Source: Prochlorococcus sp. AG-442-M23 (lineage in GTDB: Bacteria > Cyanobacteriota > Cyanobacteriia > PCC-6307 > Cyanobiaceae). From it: a stretch of 64,000 bases of DNA. Below, piece after piece: positions 1 through 64,000 of this stretch. The notes under the pieces are model-generated. The model did no database searches. It was not told where the DNA came from and was given only the letters and a program-made list of their open reading frames with translations. How positions within the stretch are numbered: position 1 is the first letter of the stretch; each line of letters begins with the position of its first letter. The position numbers were made by a program, and so were the translations under genes. The stretch lies in contig QCPW01000002.1 in NCBI GenBank assembly GCA_003209655.1, positions 1 to 64,000 on the forward strand, written 5' to 3'.

Positions 1-228
1 TTCTCTCATTAACATCAATTCTTGATCAGAGAGTTTTCCTAATTCTTTTAATCCAGATAAATTTCTTTCTCCAACTTCACTCCAATTCTCTCTTTTCCCG
101 GAAACTGTCTTTCTGCTATACGACCTAAAAAAGACGGGATAAGCAGCAGGAGCTGATTTTGGGAAGTCATCTTTTCTAAGATTATTAGAATTGCTCTCAG
201 AGGAAGCTTTATTTGGTGCAATTGTCAC
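1..228 (-). CDS. nrdJ: Class II (adenosylcobalamin-dependent) ribonucleotide reductase, N-terminal 76 codons
   Basis: Only the first 76 codons lie in the window; the gene runs off its left edge. The translation contains YPVFFRSYSRKT at about residues 30-41 and a following LKELGKLSDQELMLMRE segment, which I recognise as the N-terminus of the cyanobacterial B12-dependent ribonucleotide reductase that makes dNTPs from NTPs. The start is a GTG at 228-226 because no in-frame ATG lies just upstream; there is no clear Shine-Dalgarno. It diverges from the methyltransferase gene at 361. B12 dependence is family knowledge, not visible in this fragment. Confidence 0.75.
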   Translation of the reverse strand, partial: MTIAPNKASSESNSNNLRKDDFPKSAPAAYPVFFRSYSRKTVSGKRENWSEVGERNLSGLKELGKLSDQELMLMRE

Positions 229-360
229 GATAAAAAAAGTATGTAAATTTACCCGTATAGGAAGAATAACTCTACCTGTGGCGTCTGCAACTATTTTTAC
301 CACTATTTAACGGTTTGTGTAAAAATATGTTTATTATGAAATCTTTGTTCACGGAAGTTT

Positions 361-1056
361 ATGGAAAGAACTGTTGAACCTGAATTAATGGAAAGAGAAG
401 ACCAAGTTGATTCTTATGCTAAAGCTGACTTTTCAGAGGGAGAGAATAATCTTATTAGTCAAATAAATCATTACTTGATTAAAAATAATATTCATTTGAG
501 TGAAAAAGAATTGATTGTTGATTTAGGATGCGGACCTGGCAATATTTCTGAGAAGTTATCAACTAAATGGCCTAATGCCAATGTTCTTGGTATTGATGGC
601 TCAAAAGAGATGATTCGAATAGCTGAGTTAAATAAAAAGAATTCCTTAAATCGGAGTCGATTAAAAAATTTGCGTTACATTTGTGCAGATATAAAAAGCT
701 TTAAATTAAGTGATATTTCTCTCGAGAAAAATATAAGTTTATTAGTCAGCAACAGTTTAATTCACCACATTACTTATCTTGATGATTTTTTTAATTGCAT
801 AAAGAAATTATCAAGTGATTTGACTATAAATTTTCATAAAGATCTGAAAAGACCGATTGATAAACAATCAGCCTTGTATTTAAAAGAAAAATGTGGGGAA
901 AAATATAATGAAATTTTAACTAATGATTATTACGCATCATTAAAGGCTTCTTACACGTTAAAAGAATTAAAAGATTTTATTTTTGAGAATAATTTATCCT
1001 CTTTAGAAGTGTTCGAAGAGGGTGATCAATATTTAGTCATTTATGGTAAGGTTTAG
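361..1056 (+). CDS. Class I SAM-dependent methyltransferase
   Basis: A 231-residue soluble protein with the classic SAM-binding glycine motif DLGCGPG at residues 54-60 and the second acidic strand LGIDGS about 20 residues later. The middle of the protein contains SNSLIHH, the position where class I methyltransferases place their post-II/motif IV residues. The substrate cannot be read from the sequence. It is followed 29 bases later by prfC, so the two may be co-transcribed, but a link to translation termination is only inference. Confidence 0.8.
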   Translation: MERTVEPELMEREDQVDSYAKADFSEGENNLISQINHYLIKNNIHLSEKELIVDLGCGPGNISEKLSTKWPNANVLGIDGSKEMIRIAELNKKNSLNRSRLKNLRYICADIKSFKLSDISLEKNISLLVSNSLIHHITYLDDFFNCIKKLSSDLTINFHKDLKRPIDKQSALYLKEKCGEKYNEILTNDYYASLKASYTLKELKDFIFENNLSSLEVFEEGDQYLVIYGKV

Positions 1057-1085
1057 AGTTAGTGGGATTGTTAAAATAGAAATTA

Positions 1086-2723
1086 ATGAGTTCAAGTACA
1101 AAAAACTTAAAAAATAAAAATATCTTAGAGGCGGTAAATAAAAGAAGGAACTTTGCGATTATTTCACATCCTGATGCTGGTAAAACTACTCTTACTGAAA
1201 AACTTCTTTTGTATGGAGGCGCTATACAGCAAGCAGGGGCAGTAAAAGCAAGAGGTAATCAAAGGAAAGCAACTTCTGATTGGATGGAACTTGAAAAACA
1301 AAGAGGTATTTCAATTACTTCAACTGTTTTGCAGTTTGAATATGAAAGATCAGTAATAAATCTTTTGGATACTCCTGGTCACAAAGATTTTTCTGAAGAT
1401 ACCTATAGAACTTTGGCTGCTGCAGATAATGCTGTGATGCTTGAAGATGCCGCTAAAGGGTTAGAACCTCAAACAAGAAAATTATTTGAGGTATGCAGAA
1501 TGAGAAAAATACCTATTTTTACTTTTATTAACAAGATGGATAGACCAGGCAGAGAACCTTTTTCTTTGCTTGATGAAATTGAATCAGAGCTTGGTTTAAA
1601 TACTTTACCCGTTAATTGGCCAATTGGTATAGGTGAGGAATTTAGAGGAGTTATTGATAGATTTACAAGAGAGGTTATTTTATTTGATAAAGCTGTTAGA
1701 GGGAAACAGTCATATGAGAAAAGAATGAGTTTAGATGATAAAGAACTTTCAAAATATGTAGAGAAAGAATTACTTGATATCTCTCTTGAAGAGCTCGAGG
1801 TCCTTGATGAGGCAGGTTCGAAATTAGAAAAAGAAGAAATTTTTAATGGTTTGCTTACTCCTGTTTTCTTTGGCTCGGCGATGACAAATTTTGGGGTAAG
1901 ACCTTTTTTAGATAGTTTTTTGAAAATGGCTCAAAAACCTGCTTCAAGAAATAGTAATAAAGGAGATATCGAGCCTGCAAGTGATGAATTTAGCGGTTTC
2001 GTATTTAAGTTACAGGCAAATATGGATCCAAAGCATAGAGATAGAGTTGCTTTTATAAGAGTTTGTAGTGGAAAATTTGAAAAGGATATGTCAGTTAAAC
2101 ATTCTAGAACAGGAAGAACTATTAGATTATCTCGACCTCAAAAAATATTTGGTCAAGATAGAGAAGTAGTTGATGATGCCTATCCTGGAGATGTAATTGG
2201 ACTTAATAATCCAGGAATGTTTTCTATTGGAGATACATTATATACAGGAACCCATCTTGAATATGAGGGAATACCTTCTTTTAGTCCTGAAATATTTAGT
2301 TGGTTAAGAAATCCAAACCCTTCAGCATTTAAAAACTTTAGGAAAGGAGTAAACGAACTTCGTGAAGAAGGAGCTGTACAAATACTTTATGATTTTGATG
2401 AGAGTAAAAGGGATCCTATTCTTGCAGCTGTTGGACAATTACAGTTGGAAGTTGTTATTCATAGATTAAAAAATGAATATGGGGTAGATGCAAATCTCGA
2501 ATCAATGCCATATCAATTGGCAAGATGGGTGTCTGATGGGTGGTCTGCTGTTGATGAATTAGGAAAGATCTTTAATTGTAAAGTTGTTAAAGATTGTTGG
2601 AATAGGCCAGTGATTCTTTTTAAAAATCAGTGGAATCTTAATCAATTTATTGAAGATAATGAGAATTTAGATTTAAAAAAAGTAGCACCTGTTGTTAGTG
2701 GAGTGGAACCAATTGTTTTATAA
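1086..2723 (+). CDS. prfC: Peptide chain release factor 3 (RF3 GTPase)
   Basis: A 545-residue translational GTPase. G1 is HPDAGKTT at residues 28-35, G3 is DTPGHKD at 95-101 and G4 is NKMD at 149-152. The long region after the G domain and the segment around the [12 protein letters not shown] motif fit RF3 rather than EF-G. RF3 recycles RF1/RF2 from the ribosome after peptide release. Length is close to the family norm of about 530. The start ATG at 1086 is the first in frame and gives a short variable extension before the conserved [16 protein letters not shown] segment. Confidence 0.95.
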
Positions 2724-2774
2724 AGTCCTATTGGATAATAAAATTGGCTAATCTATAGTTATTGTAAAAATCAA

Positions 2775-3449
2775 TTGGATTCAAATAAAAGCAAAAATAA
2801 TCCCGATAAAACTCCCTATGAAATATTAGGTGTTGACGAAGGTGCTGATTTTGAAGATATACAAGAAGCAAGAGATCTTAAAGTTAAGGAAGCTGGTGAA
2901 GATTTACTACTTAAGGCAAAAATAGAATCATCTTTTGATCAATTGTTAATGGGTAGTTTGAAAGCAAGGCAGTCAGGGAATGTTAGTTTCGAAGCTCAAA
3001 ATGCGTCTAAGAAAGAGAAACAAATTAATAAACTAATTAATAATGATTTCCCGCTTATATCTAAAATAAAAAATTTAAATAATAATGGTAACAAGTCAAA
3101 CGAATATAGCCTACCCAAAATAACCCCTCCATCTTTTGATAATCTTCCGATCAAATTATCCGTTGGATTATTATTTTTGATAATACTTTTAATTAGTCCT
3201 GATTCTTACAATAGACTTCTGCTTTCTATTTCAACTTTAATCCTTACTTATATTCAAATTAAATCAGGTAAAAAGTTTATTAGTTCTCTTGGATGGAGTG
3301 TGACATTTCTTTCAATAGGATTAATATTTGGAGGTTTATTTGAGACTAACTCATTTATTCAGGAAATATCTAATAACTCTTTATCAATTCAAAAAATTCA
3401 AAGTTTACCAGCAATGATAATTTTGTGGATAGGAGTAATTTTCCTTTGA
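2775..3449 (+). CDS. CPP1-like / DUF3353 membrane protein with degenerate J-like domain
   Basis: 224 residues. The N-terminus (PYEILGVDEGADFEDIQEAR, about residues 14-33) resembles a J-domain without the HPD tripeptide. The C-terminal half holds several hydrophobic segments (about residues 120-224). This arrangement matches the cyanobacterial/plastid CPP1 family, whose plant member protects protochlorophyllide oxidoreductase; that role is family knowledge. The start is a TTG at 2775, since no ATG precedes the conserved region. The stop lies one base before the convergent hslO stop. Confidence 0.75.
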   Translation: MDSNKSKNNPDKTPYEILGVDEGADFEDIQEARDLKVKEAGEDLLLKAKIESSFDQLLMGSLKARQSGNVSFEAQNASKKEKQINKLINNDFPLISKIKNLNNNGNKSNEYSLPKITPPSFDNLPIKLSVGLLFLIILLISPDSYNRLLLSISTLILTYIQIKSGKKFISSLGWSVTFLSIGLIFGGLFETNSFIQEISNNSLSIQKIQSLPAMIILWIGVIFL

Positions 3450-3450
3450 A

Positions 3451-4353
3451 TTAATTTTTAATCATCTTTTTAATCTCTTCAGAATTTATTAGATATTTAT
3501 TCTTGCAAAATTCGCAAACTAATTCGGCTTTTCCTTCTTTAATTAAAATATCTTCTAACTCCTTTTTATCAAGCATTTTCATTGCATTTAAACTTCTTTG
3601 TCTAGAGCACCGACATTCAAATCTAACTTCTTGAGTTCGAGCTTTCTCTGAAATTGATTTATCATCAATATCTGGAAATATATTTTTTATTAGTGAAAGA
3701 AGATTGTCTTTTGATTTAAATAAGTCCTCACTAAAAGAATTAATTTCTTTACATCTTTCTTCAAGAAGCGAAACTAATAAGGGATCAGTTTCTTTTTTTG
3801 GCAAAACTTGAGCTAATAATCCTCCGCTAGAAATAATTTTTTTATTTTGAATCTTTTCCCCAATAAATACAGCAGAAGGAGTCTGCTCAGAATGATATAA
3901 ATAAGATGCTAAATCTTCAGCAACATTTCCATTAACTAACTCAACTGTGCTGGTAAAAGGTTCTCCAAAACCATTATCCCGAATAACATTTAAATAGCCT
4001 GTCCCTAATGCTTTGGTGAAATCAAAAGAATATTGATTTGACTTGGTTTTAACTAGATCTAATTCCAAATTAGGATTTCCTACATAACCTCTAACTTTCC
4101 CATCTCTGCCTGCATCCACAAGTAATCCCTTTAAAGGACCATCAGATCTTACTCTTAAAGTGACTCGCCCATGCATTACTTTCATCGAACTTGCTAAAAG
4201 AAGAGAGGCGCTGAAGGCTCTACCCAGGATAGAAGTAGTTAAATATGACAATCCATGCCTCTCTTTCGCTTCCATTGATGCATCTGTTGTTAATACCGCT
4301 ACTAACCTTATTCCACCATTAGCGGCAGTTGCGCGTACAATTTTATCAACCAT
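3451..4353 (-). CDS. hslO: Hsp33 redox-regulated chaperone
   Basis: 300 residues beginning with [13 protein letters not shown], typical of Hsp33. The C-terminal redox switch has the four zinc-binding cysteines in CxC and CxxC arrangement: C247, C249, C280 and C283. Oxidation of these cysteines releases zinc and activates holdase activity in characterised homologues. The start codon overlaps the end of the upstream ABC ATPase gene by 8 bases (4346-4353), so they are probably translated from one message. Confidence 0.95.
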
Positions 4354-4990
4354 GATTTTGTTTCGTTAATTCCTTAATCTTTCCTTGTTTAAGAAATAAT
4401 ATTTTAGAAGGTATCCCCTCAAATAATGAGGGTTCATGCGTAACGATAATTATTGTATTTTTATTTTTGAGATTTAGAACTAAATTCTTAACATCATTTT
4501 TCATTGACCAATCAAGCCCGGCCGTTGGTTCATCAAGTAAAAGAATAGTTGGATTTCTCATTAGTTGAACGGCTACAGCTAATCTTCTCTGTTGACCACC
4601 ACTTAATTTCTCAGGAGGTTGAGTCAGATTTATATCTGATAACCCTACTTGTTTTAAAACTTGCTCAATTTTTTTTTCTCTCAATGATTTATAACCAATT
4701 TTTAATTCTTTCCCGATGGTTGTTCCTAAAAAGTATCTTTCTGGGAATTGGAATACTACTCCACTTATCCATCTTCTTTTCCTGGCAGACATATTTTTAT
4801 TTTTCCAAGTAATCTTTCCTTCCTGAGGATTAATTAGCCCACTTATTATTTCTAATAGAGTAGTTTTACCTGAACCACTACTACCGCAAATTAATATAAT
4901 TTCATTTTCATGTAGATTGAAACTAATATTATCTAGTATTTTTTTATTTCCTGTTTGAGGTTGATAAGTAATATCTTTTAAATCAAGCAT
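4346..4990 (-). CDS. ABC transporter ATP-binding protein
   Basis: A single nucleotide-binding domain with Walker [10 protein letters not shown], signature LSGGQQRR, Walker [14 protein letters not shown] and H-loop VTHE. I place the start at the ATG at 4990, which gives [10 protein letters not shown], rather than the upstream ATG at 5035, because ABC ATPases normally begin just before this strand. No permease gene is adjacent, so substrate and partner are unknown. The end overlaps hslO. The divergent neighbour starts at 5076. Confidence 0.85.
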
Positions 4991-5037
4991 TATTAATTTA
5001 GTTGTAGGTATAAAATTTAAACTTTGAATAATCAACT

Positions 5038-5043
5038 TATAAT
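5038..5043 (+). promoter_or_regulatory. Putative -10 element of the DUF3531 gene
   Basis: An exact TATAAT lies 33 bases upstream of the ATG at 5076 in the divergent intergenic region. No convincing -35 is visible. It is offered as the probable promoter of the 5076-6302 gene pair; transcript-end mapping would settle it. Confidence 0.4.
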
Positions 5044-5075
5044 AAGTATAGATCTAAAAAAAACTAACAGTAAAT

Positions 5076-5519
5076 ATGAATATCGCATTTAGGGAAGTTG
5101 ATCCTTTTAATTGTTGGATTTGGATAAAATTTTTTGAAATCCCTACTGAAGCAGAAAAAAACTACTTAGATGGTGTTTTTGATAGTTGGTATGTTTTAGG
5201 TAGGTTAGGTGGTTTTAATTCTGAAAATTTACAAACTCATGAAGAGGGTTCTGATTTAAGTTGGATGTCATACGATAATGCTCAAAAAGAATCTACTCTT
5301 CCTGCCTTGATGCATAATTTAGGTGTTATGGAATATCAAAATTTATGGTCAAGAAGTTGGGTTGATTTTGGAACTTCAGATTCAATTTCTATTGATATTT
5401 TAATAAATGCGTTAAATGAGATATCTAATAATTATGTAAAAATTGATGAATTAATAATTGGAGGAGAAAATAGTGATTGGTCGATTGAGGAACATGAAGA
5501 TTTGGTTTTTAAAAATTGA
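5076..5519 (+). CDS. DUF3531 family protein
   Basis: 147 residues, acidic and Trp-rich, starting MNIAFREVDPFNCWIW and containing YLDGVFDSWYVLGRLGGFN. This is a conserved protein of cyanobacteria and plastid-bearing eukaryotes that I assign to DUF3531. Its function is unknown to me. No signal peptide or membrane span is visible. It precedes rsmE by 9 bases, suggesting co-transcription. Confidence 0.7.
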   Translation: MNIAFREVDPFNCWIWIKFFEIPTEAEKNYLDGVFDSWYVLGRLGGFNSENLQTHEEGSDLSWMSYDNAQKESTLPALMHNLGVMEYQNLWSRSWVDFGTSDSISIDILINALNEISNNYVKIDELIIGGENSDWSIEEHEDLVFKN

Positions 5520-5528
5520 TTTTTATAT

Positions 5529-6302
5529 ATGGATGATTTAAAAAGATTATTTATACAGAATGAAAGAATAATTAATAACAAGAACAATAATTTAAAACTT
5601 ACAAATAATGAAGCGCGCTATATAAATAAAGTAATGCGAATAAAAATTGGTAAAGAAATATTTGTCACTAATGGCCAAGGTTCATTATGGAAAGCTATAA
5701 ACTTAGAGGACAATTTTATAAAGATAAACAATATTAATAATCCTTATTTATTTCAAAAAAAAGAAAAAATTTTATTAGGAATAGCTGTTGTTATTCCTAA
5801 AAATGGTTTTGAAGATATTCTAAAAATGTGTACTGAAATAGGAATTGATTTTATACAACCTTTGAATTCAGATAGACAGGTTAAGAAGTATAACAACTTC
5901 TCAAATAAACTTGTAAGATGGGATTCTATTATCAATGAAGCTGTTGAACAATGTGAGAGATTATGGAGACCATATATTTTGAGTGATATTAACGTATTCG
6001 ACTGGATAAATTCTATAGAAAATAAAGATATTATTTCAGTATCTGTTACAAGAGATGATAGATCTGATAATTTAAACCATTGGTTAAAAAAAAAGAAAAA
6101 TCTTTTGGATAAAAAAGGAGGAGTTTTATGGAATGTCATCGGACCGGAAGGAGGCTGGTCCCTAAGTGAAATTGAATTTTTTATAAAAAATAAAATTGCC
6201 TTTGTAAAACTTTCAGAAACCATTTTAAGAACTTCAACAGCCACTGTTAATGCAACTTCAATTCTTAGTCAATGGCGTAATGATCTTAAATTAATTCTTT
6301 AA
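5529..6302 (+). CDS. rsmE: 16S rRNA (uracil-1498-N3)-methyltransferase
   Basis: 257 residues with the SPOUT-class C-terminal knot motifs: GPEGG in NVIGPEGGWSLSEIEF, then LSETILRTSTATVNA. The N-terminal PUA-like part includes NNEARYINKVMRIKIG. The family methylates U1498 of 16S rRNA on the assembled 30S subunit. The N-terminal region is low in sequence complexity (many Asn/Ile/Lys) but intact. The following gene begins 4 bases after the stop. Confidence 0.93.
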   Translation: MDDLKRLFIQNERIINNKNNNLKLTNNEARYINKVMRIKIGKEIFVTNGQGSLWKAINLEDNFIKINNINNPYLFQKKEKILLGIAVVIPKNGFEDILKMCTEIGIDFIQPLNSDRQVKKYNNFSNKLVRWDSIINEAVEQCERLWRPYILSDINVFDWINSIENKDIISVSVTRDDRSDNLNHWLKKKKNLLDKKGGVLWNVIGPEGGWSLSEIEFFIKNKIAFVKLSETILRTSTATVNATSILSQWRNDLKLIL

Positions 6303-6306
6303 AAAA

Positions 6307-7050
6307 ATGAATTTACTTTCTAATGATTTTTTACTTGGTTTTTTAATTAATTTTATTCTGATTTCTTTGTTTTTTAGAGTCCCATTAATGACAAAAGCGG
6401 GGTGGATAAGTGCTGGGGTATTGGGGTCTATTTTATGGGGATGTTTTTCATGGCAAGGTTGGAGCTCTGTTGTAATTTATTTATTCCTTGGATCTCTTGT
6501 AACAAAAATTGGTTATAAATTTAAAAACGAAAAAGGGATAGCTGAAAAAAGAGGAGGAAAAAGAGGTCCTGAAAATGTTTGGGGTTCAGCTGCAACAGGA
6601 TTATTTTTTGCAATAATGGTTAAATTGAATTTTACTAATTTAGTTTTTTACAAAATTGGTTTTGCTGCAAGTTTTGCCGCAAAGTTGGCAGATACTTTTG
6701 GTAGTGAAATAGGAAAAAGATTTGGTAGGAATACATATCTAATTACTTCTTTTAGAAAAGTTAAAAGAGGAACAGAAGGAGGAATTAGTTTAGAAGGTAC
6801 AGCAGCAAGTGCCTTAGGGGCAATATTTATGTCATTAATAATGTTTGTTTTAAATATTATCTCAACAAAATATCAATTTTTGATAGTTGCAATTTCTGGT
6901 TTTTTAGCAACTATTTCTGAAAGTTTTATTGGAGCTAAATTTCAAGACAAATATAAATTAAGTAATGAATTAGTAAATTCTATTCAAACAAGTATTTCTT
7001 CTATGATTGCTATTTTTTTTCTAATATTTTATCTTAAAATTTCTAATTGA
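6307..7050 (+). CDS. DUF92 / VTE6-type integral membrane protein
   Basis: 247 residues, mostly hydrophobic, with about six predicted membrane segments. The family signatures are AEKRGGKRGPENVWGSAATG at about residues 78-97 and ADTFGSEIG. The plant member VTE6 is a phytyl-phosphate kinase in phytol recycling for tocopherol synthesis; the same role here is likely but inferred from family. It sits 4 bases behind rsmE with no functional link. Confidence 0.8.
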   Translation: MNLLSNDFLLGFLINFILISLFFRVPLMTKAGWISAGVLGSILWGCFSWQGWSSVVIYLFLGSLVTKIGYKFKNEKGIAEKRGGKRGPENVWGSAATGLFFAIMVKLNFTNLVFYKIGFAASFAAKLADTFGSEIGKRFGRNTYLITSFRKVKRGTEGGISLEGTAASALGAIFMSLIMFVLNIISTKYQFLIVAISGFLATISESFIGAKFQDKYKLSNELVNSIQTSISSMIAIFFLIFYLKISN

Positions 7051-7067
7051 ATTACCTTTTATCAAAC

Positions 7068-7766
7068 TTAGGATTCCATCCATTTTTTAAGTATATCCCA
7101 ACTTTTAAGACGTTGATAAATCCAAAGATGTCCATGCTCATTTAAGTGTATACCATCTTCTGTGATCCAATTCTTACTTCTATTATCTGAGTACATTTCT
7201 CTAAAAGTTGACAGAAAAGGGACATTTTGATTTTTACAGACTTCTTCCATTCTTCTTTCATAAGAATGACAGAAATCATTTGAATACCATAAGCAACCAG
7301 CAAATGGCATTTTATTTTCATTAACTGGTGTTAGCCCAACTACAAAAACTTGAGTTTTGGATTTCATTTCAAAAATTAATCTTTCTAATCCATACTCGAA
7401 TCCATTTATCTCTAATTGGTGTCGGCCATTTTTTTGTCCAATTGTTGGAGTATCATTGAGGCCCACATTCAAGAGGATAGCTTTGGGTTTATTTCTTCTT
7501 GTTTCACCTCTTGAAGACCATTCTTTTTCCCAACGTAAAGAAACCTTTTCAATTCCATCTCCTCTTACTCCTAGGGGATAAATAATTGGAAAATTTTGAT
7601 ATTTTGACCAATCTTTTCTAAGTCTTTCGCACCACCCTCCTCCCTCAGTATCCCCCCATCCATATACTGAACTATCTCCAATTACAACCAATTGTTTTGG
7701 TAAAACAGGCACTAGGTTCCTTTTAATTATTTCACTTGATTTAAGAAGATTTTTATTACTAATCAA
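7068..7766 (-). CDS. SGNH/GDSL-type esterase-like hydrolase
   Basis: 232 residues. Block I is VVIGDSSVYGWG with the nucleophilic Ser at residue 32, a block III-like GLNDT follows, and the catalytic Asp-His pair appears as EDGIHLNEHGH near the C-terminus. No signal peptide is visible. It overlaps phnE by 4 bases (7763-7766), making it the last gene of the aspC-phnDCE operon. The substrate is unknown; an ester related to the transported compound is possible but speculative. Confidence 0.85.
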   Translation of the reverse strand: MISNKNLLKSSEIIKRNLVPVLPKQLVVIGDSSVYGWGDTEGGGWCERLRKDWSKYQNFPIIYPLGVRGDGIEKVSLRWEKEWSSRGETRRNKPKAILLNVGLNDTPTIGQKNGRHQLEINGFEYGLERLIFEMKSKTQVFVVGLTPVNENKMPFAGCLWYSNDFCHSYERRMEEVCKNQNVPFLSTFREMYSDNRSKNWITEDGIHLNEHGHLWIYQRLKSWDILKKWMES

Positions 7767-9265
7767 GTTAGATTACTTTTGATTTTACCATTTATTAATT
7801 CTCCAATTATTGCAATTGAGCTATAAGCAATCAATATTACTAGGACTTCTTCCCATGCGAATGAACTCAATGATTCTTGAAGTTGCCAACCTAAACCAAC
7901 ACTACCAATTACTCCTAGAATAGCTGTTTCTCGAATTATGATGTCAGATCTATAAGCACAATATGCTAAGTAACTATTTGCTTGTTTAACAAATAATCCA
8001 AAAAGCCAACTAGACCTCTTTGCAGCTCCTAATGATTTCAACGCAATATATTGTTTATTATCTTGGTTATGTAAATTCGCTAAAAGTAATTTGCTTGTTA
8101 TTGCTGCGTTATGTAACCCCAAAGTTATTGCTGCTAAAGATATTGAGGGATCATTAAACATTAAGAGTATTAGAATTAATACAGGTGGAGGTATTAAACG
8201 AAATAAAAATGAGATTAATCTGATAATTGTAATTCCTATTTTATTATTTAAAATCAATATAAAAATGGGAGGAAAACTTATAGCTATTCCAGTAGATAAT
8301 AGATATAAAACTATTGTTTCGAATAAAAGCTTTAAAAAATCATATGAAATAAAATTAAAGTTTGATATCAAAAGATTGTTGATCGAAATAAAAGGTATTT
8401 CATTTTTATTAAATATATAATAAACAAAGTAAGATAGAGAAAATATACTAATAGAAAATAAAGCTATTACAAAAGAGTTCAAAAATTTCTTAGAAATGTT
8501 AGAGAGGTTAAAATTTTTTAATAGTTCTTTTGAGATGATAATTAAAATAGCTAAACCCCAAAGATAAGTCCATAGCTCTCGGAAATTCAAAGTTTGAAAG
8601 GATAAAAATATACTAGTGCCTATTCCTCCAACTCCAAACAATCCCAAAACTGCTGTACTTCTTATGGCACATTCCAAACGGTATAACCCAAAATTTTTAA
8701 AGGTTTCTATCACTGGAGTCCAAACTAATGTTATTAAAGTGGAAGATTTAATACCATTAATTTGTTTAATTGATTCAATTGTTTTAAGATTAATATTTTC
8801 TATTTGCTCACTAAAAACTTTTGCATTTATAGCAACATAAGGAATGCAGATAGCAATTATCCCAATAGAAAAATTTAAACCATATATTTGCATTAATATA
8901 AGTCCCCAAATTATCTCATGAATCGATCTGATAAAAGTTAAAAATAAATTTAAAAATCTCTTTAAAAATATAGGTAAATTTAATATTTTATAAAAAATTT
9001 CTGAAGATAATATTCCAAAAATAACACCAAATATAATACTTATTAGCCAACTAAAAAATGCAATGAAAATAGTTTCATTTAATCTTTTTACTAATGTGAA
9101 AATGATTTCATTGTTAATTTTTGGATTTAAGGCAGAAATAATAAATTCTTTAAATAATTCAATTCCTCCAATATGAAAATTAATAAATAGTTCATAGGCT
9201 ATAGGTATAAAAACTATGATTGGTAGAAAAGTTATTGATGAAGAATTTAATTTTAATTTGTTCAA
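7763..9265 (-). CDS. phnE: Phosphonate/phosphite-type ABC permease, two fused permease domains
   Basis: 500 residues, about twice the usual PhnE length. Two permease units are visible in tandem, each with a cytoplasmic coupling loop: one around SIKQINGIKSSTLITLVWTP ending in FGVGGIGTSIFL, the other around YIALKSLGAAKRSSWLFGLF ending in GVIGSVGLGWQL. About a dozen hydrophobic segments are present. The fusion means one chain could replace the usual homodimer. It lies 4 bases after phnC and overlaps the SGNH gene. Substrate (phosphonate versus phosphite) cannot be told from the sequence. Confidence 0.85.
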   Translation of the reverse strand: MNKLKLNSSSITFLPIIVFIPIAYELFINFHIGGIELFKEFIISALNPKINNEIIFTLVKRLNETIFIAFFSWLISIIFGVIFGILSSEIFYKILNLPIFLKRFLNLFLTFIRSIHEIIWGLILMQIYGLNFSIGIIAICIPYVAINAKVFSEQIENINLKTIESIKQINGIKSSTLITLVWTPVIETFKNFGLYRLECAIRSTAVLGLFGVGGIGTSIFLSFQTLNFRELWTYLWGLAILIIISKELLKNFNLSNISKKFLNSFVIALFSISIFSLSYFVYYIFNKNEIPFISINNLLISNFNFISYDFLKLLFETIVLYLLSTGIAISFPPIFILILNNKIGITIIRLISFLFRLIPPPVLILILLMFNDPSISLAAITLGLHNAAITSKLLLANLHNQDNKQYIALKSLGAAKRSSWLFGLFVKQANSYLAYCAYRSDIIIRETAILGVIGSVGLGWQLQESLSSFAWEEVLVILIAYSSIAIIGELINGKIKSNLT

Positions 9266-9269
9266 TTAC

Positions 9270-10007
9270 CTAATAAATCTCGTTTAAATGATATTTTTTT
9301 AATTTCGTTTTCTCTATATCAAATAATATTTCACCATTTTTCATTCCAATAATTCTATTAAAACCATCTAATAAATCTAATCTATGCAAAGAAATTAAAG
9401 TAGTGTTAGGAACTTTTATTTTAGTTTTATTTTTAGTAATTAATAATAGATTTTTAAAGTAAGAAGTTAGTTTTGGATCTAAATTATTAAAAGGCTCATC
9501 AGCAAGTAGGATATCTGACTCTTGAATTAATGCTCTTGCAATAGCAAGTCTTTGTTTTTGGCCTCCAGATATTTTTCTAATATTTTTGGAAAAAATAGAT
9601 TTCTTAAGATGACAAACTTTCATATATTGATGAGCTTTATTAAAAGAACTTATATTTAGTAAATTTTTAAAAGCAAATAGGAAACTTTGTTTTCCAAGAA
9701 GTCCACAATTAACATTTTGTTCTGCTGATAGATCTTCTATTAATCTTAGATCTTGCCAGATAGTTGAGATCTTACTCTTTTGATATAAGTTTAATTTATC
9801 AAATTCTGTACCAAATAATTTGACTATACCTTTGTTAGGCTTGAGTGTTCCGTTAAGAATAGATATAAGAGTAGTTTTACCCGCACCACTTTTGCCTATT
9901 AATGCAATTTTTTCACCCGATTTAATTCTTAAACTTACCTTGTTTAAGGTGAAATCATTTTTATTTTTATAGCTTACCTCTTTTAATTCGAGAAGAGGAT
10001 TAATCAT
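9270..10007 (-). CDS. phnC: Phosphonate/phosphite ABC transporter ATPase
   Basis: 245 residues with Walker A GKSGAGKTT, signature ISGGQKQR and Walker B ILLADEPFNNLD. The gene position between phnD and phnE, rather than any unique motif, supports the PhnC assignment. Its start overlaps the phnD stop by 4 bases (10004-10007), a sign of translational coupling. It energises the fused PhnE permease. Confidence 0.87.
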   Translation of the reverse strand: MINPLLELKEVSYKNKNDFTLNKVSLRIKSGEKIALIGKSGAGKTTLISILNGTLKPNKGIVKLFGTEFDKLNLYQKSKISTIWQDLRLIEDLSAEQNVNCGLLGKQSFLFAFKNLLNISSFNKAHQYMKVCHLKKSIFSKNIRKISGGQKQRLAIARALIQESDILLADEPFNNLDPKLTSYFKNLLLITKNKTKIKVPNTTLISLHRLDLLDGFNRIIGMKNGEILFDIEKTKLKKYHLNEIY

Positions 10008-10909
10008 CTGATTTTTTTTAATTTTCTTGCGATTAACTCGATATTCTTATAGTCATTAGATTTTGCTTCTATAAATTTTTTGGCGTTGAACATATCTAAT
10101 ATCTTTTTATGTTGTGGATTTTTAATATCTAAATTAAGAATCGTAGATTTAAGTTCTTTAGTAAAACCTTCTCGAAATCTATTATCAAGATTTCCTTGGG
10201 CAACCCAATGATAGTCAACATAATCAGGAGTTATCCAAAAAAGATTTACATTATTTGTTCTTTTAGGATTATTTTTAAGATTGTTTTCCCACACTTGTTT
10301 ATTTAAAGCTCCTGCATCAAAGGCTCCACTATTAACTAAAGCGAGAGTTGCATCATGACTACCGCTAAAGCCTGCTCTTTTTCCTTTAAAGTTATCTATT
10401 TTTATTCCAGCATCATTAAGGAAATATTCTGGCATTAATCTTCCAGATGTTGAATTTTCAGAACCAAAAGTAAATCTTAGATTCTTGAGCTTTTTAAGTC
10501 CATTTTTATTGGAAATTGAATCAAGTTTTAGTTTCTTGTTAACAATAAAAACGCTTTTAAATTCTTTATCAATATCTCTTTGAGCAATCACAATTGCCTT
10601 AGGGGTTTGTAATCTTGCCTGAACTCCTGATAAACCACCAAACCATACTAAATCTAAATCATTTCTTCTAAATCCAGTAACCGCAGCAACATAATTAATA
10701 ACGGGAATATACTTTACCTTTACATCAAGATTCTTGGCTAATTCTTTTGAAAACAAATTAAATCTTTTGTCTAACACCTCTTGATTTTGATCAGGAATTG
10801 CCCCGATCTTTAAAACTTTTGGATTTGCATTCAAGGGTGAAGAAAAAGTTGTAAAAAAAATAGTAGAGGTTACTAATATTCTTTTGAAATTAATAAAAAT
10901 CTTTTTCAT
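10004..10909 (-). CDS. phnD: Phosphonate/phosphite periplasmic binding protein
   Basis: 301 residues. An N-terminal signal peptide of about 28 residues ends near SPLNANP. Family signatures include LKIGAIPDQN, DLVWFGGLSGVQAR and FTFGSENSTSGRLMPEYF. Published work on PhnD1 of a related Prochlorococcus indicates binding of phosphite and small phosphonates, so the true ligand could be either. It abuts the aspC stop directly and overlaps phnC by 4 bases. Confidence 0.9.
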   Translation of the reverse strand: MKKIFINFKRILVTSTIFFTTFSSPLNANPKVLKIGAIPDQNQEVLDKRFNLFSKELAKNLDVKVKYIPVINYVAAVTGFRRNDLDLVWFGGLSGVQARLQTPKAIVIAQRDIDKEFKSVFIVNKKLKLDSISNKNGLKKLKNLRFTFGSENSTSGRLMPEYFLNDAGIKIDNFKGKRAGFSGSHDATLALVNSGAFDAGALNKQVWENNLKNNPKRTNNVNLFWITPDYVDYHWVAQGNLDNRFREGFTKELKSTILNLDIKNPQHKKILDMFNAKKFIEAKSNDYKNIELIARKLKKIR

Positions 10910-12091
10910 TTAAAAGTAATAACTTAAAATGCCTTTTTTTAATCTTGATAAGCCATCAAGAATTTTTTCTTTTGAAGATGCGCAAGATATTCTAATACAT
11001 TGATCATCACCAAAAGGTTTTCCAGGTACCACCACTAAACCATAATCATTAAGAATTCTTTTACAAAATTCTACAGAGGTTATGGAATTATTAGGTAATC
11101 TAGGAAATGCATAAAAAGCTCCATTAGGTGGATATATAAATAGTCCTTCGATATTTTTTAGCCCATTATAAAGGACTTCTCTTCTTAGGTCATAATGGCT
11201 ATTGATTTCTAAGAAGAATTCACCGCTTACTTTTAAAGCCTCTAAAGCACCTCTTTGAACAAAAGAACAAACATTACTTGTACTTTGGCTTTGTAAGGCT
11301 GATGATGCTCTAATAACATCTTTTTGTCCTACTAAATAACCAACTCTCCACCCAGTCATTGCCCAACCCTTTGCAAAACCATTAATTATAAAAATTCTTT
11401 CTTTTAGGTCAGTTGCTAGTGAAGCTAAACTTAAATGCTTAAATTCTTTTTTAAGAATTAATTCGTAAATCTCATCTGAAAGAATATTAATATTTTTATT
11501 TTCTCTTACTACTTCTGCAATTTGTAGCAACTCTTCTTTTGGCATTACTCTACCAGTTGGATTGTTGGGAGAATTAATAATTATAAATTTCGTTTTTGAA
11601 GATATTTTTGATCTTAAATCTTGTATATTTATTTTGAATCCATCTTTAGCAGAAGAATTTAGGAAGATAGGCTTCCCTCCTGCCAATCTAACCATCTGAG
11701 GATAGCTTAGCCAATAAGGAGCAGGTATAATAACTTCGTCACCATCATTTAATAAAACCTGGAAAAGATTATAAATTGCTTGTTTTGCTCCATTTGTTAC
11801 CATTACATTTTCAAATTCAACGTTTAAATTGTTTTGAGTTTGAAGTTTTTCTGCAATAGCTTTTCTAAGTTCTAGATCCCCTGAGGCAGGCCCATATTTT
11901 GTATAGCCATCAAATATAGCCCCACTTGTTGCCTTTAGTATTTCGTTTGGAGCATCAAAATCTGGTTCTCCAGCACTTAAATTACAGATGTCTTTCCCCT
12001 CTTTTGAGAGTTGATTAGCTTTAGCACTTATCTGCAGAGTAAGTGAAGGCTCAATAGAGAGTGCTCTTTGTGATAAATTTACTTCACTCAT
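10910..12091 (-). CDS. aspC: Aspartate aminotransferase, class I/II PLP enzyme
   Basis: A roughly 393-residue PLP-dependent aminotransferase of the aspartate/prephenate subgroup. Visible motifs: NLSAGEPDFDAP, SPNNPTGRV, the PLP lysine region NGFAKGWAMTGWRVGY and a C-terminal RISCA with the substrate-binding Arg. I prefer the ATG at 12091 (MSEVNLSQRAL); an in-frame ATG at 12100 would add three residues. It is the first gene of the run into phnD with no gap, so a single transcript is likely. A role in aspartate or arogenate synthesis is family knowledge. Confidence 0.9.
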   Translation of the reverse strand: MSEVNLSQRALSIEPSLTLQISAKANQLSKEGKDICNLSAGEPDFDAPNEILKATSGAIFDGYTKYGPASGDLELRKAIAEKLQTQNNLNVEFENVMVTNGAKQAIYNLFQVLLNDGDEVIIPAPYWLSYPQMVRLAGGKPIFLNSSAKDGFKINIQDLRSKISSKTKFIIINSPNNPTGRVMPKEELLQIAEVVRENKNINILSDEIYELILKKEFKHLSLASLATDLKERIFIINGFAKGWAMTGWRVGYLVGQKDVIRASSALQSQSTSNVCSFVQRGALEALKVSGEFFLEINSHYDLRREVLYNGLKNIEGLFIYPPNGAFYAFPRLPNNSITSVEFCKRILNDYGLVVVPGKPFGDDQCIRISCASSKEKILDGLSRLKKGILSYYF

Positions 12092-12320
12092 TTGATCCAA
12101 AGTTCTTTAAATATAACTTTTAAAAATTTTTTATTAATTAAGAATAAGTAAAAGTATCACAGATTGGTTTGATTTGGTTCGTTTTCTTAAATTTAATTTA
12201 TTTTCATATTGTCTTTTATGAAAAATTAAAATGTGGAGTGAAGAATTACATAGTTATTATTATTTTTTTTAATCATTTATAGTTTTATTATTATTTATAA
12301 GCTTTGAACTTAAATTTACT

Positions 12321-12824
12321 TTGAAAAGGTTAGTCATTAGCAGAGGTAATGTATTTGCAAATTTATTAATAATTGGTGAAGCGCCTGGGGCTCAAGAAGA
12401 GCTGGAGGGAGAACCATATGTTGGTAAATCAGGAAAATTGTTGGATGAACTATTAATGAAAGCGAGAATTGATTCTCAAAAAGATGTATATTTTTGCAAT
12501 GTAATAAAATGTCGTCCTCCAAATAATAGAAAACCAACAACTAAAGAAATAAATATTCATAAGCCTTGGTTATTGCAACAAATCAAACTTGTAGATCCAA
12601 AATTTATTATTTTAACTGGTTCAACTGCTATGAGATGTATCCTGGAAACAAAAGATCCAATTTCTAAGTTAAGAGGTAAATGGGTAAAGAAAGATGGGCG
12701 AGATTTAATCTCTATTTTTCACCCATCTTATTTGTTGAGATTTCCTTCAAAAGAAATTGGAAAACCTTATGATCTAACTTTAAAAGATCTTAAGAATGTA
12801 AGTATTAAACTATATGCTTTATAA
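12321..12824 (+). CDS. Family-4-type uracil-DNA glycosylase, short form lacking most Fe-S ligands
   Basis: 167 residues from a TTG start. Motif A is GEAPG at residues 19-23 and motif B is HPSYLLR at 134-140, both typical of family 4 UDGs, which excise uracil from DNA. The family normally binds a 4Fe-4S cluster through four Cys. Here only C64 in KCRPPNNR remains; the second internal position reads INIHKPWL with His80 where Cys is usual, and the N-terminal CxxC segment is absent. I found no CxxC in any frame just upstream. It may be a divergent active form or a decaying gene. Confidence 0.8.
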   Translation: MKRLVISRGNVFANLLIIGEAPGAQEELEGEPYVGKSGKLLDELLMKARIDSQKDVYFCNVIKCRPPNNRKPTTKEINIHKPWLLQQIKLVDPKFIILTGSTAMRCILETKDPISKLRGKWVKKDGRDLISIFHPSYLLRFPSKEIGKPYDLTLKDLKNVSIKLYAL

Positions 12825-12857
12825 TTAAAGAAAGGCTTTTGGAACTTCTAAAATTTA

Positions 12858-14075
12858 ATGTCATTAACTCAATCAAAAGAGGTGAATAGTCTCTCAAAAA
12901 GATATTCAACCCATATTGAGAGAAGGATAACTAGAACAGTAATGGTTGGAGATATTGGAATTGGTAGTGACTATCCAGTAAGAGTGCAATCTATGATAAA
13001 TGAAGATACTATGGATGTTGATAATTCTTACTTAGCTATTAAAAGACTTCATGAGGTAGGCTGTGAAATAGTAAGACTTACAGTCCCTTCCTTAGCACAT
13101 GCAAAGGCTGTTGGAGATATTAAAGAAAAATTAATTGAAAATAATATCAATACCCCATTAGTTGCAGATGTACATCATAATGGAATGAAAATTGCAATGG
13201 AGGTTGCAAAACATGTAGATAAAGTAAGAATTAATCCTGGGTTATTTGTTTTTGAGAAATCTGATCCTAATAGAACTGAATATACTGACGCGGAATTTGA
13301 GACTATTAAAAACACAATTTTAAAAAGGTTTACTCCACTTGTAGAAGTTTTGAAGTTGGAGAATAAAGCTTTGAGAATTGGCGTTAATCATGGTTCTTTA
13401 TCTGAGAGAATGCTTTTTACTTATGGAGATACACCTTTAGGAATGACAGAATCTGCAATGGAATTTGTCAAAATTTGTGATGAACTTGATTTTCATAACA
13501 TCATAATTTCTATGAAAGCATCTAGAGCACCGGTGATGATGGCTGCATATAGAATGATTGCAGATAGATTGGATGCAGAAGGATATAACTATCCCTTGCA
13601 TTTAGGAGTTACGGAAGCGGGAGATGGAGATTATGGAAGGATTAAGAGTACCGCTGGTATAGGTACTCTTCTCGCAGAAGGTCTTGGAGACACTATCAGA
13701 GTATCTCTAACTGAGGCCCCTGAAAAAGAAATTCCAGTTTGCTATTCAATTTTGCAATCTTTAGGACTAAGAAAAACAATGGTTGAATACATCAGTTGTC
13801 CTAGCTGTGGAAGAACTCTTTTTAATCTTGAGGAGGTTGTAGATAAAGTCAGGAAAGCTACTTCGCATTTAACAGGTTTAGATATCGCAATAATGGGATG
13901 TATAGTAAACGGACCAGGAGAAATGGCTGATGCTGACTACGGCTATGTAGGTAAAGGTAAAGGGACAATTGCTCTTTATAGACGAAAGGAAGAGATTAAA
14001 AGAGTACCTGAAGATGAGGGGGTTGATGCTCTAATCCGACTCATCAAAGATGATGGAAAATGGACCGATCCATAA
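12858..14075 (+). CDS. ispG: 4-hydroxy-3-methylbut-2-enyl diphosphate synthase
   Basis: 405 residues of the MEP isoprenoid pathway; converts MEcPP to HMBPP using a 4Fe-4S cluster. Visible signatures: [13 protein letters not shown] near residue 40, [23 protein letters not shown], the cluster-binding CPSCGRT and [19 protein letters not shown]. Length and motif order match cyanobacterial IspG, in which ferredoxin is the electron donor. It starts 33 bases after the UDG gene. Confidence 0.96.
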
Positions 14076-14089
14076 ACAAATTTTTAATT

Positions 14090-14095
14090 TATAAT
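14090..14095 (+). promoter_or_regulatory. Putative -10 element of the carboxyl-terminal protease gene
   Basis: An exact TATAAT lies 34 bases before the TTG start at 14130, between ispG and the protease gene. The -35 region is not distinct. Confidence 0.3.
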
Positions 14096-14129
14096 GATAT
14101 AAATAAAGATTAATATTGCGTACCAAACT

Positions 14130-15464
14130 TTGAAGATAAAAAATTTATTTAAGAAGCAATCTGTTTTCTTATTGGCAACTACTTTATCTGGAATAATAAT
14201 TAGTGATTATACAAAGGCGACAATTCTAGAAAATAACTATAAAGAGGTTATTGATCATGTTTGGCAAATTGTATATAGAGAATTTCTTGATTCGGATGGA
14301 AAATTTGAAACTTCTAAATGGATAGATATAAGAAAAGATTTTTTAGCAAAAAAATATTTAAATAGTAATCAGGCATACGATGCTATTAGAAATATGCTTT
14401 CAAATTTAGATGATCCATATACAAGATTTTTAGATCCTAAAGAATTTAATCAAATGAGAATAGATACTTCAGGAGAATTGACAGGAGTAGGTATACAAAT
14501 TTTTAAAGATAAAGATTCTGATGATTTAATAATTATCTCTCCAATAGAAGGAACACCTGCCTACGAGGCTGGAATTAAAGCTAAGGATAAAATCTTATCA
14601 ATTGATAATGCTTCTACTAAGGGAATGAGTATTGAGGATGCTGTTAAATTAATAAGGGGGCCAAGAGGTACAAAAGTAAAACTTGAGATTTTTAGAAATG
14701 GTAATTCTTTTTATAAGTATTTATCTAGAGAAAGGATAGAAATTAAGTCAGTAACAAGCAAAATAAATGAGACCAAAGATGGTTTCTTAATAGGTTACGT
14801 GCGATTAAAGCAATTTAACGCTAACGCCTCAAGAGAGATGAAAGATGCTTTAAAAGATCTAGAAATAAAAAAAGTTTCTGGCTATGTACTTGATTTAAGA
14901 AGCAATCCTGGCGGATTGTTAGAATCAAGCGTTGATATTTCTCGACTATTTATTGATAAAGGCATAATCGTAAGTACCTTATCTAAAGATGGATTGAAAG
15001 AAATAAAAAGAGGAAATGGTAAGGCTTTAACAAAAAAGCCTTTAATTGTACTGGTAAACGAAGGTTCGGCAAGTGCAAGTGAAATAGTTTCAGGAGCAAT
15101 AAGAGATAATAAAAGAGGTAAATTAGTTGGGGGGAAAACTTTTGGCAAAGGTCTTGTTCAATCTATGAGAACTTTGGTCGATGGCTCAGGCTTAACTGTT
15201 ACTGTCGCAAAGTATTTAACTCCAAACGGAACAGATATTAATAAGTTTGGGATTACTCCAGACATAGAAGTCAAAATGAATGCTAATCCTATTCTTCAGA
15301 GAGAAATTGGTACCAGAAGAGATAAACAGTATAGAGCTGGGGAGAAAGAGCTCATTAAGATGATTAAAAAAACGAAATTAGTTAGCCAGTTTCAACCCAA
15401 ATCTACGAATTTGTTAGCTGTTTTTAAAAAGAAAGATAATAATTTCGTTTATTCCTTAAACTAG
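14130..15464 (+). CDS. Carboxyl-terminal processing serine protease (CtpA/Prc family)
   Basis: 444 residues. A signal peptide of about 30 residues ends at SDYTKA. A PDZ domain spans about residues 112-200 (GELTGVGIQIF, GTPAYEAGIKAKDKIL). The S41 catalytic pair is Ser315 in EGSASASEI and Lys340 in TFGKG, 25 residues apart as in plant D1 protease. The enzyme acts in the lumen/periplasm; one cyanobacterial paralogue matures the D1 protein, but which paralogue this is cannot be told. The start is a TTG. The stop shares the bases CTAG with the convergent nadA stop. Confidence 0.9.
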   Translation: MKIKNLFKKQSVFLLATTLSGIIISDYTKATILENNYKEVIDHVWQIVYREFLDSDGKFETSKWIDIRKDFLAKKYLNSNQAYDAIRNMLSNLDDPYTRFLDPKEFNQMRIDTSGELTGVGIQIFKDKDSDDLIIISPIEGTPAYEAGIKAKDKILSIDNASTKGMSIEDAVKLIRGPRGTKVKLEIFRNGNSFYKYLSRERIEIKSVTSKINETKDGFLIGYVRLKQFNANASREMKDALKDLEIKKVSGYVLDLRSNPGGLLESSVDISRLFIDKGIIVSTLSKDGLKEIKRGNGKALTKKPLIVLVNEGSASASEIVSGAIRDNKRGKLVGGKTFGKGLVQSMRTLVDGSGLTVTVAKYLTPNGTDINKFGITPDIEVKMNANPILQREIGTRRDKQYRAGEKELIKMIKKTKLVSQFQPKSTNLLAVFKKKDNNFVYSLN

Positions 15465-16375
15465 TTGCTCATATCAAGCATTCTTTTTATAGGCTTGTAT
15501 GCTTTTTTAATTATTTCAGGGTCTAATTCAATTGATGGGGTTTTATTTTTTAAACAATCTAAAATCTTTTCTAGGGTATTTAATTTCATATATGGACATT
15601 CATTACATTTACATCCATCAATATCTGGTACTTCAATAAATGTTTTATGAGGTTCTTTCTTTTTCATTTGATGTATTATTCCAGGTTCAGTCAGAACCAT
15701 ATAAGTTTCAGAACAATCATTACTAACGAAATCTAGTAACTTACTAGTTGAGCCAATAAAATCTGAGAGTATTAATAAATTTTGACTGCATTCAGGATGG
15801 GCTATTACCTTTGCATCAGGATGTTTGTGCTTTAATTTTAATAAAGCTTCTTCGCTAAATGTTTCATGTACAATACAGCTGCCTGGCCAAAGCTTAAGTT
15901 CTCTCCCTGAATTTTTTTGAACCCATCTACCAAGATTTTGATCTGGCGCAAAAATGACTTTTTTGTTTTTAGGTATCTTTTCTATTAGTGAAACAGCATT
16001 ACTACTAGTGCATATTAAATCACTTTGAGCTTTTACTTCTGCTGTGCAGTTTATGTAACTTACAACATAATGATCTGGATTTTTATCTCGAAATTTTTGG
16101 AACTCATCGGCAGGACAGTCATCTGCCAAGGAACAGCCTGCATCAATATCAGGTAATAAGACTGTTTTCTTTGGGCTGAGTATTTTTGCAGTTTCTGCCA
16201 TAAAATGTACACCACAAAAAACTATTACGTCAGCATCATTATTTGCCGCCTTCCTAGAAAGATCTAAAGAATCTCCAATAAAATCAGCAATATCTTGAAT
16301 CTCTGGAGCTTGATAATAATGAGCAAGAATTATCGCATTAGCTTTTAAGCAAAGCTCCTTAATTTCAGATATCAA
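15461..16375 (-). CDS. nadA: Quinolinate synthase
   Basis: 304 residues catalysing condensation of iminoaspartate with DHAP in de novo NAD synthesis. Motifs: LAHYYQAPEIQDIADFIGDSL near the N-terminus and three candidate 4Fe-4S cysteines in CGVHFMAET (C54), WPGSCIVHETFS and CNECPYMKLNTL. Length and motif order agree with the family. Its 3' end overlaps that of the convergent protease gene by four bases, and it diverges from the metallophosphoesterase gene. Confidence 0.95.
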   Translation of the reverse strand: MISEIKELCLKANAIILAHYYQAPEIQDIADFIGDSLDLSRKAANNDADVIVFCGVHFMAETAKILSPKKTVLLPDIDAGCSLADDCPADEFQKFRDKNPDHYVVSYINCTAEVKAQSDLICTSSNAVSLIEKIPKNKKVIFAPDQNLGRWVQKNSGRELKLWPGSCIVHETFSEEALLKLKHKHPDAKVIAHPECSQNLLILSDFIGSTSKLLDFVSNDCSETYMVLTEPGIIHQMKKKEPHKTFIEVPDIDGCKCNECPYMKLNTLEKILDCLKNKTPSIELDPEIIKKAYKPIKRMLDMSN

Positions 16376-16478
16376 ATACTTTTCGTTTTGATTAGATTTC
16401 TGATGTTTAGTAGCAGTTATACTTGTCAGGATTTACAGTGTATCTTATTAGATTATATGCCTTTAAATAGAAAAAATT

Positions 16479-17312
16479 CTGACAAATTTAAAAATTGCTA
16501 TCGTTGGTGACTGTCACGGTCAGTGGTCTGAGATAGATATTGCAATTTTATCTGTCTCAAAACCAGATCTGGTTTTATTTGTTGGAGATATTTCAGATGG
16601 CAGTATTAAGATTATAAAAAAAATTAATCTAATAAATATTCCTGCTTTCGTGATTTTAGGTAATCATGATCGAGGTAAAGATTCCACAGGAGAGACTTTG
16701 TTAAAGCAAATCCGAGTTTTGCAAGAAAAATATTGTGCTTGGGATTTAAAAATATTTAATAATCAATTAAATATTTTAAGTGCCAGACCTTGTAGTTCAG
16801 GTGGTGGATATTATCTTTCAAAAGAGGTAAAAGCTGTTTATGGGCCGATAAGCGAACAAGATTCAGTTAACAAAATCCTTAAATGCTCAGAAAGAATTTT
16901 TAAAGACTTACCTCTTATTCTAATGTCTCATGCAGGCCCTTCTGGTTTGGGATCAAATTCAAACAGTATTTGTGGTAAAGATTGGAAAGAACCCTCTTGT
17001 GATTGGGGAGATAGGGATTTGGCTTTAGCTATTTCAGAAATTCAAAAAAAAAGAAAGATCGAACTCGTCATTTTTGGTCATATGCATAATCGTTTGAAAA
17101 GAAATCAAGGACTTAGAAAAATGTTCAAAATTGACAAAGAAGGTACAGCTTATTTGAATTCTGCAATTGTTCCGAGATATAGAACTAATTCAAGGGGCGA
17201 ATTATTAGTAAACTTCTCATGGGTTGAGTTTGCAGACAATAAACTTACGCATATTTCTCATCGATGGTATTCGGAGTTAGGAGAAATATGTGAAGAGGAA
17301 ATTCTTTTTTGA
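16479..17312 (+). CDS. Calcineurin-like metallophosphoesterase (TIGR04168-like) with no canonical start codon
   Basis: The conserved reading frame clearly begins with IAIVGDCHGQWSE (from 16494) and continues through LFVGDISDG and ILGNHDRG to FGHMHNRL, the metal-binding blocks of calcineurin-like phosphoesterases. The only in-frame standard start is a GTG at 16650, inside the catalytic domain and after the first two metal motifs, so it cannot be the true start. The frame opens at 16467; a CTG at 16479 is one option. Alternatively an ATG at 16457 in another frame would join this one if one A of the run 16490-16494 were absent. Substrate unknown. Confidence 0.75.
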   Translation: MTNLKIAIVGDCHGQWSEIDIAILSVSKPDLVLFVGDISDGSIKIIKKINLINIPAFVILGNHDRGKDSTGETLLKQIRVLQEKYCAWDLKIFNNQLNILSARPCSSGGGYYLSKEVKAVYGPISEQDSVNKILKCSERIFKDLPLILMSHAGPSGLGSNSNSICGKDWKEPSCDWGDRDLALAISEIQKKRKIELVIFGHMHNRLKRNQGLRKMFKIDKEGTAYLNSAIVPRYRTNSRGELLVNFSWVEFADNKLTHISHRWYSELGEICEEEILF

Positions 17313-17337
17313 GATGTAAATTTAAAATAGGCAATCT

Positions 17338-18135
17338 TTAACTTTTTTTAGGTTTTTCATATCTTGAGAACAAGGTTTGAGATAAAAGGTATCCTGAAAT
17401 TGCTGCGGCTGTAAAAGCAAGACTATTTTTGAATAAAGGTAATAATTCATTTGTTCTAGATATTATTGGTGCTAAACCAAAAATGCCAAAAAGCATTCCC
17501 CAAAGAGGAGAAAGAAGAGCTAAGAATCCAATTGATATAATTTGACCTTCTTTTCTTGGGGCAGCAGCAAAACCTGCAATTAATCCGCCTAAAATCGAAG
17601 TAGATAAAGTCCATATATATTGTTCTTTTGGTAGTCCAGGAACAACTTTACAGCCTCCTTTCTCAAGACAAATTTTTACTGAATTAATTGCATCTAATAC
17701 TGCTCCATCTTCTCCATGATCTTTTACATAATATTGATTTCCAAATCTTGTTTGAAGTTCTACCCAAAATAATCTTGGCATGAAAGCGAAATATGCTTCA
17801 CCAACATTAAAATTTAATAAATTTCCTCCTCTAGGATCTGCAATAACTAATAAACTTGTTTCATCTAAATCCCAATAATCTTTTATGGCAATTCCAGGGA
17901 CACTTTCGAATTGAGATAAAAATTTAATCTTCCAACCGCTCTCCTTTTCTAAATTATTGAGATTTTGCTCTAGGGATTGTTTTTGATTAGGACTTAATGT
18001 TTTAGCTAAATCAATAACAGGTGTTTTTTCTTCAGGTAAAAGATTTGGATTATTAATAGCAAAAGAAGGTTGATTAAAAATTAAGATTAATATAGATAGA
18101 AATATACCCAAGAAATAGTTAATCTTTGAATGCAT
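17338..18135 (-). CDS. TPM-domain (TLP18.3/Psb32-like) membrane-anchored lumenal protein
   Basis: 265 residues. A signal peptide of about 26 residues ends at PSFAIN. The TPM domain follows (PVIDLAKTLSPNQKQSLEQN, LLVIADPRGGNLLNFNVG), then two or three hydrophobic segments between residues 170 and 255. TPM proteins in thylakoid lumens (TLP18.3, Psb32) act in photosystem II repair; applying that here is inference. It is convergent with the metallophosphoesterase and divergent from the MidA-type gene. Confidence 0.75.
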   Translation of the reverse strand: MHSKINYFLGIFLSILILIFNQPSFAINNPNLLPEEKTPVIDLAKTLSPNQKQSLEQNLNNLEKESGWKIKFLSQFESVPGIAIKDYWDLDETSLLVIADPRGGNLLNFNVGEAYFAFMPRLFWVELQTRFGNQYYVKDHGEDGAVLDAINSVKICLEKGGCKVVPGLPKEQYIWTLSTSILGGLIAGFAAAPRKEGQIISIGFLALLSPLWGMLFGIFGLAPIISRTNELLPLFKNSLAFTAAAISGYLLSQTLFSRYEKPKKS

Positions 18136-18166
18136 AAAAGTTTTTTGTCTTTATTTATTTTCGCCG

Positions 18167-19357
18167 ATGAAAAGCCTACCCGCGAATAATCAAGAATGGT
18201 TAATAAAAAAAATAATAAAAAAGGGAGGAACTATAAGTTTTTATGACTATATGAACTTAGTTCTGAATGATCCAAAAAATGGATACTATGGAAGTGGTAG
18301 GGCTACTTTAGGCTCCAAGGGTGATTTTGTTACTTCACCTTCAATGTCTAATGACTTTGCTTTTTTATTATCAAAACAAATTGAAGAATGGTTAATTCAG
18401 TTAAAAAGTAAACTAGTTTTTGGTAATAATTTATCAATTCTTGAATTTGGAGCAGGAGACGGAAGTCTTATGAGTGGTCTCCTTGAGTACTTATTTATTA
18501 ACAATAAAAAACTGCTAAAAAATGTTTGTTTTATTATTATTGAGCCTAATAAAGGAATGATCGAAAAACAGCAAAAGAAATTAGAAAAATATTTAAAATT
18601 GGATTTTGATATTTCATGGAGAAGTTTAGAGGATTTGGAAGATATAAGTTTGAATGCAGTTGTATTAGCCAATGAAGTGCTTGATGCTTTGCCAATAGAA
18701 AGAATAATAAATTTAAAAGGTAAAATGTATCGGCAAGGAGTTTCTATAGATAAGGAATCAGGAAGATTGTTCTTTGATGAAATTATAATTTCAAAAGAGT
18801 TAGAAAAAAGTATCGCTACTGCTGAAGAAAAATTAGATATTAAAATACCTCCTAAGGATGCTCCAGAAGGATGGACTACGGAATGGCATATAGATAATAA
18901 AAAATGGTTAAAGGCCATTTATGAAAAAATCAATAATGGAATTTTATTAATAATTGATTATGCCAAAGAAGCTAAAAGATATTATTCATTAAGTAATAGT
19001 AATGGGACATTAATTGCCTATAAAAACCAAAAAATTGTTGAAAATGTTTTTGAGTCTCCAGGTGATTGTGATTTAACTTCTCATGTTTGTATTGAAAGTT
19101 TAATTTATGAGTCGGAAACTTTAGGTTTTAAAACTATTGGAATAGTAAAACAAGGAGAGGCATTATTATCACTTGGTTTAGCAGAAAGACTTTTTGAAAT
19201 TCAGAATGAATTAAAGGATGATATATCAAAGGCTCTTTCTAGAAGAGAAGCTTTATTGAGATTAGTTGATCCAATCTGTTTAGGAGATTTTAAATGGTTC
19301 GTTTTTAGTAAATTCAAGAATAAAAAAACCATAATTAATTCAAGTTGTATTCGCTAA
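18167..19357 (+). CDS. MidA/NDUFAF7-type SAM-dependent methyltransferase
   Basis: 396 residues of the COG1565 family. N-terminal [20 protein letters not shown] is diagnostic, followed by the SAM motif [10 protein letters not shown] and [13 protein letters not shown]. The mitochondrial member NDUFAF7 methylates an arginine of a complex I subunit; a cyanobacterial NDH-1 target is plausible but unproven. Its stop codon shares four bases (CTAA, 19354-19357) with the convergent aroB stop. Confidence 0.88.
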
Positions 19358-20445
19358 TCGAAATATTTTAGGAAGTGTGACTCATCTATGTCATTAAATA
19401 TATCAACCTCTCCAATCTTTTTAGGTAAGATAAATCTCATTTTCCCATCACGGACTTTTTTGTCACCCATAAGTATGGTATTTACATCATTTTTTTTAAT
19501 TTTTGGGGTTTGTGTTGGTAGACCATAGCTTTCTATAAGATTGTTTTGTCTTACAGAATCCTCTTTTAGCCACAAACTTTTTTCAGTAGCAATATCTCCA
19601 GCAATTTTCATCCCAATTGATATTGCTTCGCCGTGAAGATACTCTCCATAACCACATAAGTTTTCTATTACATGGCCAAATGAATGTCCATAATTCAATA
19701 TTGCTCGAATCCCATTTTCTCTCTCGTCTTCAGAAACTATACAAGCCTTTGTTTGGATTGAATTATTGATTATTTGTATTAAAGATTCATTATCAAGATT
19801 AAGTATTTTATCTCTATTCTTATCATCTTCTAAGTATTCAAAAAGTACTTTATCTTTTATAATTCCATATTTGATAACTTCTGCCATACCTGCTTTAAAC
19901 TCTCTGGATGGTAAAGTTACTAGGGTTTCGGGGTCAATAAAAACTGCTTTAGGTTGATAAAATGCACCTATTAAATTTTTACCTTTAGGATGATTCACCG
20001 CTGTTTTACCTCCTACCGATGAATCAACCATAGATAATAATGTCGTAGGAATCTGAATATATTCAATACCTCTTAACCATGTCGCGGCAGCAAAACCAGT
20101 AACATCTCCAACAATCCCTCCCCCAAGAGCAATCATTAATGAATTTCTGTCTAAACCAAATTTGAAAGCAGAATTATAGATATCATTTAAACTTTCTATG
20201 TTTTTATGAGATTCTCCCGCTTTAATATTAAATATATTGGCACTGAAATTATCTTTTTTTAAACTATTAAGAACTTTTTCACCAAATAAGTTTGAAATTT
20301 CTTCATTAGAAACTATTAGTATTTTTCTTTGTTTATTAATCCCGATTCGATTAAGTTCTTCACCAATACTATTAATTATTCCACCTTTAATTATAACTTC
20401 GTATGAATTTTTATTTAGAGGTATTAGTATTCTTTTCTGATTCAC
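19354..20445 (-). CDS. aroB: 3-dehydroquinate synthase
   Basis: 363 residues of the shikimate pathway, converting DAHP to 3-dehydroquinate with NAD and a divalent metal. NAD-binding [20 protein letters not shown] and [20 protein letters not shown] are visible, as are metal ligands in the segment [11 protein letters not shown] and the HGEAISIGM motif. Length is normal. It diverges from purK with about 130 bases between. Confidence 0.97.
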
Positions 20446-20574
20446 AATAAATGTCCTAGGAATGTTTTTATTAATATTTAAATCTTTTTTTATTTATTTT
20501 AACCTTATCTTGACTTAAAACTTAGATTAAAATAATCAGTTGTTAAGAATTAAAAATCATAATAAGATCATCAT

Positions 20575-21765
20575 ATGAATCAAAAAAGAAATATAGAAAA
20601 TATAAAGAAAAATTATTCATTAGGAATAATTGGAGGTGGTCAATTAGCATTAATGCTTGCTGAAGCTGCAAATAAAAGAGGAATAAAAGTATGCGTTCAA
20701 ACTAAATCTTTTAATGATCCAGCAGTTTCTAAAGCAGATCATATAATTGAAGCAGATCCATTAAAGGTAAAAGGAAATAAGGATTTAATTAAAAAGTGTG
20801 AAAAAATTATTTTTGAAAATGAATGGATTAAAATTGACAAATTAAATTTAATTGACTCTAAAAATATTTTCGTACCAAGTCTTGAATCAATTCAACCCTT
20901 GGTAGATCGAATTTCTCAAAAAAAATTAATAAAGAGAATGAACCTCCCTTCGCCAGAATGGATATCATTAAAGGAATTTAAAAGTCTTGATGATGAAGCA
21001 ATTAAGGAATGGAATTTTCCTCTAATGATTAAATCTTATAAAGGAGGATATGACGGAAAAGGAAATATAAAAATCAATACTAAAGAAGATTTAAATTCAT
21101 TTTTGGTTAAAACAAATTCAGATGAATGGTTAATTGAAGAATGGGTAGATTATAAAAATGAATTTGCTTTGGTGGGATCAAGAGATTTTGATGGCACAAT
21201 AAGATTTTTTCCTATTGTCGAAACATTTCAAAAAAATAATGTTTGTGATTGGGTTATTTCGCCTGCTGAAGTTAATTATGATTTAAAAACTTTTGCAATT
21301 AATATTTTCTCCTCAATAATAAATGAACTTAATTATGTTGGTGTAATGGCAATAGAATTCTTTTATGGGGATACTGGTCTATTAATTAATGAAATAGCCC
21401 CTAGAACCCATAATTCTGCTCATTTTTCCATAGAAGCTTGCTCTTCAAGTCAGTTTGATCAATATATTTGTATATCTTCAGGTATAAAGCCTCCAGAAAT
21501 AAATATGTATGCTCAAGGATCCTTAATGATTAATTTACTAGGGTTGAAAAAAACATTTCCTTTATCAATTGAAAAAAGGATAGAATTATTATCTAAAATT
21601 AAAGGTTCCAATCTTCATTGGTATGGTAAATCCAAAGAAAGTGTTGGACGAAAAATGGCTCATATAACTTTTATACTTGATGAAATGAATCACCTAAAAA
21701 GAATAGAAAAATCAAACGAAATATTAACTAAGGTTAGAGAGATTTGGCCTTCTCCAAATGATTAA
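20575..21765 (+). CDS. purK: 5-(carboxyamino)imidazole ribonucleotide synthase
   Basis: 396 residues, ATP-grasp enzyme of purine synthesis that carboxylates AIR. The N-terminal GIIGGGQLALMLAEAA, central MIKSYKGGYDGKGN and EIAPRTHNSAHFSIEAC near residue 280 identify PurK. The 6S RNA gene follows directly downstream, a gene order reported for several cyanobacteria. Confidence 0.95.
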   Translation: MNQKRNIENIKKNYSLGIIGGGQLALMLAEAANKRGIKVCVQTKSFNDPAVSKADHIIEADPLKVKGNKDLIKKCEKIIFENEWIKIDKLNLIDSKNIFVPSLESIQPLVDRISQKKLIKRMNLPSPEWISLKEFKSLDDEAIKEWNFPLMIKSYKGGYDGKGNIKINTKEDLNSFLVKTNSDEWLIEEWVDYKNEFALVGSRDFDGTIRFFPIVETFQKNNVCDWVISPAEVNYDLKTFAINIFSSIINELNYVGVMAIEFFYGDTGLLINEIAPRTHNSAHFSIEACSSSQFDQYICISSGIKPPEINMYAQGSLMINLLGLKKTFPLSIEKRIELLSKIKGSNLHWYGKSKESVGRKMAHITFILDEMNHLKRIEKSNEILTKVREIWPSPND

Positions 21766-21783
21766 AAAAATAAGTTATTATCA

Positions 21784-21970
21784 AGGTACTGGATCTTTGG
21801 TCAAGTTCTTCTTTATGTGCTCTGATCTGACTCTTTTTCGACTCGAGGAGACTGTCGTGATGTGGACGTAAACCAATCCTGTAATTGGAAACGAAAGCCC
21901 ACTTTGACTCCTCTTCTGGCTTTTCCAGGTCGACGCTCAGAGGACTGACGGGGATCCGGTATTACCTATC
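21784..21970 (+). ncRNA. ssaA: 6S RNA (6Sa), regulator of RNA polymerase
   Basis: Directly behind purK lies about 185 bases that are clearly richer in G+C than the flanks and do not encode a protein. The ends pair: TACTGGATC at 21787-21795 with GATCCGGTA at 21953-21961 (one G-U pair), giving the long terminal stem expected of 6S RNA. The position downstream of purK matches known cyanobacterial 6S genes (called Yfr7/6Sa in Prochlorococcus). Exact ends are approximate. 6S RNA binds the housekeeping holoenzyme by imitating an open promoter. Confidence 0.85.
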
Positions 21971-22172
21971 AAAACCGTTTGATATAACAAGCTTTTGATA
22001 ATTATCTTATTTTTAAGAATTAGGTGTGCAGTCCCAAATACAAAACCATATTAGCAATTACTAACATAATTAAGTTATAGCTTAAGAAACAGATCGCGAA
22101 TAACATAAATTTAAAAAATAAAATGACAAATATGTCTTTATTAAGAGGTTCATGTTTTGAATGTTCATTTTT

Positions 22173-22250
22173 TTATTGATTGGTATCAATAGTGTTATTA
22201 ATAGATGTCCGTGGTAGATAGATAAACGCGTTATTTTCATGATTTGCCAT
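22173..22250 (-). CDS. Candidate 25-residue peptide gene
   Basis: ATG at 22250 to TAA at 22173 gives a 25-residue peptide beginning MANHENNAFIYLPRTS, with a composition unlike random AT-rich translation (Pro, Arg, His present). No hydrophobic span and no recognised family. It lies in the otherwise empty stretch between 6S RNA and the next genes. Low confidence; conservation in other strains would decide it. Confidence 0.35.
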   Translation of the reverse strand: MANHENNAFIYLPRTSINNTIDTNQ

Positions 22251-22261
22251 TATCAACTTTA

Positions 22262-22387
22262 TTAAACTTTTCTTGCCTTATTAGCTTTTCGAATAGCTTT
22301 TTTTAAAATATGATTCTTTATAGAAAGATCAGAAATTGCGTATAGAGTTAAAAAGAAAATTGCTTTAGCAAAAATTGAAATTTGCAT
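22262..22387 (-). CDS. Small single-span membrane peptide, 41 residues
   Basis: ATG at 22387. The first 20 residues (MQISIFAKAIFFLTLYAISD) form one hydrophobic segment and the C-terminus is strongly basic (HILKKAIRKANKARK), as expected for an inner-membrane peptide with a cytoplasmic tail. No family recognised. It lies 11 bases upstream of the previous candidate in the same direction. Confidence 0.5.
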   Translation of the reverse strand: MQISIFAKAIFFLTLYAISDLSIKNHILKKAIRKANKARKV

Positions 22388-22504
22388 AATAAAGAGACTC
22401 TATACATATAGAACCAAATCCCCATAAAATTGCCAATTAAAAAATTTAATACTTGACGTTTTAAAAAGAAACATTTATTCTGATAGTATATTTGTACTAT
22501 TCTC

Positions 22505-22804
22505 ATGACTCTAGGAGGAGCTAATGTTTGGTCTAATTTTTCTTACGGTTATCGTAATGAGTACCCAAGTGGCTGGTTACTTAACCCAGACCGCAGCAGA
22601 TTAATTTTATTTACAAGGAATAAAAAATCTCCAAGAAATAGTATGAGAATTTTTGCTCATACATATTATACAAATGATCTTGGTGAGCCAACTGCAATTA
22701 AATCATCAACTCAAATTTATTTGGATAATGCCTGGGACAAATGGCATGACCTTCAATTAGAAGGTTGGACTTTTGAAGAACTTGAATTACCTGAATCAGC
22801 ATGA
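22505..22804 (+). CDS. DUF1651-like small protein
   Basis: 99 residues. The pattern PSGWLLNPDRSRLILF, then RIFAHTYYTNDLGEPTAIKS, then a closing W-x-x-L-x-x-x-GW motif (WHDLQLEGWTF) fits the picocyanobacterial DUF1651 family as I know it. Function unknown. The gene has a GGAG-like sequence inside its first codons rather than upstream. Its stop overlaps the next start as ATGA at 22801-22804. Confidence 0.65.
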   Translation: MTLGGANVWSNFSYGYRNEYPSGWLLNPDRSRLILFTRNKKSPRNSMRIFAHTYYTNDLGEPTAIKSSTQIYLDNAWDKWHDLQLEGWTFEELELPESA

Positions 22805-22932
22805 CTAATTTAAATCCAATCAAAAAGAAATTATCTAAAGAGAACAGAAAAGTATCTGTCCAAGATCCATCAAAACTTTTAGCAGAATTTTTTAGTGGTG
22901 TTGTAATTAAGCTCGATGGAGAATTCATCTAG
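22801..22932 (+). CDS. Small hypothetical protein, 43 residues
   Basis: Begins with an ATG that overlaps the preceding stop by four bases, so it is probably translationally coupled to the DUF1651-like gene. The N-terminal half is very basic (NPIKKKLSKENRKV) and the C-terminal half is mildly hydrophobic (LLAEFFSGVVIKLDGEFI). No family recognised. Confidence 0.5.
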   Translation: MTNLNPIKKKLSKENRKVSVQDPSKLLAEFFSGVVIKLDGEFI

Positions 22933-22976
22933 ATTGATTATGCCAAGGAGGAAATATTTAATGCGGTAATTCCTTG

Positions 22977-23102
22977 TTATCCATCTAACCTATCTGCGTA
23001 ATCTCTTAAAACTTCAGCCATCTTTTGGGGTGGAATTTCTTCATGATATTCTCTACATAAATCAAAAAATTTATCTATGAAATCTTTCATTAAAGAAGAC
23101 AT
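22977..23102 (-). CDS. Small hypothetical protein, 41 residues
   Basis: ATG at 23102; the peptide MSSLMKDFIDKFFDLCREYH and the rest (EEIPPQKMAEVLRDYADRLDG) looks like two amphipathic helices. Convergent with the preceding gene. No recognised family; the regular helix pattern and normal codon use favour a real gene. Confidence 0.5.
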   Translation of the reverse strand: MSSLMKDFIDKFFDLCREYHEEIPPQKMAEVLRDYADRLDG

Positions 23103-23234
23103 AAAAAATAGGGCTAATATATCTTCTACATTAGATCGTCTGTCAATAAGGTAAATTCTTTCTGAAAATGATTAAAAACAACTCTTTTTAAAAATGACTA
23201 AAAATATTAAATTTAAATATTAAACAAAGTTTAT

Positions 23235-23489
23235 TTAAATAAATCCAGGAATTATCCAACCAAAAAAACCGTAATTCACAACTAATGCTAATAATCCAAC
23301 CATGGCTAATCTGCCATTTGTAATTTCTGCATTTTTCCAATAACTTTTCCTTGGGTTTTTTACGTTATTGAATGTTTGATTGATTGATAAATTTGGCTCA
23401 AGTGGTTCTTGCATCCTTTTTATTGCGTATAACGTGAATTGAAAGGTTATAACTATGAGAACAATAATGAAACCTGTTAATGGATCCAT
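23235..23489 (-). CDS. hli: High-light-inducible chlorophyll-binding-like protein (HLIP), long form
   Basis: 84 residues. The chlorophyll-binding helix signature is AEITNGRLAMVGLLALVV (E-x-x-N-G-R-x-A-M) at about residues 55-72, followed by GFFGWIIPG. An extra N-terminal hydrophobic segment (TGFIIVLIVITFQFTLYAI) makes it a two-span variant. HLIPs sit in thylakoids and protect photosystems and chlorophyll synthesis intermediates under stress. It starts 4 bases after the neighbouring HLIP gene in the same direction. Confidence 0.9.
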   Translation of the reverse strand: MDPLTGFIIVLIVITFQFTLYAIKRMQEPLEPNLSINQTFNNVKNPRKSYWKNAEITNGRLAMVGLLALVVNYGFFGWIIPGFI

Positions 23490-23493
23490 TAGA

Positions 23494-23628
23494 TTAAACT
23501 ATCCCTGGAATAATTTGACCAGTTGTTAAATATGCTCCAACTGCTGCTATAAAGACCAGCATTGCAAAACGACCGTTAAGCTGTTCGGCTACAACTTTTT
23601 CCTTTTCGATTGTTTTAATTTTTGACAT
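23494..23628 (-). CDS. hli: High-light-inducible protein (HLIP), short form
   Basis: 44 residues and too short for many gene finders. The sequence VVAEQLNGRFAMLVFIAAVG contains the ExxNGRxAM chlorophyll-binding motif, and the C-terminus TTGQIIPGIV is typical of single-helix picocyanobacterial HLIPs. It is the first gene of a two-gene hli operon with the 84-residue form. Multi-copy hli genes are a hallmark of high-light Prochlorococcus. Confidence 0.9.
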   Translation of the reverse strand: MSKIKTIEKEKVVAEQLNGRFAMLVFIAAVGAYLTTGQIIPGIV

Positions 23629-23725
23629 TTTTAAATTATCCTATTGTTAACCAATGTAACACAAATATTAATTTTTGTAATAATAATGACTTAAATTTGC
23701 CTATTCTCAGTTATTAGAAACATTA

Positions 23726-23803
23726 ATGCTACATAAGTGTGAATATTTTATTGATTTTGACTTTAATATTGAAGAAGCTAGGCATTTATTTATTCTCAAG
23801 TAG
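23726..23803 (+). CDS. Candidate 25-residue acidic peptide
   Basis: ATG at 23726 to TAG at 23803 encodes MLHKCEYFIDFDFNIEEARH plus five more residues. No recognised family, no membrane span. Kept only because the intergenic stretch holds no other plus-strand candidate; chance occurrence is quite possible. Confidence 0.2.
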   Translation: MLHKCEYFIDFDFNIEEARHLFILK

Positions 23804-23816
23804 GGAAATTCGGTAA

Positions 23817-23933
23817 TTATTTTTTATTTATTTCAGGAAGATAAAATTTGTTTCCTAACGTGTAGCCAATAGACATTAATACTAAACCTATTAGTTGAGG
23901 AAGATGTGCATTAGCTAGTGAAATTTTATCCAT
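23817..23933 (-). CDS. Small membrane peptide, 38 residues
   Basis: ATG at 23933. The peptide runs MDKISLANAHLPQLIGLVLM followed by SIGYTLGNKFYLPEINKK, a single hydrophobic segment with a polar tail. It resembles the short single-span proteins common in picocyanobacteria. No function can be assigned. Confidence 0.5.
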   Translation of the reverse strand: MDKISLANAHLPQLIGLVLMSIGYTLGNKFYLPEINKK

Positions 23934-24019
23934 CTTAGGATTTAATTAAATCACTATAATAATTAAAAATTTTTTATTTTGTAGGATTAATGAATTATTT
24001 AGGATCATTTTTTATTTAA

Positions 24020-24178
24020 TTAATCGATTTCACCAGATTTTTTTAACGAATTTACAATTCTTTCTTTTTCAGTTTTCAGATTTTCTAATGCAGATTTAGT
24101 AAATTGTTCTTTTGCTTCAAATTTTGCTGATCGTATTATTTTTTTATTGGGTAATTTCTTTCCAGATTCTGAATTCAT
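24020..24178 (-). CDS. Small charged hypothetical protein, 52 residues
   Basis: ATG at 24178. Lys- and Glu-rich, with a predicted long helix from about residue 18 (FEAKEQFTKSALENLKTEKE). No membrane span, no known family. Same strand as its neighbours. Confidence 0.5.
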   Translation of the reverse strand: MNSESGKKLPNKKIIRSAKFEAKEQFTKSALENLKTEKERIVNSLKKSGEID

Positions 24179-24386
24179 TTTAAGTTTATTTCTTGGTGAA
24201 TATTAAAAGATAGAATTTTTTATTTAAGTATGATTTTTTACAAAAAGTTAGTTCATTATATTTATTTACAAAAAAGTTTTTATATCTATCGATTTATTTA
24301 AATTGGGTTTTATTATTTGATACTTTTTTTAGATGAAAAAACTTTAAAATTCATTTCTGGCTATTTTGGAATAAATTATTTTTTTA

Positions 24387-24593
24387 TCAATCTTTTGGAA
24401 GTCTCAACCAACCACTTGTCCAAGTTGATTTTAGAGTTATCCAAGAAATTCTAATAATATTTTTTTTGTTTTTTGTAGGGAATAGGTCTACCCATCTTTT
24501 GTCATATTTACCTCCATAGGACTTAACTTGATAATGACGATTACCATTTATTGTTTTTGGTGCTGTCCAGCAATTAGTAGGAGGCCATTTCAT
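24387..24593 (-). CDS. TIGR02450-like Trp-rich protein
   Basis: 68 residues with seven Trp. The pattern K-W-P-P-T-x-C-W-T, then R-H-Y-Q-V, R-W-V-D-L, and a closing STWTSGWLRL matches the TIGR02450 Trp-rich family common in marine picocyanobacteria. Function unknown. No signal peptide. Confidence 0.75.
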   Translation of the reverse strand: MKWPPTNCWTAPKTINGNRHYQVKSYGGKYDKRWVDLFPTKNKKNIIRISWITLKSTWTSGWLRLPKD

Positions 24594-24620
24594 TTGAAGA
24601 TATTTTGCTAAAAAAGGGAT

Positions 24621-24707
24621 TTATAGACTGCTATTGCCTGTTAAAGCTAAACCATAGTATGCAATAGTTCCTAGAATCAATACTATTCCCAATATGCGGA
24701 TAATCAT
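24621..24707 (-). CDS. Small single-span membrane peptide, 28 residues
   Basis: ATG at 24707; MIIRILGIVLILGTIAYYGL plus ALTGNSSL. One complete hydrophobic helix with a basic N-terminus. Its 27-base gap to the Trp-rich gene downstream suggests a common transcript. No function known. Confidence 0.5.
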   Translation of the reverse strand: MIIRILGIVLILGTIAYYGLALTGNSSL

Positions 24708-24836
24708 TTTTTAACTGAAATTCAACTTTTGAATAATATTAAATAAAAATCAATGAGTAAAATAATTGTATTAATTTTTAATTAGATTTTCGAAAAACTT
24801 CTTGATTATTTGATATTTTTTTTGATTCCTAGCCAA

Positions 24837-24950
24837 TTATTGGCATGATTGAGGATCCCATTCATTTTTGATTCTTCCAATGAACTCGTAAATAAAATTA
24901 TCAGGACATTATGTTACTTCTTGTATTTCAGAAAGTTCCTCTTTGATAAT
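24837..24950 (-). pseudogene. Remnant of a small protein gene with an internal stop
   Basis: The minus strand reads IIKEELSEIQEVT, then TAA at 24911-24909, then CPDNFIYEFIGRIKNEWDPQ and SCQ to a stop at 24837. Both halves look protein-like and lie in one frame, but there is no start codon upstream (a TGA precedes the first Ile) and none directly after the stop. I read this as a decayed small gene. The family cannot be named with certainty. It occupies the otherwise empty 24.7-25.0 kb gap. Confidence 0.35.
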
Positions 24951-25039
24951 TCATAAACACTTGAAATTATTACAATGTTTTGTTCATTAGTAGGTTTTCA
25001 AGTTTTATTTTCTTTTTTCATATATTTTTTAGGTTTTTT

Positions 25040-25207
25040 CTAATCTTCTACAATATCGTAATAATTAATATCTTCATAATCAGCATCTGAACAGCATATA
25101 TCACCATATATTTTGTCTAATAAATCATATGCATCTGCATAATTTGAAAAAGTTTGAGAAGTTATATTATCTTCTTTTCCGTCAATTCTTACAATTTTAT
25201 AAATCAT
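25040..25207 (-). CDS. Small acidic hypothetical protein, 55 residues
   Basis: ATG at 25207. Starts MIYKIVRIDGKEDNITSQTF and becomes very acidic (GDICCSDADYEDINYYDIVED). Looks like a compact beta-alpha unit of the sort seen in several short Prochlorococcus families. No function recognised. Confidence 0.55.
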   Translation of the reverse strand: MIYKIVRIDGKEDNITSQTFSNYADAYDLLDKIYGDICCSDADYEDINYYDIVED

Positions 25208-25261
25208 GAAATTTTCTTATATTAAATTATCTAATAGCTTTATTCTAAAGTTCAAAATGCT

Positions 25262-25465
25262 TTATTTAATAGTTTTAGGGTAAAGTTTTCCAATTTTATC
25301 TTTTTGCTTTTCTAATTTTTTTTTCTCATAATTCGCTGTTAAAATTCTTCTAATAAATATTTGTGGGATTAGCCATATCAATGCTATTGCAATAGCCATA
25401 AAAGCGGGATTTCTCCAAGTAAGTCTTATAACTTCTTGAGTAACTTCTTGATTAAAAATCTCCAT
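25262..25465 (-). CDS. Small membrane protein, 67 residues
   Basis: One hydrophobic helix (AFMAIAIALIWLIPQIFI, about residues 21-38) followed by a basic coiled C-terminus (NYEKKKLEKQKDKIGKL). It starts 3 bases after the neighbouring 87-residue gene and is probably co-translated. No family recognised. Confidence 0.6.
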   Translation of the reverse strand: MEIFNQEVTQEVIRLTWRNPAFMAIAIALIWLIPQIFIRRILTANYEKKKLEKQKDKIGKLYPKTIK

Positions 25466-25468
25466 AAA

Positions 25469-25732
25469 TTAATCTTCAGAAAGTAGTTCGTTGTTTGGAA
25501 ATTTATTTTTAATTTTTAAAAGATATTCTTGTAAATTTTCTTTGTTATCTGAACACATCTTTTCTAAAGAATTTTCCATAAATTGGTTTAAACCTTTACC
25601 TTCTAATCCTAATGATTTTGTACCTGAGGCATACATCATTACTAATAAAACTTTTGCTTCCTTCTCAGTCATCCAAGTGTGAGATGCTATTAATCTATAG
25701 ACTCTGTCTAATGGACTTTTACTTTCTGACAT
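25469..25732 (-). CDS. Conserved-looking cytosolic protein, 87 residues
   Basis: MSESKSPLDRVYRLIASHTW followed by MTEKEAKVLLVMMYASGTKS and an acidic helical tail. Predicted all-helical and soluble. No domain assigned. First gene of a two-gene unit with the small membrane protein at 25262. Confidence 0.6.
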   Translation of the reverse strand: MSESKSPLDRVYRLIASHTWMTEKEAKVLLVMMYASGTKSLGLEGKGLNQFMENSLEKMCSDNKENLQEYLLKIKNKFPNNELLSED

Positions 25733-25836
25733 CTCTAAATTATAGCTAAAAACTTTTCTATTTTCCTTATTAAATTAATAATCTAGATTTTATTTTAAAG
25801 CTTATGAAATTATAATGTTTAAAATTCTATAAAAAT

Positions 25837-26502
25837 ATGTCTACTTTCCTTATTACAGGTTCAAATAGAGGGATTGGATTGGAATTATGTAAACAACTTA
25901 TCGAGAGAGGAGATGCAGTAATAGCAACATGTAGAAAGGCTTCTTTAGAATTAAAGAACTTAGGTGTAAGAATTGAAGAAGATGTAGACATCTCTTCAGA
26001 AGATTCAATAAACAATTTGAAGCAAAAATTATTAGGGGTCGAATTAGATTGTTTAATTAATAATGCCGGTATTTATGAATTTAATTCTATTGATGATTTG
26101 GATCAGCAAAGTATCATTCGTCAATTTGTAGTAAATGCTTTAAGTCCACTTTCATTCACTAAATCACTTAAAAGTCTCTTGAAAAACTCTTCAAAGATTG
26201 CTTTTATAACGAGTCGAATGGGATCTATTGGTGATAATTCATCAGGTAGTTCCTATGGCTACAGGATGTCTAAAGTGGCATTATCTATGGCAGCGAAATC
26301 ACTATCAAGAGATTTGTTAAAAGAAGAAATTTATGTTGCTATTTTGCATCCAGGATTAGTAAGTACTCGCATGACTGGATTTACAAAATATGGAATATCT
26401 ACAGAAGAATCTGCAAATGGACTAATAAAACGTATCGACTCTCTTAATAAAAATAATACCGGTACATTTTGGCATACTAATGGAGAGATTTTACCTTGGT
26501 AG
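25837..26502 (+). CDS. Short-chain dehydrogenase/reductase
   Basis: 221 residues. The NAD(P)-binding motif is GSNRGIG at residues 7-13, NNAG is present, and the catalytic Ser and Tyr-x-x-x-Lys occur as TSRMGSIGD and YGYRMSKVAL. Substrate cannot be predicted. Length is slightly short for the family but all core motifs remain. It is flanked by small-gene clusters on both sides. Confidence 0.85.
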   Translation: MSTFLITGSNRGIGLELCKQLIERGDAVIATCRKASLELKNLGVRIEEDVDISSEDSINNLKQKLLGVELDCLINNAGIYEFNSIDDLDQQSIIRQFVVNALSPLSFTKSLKSLLKNSSKIAFITSRMGSIGDNSSGSSYGYRMSKVALSMAAKSLSRDLLKEEIYVAILHPGLVSTRMTGFTKYGISTEESANGLIKRIDSLNKNNTGTFWHTNGEILPW

Positions 26503-26623
26503 ATTTAACTGAAAAGCTCTAACTAATATTTTATAAAAATTTGATTTGTTAAAAAAGCTTTAAATTTTAATTAATTTAGTTTCTTTATTTAATCGTTTTG
26601 GTTATGTTTAGAAAAATATTAGT

Positions 26624-26635
26624 AAAGGAGGTGAT
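26624..26635 (+). promoter_or_regulatory. 12-base exact complement of the 16S rRNA 3' end (extreme Shine-Dalgarno)
   Basis: AAAGGAGGTGAT matches the full anti-Shine-Dalgarno tail of bacterial 16S rRNA. Most genes in this window have weak or no Shine-Dalgarno sequences, so this stands out. GGAGG ends 7 bases before a TTG codon at 26639, a good initiation spacing. Confidence 0.6.
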
Positions 26636-26638
26636 TCA

Positions 26639-26761
26639 TTGTCGTATCTACCGAAAATTACGGTTACAAAAGAGGCCGTGAAATCAGTATCTACAACCTT
26701 TTCATTGGTCTCTTATTCTTTAATAAAGAAGAAAGGTTTTATCATTAATAGATTTATATAG
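26639..26761 (+). CDS. Candidate 40-residue protein translated from a perfect Shine-Dalgarno
   Basis: TTG at 26639 to TAG at 26761 gives MSYLPKITVTKEAVKSVSTT followed by a hydrophobic-basic tail (SLVSYSLIKKKGFIINRFI). It sits between the extreme Shine-Dalgarno and a strong terminator, so a short transcript of about 190 bases is likely. A second frame starting at GTG 26631 would give a 16-residue very basic peptide (IHCRIYRKLRLQKRP after the start); the two frames cannot be separated by eye. Alternatively the RNA itself is the product. Confidence 0.4.
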   Translation: MSYLPKITVTKEAVKSVSTTFSLVSYSLIKKKGFIINRFI

Positions 26762-26782
26762 AAAAATCTAAATATCAATAAA

Positions 26783-26817
26783 AGCTCTGCAACTTCTAAG
26801 TTACAGAGCTTTTTTTA
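26783..26817 (+). terminator. Strong intrinsic terminator
   Basis: AGCTCTG (26783-26789) pairs with CAGAGCT (26804-26810), and inside it AACT pairs with AGTT around a TCTA loop; eight T follow (26810-26816 region). An A-run precedes it, so it could also serve the convergent glutamine amidotransferase gene, whose stop overlaps its T-run. Confidence 0.85.
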
Positions 26818-27546
26818 TTTTTTGCTTAGTAAATTAAAAAGCTTATTTATTAACATTTTTCTTTTTAAGATTGTTTTTCCTTCAAATTTTTCATCTTCCT
26901 CTCTTAGAATTTCCTGACCCTTTGGTCCTAATCCTTTGTTTACAAATAATTTATCCTCATTAATCCATCTTTCGGTCATTTCTTTACTTGACTCGATGTG
27001 AAATTGTAATCCGTAGGCAAAATCCCCAATCTTAAAGAATTGCTCTTTACAACGTTTACTACTAGCAATGAGCTCTGCATTTTTGGGTAATAAAATCCTA
27101 TCGCCATGCCAATGCAGGACATGAAAAGGAGTTTCACAAAACTTGTTTAAGTCATTGTCTGATTGATTAAAAAAAACTGGAGACCATCCAATTTCTGGCA
27201 AAGGTTTAGGGGGTGATCCATAGTTTAAAGTTTCAACATCTCCTCCTGCTGCTTTCGCTAATAACTGCGCTCCTAAACAAACCCCGATAATACTTGTCTT
27301 TTTTCTTAATTCTGACTTTATAAAATCGCTCTCAGATTTTAGCCATGGATATTTTATGCTTCCAATATCTTTGACGCCCATAGGTCCACCCATTATTAAA
27401 ATTAAATCTTCTTTATTGGTTTTAGGAAGTCCATCTCCAAGGTCTAGGCGAATGATTTCAATATCCATTTCTCTTTCTTTAGCTATCTGATTAAAAAGCC
27501 CTGGCCCCTCGATTTCCAAATGCTGTAAAACTAATAGACGTTTCAT
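26815..27546 (-). CDS. Class I glutamine amidotransferase domain protein
   Basis: 243 residues with the nucleophile elbow GVCLGAQLLAKAAGG (catalytic Cys), and the His-Glu pair in LQFHIESS. It resembles stand-alone GMP-synthase-like amidotransferases and gamma-glutamyl hydrolase-type proteins rather than a biosynthetic GuaA. No synthase domain is attached or adjacent, so the acceptor is unknown. Confidence 0.82.
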   Translation of the reverse strand: MKRLLVLQHLEIEGPGLFNQIAKEREMDIEIIRLDLGDGLPKTNKEDLILIMGGPMGVKDIGSIKYPWLKSESDFIKSELRKKTSIIGVCLGAQLLAKAAGGDVETLNYGSPPKPLPEIGWSPVFFNQSDNDLNKFCETPFHVLHWHGDRILLPKNAELIASSKRCKEQFFKIGDFAYGLQFHIESSKEMTERWINEDKLFVNKGLGPKGQEILREEDEKFEGKTILKRKMLINKLFNLLSKK

Positions 27547-27612
27547 TTGTAATTTTATTTAGAGCATATTTAAGAAATTTTTATTTTGAAAATAAATATA
27601 AGTGACTTAAAA

Positions 27613-27720
27613 TTATTTATTTCTCCCCCCCCCAAAATATATCAAAGCCAGGAATGAAATTGTACTCACGATTGCTATTAGATACCAACCTGATGATGAG
27701 TTGCTGGAAATTTCTGACAT
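27613..27720 (-). CDS. Small membrane peptide with a G9 tract, 35 residues
   Basis: ATG at 27720. MSEISSNSSSGWYLIAIVST is followed by a hydrophobic stretch ending YFGGGRNK. The GGG near the end is encoded by nine consecutive G (nine C on the plus strand, about 27625-27633). Such a run is prone to slippage; a one-base change would alter only the last few residues and the stop. Confidence 0.5.
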   Translation of the reverse strand: MSEISSNSSSGWYLIAIVSTISFLALIYFGGGRNK

Positions 27721-27722
27721 TT

Positions 27723-27812
27723 TTATGGGGCTTTATCTGAAGATTTAATAATTTCGGAAAAAATTAATAATGAGGCTAATAAAAATATCAAAAGTATGTA
27801 CGTGATGTTCAT
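27723..27812 (-). CDS. Small single-span membrane peptide, 29 residues
   Basis: ATG at 27812, directly abutting the stop of the next upstream gene (27813). The peptide MNITYILLIFLLASLLIFSE plus a short polar tail is one hydrophobic helix. Together with the 35-residue peptide it forms part of a run of four tightly spaced membrane-protein genes. Confidence 0.55.
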   Translation of the reverse strand: MNITYILLIFLLASLLIFSEIIKSSDKAP

Positions 27813-28067
27813 TTATAGAAATATACTGACTATAAGAAAAATAATTCCAATAACTACTGTAATTATTGCCCCATCAACTAATAAGTCTTTCCACGTGTAA
27901 CTTTTTAACATCTTTATTTTATCTTCCTCACTCATTAAATTATTTAACCATGACCAATCCAAAAGTTGTGTCAAAGCTATAGCAAATACAAAATGTCCTA
28001 CTAAAATACCAATTAAGTCAATACGAGAAATTCCTCTTGTAAAACTTGTGATACTAAAATATTCCAC
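27813..28067 (-). CDS. Two-span membrane protein, 84 residues
   Basis: Hydrophobic segments at about residues 18-36 (LIGILVGHFVFAIALTQLL) and 66-84 (GAIITVVIGIIFLIVSIFL). Its start overlaps the stop of the preceding gene by one base, and its stop abuts the next start. No family recognised. Confidence 0.6.
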   Translation of the reverse strand: MEYFSITSFTRGISRIDLIGILVGHFVFAIALTQLLDWSWLNNLMSEEDKIKMLKSYTWKDLLVDGAIITVVIGIIFLIVSIFL

Positions 28068-28300
28068 TATTTTTTATCTTTATTAGAGAGGGCACCGCCC
28101 TCCTCCTTATATTTTTCCCAAGCTTCACTTATCTTTTCTTTTGAAAAACTTTGTTTACTTTCTTTAAATTTGTTTTTTAAGTTATTAAAACTATTCGAAA
28201 GTTCTTTTTTTGTTGGCTCATCCAGAAAGTTTGAAGTGAGTTTCCATAGATACCAACTACTTGCTGCAAGTAAAATTAAACCTAATAATTGCATACACAT
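28067..28300 (-). CDS. Small membrane-anchored charged protein, 77 residues
   Basis: One N-terminal hydrophobic segment (LLGLILLAASSWYLWKL), then a long charged helix with repeated Lys-Glu pairs (NLKNKFKESKQSFSKEKISE). First gene of the four-gene membrane peptide run ending at 27613. No known family. Confidence 0.6.
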   Translation of the reverse strand: MCMQLLGLILLAASSWYLWKLTSNFLDEPTKKELSNSFNNLKNKFKESKQSFSKEKISEAWEKYKEEGGALSNKDKK

Positions 28301-28397
28301 TATTTTTTTTACATCCTACAACTATTTAAATAGAAGTGATATGTGCGAATTAATTAAAAATAAGAATTAATTAAAAAATTTTTTTTGAAATCTACTT

Positions 28398-28553
28398 TTA
28401 AAACTTCAACCAGTGAAAAAAGATTCTTTCTAAGAGCCATATTGTTAATCCTCCTTCAATAAAAGCTAGCCAATACATTCCATAGTCTGAAAATCCCATC
28501 TGTTCTTTAACAGTACTAATTAATTTTTTATGAGCCTGAATGAAGTCTTTCAT
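28398..28553 (-). CDS. Small membrane protein, 51 residues
   Basis: ATG at 28553. MKDFIQAHKKLISTVKEQMG then a hydrophobic aromatic stretch (MYWLAFIEGGLTIWLLERIF) and FHWLKF. Too short for automatic calls but with consistent codon use. Downstream of the zinc-ribbon-like gene at 28576 by 22 bases. Function unknown. Confidence 0.55.
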   Translation of the reverse strand: MKDFIQAHKKLISTVKEQMGFSDYGMYWLAFIEGGLTIWLLERIFFHWLKF

Positions 28554-28575
28554 TGTTAAATCTATATTTAAAGAA

Positions 28576-28827
28576 TTAAAATTTTTGAATCTCTACAATT
28601 AAAAACCCTTTCCCATAGCAGTGGAGGCAAGTACTTGCTTCTTCTAATGAAGTTCTTAAATAACCTACCCCATTGCATTTAATACAATTAGTTTTAGTTT
28701 TTAAGTGGATTTTAGATTTGATTTTAGCAGCTTTATTTAAGTAAGAAATAGTCTCTTTACGACCATTTGCTTTATCAGCTTTGTTTAAAAGTTTTTTGTA
28801 GTTTACTTTCAATTCTTTTATGGACAT
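28576..28827 (-). CDS. Small DnaJ-type zinc-ribbon protein, 83 residues
   Basis: The C-terminal half carries two CxxCxGxG repeats, CIKCNGVGYL and CLHCYGKGFL, separated by 16 residues: half of the four-repeat cysteine-rich centre of DnaJ. The N-terminal half is a basic helix. A zinc-binding, possibly chaperone-related role is inferred. No J-domain is attached. Confidence 0.65.
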   Translation of the reverse strand: MSIKELKVNYKKLLNKADKANGRKETISYLNKAAKIKSKIHLKTKTNCIKCNGVGYLRTSLEEASTCLHCYGKGFLIVEIQKF

Positions 28828-29141
28828 GAAATTAGGGTGAAAATTAAACTTAGTGACATGTTGATTATTAGAAAATATCTAATATTAACTTGAATATTTA
28901 TGAAAAATATACTTATCCAATCTCGACATGAGATTCTATTAATATAACGATAAAGCAATACTATCGTTAAAGTTTGACTTTAAAAATTCTTTAATTTAAC
29001 AGAAAATTTATATTATTAAATTTAATAAAAAAAAATTTAATCTAGAAAATAAAAATTAGGTTAATTTGTGTAAGAGTTAATTGTTTAATTAAATTTTATT
29101 TAAATGATTTATGGTGAAGCATTTTTTAAAAAATTATTAAT
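28828..29141. other. Gene-free stretch with one hairpin
   Basis: About 310 bases between minus-strand genes with no convincing ORF. The only structure seen is AACGATA (28946-28952) pairing with TATCGTT (28962-28968) around a nine-base loop; no T-run follows on either strand, so it is not a clear terminator. Confidence 0.4.
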
Positions 29142-29285
29142 TTAAGCAGCTCTATACGACCCCCCAGGTTTTTTAAGGCTTTTAAGTAGACGATCATTCT
29201 CTTCAGTAAGAATATCAAGATTTGATTTTTTAAAAATTTTATGATTGTCGGGAGGTAATTTTTTTGGAATTATTTTATTAGTCAT
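29142..29285 (-). CDS. Small basic hypothetical protein, 47 residues
   Basis: ATG at 29285. Begins MTNKIIPKKLPPDNHKIFKK and continues with a charged helix (LDILTEENDRLLKSLKK), ending PGGSYRAA. No family recognised. Confidence 0.5.
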   Translation of the reverse strand: MTNKIIPKKLPPDNHKIFKKSNLDILTEENDRLLKSLKKPGGSYRAA

Positions 29286-29409
29286 CAAATCTTAAATTTC
29301 AAAATCAAATCTTAATGTTATCTTTCTAAAAAAAAATTTGCGTGATATTTTTTACAAAAAATTCTTATATTTTATTTCGCACATAGAAAATTCATTTTAA
29401 TCTACAAGC

Positions 29410-29449
29410 TGTGGAAAAACCTGTTGAAAAAGGGTGAAAAAGTGGATAA
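29410..29449 (+). repeat. Cluster of four DnaA-box-like 9-mers
   Basis: Within the 526-base gene-free stretch 29286-29811 are four tandem 9-mers in the same orientation: TGTGGAAAA (29410-29418), TGTTGAAAA (29422-29430), GGGTGAAAA (29432-29440) and AGTGGATAA (29441-29449). The first is the exact complement of TTTTCCACA, the DnaA box reported for cyanobacteria; the last is one mismatch from the complement of TTATCCACA. No replication gene is near. Nothing else was recognised in this stretch. Confidence 0.5.
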
Positions 29450-29811
29450 CTCGTCGGGATCATAGTAAAAACAGGGTTTTTTGGCTTATTTTCTGAGTAT
29501 TAATACTTCATCAATAAATGATTAAATATAGTTTAATAATCAATAAAACTTATTGAAATAACAATGGGATCATTACTTTTCTAAAAAAAAAGATATTTAT
29601 GGAATCTAAAGAATTTGTTGTTAATGAAATATGATTTTTTATGTTGAAGATGTTTCAAAATAAAAATTTTAATTTATCAAAAATTTTACAAATTTTAATT
29701 TTTTGAAATTTTTTAAATTATTTAAAAATAAATAATTCGGTTTTCTCTCTGGTTTGTTTTTCTATTTAGAAAATTTATCGAATAGATTATCAGGACATTA
29801 ATAAAACAAAA

Positions 29812-30048
29812 ATGACAGAAGAAAAAAAAGACTCTAAAAAATGTAACGGTAAGAAAAAAATTATGGTCGCTTATGGTTTTATTCAACTTGGTTCTAGTTT
29901 TGTTTCTGCCATAGCTTTAGCTGCTATTGCTTTTAGCTTTTGCTTTTTAAAGAAGGAGTCTAAAGCATTTAATAATTGTGTTACTGAAATTGTTGAAAAT
30001 GGCAGTACTAATGCCCAGGCAGTTAGATACTGTAATGGGGGGGATTGA
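29812..30048 (+). CDS. Small single-span protein with C-terminal Cys pair, 78 residues
   Basis: Lys-rich N-terminus, one hydrophobic span (FVSAIALAAIAFSFCFL, about residues 30-46), then NNCVTEIVENGSTNAQAVRY and CNGGD. The NC...CNGG layout recurs in the protein at 49918. A G7 run precedes the stop, which overlaps the TTG start of the next gene. Function unknown. Confidence 0.6.
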   Translation: MTEEKKDSKKCNGKKKIMVAYGFIQLGSSFVSAIALAAIAFSFCFLKKESKAFNNCVTEIVENGSTNAQAVRYCNGGD

Positions 30049-30305
30049 TTAGTTTAATTAAAGTGAATCCTACTCATTTTCTTTTACTTGAATCTTTAAA
30101 AGATCCGCCTATAGGTGAAACAGATCATTTCTTATGGTATGTAACAGATATTGGTATTGCAGCACTTTTTAAGGATGATGAAAATTTAAAGGCCTATGAT
30201 ATATATGTAGAAAAGGAAGCCAAAAATATAAGTCTTGACATTAGTAAGGAAGAAAAGGAATATTGTGAAATTCAGGATAAAAAAATATTCCTTTTTTATT
30301 CTTAG
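30045..30305 (+). CDS. Hypothetical protein, 86 residues
   Basis: The frame opens with TTG at 30045 overlapping the previous stop by four bases (TTGA); a GTG at 30063 is an alternative start. Acidic, soluble, with segments DHFLWYVTDIGIAALFKDDE and ISKEEKEYCEIQDKKIFLFY. No family recognised. Confidence 0.55.
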   Translation: MISLIKVNPTHFLLLESLKDPPIGETDHFLWYVTDIGIAALFKDDENLKAYDIYVEKEAKNISLDISKEEKEYCEIQDKKIFLFYS

Positions 30306-30320
30306 TTTTAATTTGATTAA

Positions 30321-30515
30321 TTAATATGATGGTTCTAAATTATGAGCTGATTCTCTCATATTACTTTCACTAATTATTTCATAAGTAAGTTCATCGTTAA
30401 GAGCATTTATATATGAAGTGTAAAGTTTATCCCATACAAATTCAAAGTCATCTTTACTTAGATTTTTAAAAAGAATTTCTCCTTTAAAGTAAATGTGATA
30501 AGAATCAAACATCAT
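30321..30515 (-). CDS. Hypothetical protein, 64 residues
   Basis: MMFDSYHIYFKGEILFKNLS followed by KDDFEFVWDKLYTSYINALN and an acidic tail. Looks like a small alpha/beta fold; similar short proteins are common in picocyanobacteria. Convergent with the previous gene. Function unknown. Confidence 0.55.
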   Translation of the reverse strand: MMFDSYHIYFKGEILFKNLSKDDFEFVWDKLYTSYINALNDELTYEIISESNMRESAHNLEPSY

Positions 30516-30610
30516 AGAAAATTATTCTTACCCTTTTTAACGCAGCTATTCACGCTTGGAGTATTGGTGGATACTAAAAGTAAATTTTAAAATACCCTCT
30601 TAAACCTTGT

Positions 30611-30922
30611 TTAATTCATACGAGTATTCATTTTTTGCTTTTTAAATAAAGACACAGTTTCATCAAGATCTAAGCAAGGTTGAATATTAATATCCATCAG
30701 TCTCCTCCAAGGATGCCACTGTTTCCATATTGTTTCTAAGGAATCTGCACTTACAACGGAATGACCAATTCCATTTTGGACCATAAAGATCCATGAATGA
30801 ACTTCGTAATTTTCAGGCCTATTTTGAGGCCCCCCTGATTCATACCAATTAATAAGCATATCTCCACCCTCTTCTTGATCTTCTCCATCAGTAAATTCAT
30901 AGGAGATTAAATACCTCTGCAT
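30611..30922 (-). CDS. DUF3303-like protein, 103 residues
   Basis: MQRYLISYEFTDGEDQEEGG with following INWYESGG, the phrase SWIFMVQNGIGHSVVSADSL and QWHPWRRLMDINIQPCL resemble the ferredoxin-like DUF3303 family (domain of about 90 residues beginning with a Tyr-rich strand). The assignment rests on overall pattern only. Soluble; function unknown. Confidence 0.5.
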   Translation of the reverse strand: MQRYLISYEFTDGEDQEEGGDMLINWYESGGPQNRPENYEVHSWIFMVQNGIGHSVVSADSLETIWKQWHPWRRLMDINIQPCLDLDETVSLFKKQKMNTRMN

Positions 30923-31201
30923 AAAATTTATGTTTTTAATTGTCCTAACTCGATAATAAGATATTCCCTTTCAATTCTTAGAATGCTAAAAGTTTTATAA
31001 AGTGAATGTTACCAATGATCCAAATAAAAAAAATCAAAAAGGATATTCTAACTAATGTCTTATTTTTAAATAAAATTATTTTTGAGTATTTAAAAAAAAC
31101 ATGATCTTTTTATTTGATTTTTAGAATATTAAGTCTTGGTTAAAATATTTTCTTTTAAAGATTTATAATCAATAGTAAATATTTATAGTTGATAAAAGTT
31201 T

Positions 31202-31579
31202 ATGAGTAATAAGGAAAATAATTCAAAATCAACTACTAAGCTAGATTATGAAAAGATTCTCGAGGAAGAGGTAATTAATTCGTCCGAAAATAAATATGGA
31301 GCTGATGTTGATTTAAAATACAAAAGATTTTATAGGCTTAGAAAAACTTCTCTTGAAATAATCAATAGATTACTTTTCTTTTCCTTTGTAGGAAGTTTTA
31401 TATTTTCGTTCTATTTAGCTTACACAGAAAATAAAATTTGGTTTGTTTTATACATTTTTAGTTCATTTTCATGTATTTTCTATACCCCAAATAGAAAAGC
31501 CCTTAAGGAATTAATAGCAGCCTGGCCTAATATAGAAGACCTGATTAGAGGAAGAAGTATGTGGAGGAGGGATAAATAA
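31202..31579 (+). CDS. Two-span membrane protein, 125 residues
   Basis: Charged N-terminus (about 50 residues), then hydrophobic segments LLFFSFVGSFIFSFYLAYT and IWFVLYIFSSFSCIFY, and a C-terminal AWPNIEDLIRGRSMWRRDK. The pattern suggests an inner- or thylakoid-membrane protein. First of three genes linked by one-base TAATG overlaps. No family named. Confidence 0.6.
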   Translation: MSNKENNSKSTTKLDYEKILEEEVINSSENKYGADVDLKYKRFYRLRKTSLEIINRLLFFSFVGSFIFSFYLAYTENKIWFVLYIFSSFSCIFYTPNRKALKELIAAWPNIEDLIRGRSMWRRDK

Positions 31580-31671
31580 TGAATCCAATTAATACCTTCA
31601 AAAAGTGGTTATTAAATATGCTTTTTCCTTATATTGAGGGAATTCATAAGAAAAAGGAGCAGAAAAAATAA
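31579..31671 (+). CDS. Small basic peptide, 30 residues, coupled to upstream gene
   Basis: Start overlaps the preceding stop as TAATG at 31577-31581. MNPINTFKKWLLNMLFPYIE then GIHKKKEQKK: amphipathic front, very basic tail. The overlap at both ends implies translational coupling. Confidence 0.55.
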   Translation: MNPINTFKKWLLNMLFPYIEGIHKKKEQKK

Positions 31672-31808
31672 TGAATTTTATGGGTCTTGGTATAACTTTC
31701 GAACTTTTTTTGTTAATGGGAGTTTTATTTTGGATAAAAAACTTGAAAAGTAATAAGAGTAGACAACCATCTCTATCAAAAAAGATTATTAAAAATCTAA
31801 AATTTTAA
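31671..31808 (+). CDS. Small single-span membrane peptide, 45 residues
   Basis: Start again overlaps the previous stop as TAATG (31669-31673). MNFMGLGITFELFLLMGVLF is hydrophobic; the rest is basic (WIKNLKSNKSRQPSLSKKII). Third member of the overlapping cassette. Function unknown. Confidence 0.55.
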   Translation: MNFMGLGITFELFLLMGVLFWIKNLKSNKSRQPSLSKKIIKNLKF

Positions 31809-31926
31809 AAAAATCCATAAATAAAACAATTTCAGAAAGAATTTAATTGTTTAGGAAAATTATTTTTCTTTTTGCTCTCACTTTATATCAAAAATTAGTT
31901 AGAACATTTATACATTTTTTAATTTA

Positions 31927-32280
31927 ATGACGTTTACTGCTCAAGGCCTTGCTCCAATATCAAATCCCTTAAATAGTGTTTTAGTGGAAAAGAAAATGAT
32001 AAATGTTGACAAGAGGTTTATTCAACTCGTTTCTTTAGCAGAAGGTTTACCAAGAACTGAGGTTATTGAGAGTGGTAAAAATTATTGGAAAGGTGTATGT
32101 AGAAGCGCAGTTTTTAGATTCCCAGATGATCTTGAGATTTTAAAACTCGACATAAGAAGTTATGTTGATAGATCCAAAGGAATAATTCAAGTAAGGTCTG
32201 CTGCAAGAATAGGTCAATCAGATTTAGGGGTAAATTTAAGGAGAGTAGAATATTTATTTAATCAATTAGAGAAATTATAA
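31927..32280 (+). CDS. DUF1499 family protein
   Basis: 117 residues containing the DUF1499 signatures SAVFRFPDDLEI and IIQVRSAARIGQSDLGVNLRR. No signal peptide, and the domain is somewhat shorter than in most bacteria. Function of the family is unknown. Confidence 0.75.
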   Translation: MTFTAQGLAPISNPLNSVLVEKKMINVDKRFIQLVSLAEGLPRTEVIESGKNYWKGVCRSAVFRFPDDLEILKLDIRSYVDRSKGIIQVRSAARIGQSDLGVNLRRVEYLFNQLEKL

Positions 32281-32365
32281 ATAAGTAATTAATCTGATTT
32301 TTGTTTAATTAAGGTTCTTTTTAGTTAATAGATGTGCTTTAATTCGAGAGAATATTTTAAATGTC

Positions 32366-32500
32366 ATGCTAAAAATAATATTAGTAGGAATTATAATCGC
32401 ACTAGTATATTCTCAACCTGATTTGCGCCTTACTGTTGCAGATTGGTTAAGGACAGCTTCTGATTTTTTAATTGAATCGGTAAAAGTTGAACCGAAATAA
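32366..32500 (+). CDS. Small single-span membrane protein, 44 residues
   Basis: ATG at 32366. MLKIILVGIIIALVYSQPDL then RLTVADWLRTASDFLIESVK: one hydrophobic helix followed by an amphipathic one. Good codon pattern; no family recognised. Confidence 0.55.
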   Translation: MLKIILVGIIIALVYSQPDLRLTVADWLRTASDFLIESVKVEPK

Positions 32501-32514
32501 ATTAAAAGAAAAAA

Positions 32515-32601
32515 TTAAATTATCCCTGAAACAGAAAGCATTTGTTTAATGCAAAGAGCCACGAAAATAAATATTATTATCCTGCTTAATATGTATTTCA
32601 C
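32515..32601 (-). CDS. Candidate membrane peptide, 28 residues
   Basis: GTG at 32601 to TAA at 32515. After the start: KYILSRIIIFIFVALCIKQM and LSVSGII, a basic N-terminus and one hydrophobic helix. Non-ATG start and small size keep confidence low. Confidence 0.4.
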   Translation of the reverse strand: MKYILSRIIIFIFVALCIKQMLSVSGII

Positions 32602-32678
32602 TTAATCAAATAAATAGTTTTAGGAACATAATAGAAAATTTTTTTGAAATTTTTGAATAGTTAACGATAATAAGAGAT

Positions 32679-33734
32679 ATGAAGCTTAGATTATTTGAGT
32701 TCTATTTTATTAAAGACTATTTAAGACCTTGGTTTGGTCTTATTTATTCTTTATTCTTTCTGTTTTTTTTAGGTGCAATTGGCTATCGAATAACAGAGGG
32801 ATGGGAATGGAGTGATTGCTTATGGATGGTTCTGATCACAATAACCACTATTGGTTTTGGAGAAGTTCAACCTTTAAGTCCTGAAGGCAGGATCGTAACT
32901 GTTTTAGTAATTGTTGGCGGATTGATCTTTATTCAATTTACCTTTCAAAAAGCTGTTAGATTATTTGAATCCGGCTATTTTCAAAGAGTAAACGAATTAC
33001 GTTTTAAAAGACTTCTTAGAAAAATGGAAAATCATGTAATTTTGTGCGGATATGGGAGGGTAGGTCAGGAAATATCTAACCAAATAAAAACTCAAAACAT
33101 TCCTATTATTGTTGTTGAGAGCGATGAAGATAGAAAAAAGATTGCTGAAGAAAATGGTTTAGAAGTGCTTTGTGCTGATGCAACTCTTGATGAGACTTTA
33201 AAACTGGCAGGATTAGAAAAATGTAAGAGTTTGGTCGTTACCTTACCTAATGATGCTGCCAATTTATATGTAGTTTTAAGTGCTAAGGGAATAAGAAGTT
33301 CTATAAGAGTAATTGCAAGAGCAGGAACTGAAGAAGCTGCGAGTAAATTGAGATTGGCTGGAGCAAGTATAGTTGTAAGCCCTTATATAGCGGCAGGAAG
33401 AGCCATGGCATCTATGGCATTAAGACCTATTGCCATTGACTTTCTAGATCTTTTAGCAGGAAGTGAATGTGAAATTGAAGAATTTGAATTAAGTAATGAT
33501 ATTAGTCTTTTTGAAACAGCAGAGAAAAGATCACTCTCTGAACTTGGAATAGGCAAAAAGAGTGGGGCAAAAATATTAGCTATTAAGGAAAACGAAAAGT
33601 TGGTGACCAATCCTGGAGGTAATTTCATACTTCAACCAGGTCAGGTATTAATAGCTTTTGGTAGTAAAGAACAGCTAAATATTTTGAACGGTTTATTAGG
33701 GAATCTTGTTGTAGCAGTAGAGCTATTAAAGTAG
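32679..33734 (+). CDS. Potassium channel with RCK/TrkA-N regulatory domain
   Basis: 351 residues. Two transmembrane segments (about 18-38 and 70-92) flank a pore loop with the filter sequence TTIGFGE, a TIGFG variant of the K+ selectivity filter. The cytoplasmic part begins VILCGYGRVGQEI (NAD-binding GxGxxG) and ends with a TrkA-C-type domain. It gates K+ flow in response to cytosolic ligands in homologues. A second, partial copy of its 3' end occurs at 34181-34245. Confidence 0.88.
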   Translation: MKLRLFEFYFIKDYLRPWFGLIYSLFFLFFLGAIGYRITEGWEWSDCLWMVLITITTIGFGEVQPLSPEGRIVTVLVIVGGLIFIQFTFQKAVRLFESGYFQRVNELRFKRLLRKMENHVILCGYGRVGQEISNQIKTQNIPIIVVESDEDRKKIAEENGLEVLCADATLDETLKLAGLEKCKSLVVTLPNDAANLYVVLSAKGIRSSIRVIARAGTEEAASKLRLAGASIVVSPYIAAGRAMASMALRPIAIDFLDLLAGSECEIEEFELSNDISLFETAEKRSLSELGIGKKSGAKILAIKENEKLVTNPGGNFILQPGQVLIAFGSKEQLNILNGLLGNLVVAVELLK

Positions 33735-33737
33735 ATA
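33673..33737 (+). repeat. 3' end of K+ channel gene, parental copy of a 65-base repeat
   Basis: Matches 34181-34245 at 55 of 65 positions without gaps by hand alignment. It covers the last 20 codons (LNILNGLLGNLVVAVELLK), the stop and a few bases after it. Confidence 0.85.
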
Positions 33738-33788
33738 AATTTAGATTCAGAATTAATTGCTAAATTAATTGTGAGTGAAATAAATCAA

Positions 33789-34142
33789 ATGAAAATATTT
33801 AAATTTCTATTTGTAATTCCTGTAATAACTTTAATAATTATTTTTCAAACCTCTTTTCAAAATAGATATCTTTTAGCTTCTGATGTTAGAGATGGAGAAA
33901 CAATTTTTAGAAATGTTTGTGCAGGCTGTCATATACGGGGAGGATCAGTTGTTCTAAAAGGGTCTAAATCATTAAAACTTTCCGACCTTGAAAAAAGAGG
34001 AATTGCAGATGTAAATTCAATAACAAAAATTGCTAATGACGGGATTGGTTATATGAAAGGTTATAAACATAAATTAAAGGATGGTGAGGATAAGATTCTT
34101 GCACAATGGATTATTCAAAATGCCCAAAAAGGTTGGGAGTAA
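33789..34142 (+). CDS. c-type cytochrome (cytochrome c6-like)
   Basis: A signal peptide (MKIFKFLFVIPVITLIIIFQ) precedes the heme motif CAGCH in NVCAGCHIRGG. A Met in IGYMKGYKHKLKD is the probable sixth ligand, and the C-terminal helix AQWIIQNAQKGW fits c6-type cytochromes, which carry electrons from cytochrome b6f in the lumen. I choose the ATG at 33789; a GTG at 33771 would add six polar residues before the signal peptide. Confidence 0.85.
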   Translation: MKIFKFLFVIPVITLIIIFQTSFQNRYLLASDVRDGETIFRNVCAGCHIRGGSVVLKGSKSLKLSDLEKRGIADVNSITKIANDGIGYMKGYKHKLKDGEDKILAQWIIQNAQKGWE

Positions 34143-34180
34143 ATGCAAAGCTTATTTCTTTCCTCTTTTTTATTTCTATT

Positions 34181-34245
34181 AGCTAAATATTTTGAACGGA
34201 CTATTAGGAAATCTTGCTGTAGCATTTAACTTGTTAAAGTAGATA
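34181..34245 (+). pseudogene. Relic of a second K+ channel gene tail
   Basis: 65 bases at 55/65 identity to the end of the upstream channel gene; still translates to LNILNGLLGNLAVAFNLLK and a stop. Nothing upstream of it (34143-34180) resembles the channel. Differences cluster at its C-terminal codons, suggesting descent from a diverged paralogue rather than a fresh copy. Confidence 0.75.
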
Positions 34246-34294
34246 TATCAAGATAATTTGATATATAAATCTTTCAATTTTTAAATTTCTTATA

Positions 34295-34859
34295 GGTTGT
34301 AAATCAGGTAAGTTAACTTGGGCGCATCGTTCTGATGGTTCAGGCACTACTAAAGCCTTTACAAACTCTATGGAAGCGTTTTCAAAAACCTGTACATTAG
34401 GCACAGGTAAGTCTGTAAAATGGCCGGCAGGTGTTGGAGCAAAAGGAAATTCTTGTGTTGCAGGTGTTATTCAAAATACTCCAGGGGCAATTGGTTATGT
34501 AAACCAGTCATATATTAAAGGTAATGTAAAGGCTGCTGCACTTCAAAATTTTTCTGGTGAATTCGTTACCCCCAATACTGAATCAGTCGCAATAGCTTTA
34601 AATGGAATAAAGCTTGTTAAGAACTTGGCCAGTAAAAATCCAAACCCCACTGCTAAAGGAGCTTATCCAATAGCAACTTTAACTTGGATACTTGCTTATG
34701 GAAAAAGGTAATGGCAGGAATACTAAGGCAATTCAAGATACATTCTATAAATTGCTCAGCGATGAATATCAAGATAAAGCTCCGCCTCTAGGATTTGTTC
34801 CACTCAAAGGTGATATTCTTGATAAATCTATAGCCACCGTTAAAAAAATAGATAGATAA
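34295..34859 (+). pseudogene. pstS: Decayed phosphate-binding protein gene
   Basis: The frame from 34295 reads GCKSGKLTWAHRSDGSGTTK, the phosphate-binding SDGSGTT region of PstS, then GKSVKWPAGVGAKGNSCVAG and TPGAIGYVNQSY, also PstS-specific. The signal peptide and N-terminal half are missing. Near 34710 the frame breaks; skipping one A of the run in GGAAAAAGG restores KGNGRNTKAIQDTFYKLLSD and LGFVPLKGDI to the natural stop at 34859. It sits where pstS would precede pstCAB. Two independent lesions make it non-functional. Confidence 0.88.
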
Positions 34860-34899
34860 ATTTCTCAATACATGTCAAATTATCATGACTTTCATATAC

Positions 34900-34918
34900 C
34901 TTTAACCCCTCTTAAAGT
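34900..34918 (+). promoter_or_regulatory. Weak Pho-box-like element before pstC
   Basis: CTTTAACC followed three bases later by CTTAAAGT, about 50 bases before the pstC ATG. Cyanobacterial PhoB boxes are tandem CTTAACCT-like octamers 3 bases apart; here one octamer is a poor match, so the site may be degenerate or accidental. Confidence 0.25.
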
Positions 34919-34964
34919 CTTTTACAGCATTTAGTAGTAGATTTATAGAGATATTCTTTTTTTA

Positions 34965-35912
34965 ATGGAAGAGAAATTAACTCTTTTCAAGAATCGTAAA
35001 AGATTCGGTATCGAAAAAAATATAGATATTATCTTCAAGAATACTGCTCTAGTCTTGTCTAGTTTCGTAGCAATAATACTTTTAGGAATTATTCTAGTAG
35101 TCTTTTTTCAGTCATTTGAATCCTTTTCAAGGTATGGATTGAAGTTTCTAGTAACCTCTGAATGGAACCCAGTAAAAGATGAATACGGAGCTTTTACTGC
35201 AATTTATGGCACATTGGTAACTTCATTTCTTTCGTTATTAATAACTATCCCTTTGGGAGTTGGAACTGCAATATTTATTACTGAAGACTTTGTACCTAAA
35301 ATTTTTAGAGAAATAATAGGTTCTTTTGTTGAATTATTAGCAGCTATCCCATCAGTTGTATTAGGACTCTGGGCAATATTTGTTATGGAACCTTTTTTCA
35401 GAGCATTTTTTGTCTTTTTACATAATTTCTTTGGTTGGATACCTTTATTTAGTACAGAACCGACAGGCAGGAATTCCTTGTTAGCCATATTGATTTTAGT
35501 TGTAATGCTTTTGCCAATAGTGACCTCCATTGCAAGAGATTCACTCAATCAGGTTCCTAAAAAGCTTAGAAATGCAGCCTACGGAATTGGAGCAAGTAGA
35601 TGGAAAACAATATTTTCAGTAATTTTGCCGGCAGCATTATCAGGAATTATGGCAGGAATTCTATTGGCATTAGGCAGGGCAATGGGGGAAACTATGGCTG
35701 TCACAATGATTATTGGTAATTCAAATGCATTTAGTTGGTCTTTATTATCTCCTGGATATACAATTTCATCCATGCTTGCAAACCAGTTTGGTGAAGCTGA
35801 TGGAAGTCAAGTTTCATCACTTTTTTATGCGGCTTTTGTACTGATGATCCTATCTTTAGTGGTCAATATCTTTGCTCAATGGCTAGTTAAGAAATTTAGT
35901 CTCAAATTTTAG
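34965..35912 (+). CDS. pstC: High-affinity phosphate ABC permease PstC
   Basis: 315 residues with six membrane segments and the permease signature LRNAAYGIGASRWKTIFSVI plus ALGRAMGETMAVTMIIGNS. Intact and of normal length. With PstA it forms the membrane channel for inorganic phosphate. Lies 105 bases after the pstS relic and 6 bases before pstA. Confidence 0.95.
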   Translation: MEEKLTLFKNRKRFGIEKNIDIIFKNTALVLSSFVAIILLGIILVVFFQSFESFSRYGLKFLVTSEWNPVKDEYGAFTAIYGTLVTSFLSLLITIPLGVGTAIFITEDFVPKIFREIIGSFVELLAAIPSVVLGLWAIFVMEPFFRAFFVFLHNFFGWIPLFSTEPTGRNSLLAILILVVMLLPIVTSIARDSLNQVPKKLRNAAYGIGASRWKTIFSVILPAALSGIMAGILLALGRAMGETMAVTMIIGNSNAFSWSLLSPGYTISSMLANQFGEADGSQVSSLFYAAFVLMILSLVVNIFAQWLVKKFSLKF

Positions 35913-35918
35913 ATAATT

Positions 35919-36812
35919 ATGAATTCTCTCTATTACCAGAAAAGATTATTAAGAAATATAGGAAATAAATTCTTTACTTCTTTATCAGTAATTTGTGCAG
36001 TGATAGCAATACTTCCTTTGATTTTTCTAGTGACTTATATCCTTTACAAAGGTGGATCTCAAATTACACCAGAATTATTTACTTTAGAACCAAATCCTCC
36101 TGGAGATGATTTAGATGCAGGAGGTATTAATCCTGCATTAATAGGGACATTAATAATTACTAGCATTGCTTCAATTATTGCGATACCAGTAGGTGTTGGA
36201 GGTGGAATATATCTATCTGAATACTCTAAAGGTGGTGCTTTTTCAAAATTTATCAGATTCGGAGTAAATGTTTTAGCTGGAGTCCCTTCAATTATTGCCG
36301 GTGTATTTATTTATGCCTTAATTGTCTCAACAAAGATCCTATTTGGAAGCATGTACAGCGGTTTGGCGGGAGGGATGGCGCTTTCAATATTAATGTTGCC
36401 TACTGTGATAAAAACAACTGACGAAGGATTAAAGCTGGTGCCTAATGAGTTGAGATATGCTTCTCTTGGTGTTGGAGCAAGTATGTATACAACTATATTG
36501 AAGGTTACTTTGCCCTCTGCGTTTAGGTCTATTGCTACTGGGGTTGTACTTGGAATCGCAAGAGCTGCAGGCGAAACAGCACCATTAATTTTTACTGCTT
36601 TATTCTCTTACTACTACATAACAGGCTTTGGAGATTTATTTTACGAGATGGGTTCTTTAGCTGTTCTTATTTATAATTTTGCTCTAGAACCATACGATGC
36701 CCAGAATAAATTAGCCTGGGCAGCTTCCTTTATTCTTGTTTTATCGATACTATCAGTAAATATATTTTCAAGGATATTAGGCGCTTTTACTGAGAAAACT
36801 AAAAGAGTATAA
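35919..36812 (+). CDS. pstA: High-affinity phosphate ABC permease PstA
   Basis: 297 residues, six membrane segments, coupling loop LRYASLGVGASMYTTILKVT and ARAAGETAPLIFTALFSYY typical of PstA. Its stop directly abuts the pstB ATG at 36813, so the three genes form a tight operon. Confidence 0.95.
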   Translation: MNSLYYQKRLLRNIGNKFFTSLSVICAVIAILPLIFLVTYILYKGGSQITPELFTLEPNPPGDDLDAGGINPALIGTLIITSIASIIAIPVGVGGGIYLSEYSKGGAFSKFIRFGVNVLAGVPSIIAGVFIYALIVSTKILFGSMYSGLAGGMALSILMLPTVIKTTDEGLKLVPNELRYASLGVGASMYTTILKVTLPSAFRSIATGVVLGIARAAGETAPLIFTALFSYYYITGFGDLFYEMGSLAVLIYNFALEPYDAQNKLAWAASFILVLSILSVNIFSRILGAFTEKTKRV

Positions 36813-37622
36813 ATGATCAAAACTAATAAAAAAACACCAAAGAATATCATTTTATCTCTTGAGAATGTCTCTATTAGCTATGGAACTTTTGAAGCAGTAA
36901 GAAATGTTTTTTGTAACTTTAAAAAAGGAAATATAACCTCACTCATTGGACCTTCTGGTTGCGGTAAATCAACTGTTCTTAGATCCTTAAACAGAATGAA
37001 CGATCTGATACCTAATTGTTCGTTAAAAGGTACTGTTCTTTTTGATGGAACTAATATTTACGATAAAAGGGTAGATCCAGTTGAAGTAAGAAGAAGAATT
37101 GGGATGGTCTTTCAACAACCTAATCCTTTTCCTAAATCTATCTACGAAAATATTGCTTTTGGGGCGCGAATTAATGGCTTTACTGGAGATATGGATGAAT
37201 TAGTGGAAAGTTCACTAAGAAAAGCTGCTTTATGGGATGAATGTAAGGATAAATTGAATGATAGTGGTTATTCCTTATCTGGTGGCCAACAACAAAGATT
37301 ATGTATTGCTAGAACAATAGCAATTGAACCTGAAATAATTTTGATGGATGAGCCATGCTCCGCTTTAGATCCAATATCTACTTTGAAAATAGAAGAGACG
37401 ATGCATGAACTTAAGAAGAATTACACAATAATTATCGTTACTCATAATATGCAACAAGCATTAAGAGTTAGTGATATGACTGCATTTTTTAATGCTGTTG
37501 AATATGAAGACGGTGATGGAGGCAAAGTTGGTTATCTTGCAGAATTTAATTCGACAAAGAAAATTTTTAACTCTCCAAAAGAAAAAACCACTCAGGAATA
37601 CATATCAGGCAAATTCGGATAA
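36813..37622 (+). CDS. pstB: Phosphate ABC transporter ATPase
   Basis: 269 residues with Walker [10 protein letters not shown], signature [16 protein letters not shown] and Walker [16 protein letters not shown], plus NRMNDLIP after Walker A, diagnostic of PstB. Intact. The transporter still needs a binding protein, which is not functional at this locus. Confidence 0.97.
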
Positions 37623-38018
37623 CTATTATTTTTTTTTTAAAGCAAGATATTGAACTTTAATCAGACTTAGGGGTAGACAAACAGTATAAATACCTATATA
37701 GTATTTCCGAATTAGAAAAGTTTGATTTGAAAAAATTTCCTTACCTTCCTTTCTTTATCTTCGCAGGAGCTATACTTACAACTGCGACGATTGGTCTTCC
37801 AGTATTTACTTCATAAGTCTGAATATTACTTCTAGTTAAAGGATGAAATTCTATGATTTTGTTAAAAAATAAAGATTTAATTGGATGTCCACATAAAACA
37901 TCAAATAAAAGAAATTTATTTGACTTTATAGAAAAAAGCGTGAAGATAAGCTTGTGTGTGAGTAAAAAATTTGTTTTAAAACCATCATTCAAATTGATGA
38001 ATTTCTAACTAATTAACT
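37623..38018. other. Ambiguous 396-base interval after pstB
   Basis: No firm gene. A plus-strand TTG at 37727 opens a 29-residue hydrophobic peptide (MKKFPYLPFFIFAGAILTTA then TIGLPVFTS) ending at 37816. The minus strand carries an overlapping 83-codon frame, 37992-37741, without family features. Only one can be real; the hydrophobic plus-strand peptide looks slightly more protein-like. Confidence 0.3.
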
Positions 38019-38168
38019 ATGAATAAAACTCAAGAACAATTAGAAAAATTAAGAGAAGTAGCTGAAGCCTCCTTATCTAAAACAGATGAGCTTCAGAAAG
38101 TCCTTGCCCAAATTGAAGCACTTATGTCTAGAGAAGAATTACAAAAAGTTTCACAAAAAAATAAATAG
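38019..38168 (+). CDS. Small coiled-coil protein, 49 residues
   Basis: ATG at 38019. MNKTQEQLEKLREVAEASLS then KTDELQKVLAQIEALMSREE: a single long amphipathic helix with a heptad-like Leu pattern. Likely a small oligomer; function unknown. Confidence 0.6.
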   Translation: MNKTQEQLEKLREVAEASLSKTDELQKVLAQIEALMSREELQKVSQKNK

Positions 38169-38245
38169 TTAGTAATAAGAGATATTTTGATAAATGTAAT
38201 TTTTATTACATCTTGAAATTATTAGTTTGGTTATTAATTCAATAA

Positions 38246-38325
38246 GCAGAACCCGTTCCAAAGTTTTCTGTTAGGTCTCGAGGTCTTACCTTCTTTAAGT
38301 AAAAGACCTCTCTATAACTTTTTAT
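38246..38325 (+). ncRNA. Candidate small RNA with two hairpins
   Basis: CAGAA and TTCTG pair around the loop CCCGTTCCAAAGTT, then GAGGTCTT (38280-38287) pairs with AAGACCTC (38303-38310), followed by TCTATAACTTTTTATT. The segment is richer in G+C than its surroundings and contains no ORF. Two stem-loops with a T-rich end are the usual layout of Prochlorococcus Yfr-type sRNAs. It could instead be only a terminator. Strand and ends are inferred. Confidence 0.4.
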
Positions 38326-38345
38326 TTATTCTAAAAATATCTTTT

Positions 38346-38363
38346 AAATATATATATATATAT
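38346..38363. repeat. AT dinucleotide microsatellite
   Basis: About eight consecutive AT units just after the stop of the minus-strand gene at 38371. Prone to slippage; no function inferred. Confidence 0.8.
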
Positions 38364-38370
38364 TCTGAAA

Positions 38371-38679
38371 CTAATTAATAACTTTATTTACTTCTTTCTT
38401 GCATACATTTACATCGAATGATTCAGTCCCAACTATCTCTAATCCTGTCTTTTCGGTAACTTTAACAGTAGCATTACATTCATCTTCCTTAAGTGCCATA
38501 TAACTTGGCTTCTTGTTGTTTAGTTTAAATTGAGTTTCAGGCTCTTCTACAAAATCTTTTTCATATTTTTCCATCACAAGTGTCACTGCCTCAATCTCTA
38601 CAGAATAGTTTTCATTCGCCTTTAGTCCAAAGGGTACTATAAGAGTTTGAAATAAAATAATTGTTATAAATTTTTTCAT
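38371..38679 (-). CDS. Secreted small protein, about 102 residues
   Basis: A signal peptide (MKKFITIILFQTLIVPFGLK, cleavage near ANEN) precedes a compact domain with two Cys (ECNATVK and DVNVCKKEV) that could form a disulfide. I choose the ATG at 38679; one at 38685 adds two residues. No family recognised. Confidence 0.6.
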   Translation of the reverse strand: MKKFITIILFQTLIVPFGLKANENYSVEIEAVTLVMEKYEKDFVEEPETQFKLNNKKPSYMALKEDECNATVKVTEKTGLEIVGTESFDVNVCKKEVNKVIN

Positions 38680-38887
38680 TATCAAAAGTAAAGTTTATTT
38701 TTTTTATAACGTAGTTTTTAAATTAAAGAAAGGGTTAGAGATTTTAAAAAAAGGTTTAATTTTCAAATTTATAAAAATCTATGGTTGTTGATATCATAAA
38801 ACAAATTTTCAAAAATAGAATTGGGTGTATAAAAATATAGGTTATAAAGATAAATTTAACTAGAACTATATGGTAAATTGTTGACAT

Positions 38888-39532
38888 TTATATTTGAACT
38901 ATTTGTTTTTCAGAAATAATGGCCCATTTTTTAAATGATTTTTTACAAGGATAACCTCCTGTAAGATCTCCAAATGCAGGGAGATAAAATACATTTTCTT
39001 TTTCATCTAAAGCAAAACATCTAAAAGACAATTTATCCTTTGCATTTTTTAAGTAAATTTTGGGGTGATAATGTCCACAAATATTTAAAATATTTTCCTC
39101 AATAGAATCTAATGGCTGGTGACTAAAGATAAAATTATTAGATTTTTTAAAATTTAGAAATCTTATATTTTTTACATCGCAACCTGAATCATGATTTCCA
39201 ACTATTAATTCAATTTTTATCTTTAATGTTTCAGCCAGAAGTTCTACTTTTCTTTTTAAAGGTTCACTAATTGAATATTTACTATGAAATAAATCACCTA
39301 AAATAATTAATTTATTAGGCATGTGTTCTTTTACAATATTTTTAATTCTTATTAAATTTTGCTCGTCTGAATTATTTGTAAGAGGAATACCATTCTGCTG
39401 AAAGTATTCACCTTTCCCAAGGTGAATATCACATATTAAAAGTTCTTTAGTTTGACGTAAAAGTAATGCTCTACTAGGAAGCATTTCAAGTGATGAGTTA
39501 CCCCAATGAAAAACAGAAGATTTTTTTTGCAT
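38888..39532 (-). CDS. pdeM: Ligase-associated metallophosphoesterase
   Basis: 214 residues. Metal motifs CDIHLGKGEYF, LGDLFHSK, VGNHDSG and ICGHYHPK are all present. It is the fourth gene of the ligase-helicase-exonuclease-phosphoesterase cassette, abutting the helicase stop. Members of this family pair with Lhr-core and are proposed to act in DNA repair. In this family the enzyme is a small calcineurin-type nuclease/phosphoesterase. Confidence 0.9.
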   Translation of the reverse strand: MQKKSSVFHWGNSSLEMLPSRALLLRQTKELLICDIHLGKGEYFQQNGIPLTNNSDEQNLIRIKNIVKEHMPNKLIILGDLFHSKYSISEPLKRKVELLAETLKIKIELIVGNHDSGCDVKNIRFLNFKKSNNFIFSHQPLDSIEENILNICGHYHPKIYLKNAKDKLSFRCFALDEKENVFYLPAFGDLTGGYPCKKSFKKWAIISEKQIVQI

Positions 39533-42010
39533 TTAACGATTATAATTTTTTATTAGTTTTTCAACTCTTTTTTCGATTGATTCATTGCTTAATGTATTTT
39601 TAAGTCTCTCAACTAATAAAGGGAAAGCAAATGGACTGGGAGTTTCAGTCTCGTTTATTATGATTTTTAAATTAGATAATCTTTCTAGTGAATTAGTTAT
39701 TCTTTTATTTTCTAATTGGTATTCTTTTACTTCTTCTTGCGCTTGTTTGATTAATAAGTGATCTTCTTCATGTTTGGTAAATACATCATAAAAAAGACTT
39801 GAACTTATTTGTAGTTGTGATGAGCTTTTTGTTCTAGTTGGATTATTCTGATTTACTAACCCACTTATTTGAGCAATATTTTTAAAGCGTCTTTTTGTTA
39901 ATTCTGATAAATTGATAGCATTTTTTAAATCTTCTTCTAAATTTTTATTTTCTACTAAATAAGTATATTCTTTTTCTAAACTTGAAAAGTCATAATCTTC
40001 TGATGTAGTTAAGCTGAAGCCAAAATCATTCGCAGTAATATTGAATGTTGATTGTTTTTTCTTTGCAAGCCTTGATGCCCATAAAAAAGCAATTCCTTCG
40101 TTAACAAAAATTCCATCAAGTGTAAAAACAAAAAGATTCGTAAATTCTTTATTTTTGTATATTTCAATAAGAAGTTGATTGCTTTTAGGTATATCTGAAA
40201 GAGATTTCTGTTTTTTTAAAATTGGAAGAAGTGAATGTAATTCTTTATTCAAGTATTCACTACTATTTTCTAAACTCTGAGAAATATCTATTTCTTTTCT
40301 TAAACTATCACTTAGAAGATCGGAAATGGCCATTTGACCTCCAACCCAAGCGGGAATTAAAGAACTTTTTTTGGATGAATTTTTTACATAAAGTGTCATA
40401 TCACTTATTTTTAAAAACTGGAGTATTTTTCCCGCGAAGTAAAAAGTATCACCTGGTTTCAATTTTGTAGCAAAATTTTCTTCTAAATTTCCTAGCGTTT
40501 TCCCTTTAAAATATCTTACATTAACAAATTTATCGCTAGTTATAGTTCCAATATTGAATTTATGTATCCTTATTATGGATTTATCTTTTACAAAATAATT
40601 AAAGTTATTTTCATCATCATTAGCTTTTTCTCTTTCTATTTTTTTATATTTTGGGTAAGCTTTTAAACACTTACCTCCATACTCTAAGAAATCAATACAC
40701 CAATCCCACTCCTTATCATTTAAGTTTCTATAACTCCAACAATCTTTAATTCTTTCTTTTTCAATAATTGGATTAAAACCTGGTCCGCAAGCTAAACTAA
40801 CTAAATGCTGAAGAAGGACGTCAAAGGATAGTTCAGGAAGATTAATTCTCTCAGAAATTCCACTTTTTATTATCCTCCTCATTGCACTTATTTCAAATAA
40901 CTCTAATGAGTTTGTAGGCATAAAAATAATTTTTGATTTTCCACCAGGTCTATGAGCACTTCTTCCTGCTCTTTGTATAAGTCTTGCTAGATTCTTCGCA
41001 CTGCCAATCTGAACAATTTGATCAACTGGTTGAAAGTCTATTCCTAAATCTAAAGAACTTGTGCAAACAACCCATTTTATGAATCCATTCTTAACTCCAT
41101 CTTCAACTATCTTTCTTTCATTTTTATCTAATGAACCATGATGTAAAGCAATCTTTTCTTCCATTTCAGGTAAACAGAATTTAAGACATTGGTACCATCT
41201 TTCAGATTGATTTCTTGTATTAGTAAATATTAAGGTACTTTCATTTTTATTTAAAATTTTTAAAAGTGAAGAATAGTTTCTAATACCTAAATGCCCGCCC
41301 CATGGAAAGGTTGTTTCTTTTTCAGGCAAAACACTTATTATTTCAATTTCTTTTTTAATATTTGAACTAATTATTTTTGGTGTATTTGCCTTATTTCCAA
41401 CAATTACTCTCCCAGCTTCTTCAATATTTCCAATAGTGGCAGACATTGCCCAAATTTGTAAATTATTTTTATTTCCTCTTATCCAACTCAAAGATAATTC
41501 GCATTGATTACCTCTTTTACTTCCCATTAATTCATGCCATTCATCAATAATAATTGAATATAAATTCGTAAATATTCTTTTAGATTCTTTGTTAGACAAT
41601 AGAAGAGTTAGAGATTCTGGAGTAGTAATAAGAATATTTGGCGGATTAATTATTTGTTTTTTCTTTTCATAAGGACTTGTATCGCCATTTCTAATCCCAA
41701 CAGTTATTTCTTTATCAAAATGTTGAGCAGCTGAAATTATTGAATTTTTTAGATCTCTACTCAAAGCTTTTAATGGCGTTATTAATAAAATGTATAGTCC
41801 TGAATTTGTTTTATAATCTGCCATCCTTGATAGAGGACCCATTAATGCCGCGTATGTTTTACCACAACCAGTGGGAACTTGAATTATCCCACTTTCGCCA
41901 TTAAAGTATGCCTCCCATGATTGAACTTGAAAAGGTAGTGGTTCCCAATCGTTTTTTTTAAAGAATTTTTTAATTTTTTCTAAATAAGTTTTATTAGTAC
42001 CGACTTTCAT
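39533..42010 (-). CDS. Ligase-associated Lhr-core DEXH-box helicase
   Basis: 825 residues. Walker A is PTGCGKT near residue 42, the DEXH box reads DEWH near residue 148, motif III is SATIG and motif VI is QRAGRSAHRPGG. A winged-helix and C-terminal Lhr-core domain follow. Characterised relatives are 3'-to-5' DNA-translocating helicases. Its start overlaps the ligase stop by four bases, and the phosphoesterase begins directly after its stop, so all four proteins come from one message. Confidence 0.93.
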   Translation of the reverse strand: MKVGTNKTYLEKIKKFFKKNDWEPLPFQVQSWEAYFNGESGIIQVPTGCGKTYAALMGPLSRMADYKTNSGLYILLITPLKALSRDLKNSIISAAQHFDKEITVGIRNGDTSPYEKKKQIINPPNILITTPESLTLLLSNKESKRIFTNLYSIIIDEWHELMGSKRGNQCELSLSWIRGNKNNLQIWAMSATIGNIEEAGRVIVGNKANTPKIISSNIKKEIEIISVLPEKETTFPWGGHLGIRNYSSLLKILNKNESTLIFTNTRNQSERWYQCLKFCLPEMEEKIALHHGSLDKNERKIVEDGVKNGFIKWVVCTSSLDLGIDFQPVDQIVQIGSAKNLARLIQRAGRSAHRPGGKSKIIFMPTNSLELFEISAMRRIIKSGISERINLPELSFDVLLQHLVSLACGPGFNPIIEKERIKDCWSYRNLNDKEWDWCIDFLEYGGKCLKAYPKYKKIEREKANDDENNFNYFVKDKSIIRIHKFNIGTITSDKFVNVRYFKGKTLGNLEENFATKLKPGDTFYFAGKILQFLKISDMTLYVKNSSKKSSLIPAWVGGQMAISDLLSDSLRKEIDISQSLENSSEYLNKELHSLLPILKKQKSLSDIPKSNQLLIEIYKNKEFTNLFVFTLDGIFVNEGIAFLWASRLAKKKQSTFNITANDFGFSLTTSEDYDFSSLEKEYTYLVENKNLEEDLKNAINLSELTKRRFKNIAQISGLVNQNNPTRTKSSSQLQISSSLFYDVFTKHEEDHLLIKQAQEEVKEYQLENKRITNSLERLSNLKIIINETETPSPFAFPLLVERLKNTLSNESIEKRVEKLIKNYNR

Positions 42011-43647
42011 AATTTGTTTGTCATTAATTTTTTTGCATTTTCTAAGGTATCAGCATCTTTAATATTTTTGTCTTTTCTCCATTTTGTTATTCTTGGAAAT
42101 CTTACTGAAATACCTGCTTTATTACGATTTGAAATTTGTATATTTTCAAATGATATTTCGAAAACCATTTCAGGCCTTACTGACCTTACAGGGCCAAATC
42201 TTTCAACTGTATTTTTTCTAATCCATTTATCTAACTCTGTAATCTCTGTGTTATTTAAACCAGAATAGGCACTTGCAAATTTTATTAACTTTCCATCATT
42301 CCATAGTGCAAAACTATAGTCAGTATATAAACCAGCCCTTTTACCACTCCCTGCCTTGGCATATATTAAAACAGCATCAAGTTGCATAGGATCCACTTTA
42401 TATTTCCACCAAGTACCTTTTTTCCTTCCCGAAGTATATAAAGAATTTTTCTTTTTTATCACTAAACCCTCTGTAGCATTATCGCGAGATTTATTTTTTA
42501 AGTTTTCAGCTTCTTTCCAAGTTTTTGGAAATAGTAAGTTGCTTATTTTAAAAATCTTAGAAATATCTTCTTCACTTTCATTTATCCATTTATGTAAATT
42601 TTTTTCTAATTTAATTCTTCGATTTTTTAAATCTAAATCTCTTTCGTCCTTTCCTTTTAGTTCTATAAGATCATAGGCTATAAAAATAATTGGTAAATTA
42701 TTTTGTATTAATTTTGATGGAGATTTCCTATTTATTCTTTTTTGAAGTAAAGAGAAATTCATTGGAAGTTCTTCTTTAAAATTCCAAACTAATAATTCAC
42801 CATCAATTACAAAGTCATCTTTTATAAAAAAAGTTTTCTCTACTAATTCTGGGAATGATTTATTTACTAAATCTTCTCCTCTAGTCCATAATGATACCTT
42901 GCCTGATCTTTTTATTAATTGAATTCTAATGCCGTCCCATTTCCATTCAAATTGAAAATTACTTATCGATTCTTCCGATACTTTTTTTTCAAATGTACTA
43001 GCAAGAAGAAAAGGGTATGGCTTGTAATTTAATTCTTCTAAAACAATTTTTTCATTTATTAAAAATTTATATGATTTAGCTGAGGGGACAAAATTGCCCA
43101 TTAATCTATGTGAAATTATTGCCTCATCTAAATTTATTAAATTTGCAATAGATTTAGTTATAAGTCCAGTAGATACTCCCACTCTAAATGTCCCAGTTAA
43201 TATTTTGTTGAAAATTAGTAAATTTTCTTTTGGTAAATTCTCCCATATTTTTTTAACTCTTAATTTCTTCTCATCTTCATTAAGAACAACTAATTCAGGC
43301 AAAATTTTATTTAGTAATTCATCTAAGGAAATTTCCTGCAATAATTTCTTTTTTTTAATATTTTTATTCTCTAATAACAAAGTTATGACTTCAGCGGAAT
43401 CTCCAACTTTTAAATAACAAGTATCAATTAACCATAATGGAAATTCATAAATATCTGAAAAAATTTTTTTTAATGATCTGCCGCTAATAAATCTTTTATT
43501 CTTTTTGCCGGTAAGCAAATATATCGACCAGGAATTTTCTAAATCATTCTTTATTGAAAAATAATTTTTTAATATTTCAAGTTTCTCATTAATACTATTA
43601 CTTGAATCTAAATTTAGAAATAATTTTGAAAACTGGGTTAAGCTCAT
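42007..43647 (-). CDS. ATP-dependent DNA ligase (Lhr-associated type)
   Basis: 546 residues. The adenylated lysine motif is KWDGIR in EWKWDGIRIQLI near residue 229, followed by TRGEDL, DGELLVW and late motifs TEGLVIKKKNSLYTSG and WWKYK. An N-terminal DNA-binding domain and C-terminal OB fold are present. Cyanobacteria also use NAD-dependent LigA for replication; this ATP-type ligase is a repair accessory. Overlaps both neighbours by four bases. Confidence 0.93.
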   Translation of the reverse strand: MSLTQFSKLFLNLDSSNSINEKLEILKNYFSIKNDLENSWSIYLLTGKKNKRFISGRSLKKIFSDIYEFPLWLIDTCYLKVGDSAEVITLLLENKNIKKKKLLQEISLDELLNKILPELVVLNEDEKKLRVKKIWENLPKENLLIFNKILTGTFRVGVSTGLITKSIANLINLDEAIISHRLMGNFVPSAKSYKFLINEKIVLEELNYKPYPFLLASTFEKKVSEESISNFQFEWKWDGIRIQLIKRSGKVSLWTRGEDLVNKSFPELVEKTFFIKDDFVIDGELLVWNFKEELPMNFSLLQKRINRKSPSKLIQNNLPIIFIAYDLIELKGKDERDLDLKNRRIKLEKNLHKWINESEEDISKIFKISNLLFPKTWKEAENLKNKSRDNATEGLVIKKKNSLYTSGRKKGTWWKYKVDPMQLDAVLIYAKAGSGKRAGLYTDYSFALWNDGKLIKFASAYSGLNNTEITELDKWIRKNTVERFGPVRSVRPEMVFEISFENIQISNRNKAGISVRFPRITKWRKDKNIKDADTLENAKKLMTNKL

Positions 43648-44636
43648 TTTTTAGAATCAAAATGAAGAACATTTATAGATTCTTTTTCATTTATATATCT
43701 ATTTAAAGCTTCACTATCTCCATGATGAAAAAAAACATTTTTTGCTTCTGATTCTTTTATGGTTTTTAAAATACCCCCCCAATCAGCATGGTCTGAGATA
43801 GCAAATCCTTTATCATATCCAGATCTTTTTCTTAATGCTCTAATTGTCATCCATCCACTAGCAAAACTAGTTTGAATATCTTTGGAATTTTTAAGATAAG
43901 AGCCTTTATTTAATCCTGGTGGAAGTAAAATAAGACTTCCTTTTAATTCTTCGATATTTTGTGTTTTATCAAATTTCTTTGTACTAACAATGTTAATTCC
44001 TAATTTCCTATAACAGTTATTCATCTTATAAATACTACTGTGCGTATAAATATTATTTTTAAAATTAGCTTTATTGATTTCATTTAATAATCTTTGTGCT
44101 TTGCCTAAGGAATAGCAAAATAGTATAGAAGTTTTATCGGGGGTAGAATTCACCCATTTTGAAATATCAACAGCAATTTCTTGAGGTTCTTTCCATTTAA
44201 ATATTGGTAATCCAAATGTTGATTCACTTATTAGATAATCAGTCTTAACTTTTTCAAATTCCCTGCAAGTATCATCTTTTTGACGTTTGAAATCACCAGT
44301 TATTAACCATGCTTCACCTGCAAATTTAAACTTAATTTGACTCGAACCAAGGATATGTCCTGAAGGATGGAAAGAAATATTTATTCCATTGATTTTAAAT
44401 TCTTTTCCATAATCGAATGTTTTAATATTTATTTCACTACCTATTCTTTCCTTTAAAATTATTGAGGTCTCATATGTGGAGATATATTCTTCACAACCTA
44501 AAGTAAAATGATCCATATGAGCATGAGTAATTAATGCTTTTTTTACTGGTTTATGAGGATCAATCCAAATATCGGCAATTTCACAATATAAGCCCTTATT
44601 ACTATATTTTATTAAATCTGTATTTTCTTTAATCAA
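43644..44636 (-). CDS. Ligase-associated metallo-beta-lactamase-fold exonuclease
   Basis: 330 residues with HAHMDHFT (HxHxDH), SGHILGS, TGDFKR and SDHADWGG, the motif set of the CPSF/SNM1-like nucleases. This is the first gene of the repair cassette; it overlaps the ligase gene by four bases. Related exonucleases in this cassette degrade DNA or RNA ends. A G7 run codes for Gly-Gly in SDHADWGGIL. Confidence 0.92.
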   Translation of the reverse strand: MIKENTDLIKYSNKGLYCEIADIWIDPHKPVKKALITHAHMDHFTLGCEEYISTYETSIILKERIGSEINIKTFDYGKEFKINGINISFHPSGHILGSSQIKFKFAGEAWLITGDFKRQKDDTCREFEKVKTDYLISESTFGLPIFKWKEPQEIAVDISKWVNSTPDKTSILFCYSLGKAQRLLNEINKANFKNNIYTHSSIYKMNNCYRKLGINIVSTKKFDKTQNIEELKGSLILLPPGLNKGSYLKNSKDIQTSFASGWMTIRALRKRSGYDKGFAISDHADWGGILKTIKESEAKNVFFHHGDSEALNRYINEKESINVLHFDSKK

Positions 44637-44669
44637 AAATATAAGAATATATTTTATTAATCTAGCGAA

Positions 44670-45083
44670 TTATGCCCAAGCCTGTTTAGTTAAAGCTATG
44701 GCTGAAATTACTAAAAGAGAGATGAATACAAATTTATTACTCCATTTCATCATAAATAAACTAAAATTGAATTTTTTATTTTGCTCAGGTTCTAAACTCT
44801 TTTTCTGATCTTTTACATTTTCTGATAAATCAATTTTGGTAAAACTAGAATTTTTTATCTTATTTATTAGTTTTGACTCTATCTTATATAGGCTCTCTAT
44901 TTCATTTAAAAGTACTTTATCTTTTGTATTAATAAAACTTGTGAGAACTTTGATTTCTTGCTTTTTAGTATTAAAAAAATCATTTACAATTTTTTCTGAA
45001 TCTTCTCCATTTTTAATTTTTAATAAAACGTTTTCTCTAGACCAAGATTTTTCAAGAGATCTTAAGGCATCTGTTATTTTCAT
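44670..45083 (-). CDS. Membrane-anchored hypothetical protein, 137 residues
   Basis: Charged, helical first 110 residues (SLEKSWSRENVLLKIKNGED and onwards) and one C-terminal hydrophobic segment (FVFISLLVISAIALTKQAW). Such tail-anchored layout suggests a cytoplasmic domain tethered to a membrane. It lies 34 bases upstream of the exonuclease gene on the same strand and may belong to the same transcript. Family unknown. Confidence 0.6.
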   Translation of the reverse strand: MKITDALRSLEKSWSRENVLLKIKNGEDSEKIVNDFFNTKKQEIKVLTSFINTKDKVLLNEIESLYKIESKLINKIKNSSFTKIDLSENVKDQKKSLEPEQNKKFNFSLFMMKWSNKFVFISLLVISAIALTKQAWA

Positions 45084-45167
45084 TTTTAAGTATTTTTACT
45101 TATACTAATTAATTTTTTATTTCCTCTGTGGTTCCCTATACTTTCAATTAGGAAAAATAAGCTTTAT

Positions 45168-45455
45168 TTAAGATTTTGCAATAAGTCTATTCGGGAAATA
45201 GTTTGTTTTGGCTTCCCTTTTTATTTTTGTGTTTTTACTTTTTGTTATTGTATCTTTTTTGCTTATTTCAACTATTTCTTCAGAGACGTTTTTACCAGTT
45301 TCAAAGTAATTTTTTACTTTTTCTAACTCTTCTTTATTTAGTCTTTTTGTTGCACCTTTTGCTTGAATACCAATTGATTTGCAAGCTAATATAACTCTAT
45401 TGCTATCAATATTAAGTTCCTTAGCAATACTATAAATAGGTGTGTTAGTAGCCAT
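45168..45455 (-). CDS. Free-standing IF2_N-domain protein
   Basis: 95 residues. Residues 7-50 (IYSIAKELNIDSNRVILACK and SIGIQAKGATKRLNKEELEK) match the small helical IF2_N module that normally sits at the N-terminus of translation initiation factor IF-2. The remaining 40 residues are Lys-rich and unstructured. No GTPase domain follows. A nucleic-acid- or ribosome-binding role is inferred from the module. Confidence 0.7.
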   Translation of the reverse strand: MATNTPIYSIAKELNIDSNRVILACKSIGIQAKGATKRLNKEELEKVKNYFETGKNVSEEIVEISKKDTITKSKNTKIKREAKTNYFPNRLIAKS

Positions 45456-45557
45456 TATTTTTTTTCAAAAAATCATTTTTATTATATCTCGATTAATTAA
45501 TAAATTATGAAATTTCAAATTTTTATGAACTTTCTGTAGTTGATTTTATTTATTTTA

Positions 45558-46865
45558 TTAAATCCTGCCTTTTAAATCATTAAATTTCTTCTTCATCGTT
45601 GGATTATTCTTTGTTAATTTTTTTACTGTTAAATCTTGTGATTTACTATCTGCAGATAAAAGATGTTTTTTAGATATCAGTAAAGCCTCTTTTGTTTTTT
45701 GTAAATGACTTATTGATTTTTCTATTTCCGTAATTGCATCATTAAATCTGTCCTGAGCTAATGAGACGTTTTTACCTACTGCATTCTTGAATTGATCAAG
45801 AGTGTTCTCAAAATTTGTTATGTCATAATTTTCTCTCTTCATTAAATCCATTTGAGTTTTATACTTTAAAGTTTCTAAAGAAGCATTCCTTAAAAGAGAA
45901 ATAATTGGGATGAAGAATTGTGGCCTTATTACGAACATTTTTGGATATTTATAAGATACATCAACAATCCCAGAATTATATAATTCACTTTCTGGTTCCA
46001 ATAAAGAAACTAGTACTGCATATTCGCATGATTTTTGATTTCTATCTTTATCTAATTCTTTAAAAAATTCTTCGTTCTTGCGTTTATTATATCCGCCTTC
46101 ACTTTCATTTTTCATCTCGAACATAATTGAGATTACCTCAATATTATTATCATCAATCTCTCTGAAAATATAATCGCCTTTACTTCCTGAACTCACATCA
46201 TTATCTTTTTCAAAATATGAATTTTTAAAAGCCGTTGCTCTATTAAGATTAAATTGAGTTTCACAATGAATTTCTAAGGTTTCACCTACCATCTTTGTAG
46301 ATAGTTTTGATTTCATATCTCTTAGTTCTTGAATTGTTAAATCTCTTTCATTAATTTTGTTCTTAAATTTTTCTTCAATTACTTTTTCATTTATAGATTG
46401 TTCTAATTTCATTTTTTCAATAGAATTTAAAAGTGATGTTTTTTCTAACTCTAAATTATTCACAGCCTCATTTACTTTATTCTTTAAAGATAAATCACTA
46501 ATTATAGATTGTTTTTTAATATCCTCCCTTAATTTATTAATTTCATTGTTTAAGATATAAATTTTATTTGATGCTTTGTTCTTAAGCTCATTTAATTCAT
46601 TCGATTTTTTTTCCTCAGCTATATTTAGCTTAGATTCAAGGTCTTGAATTTTTGAATCTTTTTTTTGCCTATTCTCCATTAACTTTATTTCTAATTCTTG
46701 TTTAGCAATTTCTATAGCTTTCTTTTTATCTTCTTCAGCAAGTTTAAGTCTTTCCTCTATTTGATTGTTAAATTCCTCGTCTTTAATTTGAAGAAGAATT
46801 TCTTCATAGCTACTTGGATCTATCCTGAAAGTTTCTCCACATGATGGACATTTTATTTCTTTCAT
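45558..46865 (-). CDS. DUF2130 coiled-coil protein with zinc knuckle
   Basis: 435 residues. The N-terminus KCPSCGETFRID is a CxxC zinc-binding start, then a long charged coiled coil (about 25-190) and the DUF2130 domain with KGDYIFREIDDN, EMKNESEGGYNKRKNEEF and MFVIRPQFFIPIISLLRNA. The family has been compared with nuclease-like RmuC folds, but its role is unsettled. The K/E-rich middle has normal codon use. Confidence 0.82.
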   Translation of the reverse strand: MKEIKCPSCGETFRIDPSSYEEILLQIKDEEFNNQIEERLKLAEEDKKKAIEIAKQELEIKLMENRQKKDSKIQDLESKLNIAEEKKSNELNELKNKASNKIYILNNEINKLREDIKKQSIISDLSLKNKVNEAVNNLELEKTSLLNSIEKMKLEQSINEKVIEEKFKNKINERDLTIQELRDMKSKLSTKMVGETLEIHCETQFNLNRATAFKNSYFEKDNDVSSGSKGDYIFREIDDNNIEVISIMFEMKNESEGGYNKRKNEEFFKELDKDRNQKSCEYAVLVSLLEPESELYNSGIVDVSYKYPKMFVIRPQFFIPIISLLRNASLETLKYKTQMDLMKRENYDITNFENTLDQFKNAVGKNVSLAQDRFNDAITEIEKSISHLQKTKEALLISKKHLLSADSKSQDLTVKKLTKNNPTMKKKFNDLKGRI

Positions 46866-47008
46866 TTTTTATGATTAAAGATTTTTAAATTAGAAAATGC
46901 CATATATTTGGCTGATTTATAAATACTTTAGTTAATTATGAATATACAATAATCCTAGTTTTAAAATAGTGCATTAATTACTCATAATAAACAAAATAAT
47001 TCATTTTT

Positions 47009-47374
47009 TTAAATTAAACCTGATTCTTTTAAGATATTAATCTTATTAGCAAGTTCAATATCAGCAGTTGATATGGATCTATCCAACTTTTTGTGGGAAG
47101 GGATTGTATAGCCACTATCATCAACGAATTCATCCTCTGAATCGGATATATTTTTAATAGGTTTATTATCAATAAAATTTTTAGAATTGAAAGACTCGGG
47201 TTTACTCAAATTGCTATATCCAAAATTTGCTATACCTCGTGCATCCAATGCTTCTTCAACCAATATCCCAACTACTTTTGACCTACTTATAGATTCACTC
47301 TTGGATATTTGATCAATAATTTCTAATACTCTTTTCCTTGGTAAATAACCTATCCTCTTTACTGTGGTTTCCAT
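47009..47374 (-). CDS. Ribbon-helix-helix-like DNA-binding protein
   Basis: About 121 residues from the ATG at 47374 (METTVKRIGYL); a start at 47386 would add four. The segment VKRIGYLPRKRVLEIIDQIS followed by SRSKVVGILVEEALDARG has the strand-helix-helix pattern of MetJ/Arc-type regulators. The C-terminal half is acidic and probably unstructured. DNA binding is inferred. Confidence 0.5.
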   Translation of the reverse strand: METTVKRIGYLPRKRVLEIIDQISKSESISRSKVVGILVEEALDARGIANFGYSNLSKPESFNSKNFIDNKPIKNISDSEDEFVDDSGYTIPSHKKLDRSISTADIELANKINILKESGLI

Positions 47375-47602
47375 TTTTATAATCATTTGTCATTATCGTA
47401 ACACTTCTGTCAAATTATTTCCAAACATTTATCAGGTTATAAATTATTTAGAGTTTGGTAATGTATTAAAGTGACTTTTGGAAAACCCTTTATTGCCCTA
47501 AATTAGCGTAAGAAGGATTTTCTATTTAGATTTATTTTTATGATTTTCAATTTGTTTAGTAATTTTGTTTTAATTACTTTTAACTATTAATTACAATTTT
47601 AT

Positions 47603-47806
47603 ATGAAAGATAAAACTTATAATAACGCAGACAGCTTTGCGATATCTTTTGATGAGGAATGGCAAAAGGTTGATTGTGATGATAAAACCAAAAAAATAGA
47701 TATGATAATTGAAATTTTATCCGATCATCCATTTGTTATTTCAAATCCTGAGAATGCAAGAAATATTGCAAAATTCAGAATTTATTCTCTTAAAAAATTT
47801 TTTTAA
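47603..47806 (+). CDS. Hypothetical protein, 67 residues
   Basis: Acidic-aromatic N-terminus (MKDKTYNNADSFAISFDEEW) and a helical C-terminal half ending NARNIAKFRIYSLKKFF. No membrane segment, no family recognised. Opposite in direction to its neighbours. Confidence 0.5.
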   Translation: MKDKTYNNADSFAISFDEEWQKVDCDDKTKKIDMIIEILSDHPFVISNPENARNIAKFRIYSLKKFF

Positions 47807-47869
47807 TTGCAAATTGACTCAAATTCCTAATAATAAATAATTATTTTTGGGAAAATAAAACTTTTCAAA

Positions 47870-48055
47870 TTAAAGATTTGGAGAATTAAAAAATCCTTTG
47901 CTAAATAGGAAAACTATAATTCCAATTATTGGACCAATACCAAATATAAATAGAATTAACTTAGCTGAATTTTTTGTTTGACCCAATTCATTACTAACCT
48001 TTTTAATTATCTTTTTTGTATTCTTTTTTGAGGAATTTTTCTTCATAATATCCAT
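47870..48055 (-). CDS. Small membrane protein, 61 residues
   Basis: Very basic N-terminal half (KKNSSKKNTKKIIKKVSNEL), then one or two hydrophobic stretches (LILFIFGIGPIIGIIVFLF). A TTG or the ATG four codons in are minor start alternatives. Function unknown. Confidence 0.5.
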   Translation of the reverse strand: MDIMKKNSSKKNTKKIIKKVSNELGQTKNSAKLILFIFGIGPIIGIIVFLFSKGFFNSPNL

Positions 48056-48154
48056 ATTACAACAAACAAATAAAGATATTTATTAAATAAGCAAAGTTTT
48101 ATGGGTTTCTATTTATATAGAATATTTGTAGAAAATAGAAAAAACATAATATTG

Positions 48155-48160
48155 TATAAT
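48155..48160 (+). promoter_or_regulatory. Putative -10 element of the 48181 gene
   Basis: Exact TATAAT 21 bases before the ATG at 48181, giving a short 5' leader of about 15 bases if used. -35 not clear. Confidence 0.4.
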
Positions 48161-48180
48161 ATTCATACTAGATATTCGAT

Positions 48181-48387
48181 ATGAGTGCATCTAAGAGAGA
48201 AGAAGTAAGTTCACACCTTAGATATATAAGGCTAGAATTAAGAGAGATGCATCAAATGCTTCTTAAGGATGATTTATTGCCAGACATAGGCGAAGCAAAA
48301 GAAGTTCATGCACAACTAGATGCTCTTTATGAATTGTTATCTGATAAAACGAAAAAAAAGGTTAAAAATGAATTTGAAAATTTCTAA
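48181..48387 (+). CDS. Small helical protein, 68 residues (paralogue of 49655)
   Basis: SSHLRYIRLELREMHQMLLK then DDLLPDIGEAKEVHAQLDAL. By hand it aligns with the protein at 49655 (HLKDLRLDLKKMHLAVTEEL), both HL-x-x-(I/L)RL-x-L-x-x-MH. Probably all-helical. Preceded by a good -10. Function unknown. Confidence 0.6.
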   Translation: MSASKREEVSSHLRYIRLELREMHQMLLKDDLLPDIGEAKEVHAQLDALYELLSDKTKKKVKNEFENF

Positions 48388-48415
48388 AAGCTTTTAGCAG
48401 ACTAATTTAAAATAA

Positions 48416-48601
48416 TTAAGAAGTGTATTCTATTTGCTTACGTTTGTCGTGCATAATTTCAAGTTTATTGTAAATTTCTTTTAATTGTATTTGCAAAACA
48501 TCTGTTGATTTGATGTTACTTAAAGATTCCATTGCTAACAATAGGCTCTCCTTAGCCTCAATCAGATGTCTACATTCTTTACTCCCAGCTTCGTAAGACA
48601 T
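48416..48601 (-). CDS. Small helical protein, 61 residues
   Basis: MSYEAGSKECRHLIEAKESL then LLAMESLSNIKSTDVLQIQL: amphipathic helices, no membrane span. Convergent with 48181 (28 bases apart). No family recognised. Confidence 0.5.
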   Translation of the reverse strand: MSYEAGSKECRHLIEAKESLLLAMESLSNIKSTDVLQIQLKEIYNKLEIMHDKRKQIEYTS

Positions 48602-48745
48602 AACTATAAATTTCCCTATTATTCTAAATATAATAGGATTAATTCAGTATTGTTTGATACTCTTATTGAATAAATGTTCATTAATGTTATTTGTAATACA
48701 AAAAATAATTTATAACTTATCAATAATAAAACTAAAAATTATTAT

Positions 48746-48928
48746 ATGAGAAAAAATTCTAAAGATTATAAATACTGTATAAATATAGCTATTGAAAATG
48801 CGAAGAAAAGAGTTGATTTATTAGATGAAATGGATCAAAAATGTATTTTAGAGGAATATAAAGAGTGGATAAAAGAAGATTTTGATTATCAATCTGTCTT
48901 ATTGTTGAGAGAAGACCCAATTATTTAA
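48746..48928 (+). CDS. Hypothetical protein, 60 residues
   Basis: Basic N-terminus (MRKNSKDYKYCINIAIENAK) and acidic C-terminus (EEYKEWIKEDFDYQSVLLLR). Helical; no known family. Confidence 0.5.
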   Translation: MRKNSKDYKYCINIAIENAKKRVDLLDEMDQKCILEEYKEWIKEDFDYQSVLLLREDPII

Positions 48929-48952
48929 ATTTATACGTAGAAATAAATTAAT

Positions 48953-49048
48953 TTAATCTTTTGCTTTAGAAGTAACTTGAAATAAAAAATATAAACTGAT
49001 AACAAAAATAGTCATAAGAGCTATTGTTAAAAATGAAAAATTGTTCAT
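48953..49048 (-). CDS. Small single-span membrane peptide, 31 residues
   Basis: ATG at 49048; MNNFSFLTIALMTIFVISLY then FLFQVTSKAKD, one hydrophobic helix and a basic tail. It does not match any small photosystem or b6f subunit I know. Confidence 0.5.
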   Translation of the reverse strand: MNNFSFLTIALMTIFVISLYFLFQVTSKAKD

Positions 49049-49112
49049 TTATTTTTGATGGCAAATTGTTTTTATTTTTTTTAATTTTAACAAATTTTGA
49101 TTTGAAATTTTT

Positions 49113-49244
49113 TTAATAATTATTATTTATAAGGTAATTAATAAATTCGGCAAATTCATTTTTTTCTAAATTTATTTTTCTTGAGCTATTATTTTTTAAT
49201 TTTTTAAATATTAATTCAATTAAAAATTCTTTATTCTTAGACAT
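49113..49244 (-). CDS. Small charged protein, 43 residues
   Basis: ATG at 49244; MSKNKEFLIELIFKKLKNNS then SRKINLEKNEFAEFINYLIN. Amphipathic helix with very AT-biased composition; low support beyond a clean frame. Confidence 0.35.
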   Translation of the reverse strand: MSKNKEFLIELIFKKLKNNSSRKINLEKNEFAEFINYLINNNY

Positions 49245-49253
49245 TATTCTTAA

Positions 49254-49604
49254 CTATTTTTCTAATATGTAAACTTTTTCTTTACCTATTTCATCTGGTA
49301 CGGTTATTTTACAACCCTTATCTTTTTCTATATCACAATCTTTAGTAGCTGGTATAGATTTCCAGGTACATACTTTTTCTTCTGTATATTCTTCAACAAC
49401 AACCCATCCATTATTTAGAAATTCAGCAATTCCATCTTCTCCACAAGAATATTTAACCTCCATCTTGTTTTTTGCTCTAAATAATTGTTCACTTTGATTT
49501 TCCTCAGTATCTTTTTTAAATTCTTCTTTATTAATTGCTTTTTTGCAAGAAGTTAAAAATGCTAAAAGTAAGAAAAGTTGAGAAAGTTTTATAAAAAATT
49601 TCAT
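49254..49604 (-). CDS. Lipoprotein, 116 residues
   Basis: Lipobox signal MKFFIKLSQLFLLLAFLTSC with predicted cleavage before Cys20, followed by a polar domain with conserved-looking Cys (KYSCGEDG, KVCTWKS, KDCDIEKDKGC). Exported and probably disulfide-bonded. Family unknown. Confidence 0.7.
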   Translation of the reverse strand: MKFFIKLSQLFLLLAFLTSCKKAINKEEFKKDTEENQSEQLFRAKNKMEVKYSCGEDGIAEFLNNGWVVVEEYTEEKVCTWKSIPATKDCDIEKDKGCKITVPDEIGKEKVYILEK

Positions 49605-49654
49605 CTATGTTAATTGTCTTAGAATCATTACCTTAATATATGATAAATGATAAT

Positions 49655-49831
49655 TTATTTTGATTCTATTGCTTTTAATAATTTATCCATTTTATAAATA
49701 AGAGTTTTAACTTCTTCTGGTTTAGGTATTAATAACTCTTCAGTAACTGCAAGATGCATTTTTTTTAAATCTAGCCTTAAATCTTTTAAATGCATTTTTA
49801 CATTTTCTTTTTTTTCGTTAATATCAGTCAT
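49655..49831 (-). CDS. Small helical protein, 58 residues (paralogue of 48181)
   Basis: ATG at 49831. VKMHLKDLRLDLKKMHLAVT then EELLIPKPEEVKTLIYKMDK. Shares the HL-x-D/x-LRL-x-L-K-K-MH pattern and the following Leu-Pro acidic linker with the protein at 48181. Function unknown. Confidence 0.55.
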   Translation of the reverse strand: MTDINEKKENVKMHLKDLRLDLKKMHLAVTEELLIPKPEEVKTLIYKMDKLLKAIESK

Positions 49832-49917
49832 TGAACTATTTTTTGATATTTAAATTAAATCCAATTTATAAATTATAGTGGTTTAAAATACTTTTATTTG
49901 AATAAAAAATAATTAGA

Positions 49918-50358
49918 TCAGTTATTGAGATTTTTTATTTCATATATCTCTTTTCCACCATTGCAAAAATTAGTAGATAACATTCTTAGTTGATTTTTAT
50001 TTATTTTGTTTAAGTTCATTTTCTCTAATATATAATTTTTTGCAATATTCTCACAATTTATTTTGGTTTTAGAGTACTTGACTACAGGATAAAAATAAGT
50101 AAGACCAGCGAGAACGAAGAAAAATATAAATATTAATCTTTTTTCATTTTTGAGAAACTCTGTACTTCTCCGCTTTGTCTTTAATACTTTTATTAACCAT
50201 TTATCTGGTAATCCAATTTGAACAAATAATAATTCTACCCACCAAGGTAGAGATTTATCTCTTTTATTATTTGAATTTCTAGAAGCTTTTAAATTTTTTT
50301 TCGTCTCAAAGTTTGGACTTTTTATATCTTGTAGCTTTTTTGTTTCTTTTTTCTCCAT
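49918..50358 (-). CDS. Single-span protein with C-terminal Cys pair, 146 residues
   Basis: A basic N-terminal 95 residues (with SLPWWVELLFVQIGLPDKWL), one hydrophobic span (LIFIFFFVLAGLTYFYPV), then NCENIAKNYILEKMNLNKIN and TNFCNGGKEIYEI. The span-NC-CNGG layout matches the 78-residue protein at 29812. Function unknown. Confidence 0.6.
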   Translation of the reverse strand: MEKKETKKLQDIKSPNFETKKNLKASRNSNNKRDKSLPWWVELLFVQIGLPDKWLIKVLKTKRRSTEFLKNEKRLIFIFFFVLAGLTYFYPVVKYSKTKINCENIAKNYILEKMNLNKINKNQLRMLSTNFCNGGKEIYEIKNLNN

Positions 50359-50493
50359 ATTATCAAATGGCTTATTTGGAATATAGTGGTTTTATTTTGA
50401 TTTGAAAACTATATTTTTATTTTTTAATTTTTAATTTAAATTACTTATGATTTTGATTATTGTAAATTTACATTTATATCATGTAATTTTATA

Positions 50494-50763
50494 ATGCCTA
50501 AAAAAAGAAGAAAGTTAAATAAAGATTTCGAGAAGGAAATACATACATCAAAAAAAAATGTGGAATTGGTTTTAGCTAAAATTTATGATATTGATGATGA
50601 GGATATCCAAAAAGAATACATGAGCGCATTTAATGAGGTCATTTATAATTATGATCAATTAAAAAATGATTATGAATTAATTGGCTTCAATGATAATTCT
50701 ATAAATCTAATTGAAAACTATAATAAAGCTTTTTCTCTTTTTGAAGCAGAGTTTGAAATTTGA
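50494..50763 (+). CDS. Hypothetical protein, 89 residues
   Basis: Basic start (MPKKRRKLNKDFEKEI), then acidic helices (IYDIDDEDIQKEYMSAFNEV). Soluble, no domain recognised. Convergent with the next gene. Confidence 0.5.
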   Translation: MPKKRRKLNKDFEKEIHTSKKNVELVLAKIYDIDDEDIQKEYMSAFNEVIYNYDQLKNDYELIGFNDNSINLIENYNKAFSLFEAEFEI

Positions 50764-50770
50764 AATATAT

Positions 50771-50977
50771 TTATTTTTTGAAGGGTATTACAGGGATTTC
50801 AATTCTATTTCCTTCTAACAAATTAATTTTTTTAAATTTTAAGTTTTTTATACAGGTTGACCTTCTTAGATTTTTTCGACATATTTCCTTGATTTGATTT
50901 TCAGATAGTGAATAAGCACTATTTTCAAATGAAAGTAAAAATAATAAATATAAAAGAGTATTAAAAAAAGATTTCAT
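50771..50977 (-). CDS. Small exported protein, 68 residues
   Basis: Signal peptide MKSFFNTLLYLLFLLSFENS (cleavage near AYS), then EICRKNLRRSTCIKNLKFKK with two Cys and many basic residues. Could be a small secreted or lumenal peptide. Function unknown. Confidence 0.55.
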   Translation of the reverse strand: MKSFFNTLLYLLFLLSFENSAYSLSENQIKEICRKNLRRSTCIKNLKFKKINLLEGNRIEIPVIPFKK

Positions 50978-51015
50978 AAAAATTTCTTTCTAGGAGTTTA
51001 AATCATATTTAAACA

Positions 51016-51294
51016 TTAACTATGAATACAAAAATCCAAAAGCTTTTTTAATTCATCTTTACTTAGATCAGTCGAAATAAAAACTTCTTGCGCTGAGTTC
51101 CCTTTTCTTGCAATAGCTTTGTAACCATTAATTGTTTTTACAGAAACTCTTATAACTAAGTTAGAACATCTTCCTTTTGACCTTGATATTATTGCTGGAG
51201 TAACGAGTTTAATTTTTTTGTTTAAAGCGAGTTTTTTAAGAACTGGAATCAAACCTTCTATATGAGTACTGTGATTTAAAACAACTCTGCCCAA
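51016..51294 (-). CDS. DUF2103 family protein
   Basis: 92 residues starting GRVVLNHSTHIEGLIPVLKK, the DUF2103 signature (LNHSTHIxGL). Small basic alpha/beta protein; some members are annotated as metal-binding. No further role can be given. Confidence 0.75.
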   Translation of the reverse strand: MGRVVLNHSTHIEGLIPVLKKLALNKKIKLVTPAIISRSKGRCSNLVIRVSVKTINGYKAIARKGNSAQEVFISTDLSKDELKKLLDFCIHS

Positions 51295-51422
51295 GATAAA
51301 TTTTTTAAATATAATCTATTTACTAGATGTTACTTCTGAAAAATAAAATTTACTTCTAAATTAAATGGATAATTAAAAAATCTTTGTAGTTCTGTTATAT
51401 TTAGTTTAATGAGTCAATTATT

Positions 51423-51524
51423 ATGATTTTTCAATTAGGTTGGGCTGCTTTAGCAGCAATTTTTACTTTTTCAATTGCGATGGTTGTTTGGGGCAGAAAT
51501 GGCGATGGTTCTATTGATATATGA
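51423..51524 (+). CDS. petN: Cytochrome b6f complex subunit PetN
   Basis: 33 residues, too short for most gene finders. [20 protein letters not shown] then [13 protein letters not shown] is the near-invariant PetN sequence: one thylakoid span and the RNG-GS tail. PetN (PetVIII) is essential for b6f assembly. Its 3' end overlaps the next small gene. Confidence 0.97.
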
Positions 51525-51663
51525 TTCCCCATCATTTAGATACGAAGATTATTTAAATAAATTTCTTATTTTTGGGTCTTTTACTTTACTAACTTTAATA
51601 ACCATTGCAGTAATTTATATTTCTTATATTTCTTGGAAAGATAATAAAAGATTAGATAAATAA
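51499..51663 (+). CDS. Small membrane protein overlapping petN, about 54 residues
   Basis: The frame continues to 51663 as [20 protein letters not shown] then [20 protein letters not shown], with one hydrophobic span. Starts at ATG 51499 or 51505, or TTG 51514, all lie inside petN; I list 51499 without certainty. Its stop precedes thf1 (convergent) by 14 bases. Function unknown. Confidence 0.6.
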
Positions 51664-51677
51664 ATTTAATTTTAAAA

Positions 51678-52331
51678 TTATTTATTCTCCTTTTTCTTAT
51701 TTTGTAAACTCGCTTCTTTAAGAAGTTCTTTAGCTTGCTCCAATTTTTTTATGCTGCTTTTATAAATACCAATATCTTTTTCTGCTTTATTAACGGATAA
51801 ATTTAAATTTTTGACTATATCAAAAATAGCCTTATCTTTCTCAGAATCCTTTATCTCATTGAAGTCATTAGTATTAGCAATAATCAAATAAATACCTAAA
51901 TTCAATATTCTTGATGCGTAAAGATTAGAAGTGTTTTTTTCTTTTAATAAACTTGAGATCTCTTCCAATGATTTGTCTTTGTATTTTTCCAGGGTTTTTT
52001 TAGAAATTTCTTTTATTTTTGAAGGTTCGAAGTTTGAGGCGTTACATAATGATTCAAAAAGAGACACTAAATGTTCCTTTGGCTGATAATCTTGGGTTAA
52101 TTCTTTAAATGTTTCTGTAAGACCAACGCAAAATAAATCATCTTGAGTAAAGTCATTCTGGTGATTCAAAAGATTTAGTTCAACAAGCATCTCATCAACT
52201 ATCCTTTTGTATAATCCAGGAATTACAAAAGGAAATTGTTCATGAAATAACTTTTTGCTATCCGAGACAGTCAATTTTTCTTTCAATTTTTTATATGTAA
52301 ACCTTAATAACCATAGCGTATGTTGACTCAA
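51678..52331 (-). CDS. thf1: Thf1/Psb29 photosystem II biogenesis protein
   Basis: 217 residues. The diagnostic region [20 protein letters not shown] plus [18 protein letters not shown] lies at about residues 21-58. In homologues this protein stabilises FtsH2/3 complexes in photosystem II repair. An ftsH gene stands close by, which fits. Divergent from clpP by 35 bases. Confidence 0.93.
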
Positions 52332-52366
52332 TATCGTTAAGATCTAATAAACAAATAAATATTATT

Positions 52367-52957
52367 ATGATCCCCTTAGTTTTAGAAGAATCTGGTGGAA
52401 GTGAAAGAGTATTTGATATTTACTCAAGACTTTTAAGAGAAAGGATAATATTTCTAGGAGAACAAGTTACAAGTGATACTGCAAATAGAATTGTTGCTCA
52501 ATTACTTTTTCTTGAAGCAGAAGACCCTGAAAAAGATATTTATATGTATATAAATTCACCTGGAGGATCAGTTTATGATGGCTTAGGTATTTTTGATACC
52601 ATGCAACATGTAAAGCCTGATGTTCATACTGTTTGTGTTGGACTAGCAGCAAGTATGGGTGCTTTTTTACTCGCTGCAGGAACAAAAGGCAAAAGAAGTA
52701 GTTTGAGACATTCAAGGATAATGATACATCAACCACTCGGTGGAGCAAGAGGTCAAGCTAGTGATATAAGAATTCAAGCAGATGAAATTTTATATCTAAA
52801 AGAACGTCTAAATTCTGAATTGTCGGAAAGAACTGGTAAAGATCTTGAAACTATTAAAGAGGATACAGACAGGGATTTTTATATGTCTCCCCAAGAAGCA
52901 GTTGATTATGGATTAATAGATTTGGTTTTGGATAAAAAACCAGTACGAGGAACTTAG
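52367..52957 (+). CDS. clpP: ATP-dependent Clp protease proteolytic subunit
   Basis: 196 residues with intact catalytic Ser in [11 protein letters not shown] and His in [10 protein letters not shown], followed by the conserved Asp. Therefore a ClpP rather than the inactive ClpR. Which cyanobacterial ClpP paralogue this is cannot be told. Its stop shares the four bases TTAG with the convergent ftsH stop. Confidence 0.95.
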
Positions 52958-54867
52958 TTCAATAATTGAGGAGTTCTTTCTTTTTTAGGAATAGTTGTGT
53001 ACTTAGAAAGTATTTCTACAAACTCTGCACCATCTAAAGTTTCTTTATCTATCAATATATCAACTAATTTATCCATAGCCTGTCTGTTTTTACTAATTAT
53101 TGAATAAGTTTCCTTATAGCAATCCTTAACCATAACTCTTACACTTTCATCAATTTGTTTAGATATAGAATCAGAAACTTCACTTCTTGTCATTAAATCT
53201 CTTCCTACGAAAACTTCTTGATTACCACTTTCTAGAGCTATTGGACCTAGATCACTCATTCCAAATCTTGTAACCATTTGTCTCGCCATTTGAGCTACTT
53301 GTTGGAAATCTCCGCCTGCTCCGGTTGTTATTTCACCTCTGCCAAAAACAACATCCTCAGCGGCCCTTCCTCCTAGAGCGCCCATTATTCTTGCTTTTAA
53401 GTTTGCTCGGCTTATGAGAGATTGATCATCATCAGGAGTAAACCAGGTAAGCCCTTTTGCTTGTCCTCTTGGAATTACTGTTACTTTTTGTACAGGATCA
53501 TGAGCTTTTACTAAAGTACCAATTATGGCATGTCCAACTTCATGGTAGGCAATAAGTCTTTTGCTTCTTCCATCTGTTAGAGGAGAACCTTCCATTCCAG
53601 CAACTATTCTATCAACTGAATCATCTATCTCTAATATACTTATTGACTTTTTTCTTCTTCTTGCTGTTAATATTGCTGCCTCATTTAATAGGTTGGCCAA
53701 GTCTGCACCAGTAAAACCTGGAGTCCTTCTTGCAATACTTTCTAAGGTTAAATCTTCTTGAAGCGTTTTATTTTTAGCATGAACTTCAAGTATTGATAAT
53801 CTTCCTTTGATATCTGGAGCATCTACAGTGACTTGTCTATCAAATCTTCCTGGCCTCATTAAGGCAGAATCTAAAACATCTGGACGGTTAGTCGCCGCAA
53901 TAATAATAATACCGCTATTTCCTTCAAAACCATCCATTTCTGTTAAAAGCTGGTTAAGTGTTTGTTCTCTTTCATCATTTCCTCCACCAATGCCAGCACC
54001 TCTTTGCCTCCCAACAGCATCAATTTCATCAATAAATATCAAACATGGGCTATTTTCTTTGGCCTTTTTAAAAAGATCTCTTACTCTGCTAGCTCCTACT
54101 CCAACAAACATTTCAACAAATTCTGAACCTGCTAGTGAGAAGAATGGAACTCCTGCCTCCCCGGCTATTGCCTTTGCTAAAAGTGTTTTACCTGTTCCAG
54201 GAGGGCCAACAAGTAAAACTCCTTTTGGAATACGTGCACCAACAGAAGTAAATTTCTCTGGTTTTTTTAAAAATGTAACTACCTCCTCAAGATCTTCTTT
54301 CGCTTCATTGACACCTGCTACATCATCAAAAACTACTCCAGTATCTGCATCCATAGCAAATCTAGCTTTTGATTTCCCAAATTGCATGGCTTGTCCTGGA
54401 CCACCTGGCATCCCGTTAGATCTCCTGGCTAAAAGAATCAAACCTCCTATTAAAATAGCGGGAAATAAGAGATTACCAAGAATTCCCAAGGCTGGAGGAG
54501 CTGTTTTAACAGGATGAACATCAAAACTTATTCCTTCATTCTTTAGGTTATTTATTAATTCAGGAGTTAAACCTGGCAAATCTACTCTTAGTCTTTGTAC
54601 CTTATTATCTAAATCTGAATCTACTGTTTCAACAACTGCATTTCTACCTCCATCAAAAATGTCAACTGATGTAACTCTTCCTGATTTAATGTAATCTAAA
54701 AATCTACCATAACTTACTCTCGCTACTGCAGTATTTTTAGGAGCTATCGTCGTCCCATTTGATTTTAAATTATCGATATTGCTTGTAGAAAGAAATTGAT
54801 ATGAAAGAGCGATAATTAAAATAATAGGAAGAGCCCATAAAAAAATTGTTTTAAATTTTTGATTCAT
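52954..54867 (-). CDS. ftsH: ATP-dependent zinc metalloprotease FtsH
   Basis: 637 residues. Two N-terminal membrane spans (near residues 8-26 and 125-148) bracket a lumenal loop. AAA motifs GPPGTGKT and [16 protein letters not shown] motif RPGRFDRQV and zinc motif HEVGH are all present. Thylakoid FtsH degrades damaged D1. It overlaps clpP at the 3' end. Confidence 0.97.
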
Positions 54868-54980
54868 TAATCTATTTCATTCAAATAAATCTGATTCTAT
54901 AATGAATCATGTCTTATCGTTGATATTTTTTTAGATTTTTTTTTATAATAAACTAGCTAAGTGAATTACTAAATCAATAA

Positions 54981-55196
54981 ATGAAATTTAATATTGAAGA
55001 TAAAGTTAAACTTAAAGTTCCTTTATCTTACCTCAAAACTTCTGAAAACATGCCAATGCTTAGACCTCCTGAATTGGTGGCAATTGACGAAATTGGAGAA
55101 ATTATATCTATAAAATCTCCAGAAACAGTAGAAATAAAATTTAGAAGAGGTTCTTTTTTAATCGATACCGACAAAATTGAAAAAATAACTAATTAA
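54981..55196 (+). CDS. sipA: SipA-like regulator (DUF3148), partner of NblS
   Basis: 71 residues. VPLSYLKTSENMPMLRPPEL and the closing VEIKFRRGSFLIDTDKIEKI match the SH3-like DUF3148 family, whose member SipA binds and stimulates the histidine kinase NblS (Hik33). That kinase controls high-light and hli genes, linking this protein to the HLIPs at 23 kb (inference). Convergent 4-base overlap (TTAA) with the peptidase gene. Confidence 0.88.
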   Translation: MKFNIEDKVKLKVPLSYLKTSENMPMLRPPELVAIDEIGEIISIKSPETVEIKFRRGSFLIDTDKIEKITN

Positions 55197-56410
55197 AATT
55201 TATTCATCCAACTTTCTTTGATTTTATTACATAATTTTTCATTTCCATAAATACTTAAAAATGGTTTTGAAAAATATTTGTTAGTTATTTTTAAAATATC
55301 CTCAGAATTAATATCTTCAATCTTCTTTAAACAATTCATATCAAAATCTGGATCTAAATCATTGCCAATTAATCGCACCCTTCTCTGTAAAATTTCATCC
55401 AATGTTTGATTAGAGATTAGAAAAGAACTTTTTAATTTTACTTTGGCTAGATTAATTTCCTTCTTAGGAATTAAATCTGAAATTAATTTTTCCCATAAGT
55501 TTATTAAGATTTTGAATCCTATGATTGCTTTTTCGTTTGATACCGAAAGGTATATTAAAAATGGAGAATTTTTTTGCCTAAAAGGATTAAATACTCCTAC
55601 ATCATAAGTTAAACCATTCTTTTCTCTGAACAATTTGAACAATACCGAGCTCATACCATATGCGAGATGCGATTCTAAAATTTTTAATGGTAAGTATTCA
55701 AGACTTGATTGTGAACATGTTTGATTCCCTAACATTAAAATGATTTGATTTGAATCTCCATGAGTACTTGCAAATCTATTTACATATTTGCAATTTTTTT
55801 GTATTGAATTATTTTTATTTTCAAAGTTGTTTTTATTTAAAAAATCAAAACTTTTGTTATTTATTAACAAATTATTAGAAATTAGATATTTATTTCTTTT
55901 TTTAAAATTCTGATATTCATTTAAAATATCATCATGTGTAATATTTCTAATATCTTCTTCATACCCAGAGGAATTATATGCGTAAGGGTGTTTTAAATAT
56001 ACAAGTTTTCGCCATTTTTCAAATACAATATTGAAAGGATTTTCTTTATCCTTTTTTAAGGTATTTATGGTGTTTTTCTTTACTTTTTGGAATTGGTTAC
56101 TTAAAAGCAATGGTTTGTTTATTGTTAAATCTAATAAAGGTAAAAGTTTATAAAAATGCTCGTTTAGAGATTTTAGGCTGATTAACATACCATCCTCTAA
56201 TGTTTCAAGATTTAATTCTGCTCCATGTGAATCGATATACTCTGAAAACTCTAAATTTTCAAAACCTTTGCACCCTCTTCCTAATAGTGTAAAAAGAATA
56301 TTGTTTATCCCTTTTTTGCCTTCACCGTCTATGCTACTGCCCCCATTTATCCAAATCATAGCAATTGAAAAATCCCTAACAGTTTTCGTTTTTAAATATT
56401 TTTGTATCAC
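55193..56410 (-). CDS. M16 peptidase family subunit lacking the zinc motif
   Basis: 405 residues with M16 fold features (GLTYDVGVFNPFR in the C-terminal half, the R/Y pair that shapes the substrate site), but no HxxEH: the corresponding region reads GINNILFTLLGRGCKGFENL. It shares one base with the preceding active subunit (56410). The pair resembles the heterodimeric bacterial M16 enzymes in which one subunit is catalytically dead. Confidence 0.88.
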   Translation of the reverse strand: MIQKYLKTKTVRDFSIAMIWINGGSSIDGEGKKGINNILFTLLGRGCKGFENLEFSEYIDSHGAELNLETLEDGMLISLKSLNEHFYKLLPLLDLTINKPLLLSNQFQKVKKNTINTLKKDKENPFNIVFEKWRKLVYLKHPYAYNSSGYEEDIRNITHDDILNEYQNFKKRNKYLISNNLLINNKSFDFLNKNNFENKNNSIQKNCKYVNRFASTHGDSNQIILMLGNQTCSQSSLEYLPLKILESHLAYGMSSVLFKLFREKNGLTYDVGVFNPFRQKNSPFLIYLSVSNEKAIIGFKILINLWEKLISDLIPKKEINLAKVKLKSSFLISNQTLDEILQRRVRLIGNDLDPDFDMNCLKKIEDINSEDILKITNKYFSKPFLSIYGNEKLCNKIKESWMNKF

Positions 56411-57657
56411 TAGCTTGCTGAAGCAATTAATGTGAATTTATCTCTTGATAAAAAATTTATTATTTCTTTGAAATTCTCTATTTCACTCCAATATTCCAGA
56501 TGAATATTTAAATCTTTTATAGAATTTTCTCTGCCCCACAAAAGCTCATTGCCGAAAAATGAGGCTATTTGAGTCGAAGTTTCAAGATTAAATATATAGT
56601 TGCTTTTAATGATATTTATTGCTTTCTTTAGCTCATTCCTAGTTAAGGTTTTACAACTGATCACTTCTTTAAGTATTTCATTAATTTCTTCCTCGACGTT
56701 TTTTAAATTTTTTTTGTCACAAGAGGCTTCAATAATTAATAAACCTCCTAATTCGCCGGTATTTACATCCACATATATTGACTGAACAAGATTCTTATCT
56801 TCTTTTAAAACTTTAACCAATCTGCTATTTCTTCCAAAGGAAAGTATCGAAGCTAAAATCTCTATCCCGATATTTATGCGTTGATTATTAAGGCTAGGTA
56901 TTTTCCAAGCTATAAATATTCTAGAAAATTCAATATTTTTAAAATCAATTTCTTCTCTGCCAATTCTTGGAATTATATTTAACTTGTTTTGGGTTTTAGA
57001 TTGAGATGTTAAATTTTGAACTTGATGAGAAAAGGTCTTTTCATAATATTCTTCAAAAACTCTATAGTGTAGATTTCCAGCAATAGCTATACAAAGATTT
57101 TGACTATTGTAGTAATTTTGATGGAATTTTTCTAGATCATTTATCTCTAATGATTGGACAACTTCTTCAGTACCTAAAATTGTTTTTCCATAACAAGTAT
57201 TCATCCACACTCTGCTTAAAAAATAATTAAAAAGCTTTTCATCCGGTTGGTCATTTTGTTGTTTTATTTCATCAATAACAACACCTTTCTCTTTATAAAA
57301 TTCATCATTATTAATGTTTGGCGATAAAACAATGTTTGTCAAAAGAGCTATTGATTCTTTAAAGTTGTTTTCAGGGACTAAAACATAGTAATGAACATCA
57401 TCATACCCTGTTGATGCATTGCTAATTCCACCAAGAGATTCAATTTTATGATCAAATTCTCCTGGCATTAGTTTATTACTACCCTTAAAAATCATATGTT
57501 CCAAAAAATGAGCTGTTCCATTTTTACCTGATTCCTCAAATGCAGATCCTGCTTTAAACCAGAAATCCACGCATATTAAAGGTAATTCTTTATTTTCCAC
57601 AAAAACGCATTTAGGTTTGCTTGAATGGTCTAAGTAATTAATTTCTCCGACGTTCAT
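56410..57657 (-). CDS. M16 zinc peptidase, catalytic subunit
   Basis: 415 residues with inverted zinc motif HFLEH in AHFLEHMIFKGSNKLMPGEF and the third ligand Glu in VVIDEIKQQ about 75 residues later. Insulinase/MPP-like. Its substrates are unknown; processing or degradation of peptides is typical. First of the two-gene M16 unit; the partner at 55193 starts at its stop. Confidence 0.92.
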   Translation of the reverse strand: MNVGEINYLDHSSKPKCVFVENKELPLICVDFWFKAGSAFEESGKNGTAHFLEHMIFKGSNKLMPGEFDHKIESLGGISNASTGYDDVHYYVLVPENNFKESIALLTNIVLSPNINNDEFYKEKGVVIDEIKQQNDQPDEKLFNYFLSRVWMNTCYGKTILGTEEVVQSLEINDLEKFHQNYYNSQNLCIAIAGNLHYRVFEEYYEKTFSHQVQNLTSQSKTQNKLNIIPRIGREEIDFKNIEFSRIFIAWKIPSLNNQRINIGIEILASILSFGRNSRLVKVLKEDKNLVQSIYVDVNTGELGGLLIIEASCDKKNLKNVEEEINEILKEVISCKTLTRNELKKAINIIKSNYIFNLETSTQIASFFGNELLWGRENSIKDLNIHLEYWSEIENFKEIINFLSRDKFTLIASAS

Positions 57658-57698
57658 TGAAAATTTTTTTTACTTTATTATTTTGATACTTTTTACTC

Positions 57699-58424
57699 TT
57701 GTTGTCTAAATCTTTAACTAAAACTAAACTAATTGATCCACTTATTTTGACTTTATTGCAAAATATAAAAGGACATAGGTCTAAACTTAAAAACCTAGAT
57801 CGTATAAATATAGATCCAAATCTTTCTAACATAATTTCTAATGAGGAAGGCCAAGAAGTTTATATAGAAAATGAATTTCATAAAGCAAAAGGGTTTAGAA
57901 AATTACATATTGAAGTCGCAGAATTTTCAAAACGTCTAAAGATTTTACATTGTGTATTTTTCCCAGACCCAAAATATGATATACCAATATTTGGGATTGA
58001 TTTAGTTAAAACTAATGAACTGGTTTCAGCCGCAATCGTTGATTTATCCCCTTCATCAAAAAAACAAAATAAAAAATATGATAAATATCTTTCTTCTATT
58101 GATAAGAGCATTTTCAAATCTAAAAGGATGCTTCCAAAATGGGGAGATATTTTTTCAGAAAATGTACTTTTTGCTTCATTAAAAAATGAAAGTGAAAAAA
58201 ATTATTTTTGTAAAATAGTAGATAATTATCTTTCGATTTTAGTAAAATTAAGTGAAAGGATTAGTCCTGATTATGATAAAGAAATAATTGAAGAAAGAAT
58301 TAATTATCAAAGAAATTATTGTATTCAGCAAATGAAAAATGAAAAAACAAGTTTGGTTTTACTTCAATATTTTGACAAAAAATGGGTAGATTACTACATC
58401 AAAAAAATACTTTTTGACTTTTGA
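57699..58424 (+). CDS. pcyA: Phycocyanobilin:ferredoxin oxidoreductase
   Basis: 241 residues. Bilin reductase motifs: [40 protein letters not shown] containing the catalytic Asp of PcyA. It reduces biliverdin to phycocyanobilin. High-light Prochlorococcus lack phycobilisomes but retain bilin reductases, so the product may serve signalling or trace phycobiliprotein. The start is TTG 57699. The 3' end overlaps the next gene by four bases. Confidence 0.9.
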
Positions 58425-59341
58425 TGGCTACAAATAATTTTAAAAATCAAATTTTTTATTTTCTGATACTTTTACCATTATCAATTGGAATTAGTTCCTG
58501 CTCACAAAGTAAAAAAATAAATTCTACAGTTGACAGCGAAATTAATTCTGAAGTTTTACCTTCAATAAAGGCAGTGGCAGCCTTAGGTCAACTTTCTCCA
58601 GCTGGAGAGATTAGACAATTAGCCGCACCCATTAGTCAAATTGGATCCTCTCCACGTTTATCCGAATTGTTAGTTAGAGAAGGAGATTTTGTAAAAAAAG
58701 GAACTGTACTTGCCATCTTTGAAAACAGAAAAAAATTAATTGCAGATCTTGAGAAAAAGAATAACCTTATCAAAACAAATAATTTAGAGATTTCATTAAA
58801 AGAAGATCAAATTAAGAGATATGAATTAGCAGTACAAAATTCGGCATATTCATTAGTTCAGCTTATTCAGAGAAAAGATGAATTGTTAAAATTAAAAAAA
58901 CAAAAAATAATTAATGTAGGAGATAAAAAAAATATTGAAATAGATCTTTTTAACTCTAAATTGAGAAGTCCAATTGATGGCTATGTACTTTCAATTAACA
59001 CAAGAGTTGGAGAAAGGCCCAAAAATGAAGGCATATTAGATATTGGATCAAGTCAGAATATGGAGGCCCTGATAGAAGTATATGAATCTGATATTAATAG
59101 AGTATTCATATCACAAAATGTAGAATTAACTAGTGAAAATGGAGGATTTAAAAAAATTCTTAAAGGCGAAGTAATTAGAATTAGTCCTCAAGTAAAACAA
59201 AGAAAAGTTTTATCTACAGATCCTACAGGTGATGCTGATGCACGTATTATTGAAGTTCTTGTAAAGTTAAATGAGGAATCGATAAAACTAGTAAGAAATT
59301 ATACTGGCATGAAGGTCATTGCAAAATTCCTACCTTTATGA
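58421..59341 (+). CDS. devB: HlyD/DevB-type membrane fusion protein
   Basis: 306 residues. A signal segment ends ISSCSQSKK with a lipobox-like Cys, suggesting a lipoprotein. [20 protein letters not shown] is the lipoyl-like hairpin start, a coiled coil follows (about 100-150) and [18 protein letters not shown] closes the barrel. With the next two genes it forms a DevBCA-type exporter; the cargo is unknown. Overlaps pcyA and devC by four bases each. Confidence 0.85.
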
Positions 59342-60510
59342 AATTTTCATTCATAAAATTCAGGAAAATTCCTTTAGCATGGTTGTTACTTACAAGACAG
59401 CCACTCAGATTAATAGTTGCAATTGCAGGAATTAGCTTCGCAGGAATTTTAATGTTTATGCAATTAGGCTTTCGAGATGGCTTATTTGACACTAGTGTAA
59501 CTATTCATAAACTTTTAGATGCTGATCTTGTTTTGATAAGTCCCAGATCAAAAAGTTCTATAAGTATGAGTGGATTTCCAAAAAGAAGATTGATTCAAAC
59601 TTTAGCCTTAGAAGATGTGGAGAAGACTGCACCTGTTAACTTAACTTATCTTCTTTGGAGAAATCCAGAAAATTTAAAAACAAGATCAATCTTAACCTTA
59701 GGATTTAACCCTTCAGACTCTCTTCTACTTGATGATGGATTTTCAAAAAAGGCTGATAAACTTAAAAATCCAGGAAGAGTTCTTTTTGATAAACTTTCAA
59801 GACCAGAATTTGGTCCTATTGAACAATGGTTTGTCTCAGATAAAAAAGTAGAAACAGAAGTTGCCGGGAAAAGAGTTATAGTTGAAGGGCTTGTTGAGTT
59901 GGGACCTTCCTTTGGGGCGGATGGAAACCTAATAACGAGTAGGGAGACATTTTTAAGACTTTTTCCAGCTAATCCAAAAGGAAGTATTGAAATAGGATTA
60001 GTAAAACTTCGAAGTAGCTCTAACCCTATTTTGGTATCTAAAATATTAAATAATTCTCTACCTAACGATGTACGAGTTTTGACCAAAGATCAATTTATAG
60101 AATTTGAAAAAAATTATTGGAAAAATAGTACTGCGATTGGATTTATATTTAGCTTAGGAGCTTTGATGGGCTTTGTAGTTGGATGTGTTGTTGTTTATCA
60201 AATTCTTTATAGCGATGTTACTGATCATCTTCCTGAATATGCAACCTTGTTGGCGATGGGATATAGGTTAAAGTCTCTTTTCTTTGTTGTAGCCAGAGAG
60301 GGCTTTTTATTGGCATTATTTGGCTATTTACCTGCTTATTTTTCCGGCCAAATACTTTATTCAGTTGTTAGGAATTCTACAAAATTACCTATAATAATGG
60401 ATGCTAATAAAACAATCTTAATTTTTATTTTGATTTTAATTATGTGTATGGGTTCTGCTGGAATTGCTATGCGTAAACTAGTTGATGCTGATCCCGCAGA
60501 AATATTTTAA
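59338..60510 (+). CDS. devC: DevC-type ABC permease (FtsX-like)
   Basis: 390 residues. One N-terminal span (about 25-45), a large periplasmic loop and three C-terminal spans (FIFSLGALMGFVVGCVVVYQ and onwards). VTDHLPEYATLLAMGYRLKS is typical of DevC. Closely coupled to devB and to the ATPase 14 bases on. Confidence 0.88.
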   Translation: MKFSFIKFRKIPLAWLLLTRQPLRLIVAIAGISFAGILMFMQLGFRDGLFDTSVTIHKLLDADLVLISPRSKSSISMSGFPKRRLIQTLALEDVEKTAPVNLTYLLWRNPENLKTRSILTLGFNPSDSLLLDDGFSKKADKLKNPGRVLFDKLSRPEFGPIEQWFVSDKKVETEVAGKRVIVEGLVELGPSFGADGNLITSRETFLRLFPANPKGSIEIGLVKLRSSSNPILVSKILNNSLPNDVRVLTKDQFIEFEKNYWKNSTAIGFIFSLGALMGFVVGCVVVYQILYSDVTDHLPEYATLLAMGYRLKSLFFVVAREGFLLALFGYLPAYFSGQILYSVVRNSTKLPIIMDANKTILIFILILIMCMGSAGIAMRKLVDADPAEIF

Positions 60511-60524
60511 ACGTAATAATTAAT

Positions 60525-61247
60525 ATGCCAAAAACTTTAAAAAAAGAACATACAAATTTAAAAACTGTTTCCATTAATAATTTGAGTCACTCCTATGGAA
60601 AAGATGAGAATAAGAAAAAAGTTCTTAATAATGTTAATTTCTTTATTGAAAAAGGCGAATTAGTTCTTTTGAAAGGACCCTCTGGATGCGGTAAAACAAC
60701 ACTTTTAACATTGATTGGTGCTCTGAGAACTTGTCAAAGCGGTGACTTGACGGTTTTAAATAATCAATTAAATGGAGCGTCAAGAAAAACAAGACAAAGA
60801 CTTCGAAGAAATATTGGGATGATTTTTCAGGGACATAACTTGCTCAGATGTTTAACAGCAGAACAAAATGTTCAAATGGGTGCAGATTTACTTAATGATT
60901 TAACTTATTTACAAAGAAGAGAAATTGCAAGAAAGTGGTTATCAGCCGTTGGACTGGCAGATCATCATAAAAAGCTACCAGGCGATTTGTCTGGAGGTCA
61001 GAAACAAAGAGTTGCAATTGCAAGGGCTTTATCTGCTAATCCCAAACTTTTACTAGCGGATGAACCAACTTCAGCTTTAGATAGTGTCACAGGAAGAGAA
61101 ATAGTTTCTCTTTTAAAGAAATTAGCAAAGGAACAAAATTGTTCTGTACTTATGGTTACACATGATCCAAGGATTTCAGATATGGCGGATAGGATATTAA
61201 ACATGGAAGATGGTAAAATATTTAATGCTCCTGGTGAGCTAAGATAG
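60525..61247 (+). CDS. devA: DevA-type ABC transporter ATPase
   Basis: 240 residues with Walker A GPSGCGKTT, signature LSGGQKQRVAIARAL and Walker B LLADEPTSALDS, as in MacB/LolD/DevA-type ATPases. Completes the exporter. In filamentous cyanobacteria DevBCA exports heterocyst glycolipids, which cannot be the role here. Confidence 0.88.
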   Translation: MPKTLKKEHTNLKTVSINNLSHSYGKDENKKKVLNNVNFFIEKGELVLLKGPSGCGKTTLLTLIGALRTCQSGDLTVLNNQLNGASRKTRQRLRRNIGMIFQGHNLLRCLTAEQNVQMGADLLNDLTYLQRREIARKWLSAVGLADHHKKLPGDLSGGQKQRVAIARALSANPKLLLADEPTSALDSVTGREIVSLLKKLAKEQNCSVLMVTHDPRISDMADRILNMEDGKIFNAPGELR

Positions 61248-61264
61248 TAAAAAGTAAAAAAATT

Positions 61265-61414
61265 ATGTCAAAGAGAAGGAATTTAAAAAAAGAAAAGCAA
61301 GATCGTAACCGTGCATACGCTAGAAAGTTCAAGAAAAGAAAGCTGAGAACTGATGGTAGGCCTGATGGCAGTCAGGTAACAGGAACTGCTAATAACGGTG
61401 GGGCTGCTGATTAG
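61265..61414 (+). CDS. Small basic protein, 49 residues
   Basis: ATG at 61265, 17 bases after devA. SKRRNLKKEKQDRNRAYARK then FKKRKLRTDGRPDGSQVTGT and NNGGAAD: extremely basic front half and a neutral Gly-rich tail, like a small RNA- or ribosome-associated protein. A strain-conserved protein of picocyanobacteria in my recollection; function unknown. Confidence 0.65.
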   Translation: MSKRRNLKKEKQDRNRAYARKFKKRKLRTDGRPDGSQVTGTANNGGAAD

Positions 61415-61470
61415 GAACACTTTTGTTTTTTTTTAATTTTAAATCCTGTATATTAAATAACGGATAATAT

Positions 61471-62388
61471 ATGGTTATGAATGCGAGCGTTATTATACCT
61501 ACGTATAATAGAAAATCAATATTAGAGAAATGTCTTAAAGCTCTTGAAAAACAGATTCTAAACGACGTTATTAGTGATTATGAAATAGTTGTTGTTGATG
61601 ATGGTTCTACTGATGGAACTCCTTCTTGGATAAAAAGTAATAGTGAAATCCTTCCTCATGTTGTTTTATACGAGCAGGAACATAGTGGACCTGCATTAGG
61701 AAGAAACCTGGGTGTAATGAAATCAAAATATGAAATCATAATATTTATTGATAGTGATCTGATAGTTTTAGAAGACTTTCTAATCTGCCATGTTAATAAA
61801 CTCTCATCTTCTTGGAAAAAAAATAATAAAAAATGTTTTACTTATGGTTCCGTAATAAACACTTCTAACTTTGAAAATCCAGAAAGTGAAAAATATAAAT
61901 TAACTGATGTTTCATTTGCATATTTTGCTACTGGAAATGTTGCTATATCTAAAGAATTACTTTTAAATGTTGGTTTGTTTGATAACTCTTTTAGCCTTTA
62001 TGGATGGGAAGATTTAGAGTTGGGAGAAAGATTAAAAAAAATTGGGACAAAATTAGTTAAATGTCCCAAAGCAGTAGGATTTCATTGGCACCCTCCTTTT
62101 GATTGTGGACAAATTAAATCATTAATATCTCAGGAAAAAGAAAGAGCAAGGATGGCCTTGCTTTTTTATAAAAAACATTCAAATTTGAGAGTTAGATTTA
62201 TGATCCAATTAACCCCTATTCATAATTTACTTTGGGAAATAATGTGCCTGGGGGGATTCATAACTATTAACAAACTATTTCCATTATTAAAATTTCTTAT
62301 TTATTCAGGTAGAAATAGAATGGCATTAGAAATTGTAAGAATACCTCTTAATTTAATTTATGTTAGAGAACTGAGAAAATTAATATGA
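61471..62388 (+). CDS. Glycosyltransferase family 2
   Basis: 305 residues. GT-A motifs: ASVIIPTYNRKSILEKCL, VVVDDGSTDGT, the DxD-like IFIDSDL and YGWEDLELGERLKK with the catalytic ED. Hydrophobic C-terminal segments may give membrane association. Transfers a sugar to an unknown acceptor, possibly in cell-surface polysaccharide. A second ATG at 61477 is possible. Confidence 0.88.
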   Translation: MVMNASVIIPTYNRKSILEKCLKALEKQILNDVISDYEIVVVDDGSTDGTPSWIKSNSEILPHVVLYEQEHSGPALGRNLGVMKSKYEIIIFIDSDLIVLEDFLICHVNKLSSSWKKNNKKCFTYGSVINTSNFENPESEKYKLTDVSFAYFATGNVAISKELLLNVGLFDNSFSLYGWEDLELGERLKKIGTKLVKCPKAVGFHWHPPFDCGQIKSLISQEKERARMALLFYKKHSNLRVRFMIQLTPIHNLLWEIMCLGGFITINKLFPLLKFLIYSGRNRMALEIVRIPLNLIYVRELRKLI

Positions 62389-62475
62389 ATTTAAAAGTTT
62401 AATTTCATAAGCAAATTCTTTAAGGGATACTGATTGTTTGTTATAGTAAATAAAACTTAAAACCACACATCTGAC

Positions 62476-62532
62476 AGTTTCGGGTGATTTAAATATTTAA
62501 ATTTCCCGTCGGATGGAGGCTAACCCGAAACT
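62476..62532 (+). promoter_or_regulatory. Structured rpsB leader, possible attenuator
   Basis: AGTTTCGGGT (62476-62485) pairs perfectly with ACCCGAAACT (62523-62532), a 10-bp stem that is followed by TTTTT and then the rpsB ATG at 62541. The 37-base loop contains a 16-base palindrome ATTTAAATATTTAAAT and the sequence GGAGG (62515-62519). It could terminate transcription or hide the ribosome site; S2 autoregulation is known in other bacteria. Confidence 0.55.
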
Positions 62533-62540
62533 TTTTAAAC

Positions 62541-63245
62541 ATGGCTGTTGTATCTCTATCTGAAATGATGGAAGCTGGTGCTCATTTTGGGCATCAAACT
62601 AGACGTTGGAATCCCAAAATGTCTAAGTATATTTATTGCGCGAGAAACGGGGTTCATATTATTGACCTTGTTAAAACCGCTTTATGCATGAACAATGCTT
62701 ATAAATGGACTAGGAATGCTGCAAAGAGTGGAAAAAGATTTCTTTTTGTTGGAACAAAGAAGCAAGCTTCAGATGTTGTCGCTCAAGAAGCAGCAAGGTG
62801 TGGTGCTGCGTACGTAAATCAGAGGTGGCTAGGAGGTATGCTCACTAACTGGACTACTATGAAAGCTAGGATAGAAAGATTGAAAGATCTTGAAAGAATG
62901 GAAAGCAGTGGTGCTATTGCTATGAGACCTAAAAAGGAAGCTGCTGTTTTGAGAAGAGAATTAGAGCGCTTGCAAAAATATTTAGGCGGTCTCAAAGGCA
63001 TGAGAAGATTACCCGACGTAGTTGTTCTTGTAGATCAAAGAAGAGAATCTAATGCTGTTCTTGAAGCTAGAAAATTAGATATTTCTTTGGTATCAATGTT
63101 AGATACTAACTGTGATCCTGATTTGTGTGAAGTTCCTATTCCATGCAATGATGATGCAGTGAGATCTGTTCAACTAATATTAGGACGACTTGCAGATGCA
63201 ATTAATGAGGGTAGAAAAGGTTCTAATGAGCAAAGAAAAAATTAA
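62541..63245 (+). CDS. rpsB: 30S ribosomal protein S2
   Basis: 234 residues. [20 protein letters not shown] at the N-terminus, [22 protein letters not shown] and [12 protein letters not shown] are universal S2 motifs. Followed by tsf after 39 bases as in most bacteria. GGAGG lies 21 bases upstream of the ATG, too far for normal use unless the leader folds. Confidence 0.98.
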
Positions 63246-63284
63246 TTCTACCCTTCAAAATAAACAAAAAATTTATCTTTATAA

Positions 63285-63941
63285 ATGGGAAACATTACAG
63301 CAAAATTAGTCAAAGATCTTAGAGATAAGACTGGAGCCGGCATGATGGATTGCAAAAAGGCTTTAAAGGAAACAGAGGGAAATGTTGAAAAAGCCCTAGA
63401 ATGGTTAAGAAAAAAAGGCATAGCAAGTGCTGAAAAGAAATCTGGAAGAGTTGCTGCAGAAGGTTCTATTGGCAGTTACATTCATACGGGTTCAAGAGTG
63501 GGAGTTCTATTAGAACTAAATTGTGAAACTGATTTCGTTGCTAGAGGTGATATCTTTCAATCTCTTTTAAAGGATGTATCAATGCAAGTAGCTGCATGTC
63601 CCAATGTAGAGTATGTATCTATTGATGAAATACCTAAAGATGTTGTGGAGAAAGAAAAAGCTATAGAAATGGGAAGAGATGATTTGTCTGGCAAGCCAGA
63701 AAATATTAAAGAAAAAATTGTTGAGGGAAGAATAGCTAAAAGATTAAATGAGTTAGTCTTGCTTTCTCAGCCTTATATAAAAGATAGTTCACTTACAGTT
63801 GAGGAACTAGTAACACAAGCCGCTGCAAAAATTGGTGAAAATATCAAAGTGAGGCGTTTTACAAGATATACATTAGGAGAGGGTATTGAAAAGAATGAAA
63901 TGGACTTTGCCGATGAAGTCGCTTCTTTAAAGTCAAACTAG
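63285..63941 (+). CDS. tsf: Translation elongation factor Ts
   Basis: 218 residues. [20 protein letters not shown] at the N-terminus (UBA-like) and [14 protein letters not shown] in the core are diagnostic of EF-Ts, the nucleotide exchange factor for EF-Tu. Single-core short form usual for cyanobacteria. Confidence 0.98.
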
Positions 63942-63945
63942 AAAT

Positions 63946-64000
63946 TTGAATAATAGCATTAAAGTAAGGAACTCAAAAGAAGTGAAAATTCAGCTCAAGA
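63946..64000 (+). CDS. Start of a following gene, truncated by window edge
   Basis: A TTG at 63946 opens a frame without stops to the window end: after the start, NNSIKVRNSKEVKIQLK. In Prochlorococcus recG often follows tsf, but 18 codons are too few to identify it. Confidence 0.3.
   Translation, partial: MNNSIKVRNSKEVKIQLK

Follow-up and report, generated by a model that had tools for sequence, protein, structure and literature searches.

A candidate 40-codon gene behind an unusually strong Shine-Dalgarno site in Prochlorococcus, with relatives in other genera

Few photosynthetic organisms are as abundant as Prochlorococcus, whose genome is streamlined. Several described systems share individual traits with the locus presented here; the papers are cited for those parts of each that were accessible. 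In Flavobacteriales the rpsU gene, which encodes bS21, carries an extended Shine-Dalgarno sequence with pairing energies of -14 to -21 kcal/mol (PMC9976891). Work on strain MED4 judged that Prochlorococcus likely does not rely on Shine-Dalgarno sites (PMC5607370). IF7/IF17, CfrA/PirC, Ssr0692 and NblD are small cyanobacterial regulators that bind larger proteins (PMC7760959), and in the mRNAs of type I toxins such as aapA3 a short ORF has a Shine-Dalgarno site that may be sequestered in hairpins extending into the coding sequence (PMC6733600). For Prochlorococcus itself, PMC2518516 lists 14 RNAs in its Table 1, among them Yfr RNAs, and reports 113 new short ORFs in its supplement (Table S2).

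The locus lies in a window of 64,000 nt of Prochlorococcus DNA, the whole stretch that was analysed. It resembles the rpsU of Flavobacteriales in having a very strong 16S-complementary site in a lineage mostly without such sites, here ranked in the window only, and in the length and energy of the pairing (PMC9976891, accessible part). Unlike rpsU it starts with TTG, has a structured coding region and would encode a short orphan peptide, for which no ribosomal homology turned up. With the small cyanobacterial regulators (PMC7760959, accessible part) it has in common that the gene is small and easily missed, although its peptide has no sequence family match. With the aapA3-type mRNAs it shares the short ORF behind a site that hairpins may hide (PMC6733600, accessible part); unlike the toxins the peptide looks polar by eye, and a consensus scan found no antisense gene. 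As for the Yfr RNAs of PMC2518516, a short stand-alone transcript between genes is predicted, but it appears to be protein-coding and falls outside Rfam and, as far as the accessible part of that paper goes, outside the 14 rows of Table 1. We regard the feature as real and best read, from its conservation, as a small-protein gene in a structured mRNA that has no existing annotation. We consider it probable (about 0.72) that this is a stand-alone gene shared by Prochlorococcus and its sister genera; none of the family libraries searched contains it. The features are given in Table 1.

Table 1. Features of the mini-gene and its neighbours, by position in the window.
Feature	Position	Strand	Remarks
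SDR (short-chain dehydrogenase-like)	25837-26502	+	Upstream neighbour; name judged from sequence
Candidate -10 element TATGTT (TAnnnT)	26603-26608	+	18 nt ahead of GGAGG; recurrence in relatives
Extended Shine-Dalgarno AGGAGGTGATTC	26626-26637	+	12 pairs with own 16S tail; GG[A/G]GGTGATTC in 80/80 loci read
Predicted hairpin enclosing part of the Shine-Dalgarno and the TTG start	26627-26649	+	RNA folds
Putative small-protein gene, TTG start, 40 codons, stop TAG: MSYLPKITVTKEAVKSVSTTFSLVSYSLIKKKGFIINRFI	26639-26761	+	Open frame across relatives; codon-level conservation of the end
Long hairpin within the coding region (high-light type)	26670-26714	+	Folds; kept mostly via one-sided changes
C-terminal tail KGFIINRFI	26732-26758	+	INRFI ends 55/61 out-of-genus matches; preceding residues vary, G[FYL][IMVTLY]
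Hairpin across the stop codon	26749-26770	+	Window fold; low-light-type counterpart covaries at 2/8 pairs
Intrinsic terminator hairpin and T run	26780-26817	+	Window fold and scan; 9/10 stem pairs with two-sided changes in low-light-type relatives
Glutamine amidotransferase-like gene	26815-27546	-	Convergent downstream neighbour; name judged from sequence

A preliminary description of this DNA had reported a 12-base stretch perfectly complementary to the entire 16S tail. The stretch, AAAGGAGGTGAT, is present at 26624-26635 and is the sole exact copy in the 1.63-Mb genome. As the reversed control pattern was likewise found once, a single copy is unremarkable by itself. The 16S rRNA of the same genome ends in GGATCACCTCCTAAC and not in ...CCTTT, which leaves the leading two A's of AAAGGAGGTGAT unpaired; the T and C after it do pair and shift the helix to AGGAGGTGATTC. 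The earlier observation is thus confirmed in part: AGGAGGTGATTC pairs with GGAUCACCUCCU over 12 positions, 11 of them Watson-Crick and one G-U, with an energy of -21.9 kcal/mol, which is within the 9–13 pairs of rpsU-type sites. Of two low-light-type examples, one forms 11 Watson-Crick pairs (-23.6 kcal/mol) and the other 12 (-24.8 kcal/mol), and across the examples the site of this unit yields 11–12 pairs and -20.5 to -24.8 kcal/mol.

Sites were ranked within the 64-kb window by considering as many as six starts in each of 64 long ORFs. Uninterrupted matching to the 16S complement extended over at most 8 bases in one of these ORFs, 6 in four and 5 or less in 59, compared to 10 at the mini-gene. 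Within the window this is in good agreement with the weak Shine-Dalgarno usage claimed previously. When bulges were included in the duplex energy, two of the window ORFs reached -19.2 and -16.0, the former at a run of glycine codons within a longer ORF. The exceptional site offers a handle on whether and when ribosomes of the Prochlorococcus lineage use such pairing. It could, as in the rpsU of Flavobacteriales, serve as a sensor of ribosome state that is read mainly by ribosomes with a free anti-Shine-Dalgarno tail and whose product feeds back on the 30S subunit. The energies at or beyond the range given for rpsU (PMC9976891, accessible part) and the judgement that Prochlorococcus likely does not depend on Shine-Dalgarno sites (PMC5607370, accessible part) speak for such a sensor. 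We nevertheless hold it to be unlikely: the gene is not rpsU, the bS21 gene found elsewhere in this genome lacks a strong site at the single start codon that was checked, no link between peptide and ribosome emerged, and the strength of the site was ranked within the window. A resemblance to bS18 was rejected, having an E-value of 1.3 and being absent from the profile search.

The region is 80–92% identical in 25 same-genus genomes, and its conservation is therefore above chance. All or most of it was found in 26 of 37 same-genus genomes, its own included, at E < 1e-50, and in none of 23 genomes from other classes at that threshold. In a sample of the family, 60 of the 68 same-genus genomes match the peptide over its full length (E 1.7e-11 or better). 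The mini-gene was not found in the other eight, all of high completeness (G002, G023, G236, G416, G428, G432, G438, G443). These eight also have no SDR gene. We do not take this as linkage of the two genes, since they are adjacent and one deletion suffices to explain their joint absence. Retention in 60 of 68 sampled genomes of a streamlined lineage, together with the relatives in other genera, makes it likely that the mini-gene is useful to its host.

Searching with two peptide patterns, one of which required KGFII, yielded 144 loci from Prochlorococcus single-cell and cultured genomes and a few uncultured Synechococcaceae. The sample includes P. marinus MIT 9107 and MIT 9314, which we take to be high-light strains. 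All of the best 80 of these 144 loci have the site, the TTG start and 40 codons; GG[A/G]GGTGATTC is present in 80/80, as is GG[A/G]GGTGATTCATTG together with the 40 codons. The peptide ends in KGFIINRFI in 79 of the 80 and in KGFIINKFI in one. The SDR gene adjoins the mini-gene in these 80 and in a further set of 25 high-light loci (105/105). On the other side, the convergent amidotransferase-like gene was found in 6/25 and 20/80 high-light loci, although contig ends truncate some of these loci.

Behind the site the preliminary description had placed two overlapping frames, and both exist: one of 40 codons starting at TTG and one of 16 codons starting at GTG. Of the suggestion that a peptide is made, the part that concerns the TTG frame is supported by conservation. 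The stretch 26624-26761 is gap-free in 26 aligned sequences and the TTG frame is open in 26/26; with the site in 80/80 loci, the concern that neither a frame nor the 12-mer might be conserved did not materialise. The GTG frame found no such support and was rejected as a gene, as it is cut short in 2/26 aligned sequences, keeps its 16 codons in 72 of the best 80 of 144 loci and starts inside the Shine-Dalgarno sequence.

Among 26 sequences collected by DNA similarity, the last 12 codons of the TTG frame show 13 changes, of which 10 are synonymous against 5.5 expected (nominal P 0.002), and 8 of the 10 variable columns there are third positions (nominal P 0.0006). Both P values are nominal because the stretch was picked after looking and the sequences are related. 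Over the whole frame 17 synonymous changes were counted against 14.3 expected, an excess that is not significant (P 0.23).

Relatives in other genera were surfaced by a profile search as short frames sharing the C-terminal end, and 20 loci were fetched. One is a diverged high-light-type member, L156, whose middle is largely different and which keeps MSYLP, RGFIINRFI and a final K. Of the other 19, 15 have the site and the TTG start (e.g., MSHLPIGQESM...PALKGFIINRFI); such other-genus relatives have 30–35 residues of the form MS[YH]LPIGQESM...LKGFIINRFI and stand behind GGAGGTGATCC. The remaining four (L142, L143, L144, L146) start with ATG, read ML...LL[KN].KGFIINRFI over 26 residues and do not have the strong site, which puts the tail on a different N-terminus in four genera. 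An exact DNA pattern for the C-terminus hit 101 of the 400 family genomes, at one place in each and across 15 of 59 genera; the reversed control had no match in the result table. Sixteen further candidates were inspected; three proved to be non-members and 13 members, of which 12 carry a residue change (G[FY][IMVTLY]INRFI). Going by their small genomes, we infer that the other genera carrying the unit are of the low-light type.

A search blind to the tail used as query only the 86 bases of the 5′ part. It matched 121 of the 400 family genomes. Of these, 60 are the same-genus genomes (of 68) that the peptide search had found and 61 belong to other genera; all 61 out-of-genus matches were examined. 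The peptide ends in INRFI in 55. Four (L294, L295, L296, L299) keep the site, the TTG start and the N-terminus without the tail, ending instead in LAPAFFK, LAPAFFLDR, LFYNL and LAPAFLMQSEK, so that the 5′ part can evidently do without the tail. The last two are a remnant (L297) and a chance match (L298). When the four ATG-type genomes are added, tails are found in 119/400 genomes and 16/59 genera. Neither the C-terminal pattern nor the 5′ DNA search gave a credible member in the genera of the family with larger genomes; a 5′ DNA match of E 1.1e-4 in one of these (G295) has no site and two codons, and was set aside as chance. Outside the family, the matches of a class-level profile search were all weak and scattered, with E-values of 0.002 or worse.

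The 55 tail members, selected by their 5′ DNA, show where the peptide is constrained. Over their last nine codons and the stop, 2, 3 and 9 columns are variable at codon positions 1, 2 and 3, respectively, whereas for the middle 12 codons the figures are 11, 11 and 10 of 12. INRFI and the stop are free of residue changes, and variation in the five INRFI codons is confined to third positions and to AGR/CGT for Arg. As 55 of 61 out-of-genus matches end in INRFI with only synonymous changes at this end, we conclude that the peptide is probably under selection. Lengths change by whole codons (30, 32, 33, 40 and 41; 35 in L258). The synonymous bias expected of a small-protein ORF is therefore present at the C-terminal end, in sets not selected by the tail, and was not found for the middle or for the frame as a whole. 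An AlphaFold model of the peptide was unusable (pLDDT 59).

The unit thus consists of two parts, each of which is also found without the other; in one genome (G085) the tail-less 5′ form L294 and the ATG-type tail form L144 lie ∼32 kb apart. All four tail-less forms carry a hairpin, GGAGTCAAT...GCTCC or GACTCC, followed by a T run, which looks like a terminator: an internal GGAGTC... pairs with the ...GCTCC or GACTCC directly ahead of the T's. The terminator scan, which allowed loops of 3–8, reported none in these forms; their loop is longer. Most lineages likely carry a fusion, in which a 5′ mini-gene with its own terminator, contributing the site, the start and MSYLPIGQESM, would have been joined to a 3′ mini-gene contributing the tail, the stop hairpin and the terminator. 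The reverse, fission of one gene into two parts, may have occurred instead. The gene context differs between genera. With its parts occurring both separate and joined, the unit is a natural case of a tiny gene built from smaller units.

A ribosome-titrating RNA had also been proposed, and such an activity is not needed to account for the locus. The broader idea behind it keeps some ground, since the 5′ part also occurs without the tail: this part, with its site, start and internal hairpins, could be a functional RNA that engages 30S subunits or acts as a switch, coding being secondary there. The strong hairpin and T run in each of the four tail-less forms are consistent with this, and in L296 the block CTCCTGCC is kept in the DNA though the frame is shifted there, a hint that the block matters as RNA. 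Further, the CTCC of relatives can pair either with the Shine-Dalgarno site or with the internal GGAG. At the other end of the gene the final two codons, TTTATA (26753-26758), are spelled identically in 99 of 101 pattern hits, as counted by eye, despite six allowed spellings; this nucleotide invariance exceeds what the peptide needs, and the motif sits in the loop of the stop hairpin. Conservation of the tail at the amino-acid level and length changes by whole codons argue the other way, and we find a functional RNA an unlikely explanation. If the 5′ part did act as RNA, the tail-less RNA would be ∼100 nt long and end at CTCCTGCCTTTTTT.

Joining the fusion to the ribosome sensor discussed above gives a bolder scenario, in which a 5′ sensor module and a 3′ tail formed a mini-gene readable chiefly by ribosomes with a free anti-Shine-Dalgarno sequence, the INRFI tail reporting or adjusting that state. 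It would be an independently evolved, peptide-based counterpart of rpsU autoregulation, an analogy that we consider quite unlikely to hold.

As an mRNA, the unit comprises a very strong Shine-Dalgarno site, a TTG start, an ORF of 30–41 codons and a terminator. The terminator noted in the preliminary description was recovered as a terminator-like hairpin at 26780-26813 with T's behind it. In the scan it was called for the - strand alone, against 0.1 expected; the + strand gives the same fold. No sigma-70-type promoter was reported by the scan on the + strand, the candidate TATGTT included. A TAnnnT element 18 nt ahead of GGAGG is found in 109 of 126 high-light-type sequences. Among 35 low-light-type sequences it stands at 17, 18 and 19 nt in 18, 11 and 5, respectively, and a second TAnnnT candidate stands at 6–8 nt in 11, 9 and 5 of the same 35.

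In the low-light-type alignment 96.5% of cells in the predicted structure pair, and 50 cells have two-sided changes compared to 15.0 in shuffles and at most 15 in slid controls. This covariation stems from the terminator and the stop-codon helix. Next to no variation is seen in the helices predicted to mask the site (GGAG with CTCC) and the start codon (CCATTG with CAATGG), and the pairs of the 26627-26649 hairpin show zero variation in 18 sequences, so that covariation lends this hairpin no support. The hidden start codon and site are therefore a prediction from folding. Single-sequence folds of six examples without the terminator were weak, with z-scores of 0.49 to -1.59, and the fold of the window transcript with the terminator gave -3.54.

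A short ORF behind a strong site that the mRNA fold may hide is also the architecture of toxin mRNAs with short Shine-Dalgarno-hiding hairpins (PMC6733600, accessible part), and would fit a type I toxin-like gene whose small peptide is controlled by an antisense RNA. We consider this improbable. The peptides look polar by eye, no membrane span being obvious; the two promoter-like sites on the minus strand fall outside the gene and are not above chance; and the SDR neighbour is constant in all the high-light loci counted above. Over the mini-gene the consensus scan, a weak method, reported no minus-strand promoter. A possible antisense promoter on TTTATATAG was inspected by eye and discarded, there being no TAnnnT fit.

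The short ORF, the terminator and the covarying helix near the stop codon would likewise suit a leader peptide or attenuator of a downstream gene; the preliminary description had named a regulatory leader peptide, though one with no gene downstream. The next gene in the window is convergent, however, which argues against a leader; no same-strand gene that could be regulated was found before it, and the varying context between genera points in the same direction. We consider this reading highly improbable.

For the small-protein gene itself, our favoured function is a conditionally translated microprotein that acts through its tail, drawn in part by analogy. The predicted mRNA fold partly hides the site and the start codon and would thereby make translation conditional, and the long pairing with 16S rRNA is predicted to let 30S subunits open the folded mRNA. 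The peptide would then act in trans by binding a partner with its tail, like several small regulatory proteins of cyanobacteria.

The peptide has no family match in Pfam or NCBIfam, and Rfam (15) gave no match above the gathering score, the sub-threshold matches falling mostly on the terminator. To judge from the sequence, the mini-gene is an overlooked 40-residue gene that is new to these libraries. The strings 'GFIINRFI' and 'MSHLPIGQESM' had no match in the papers covered by a text search. The accessible parts of PMC7368042, PMC5069720, PMC3898218 and PMC7760959 do not mention the mini-gene, and by its position relative to Yfr17 it is not among the 14 Table 1 RNAs in the accessible part of PMC2518516. 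It is possible that it has been listed before as an anonymous ORF, either among the 113 ORFs of PMC2518516 or in Additional file 4 of PMC3898218, both papers being available in part. The Yfr17 RNA itself matches Rfam at 29302-29566 of the window (+, 220.5 bits), 2.7 kb downstream of the unit, and 6S RNA matches at 21783-21966 (+, 89.3 bits).

A phage origin was considered and rejected. Neither a protein search of viral contigs nor the site-plus-start pattern turned up a relative there, and blastn against phages gave E-values of 0.3 or worse among the 20 of 25 matches listed. The C-terminal pattern had four hits, all unrelated frames on inspection; three of them end in INSFI because the pattern also admits Ser.

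One further observation concerns variation within the genus. The peptide of one high-light relative (L010) combines the 5′ type of one high-light group (KITVTK) with the 3′ type of the other, which suggests recombination inside the 120-bp gene.
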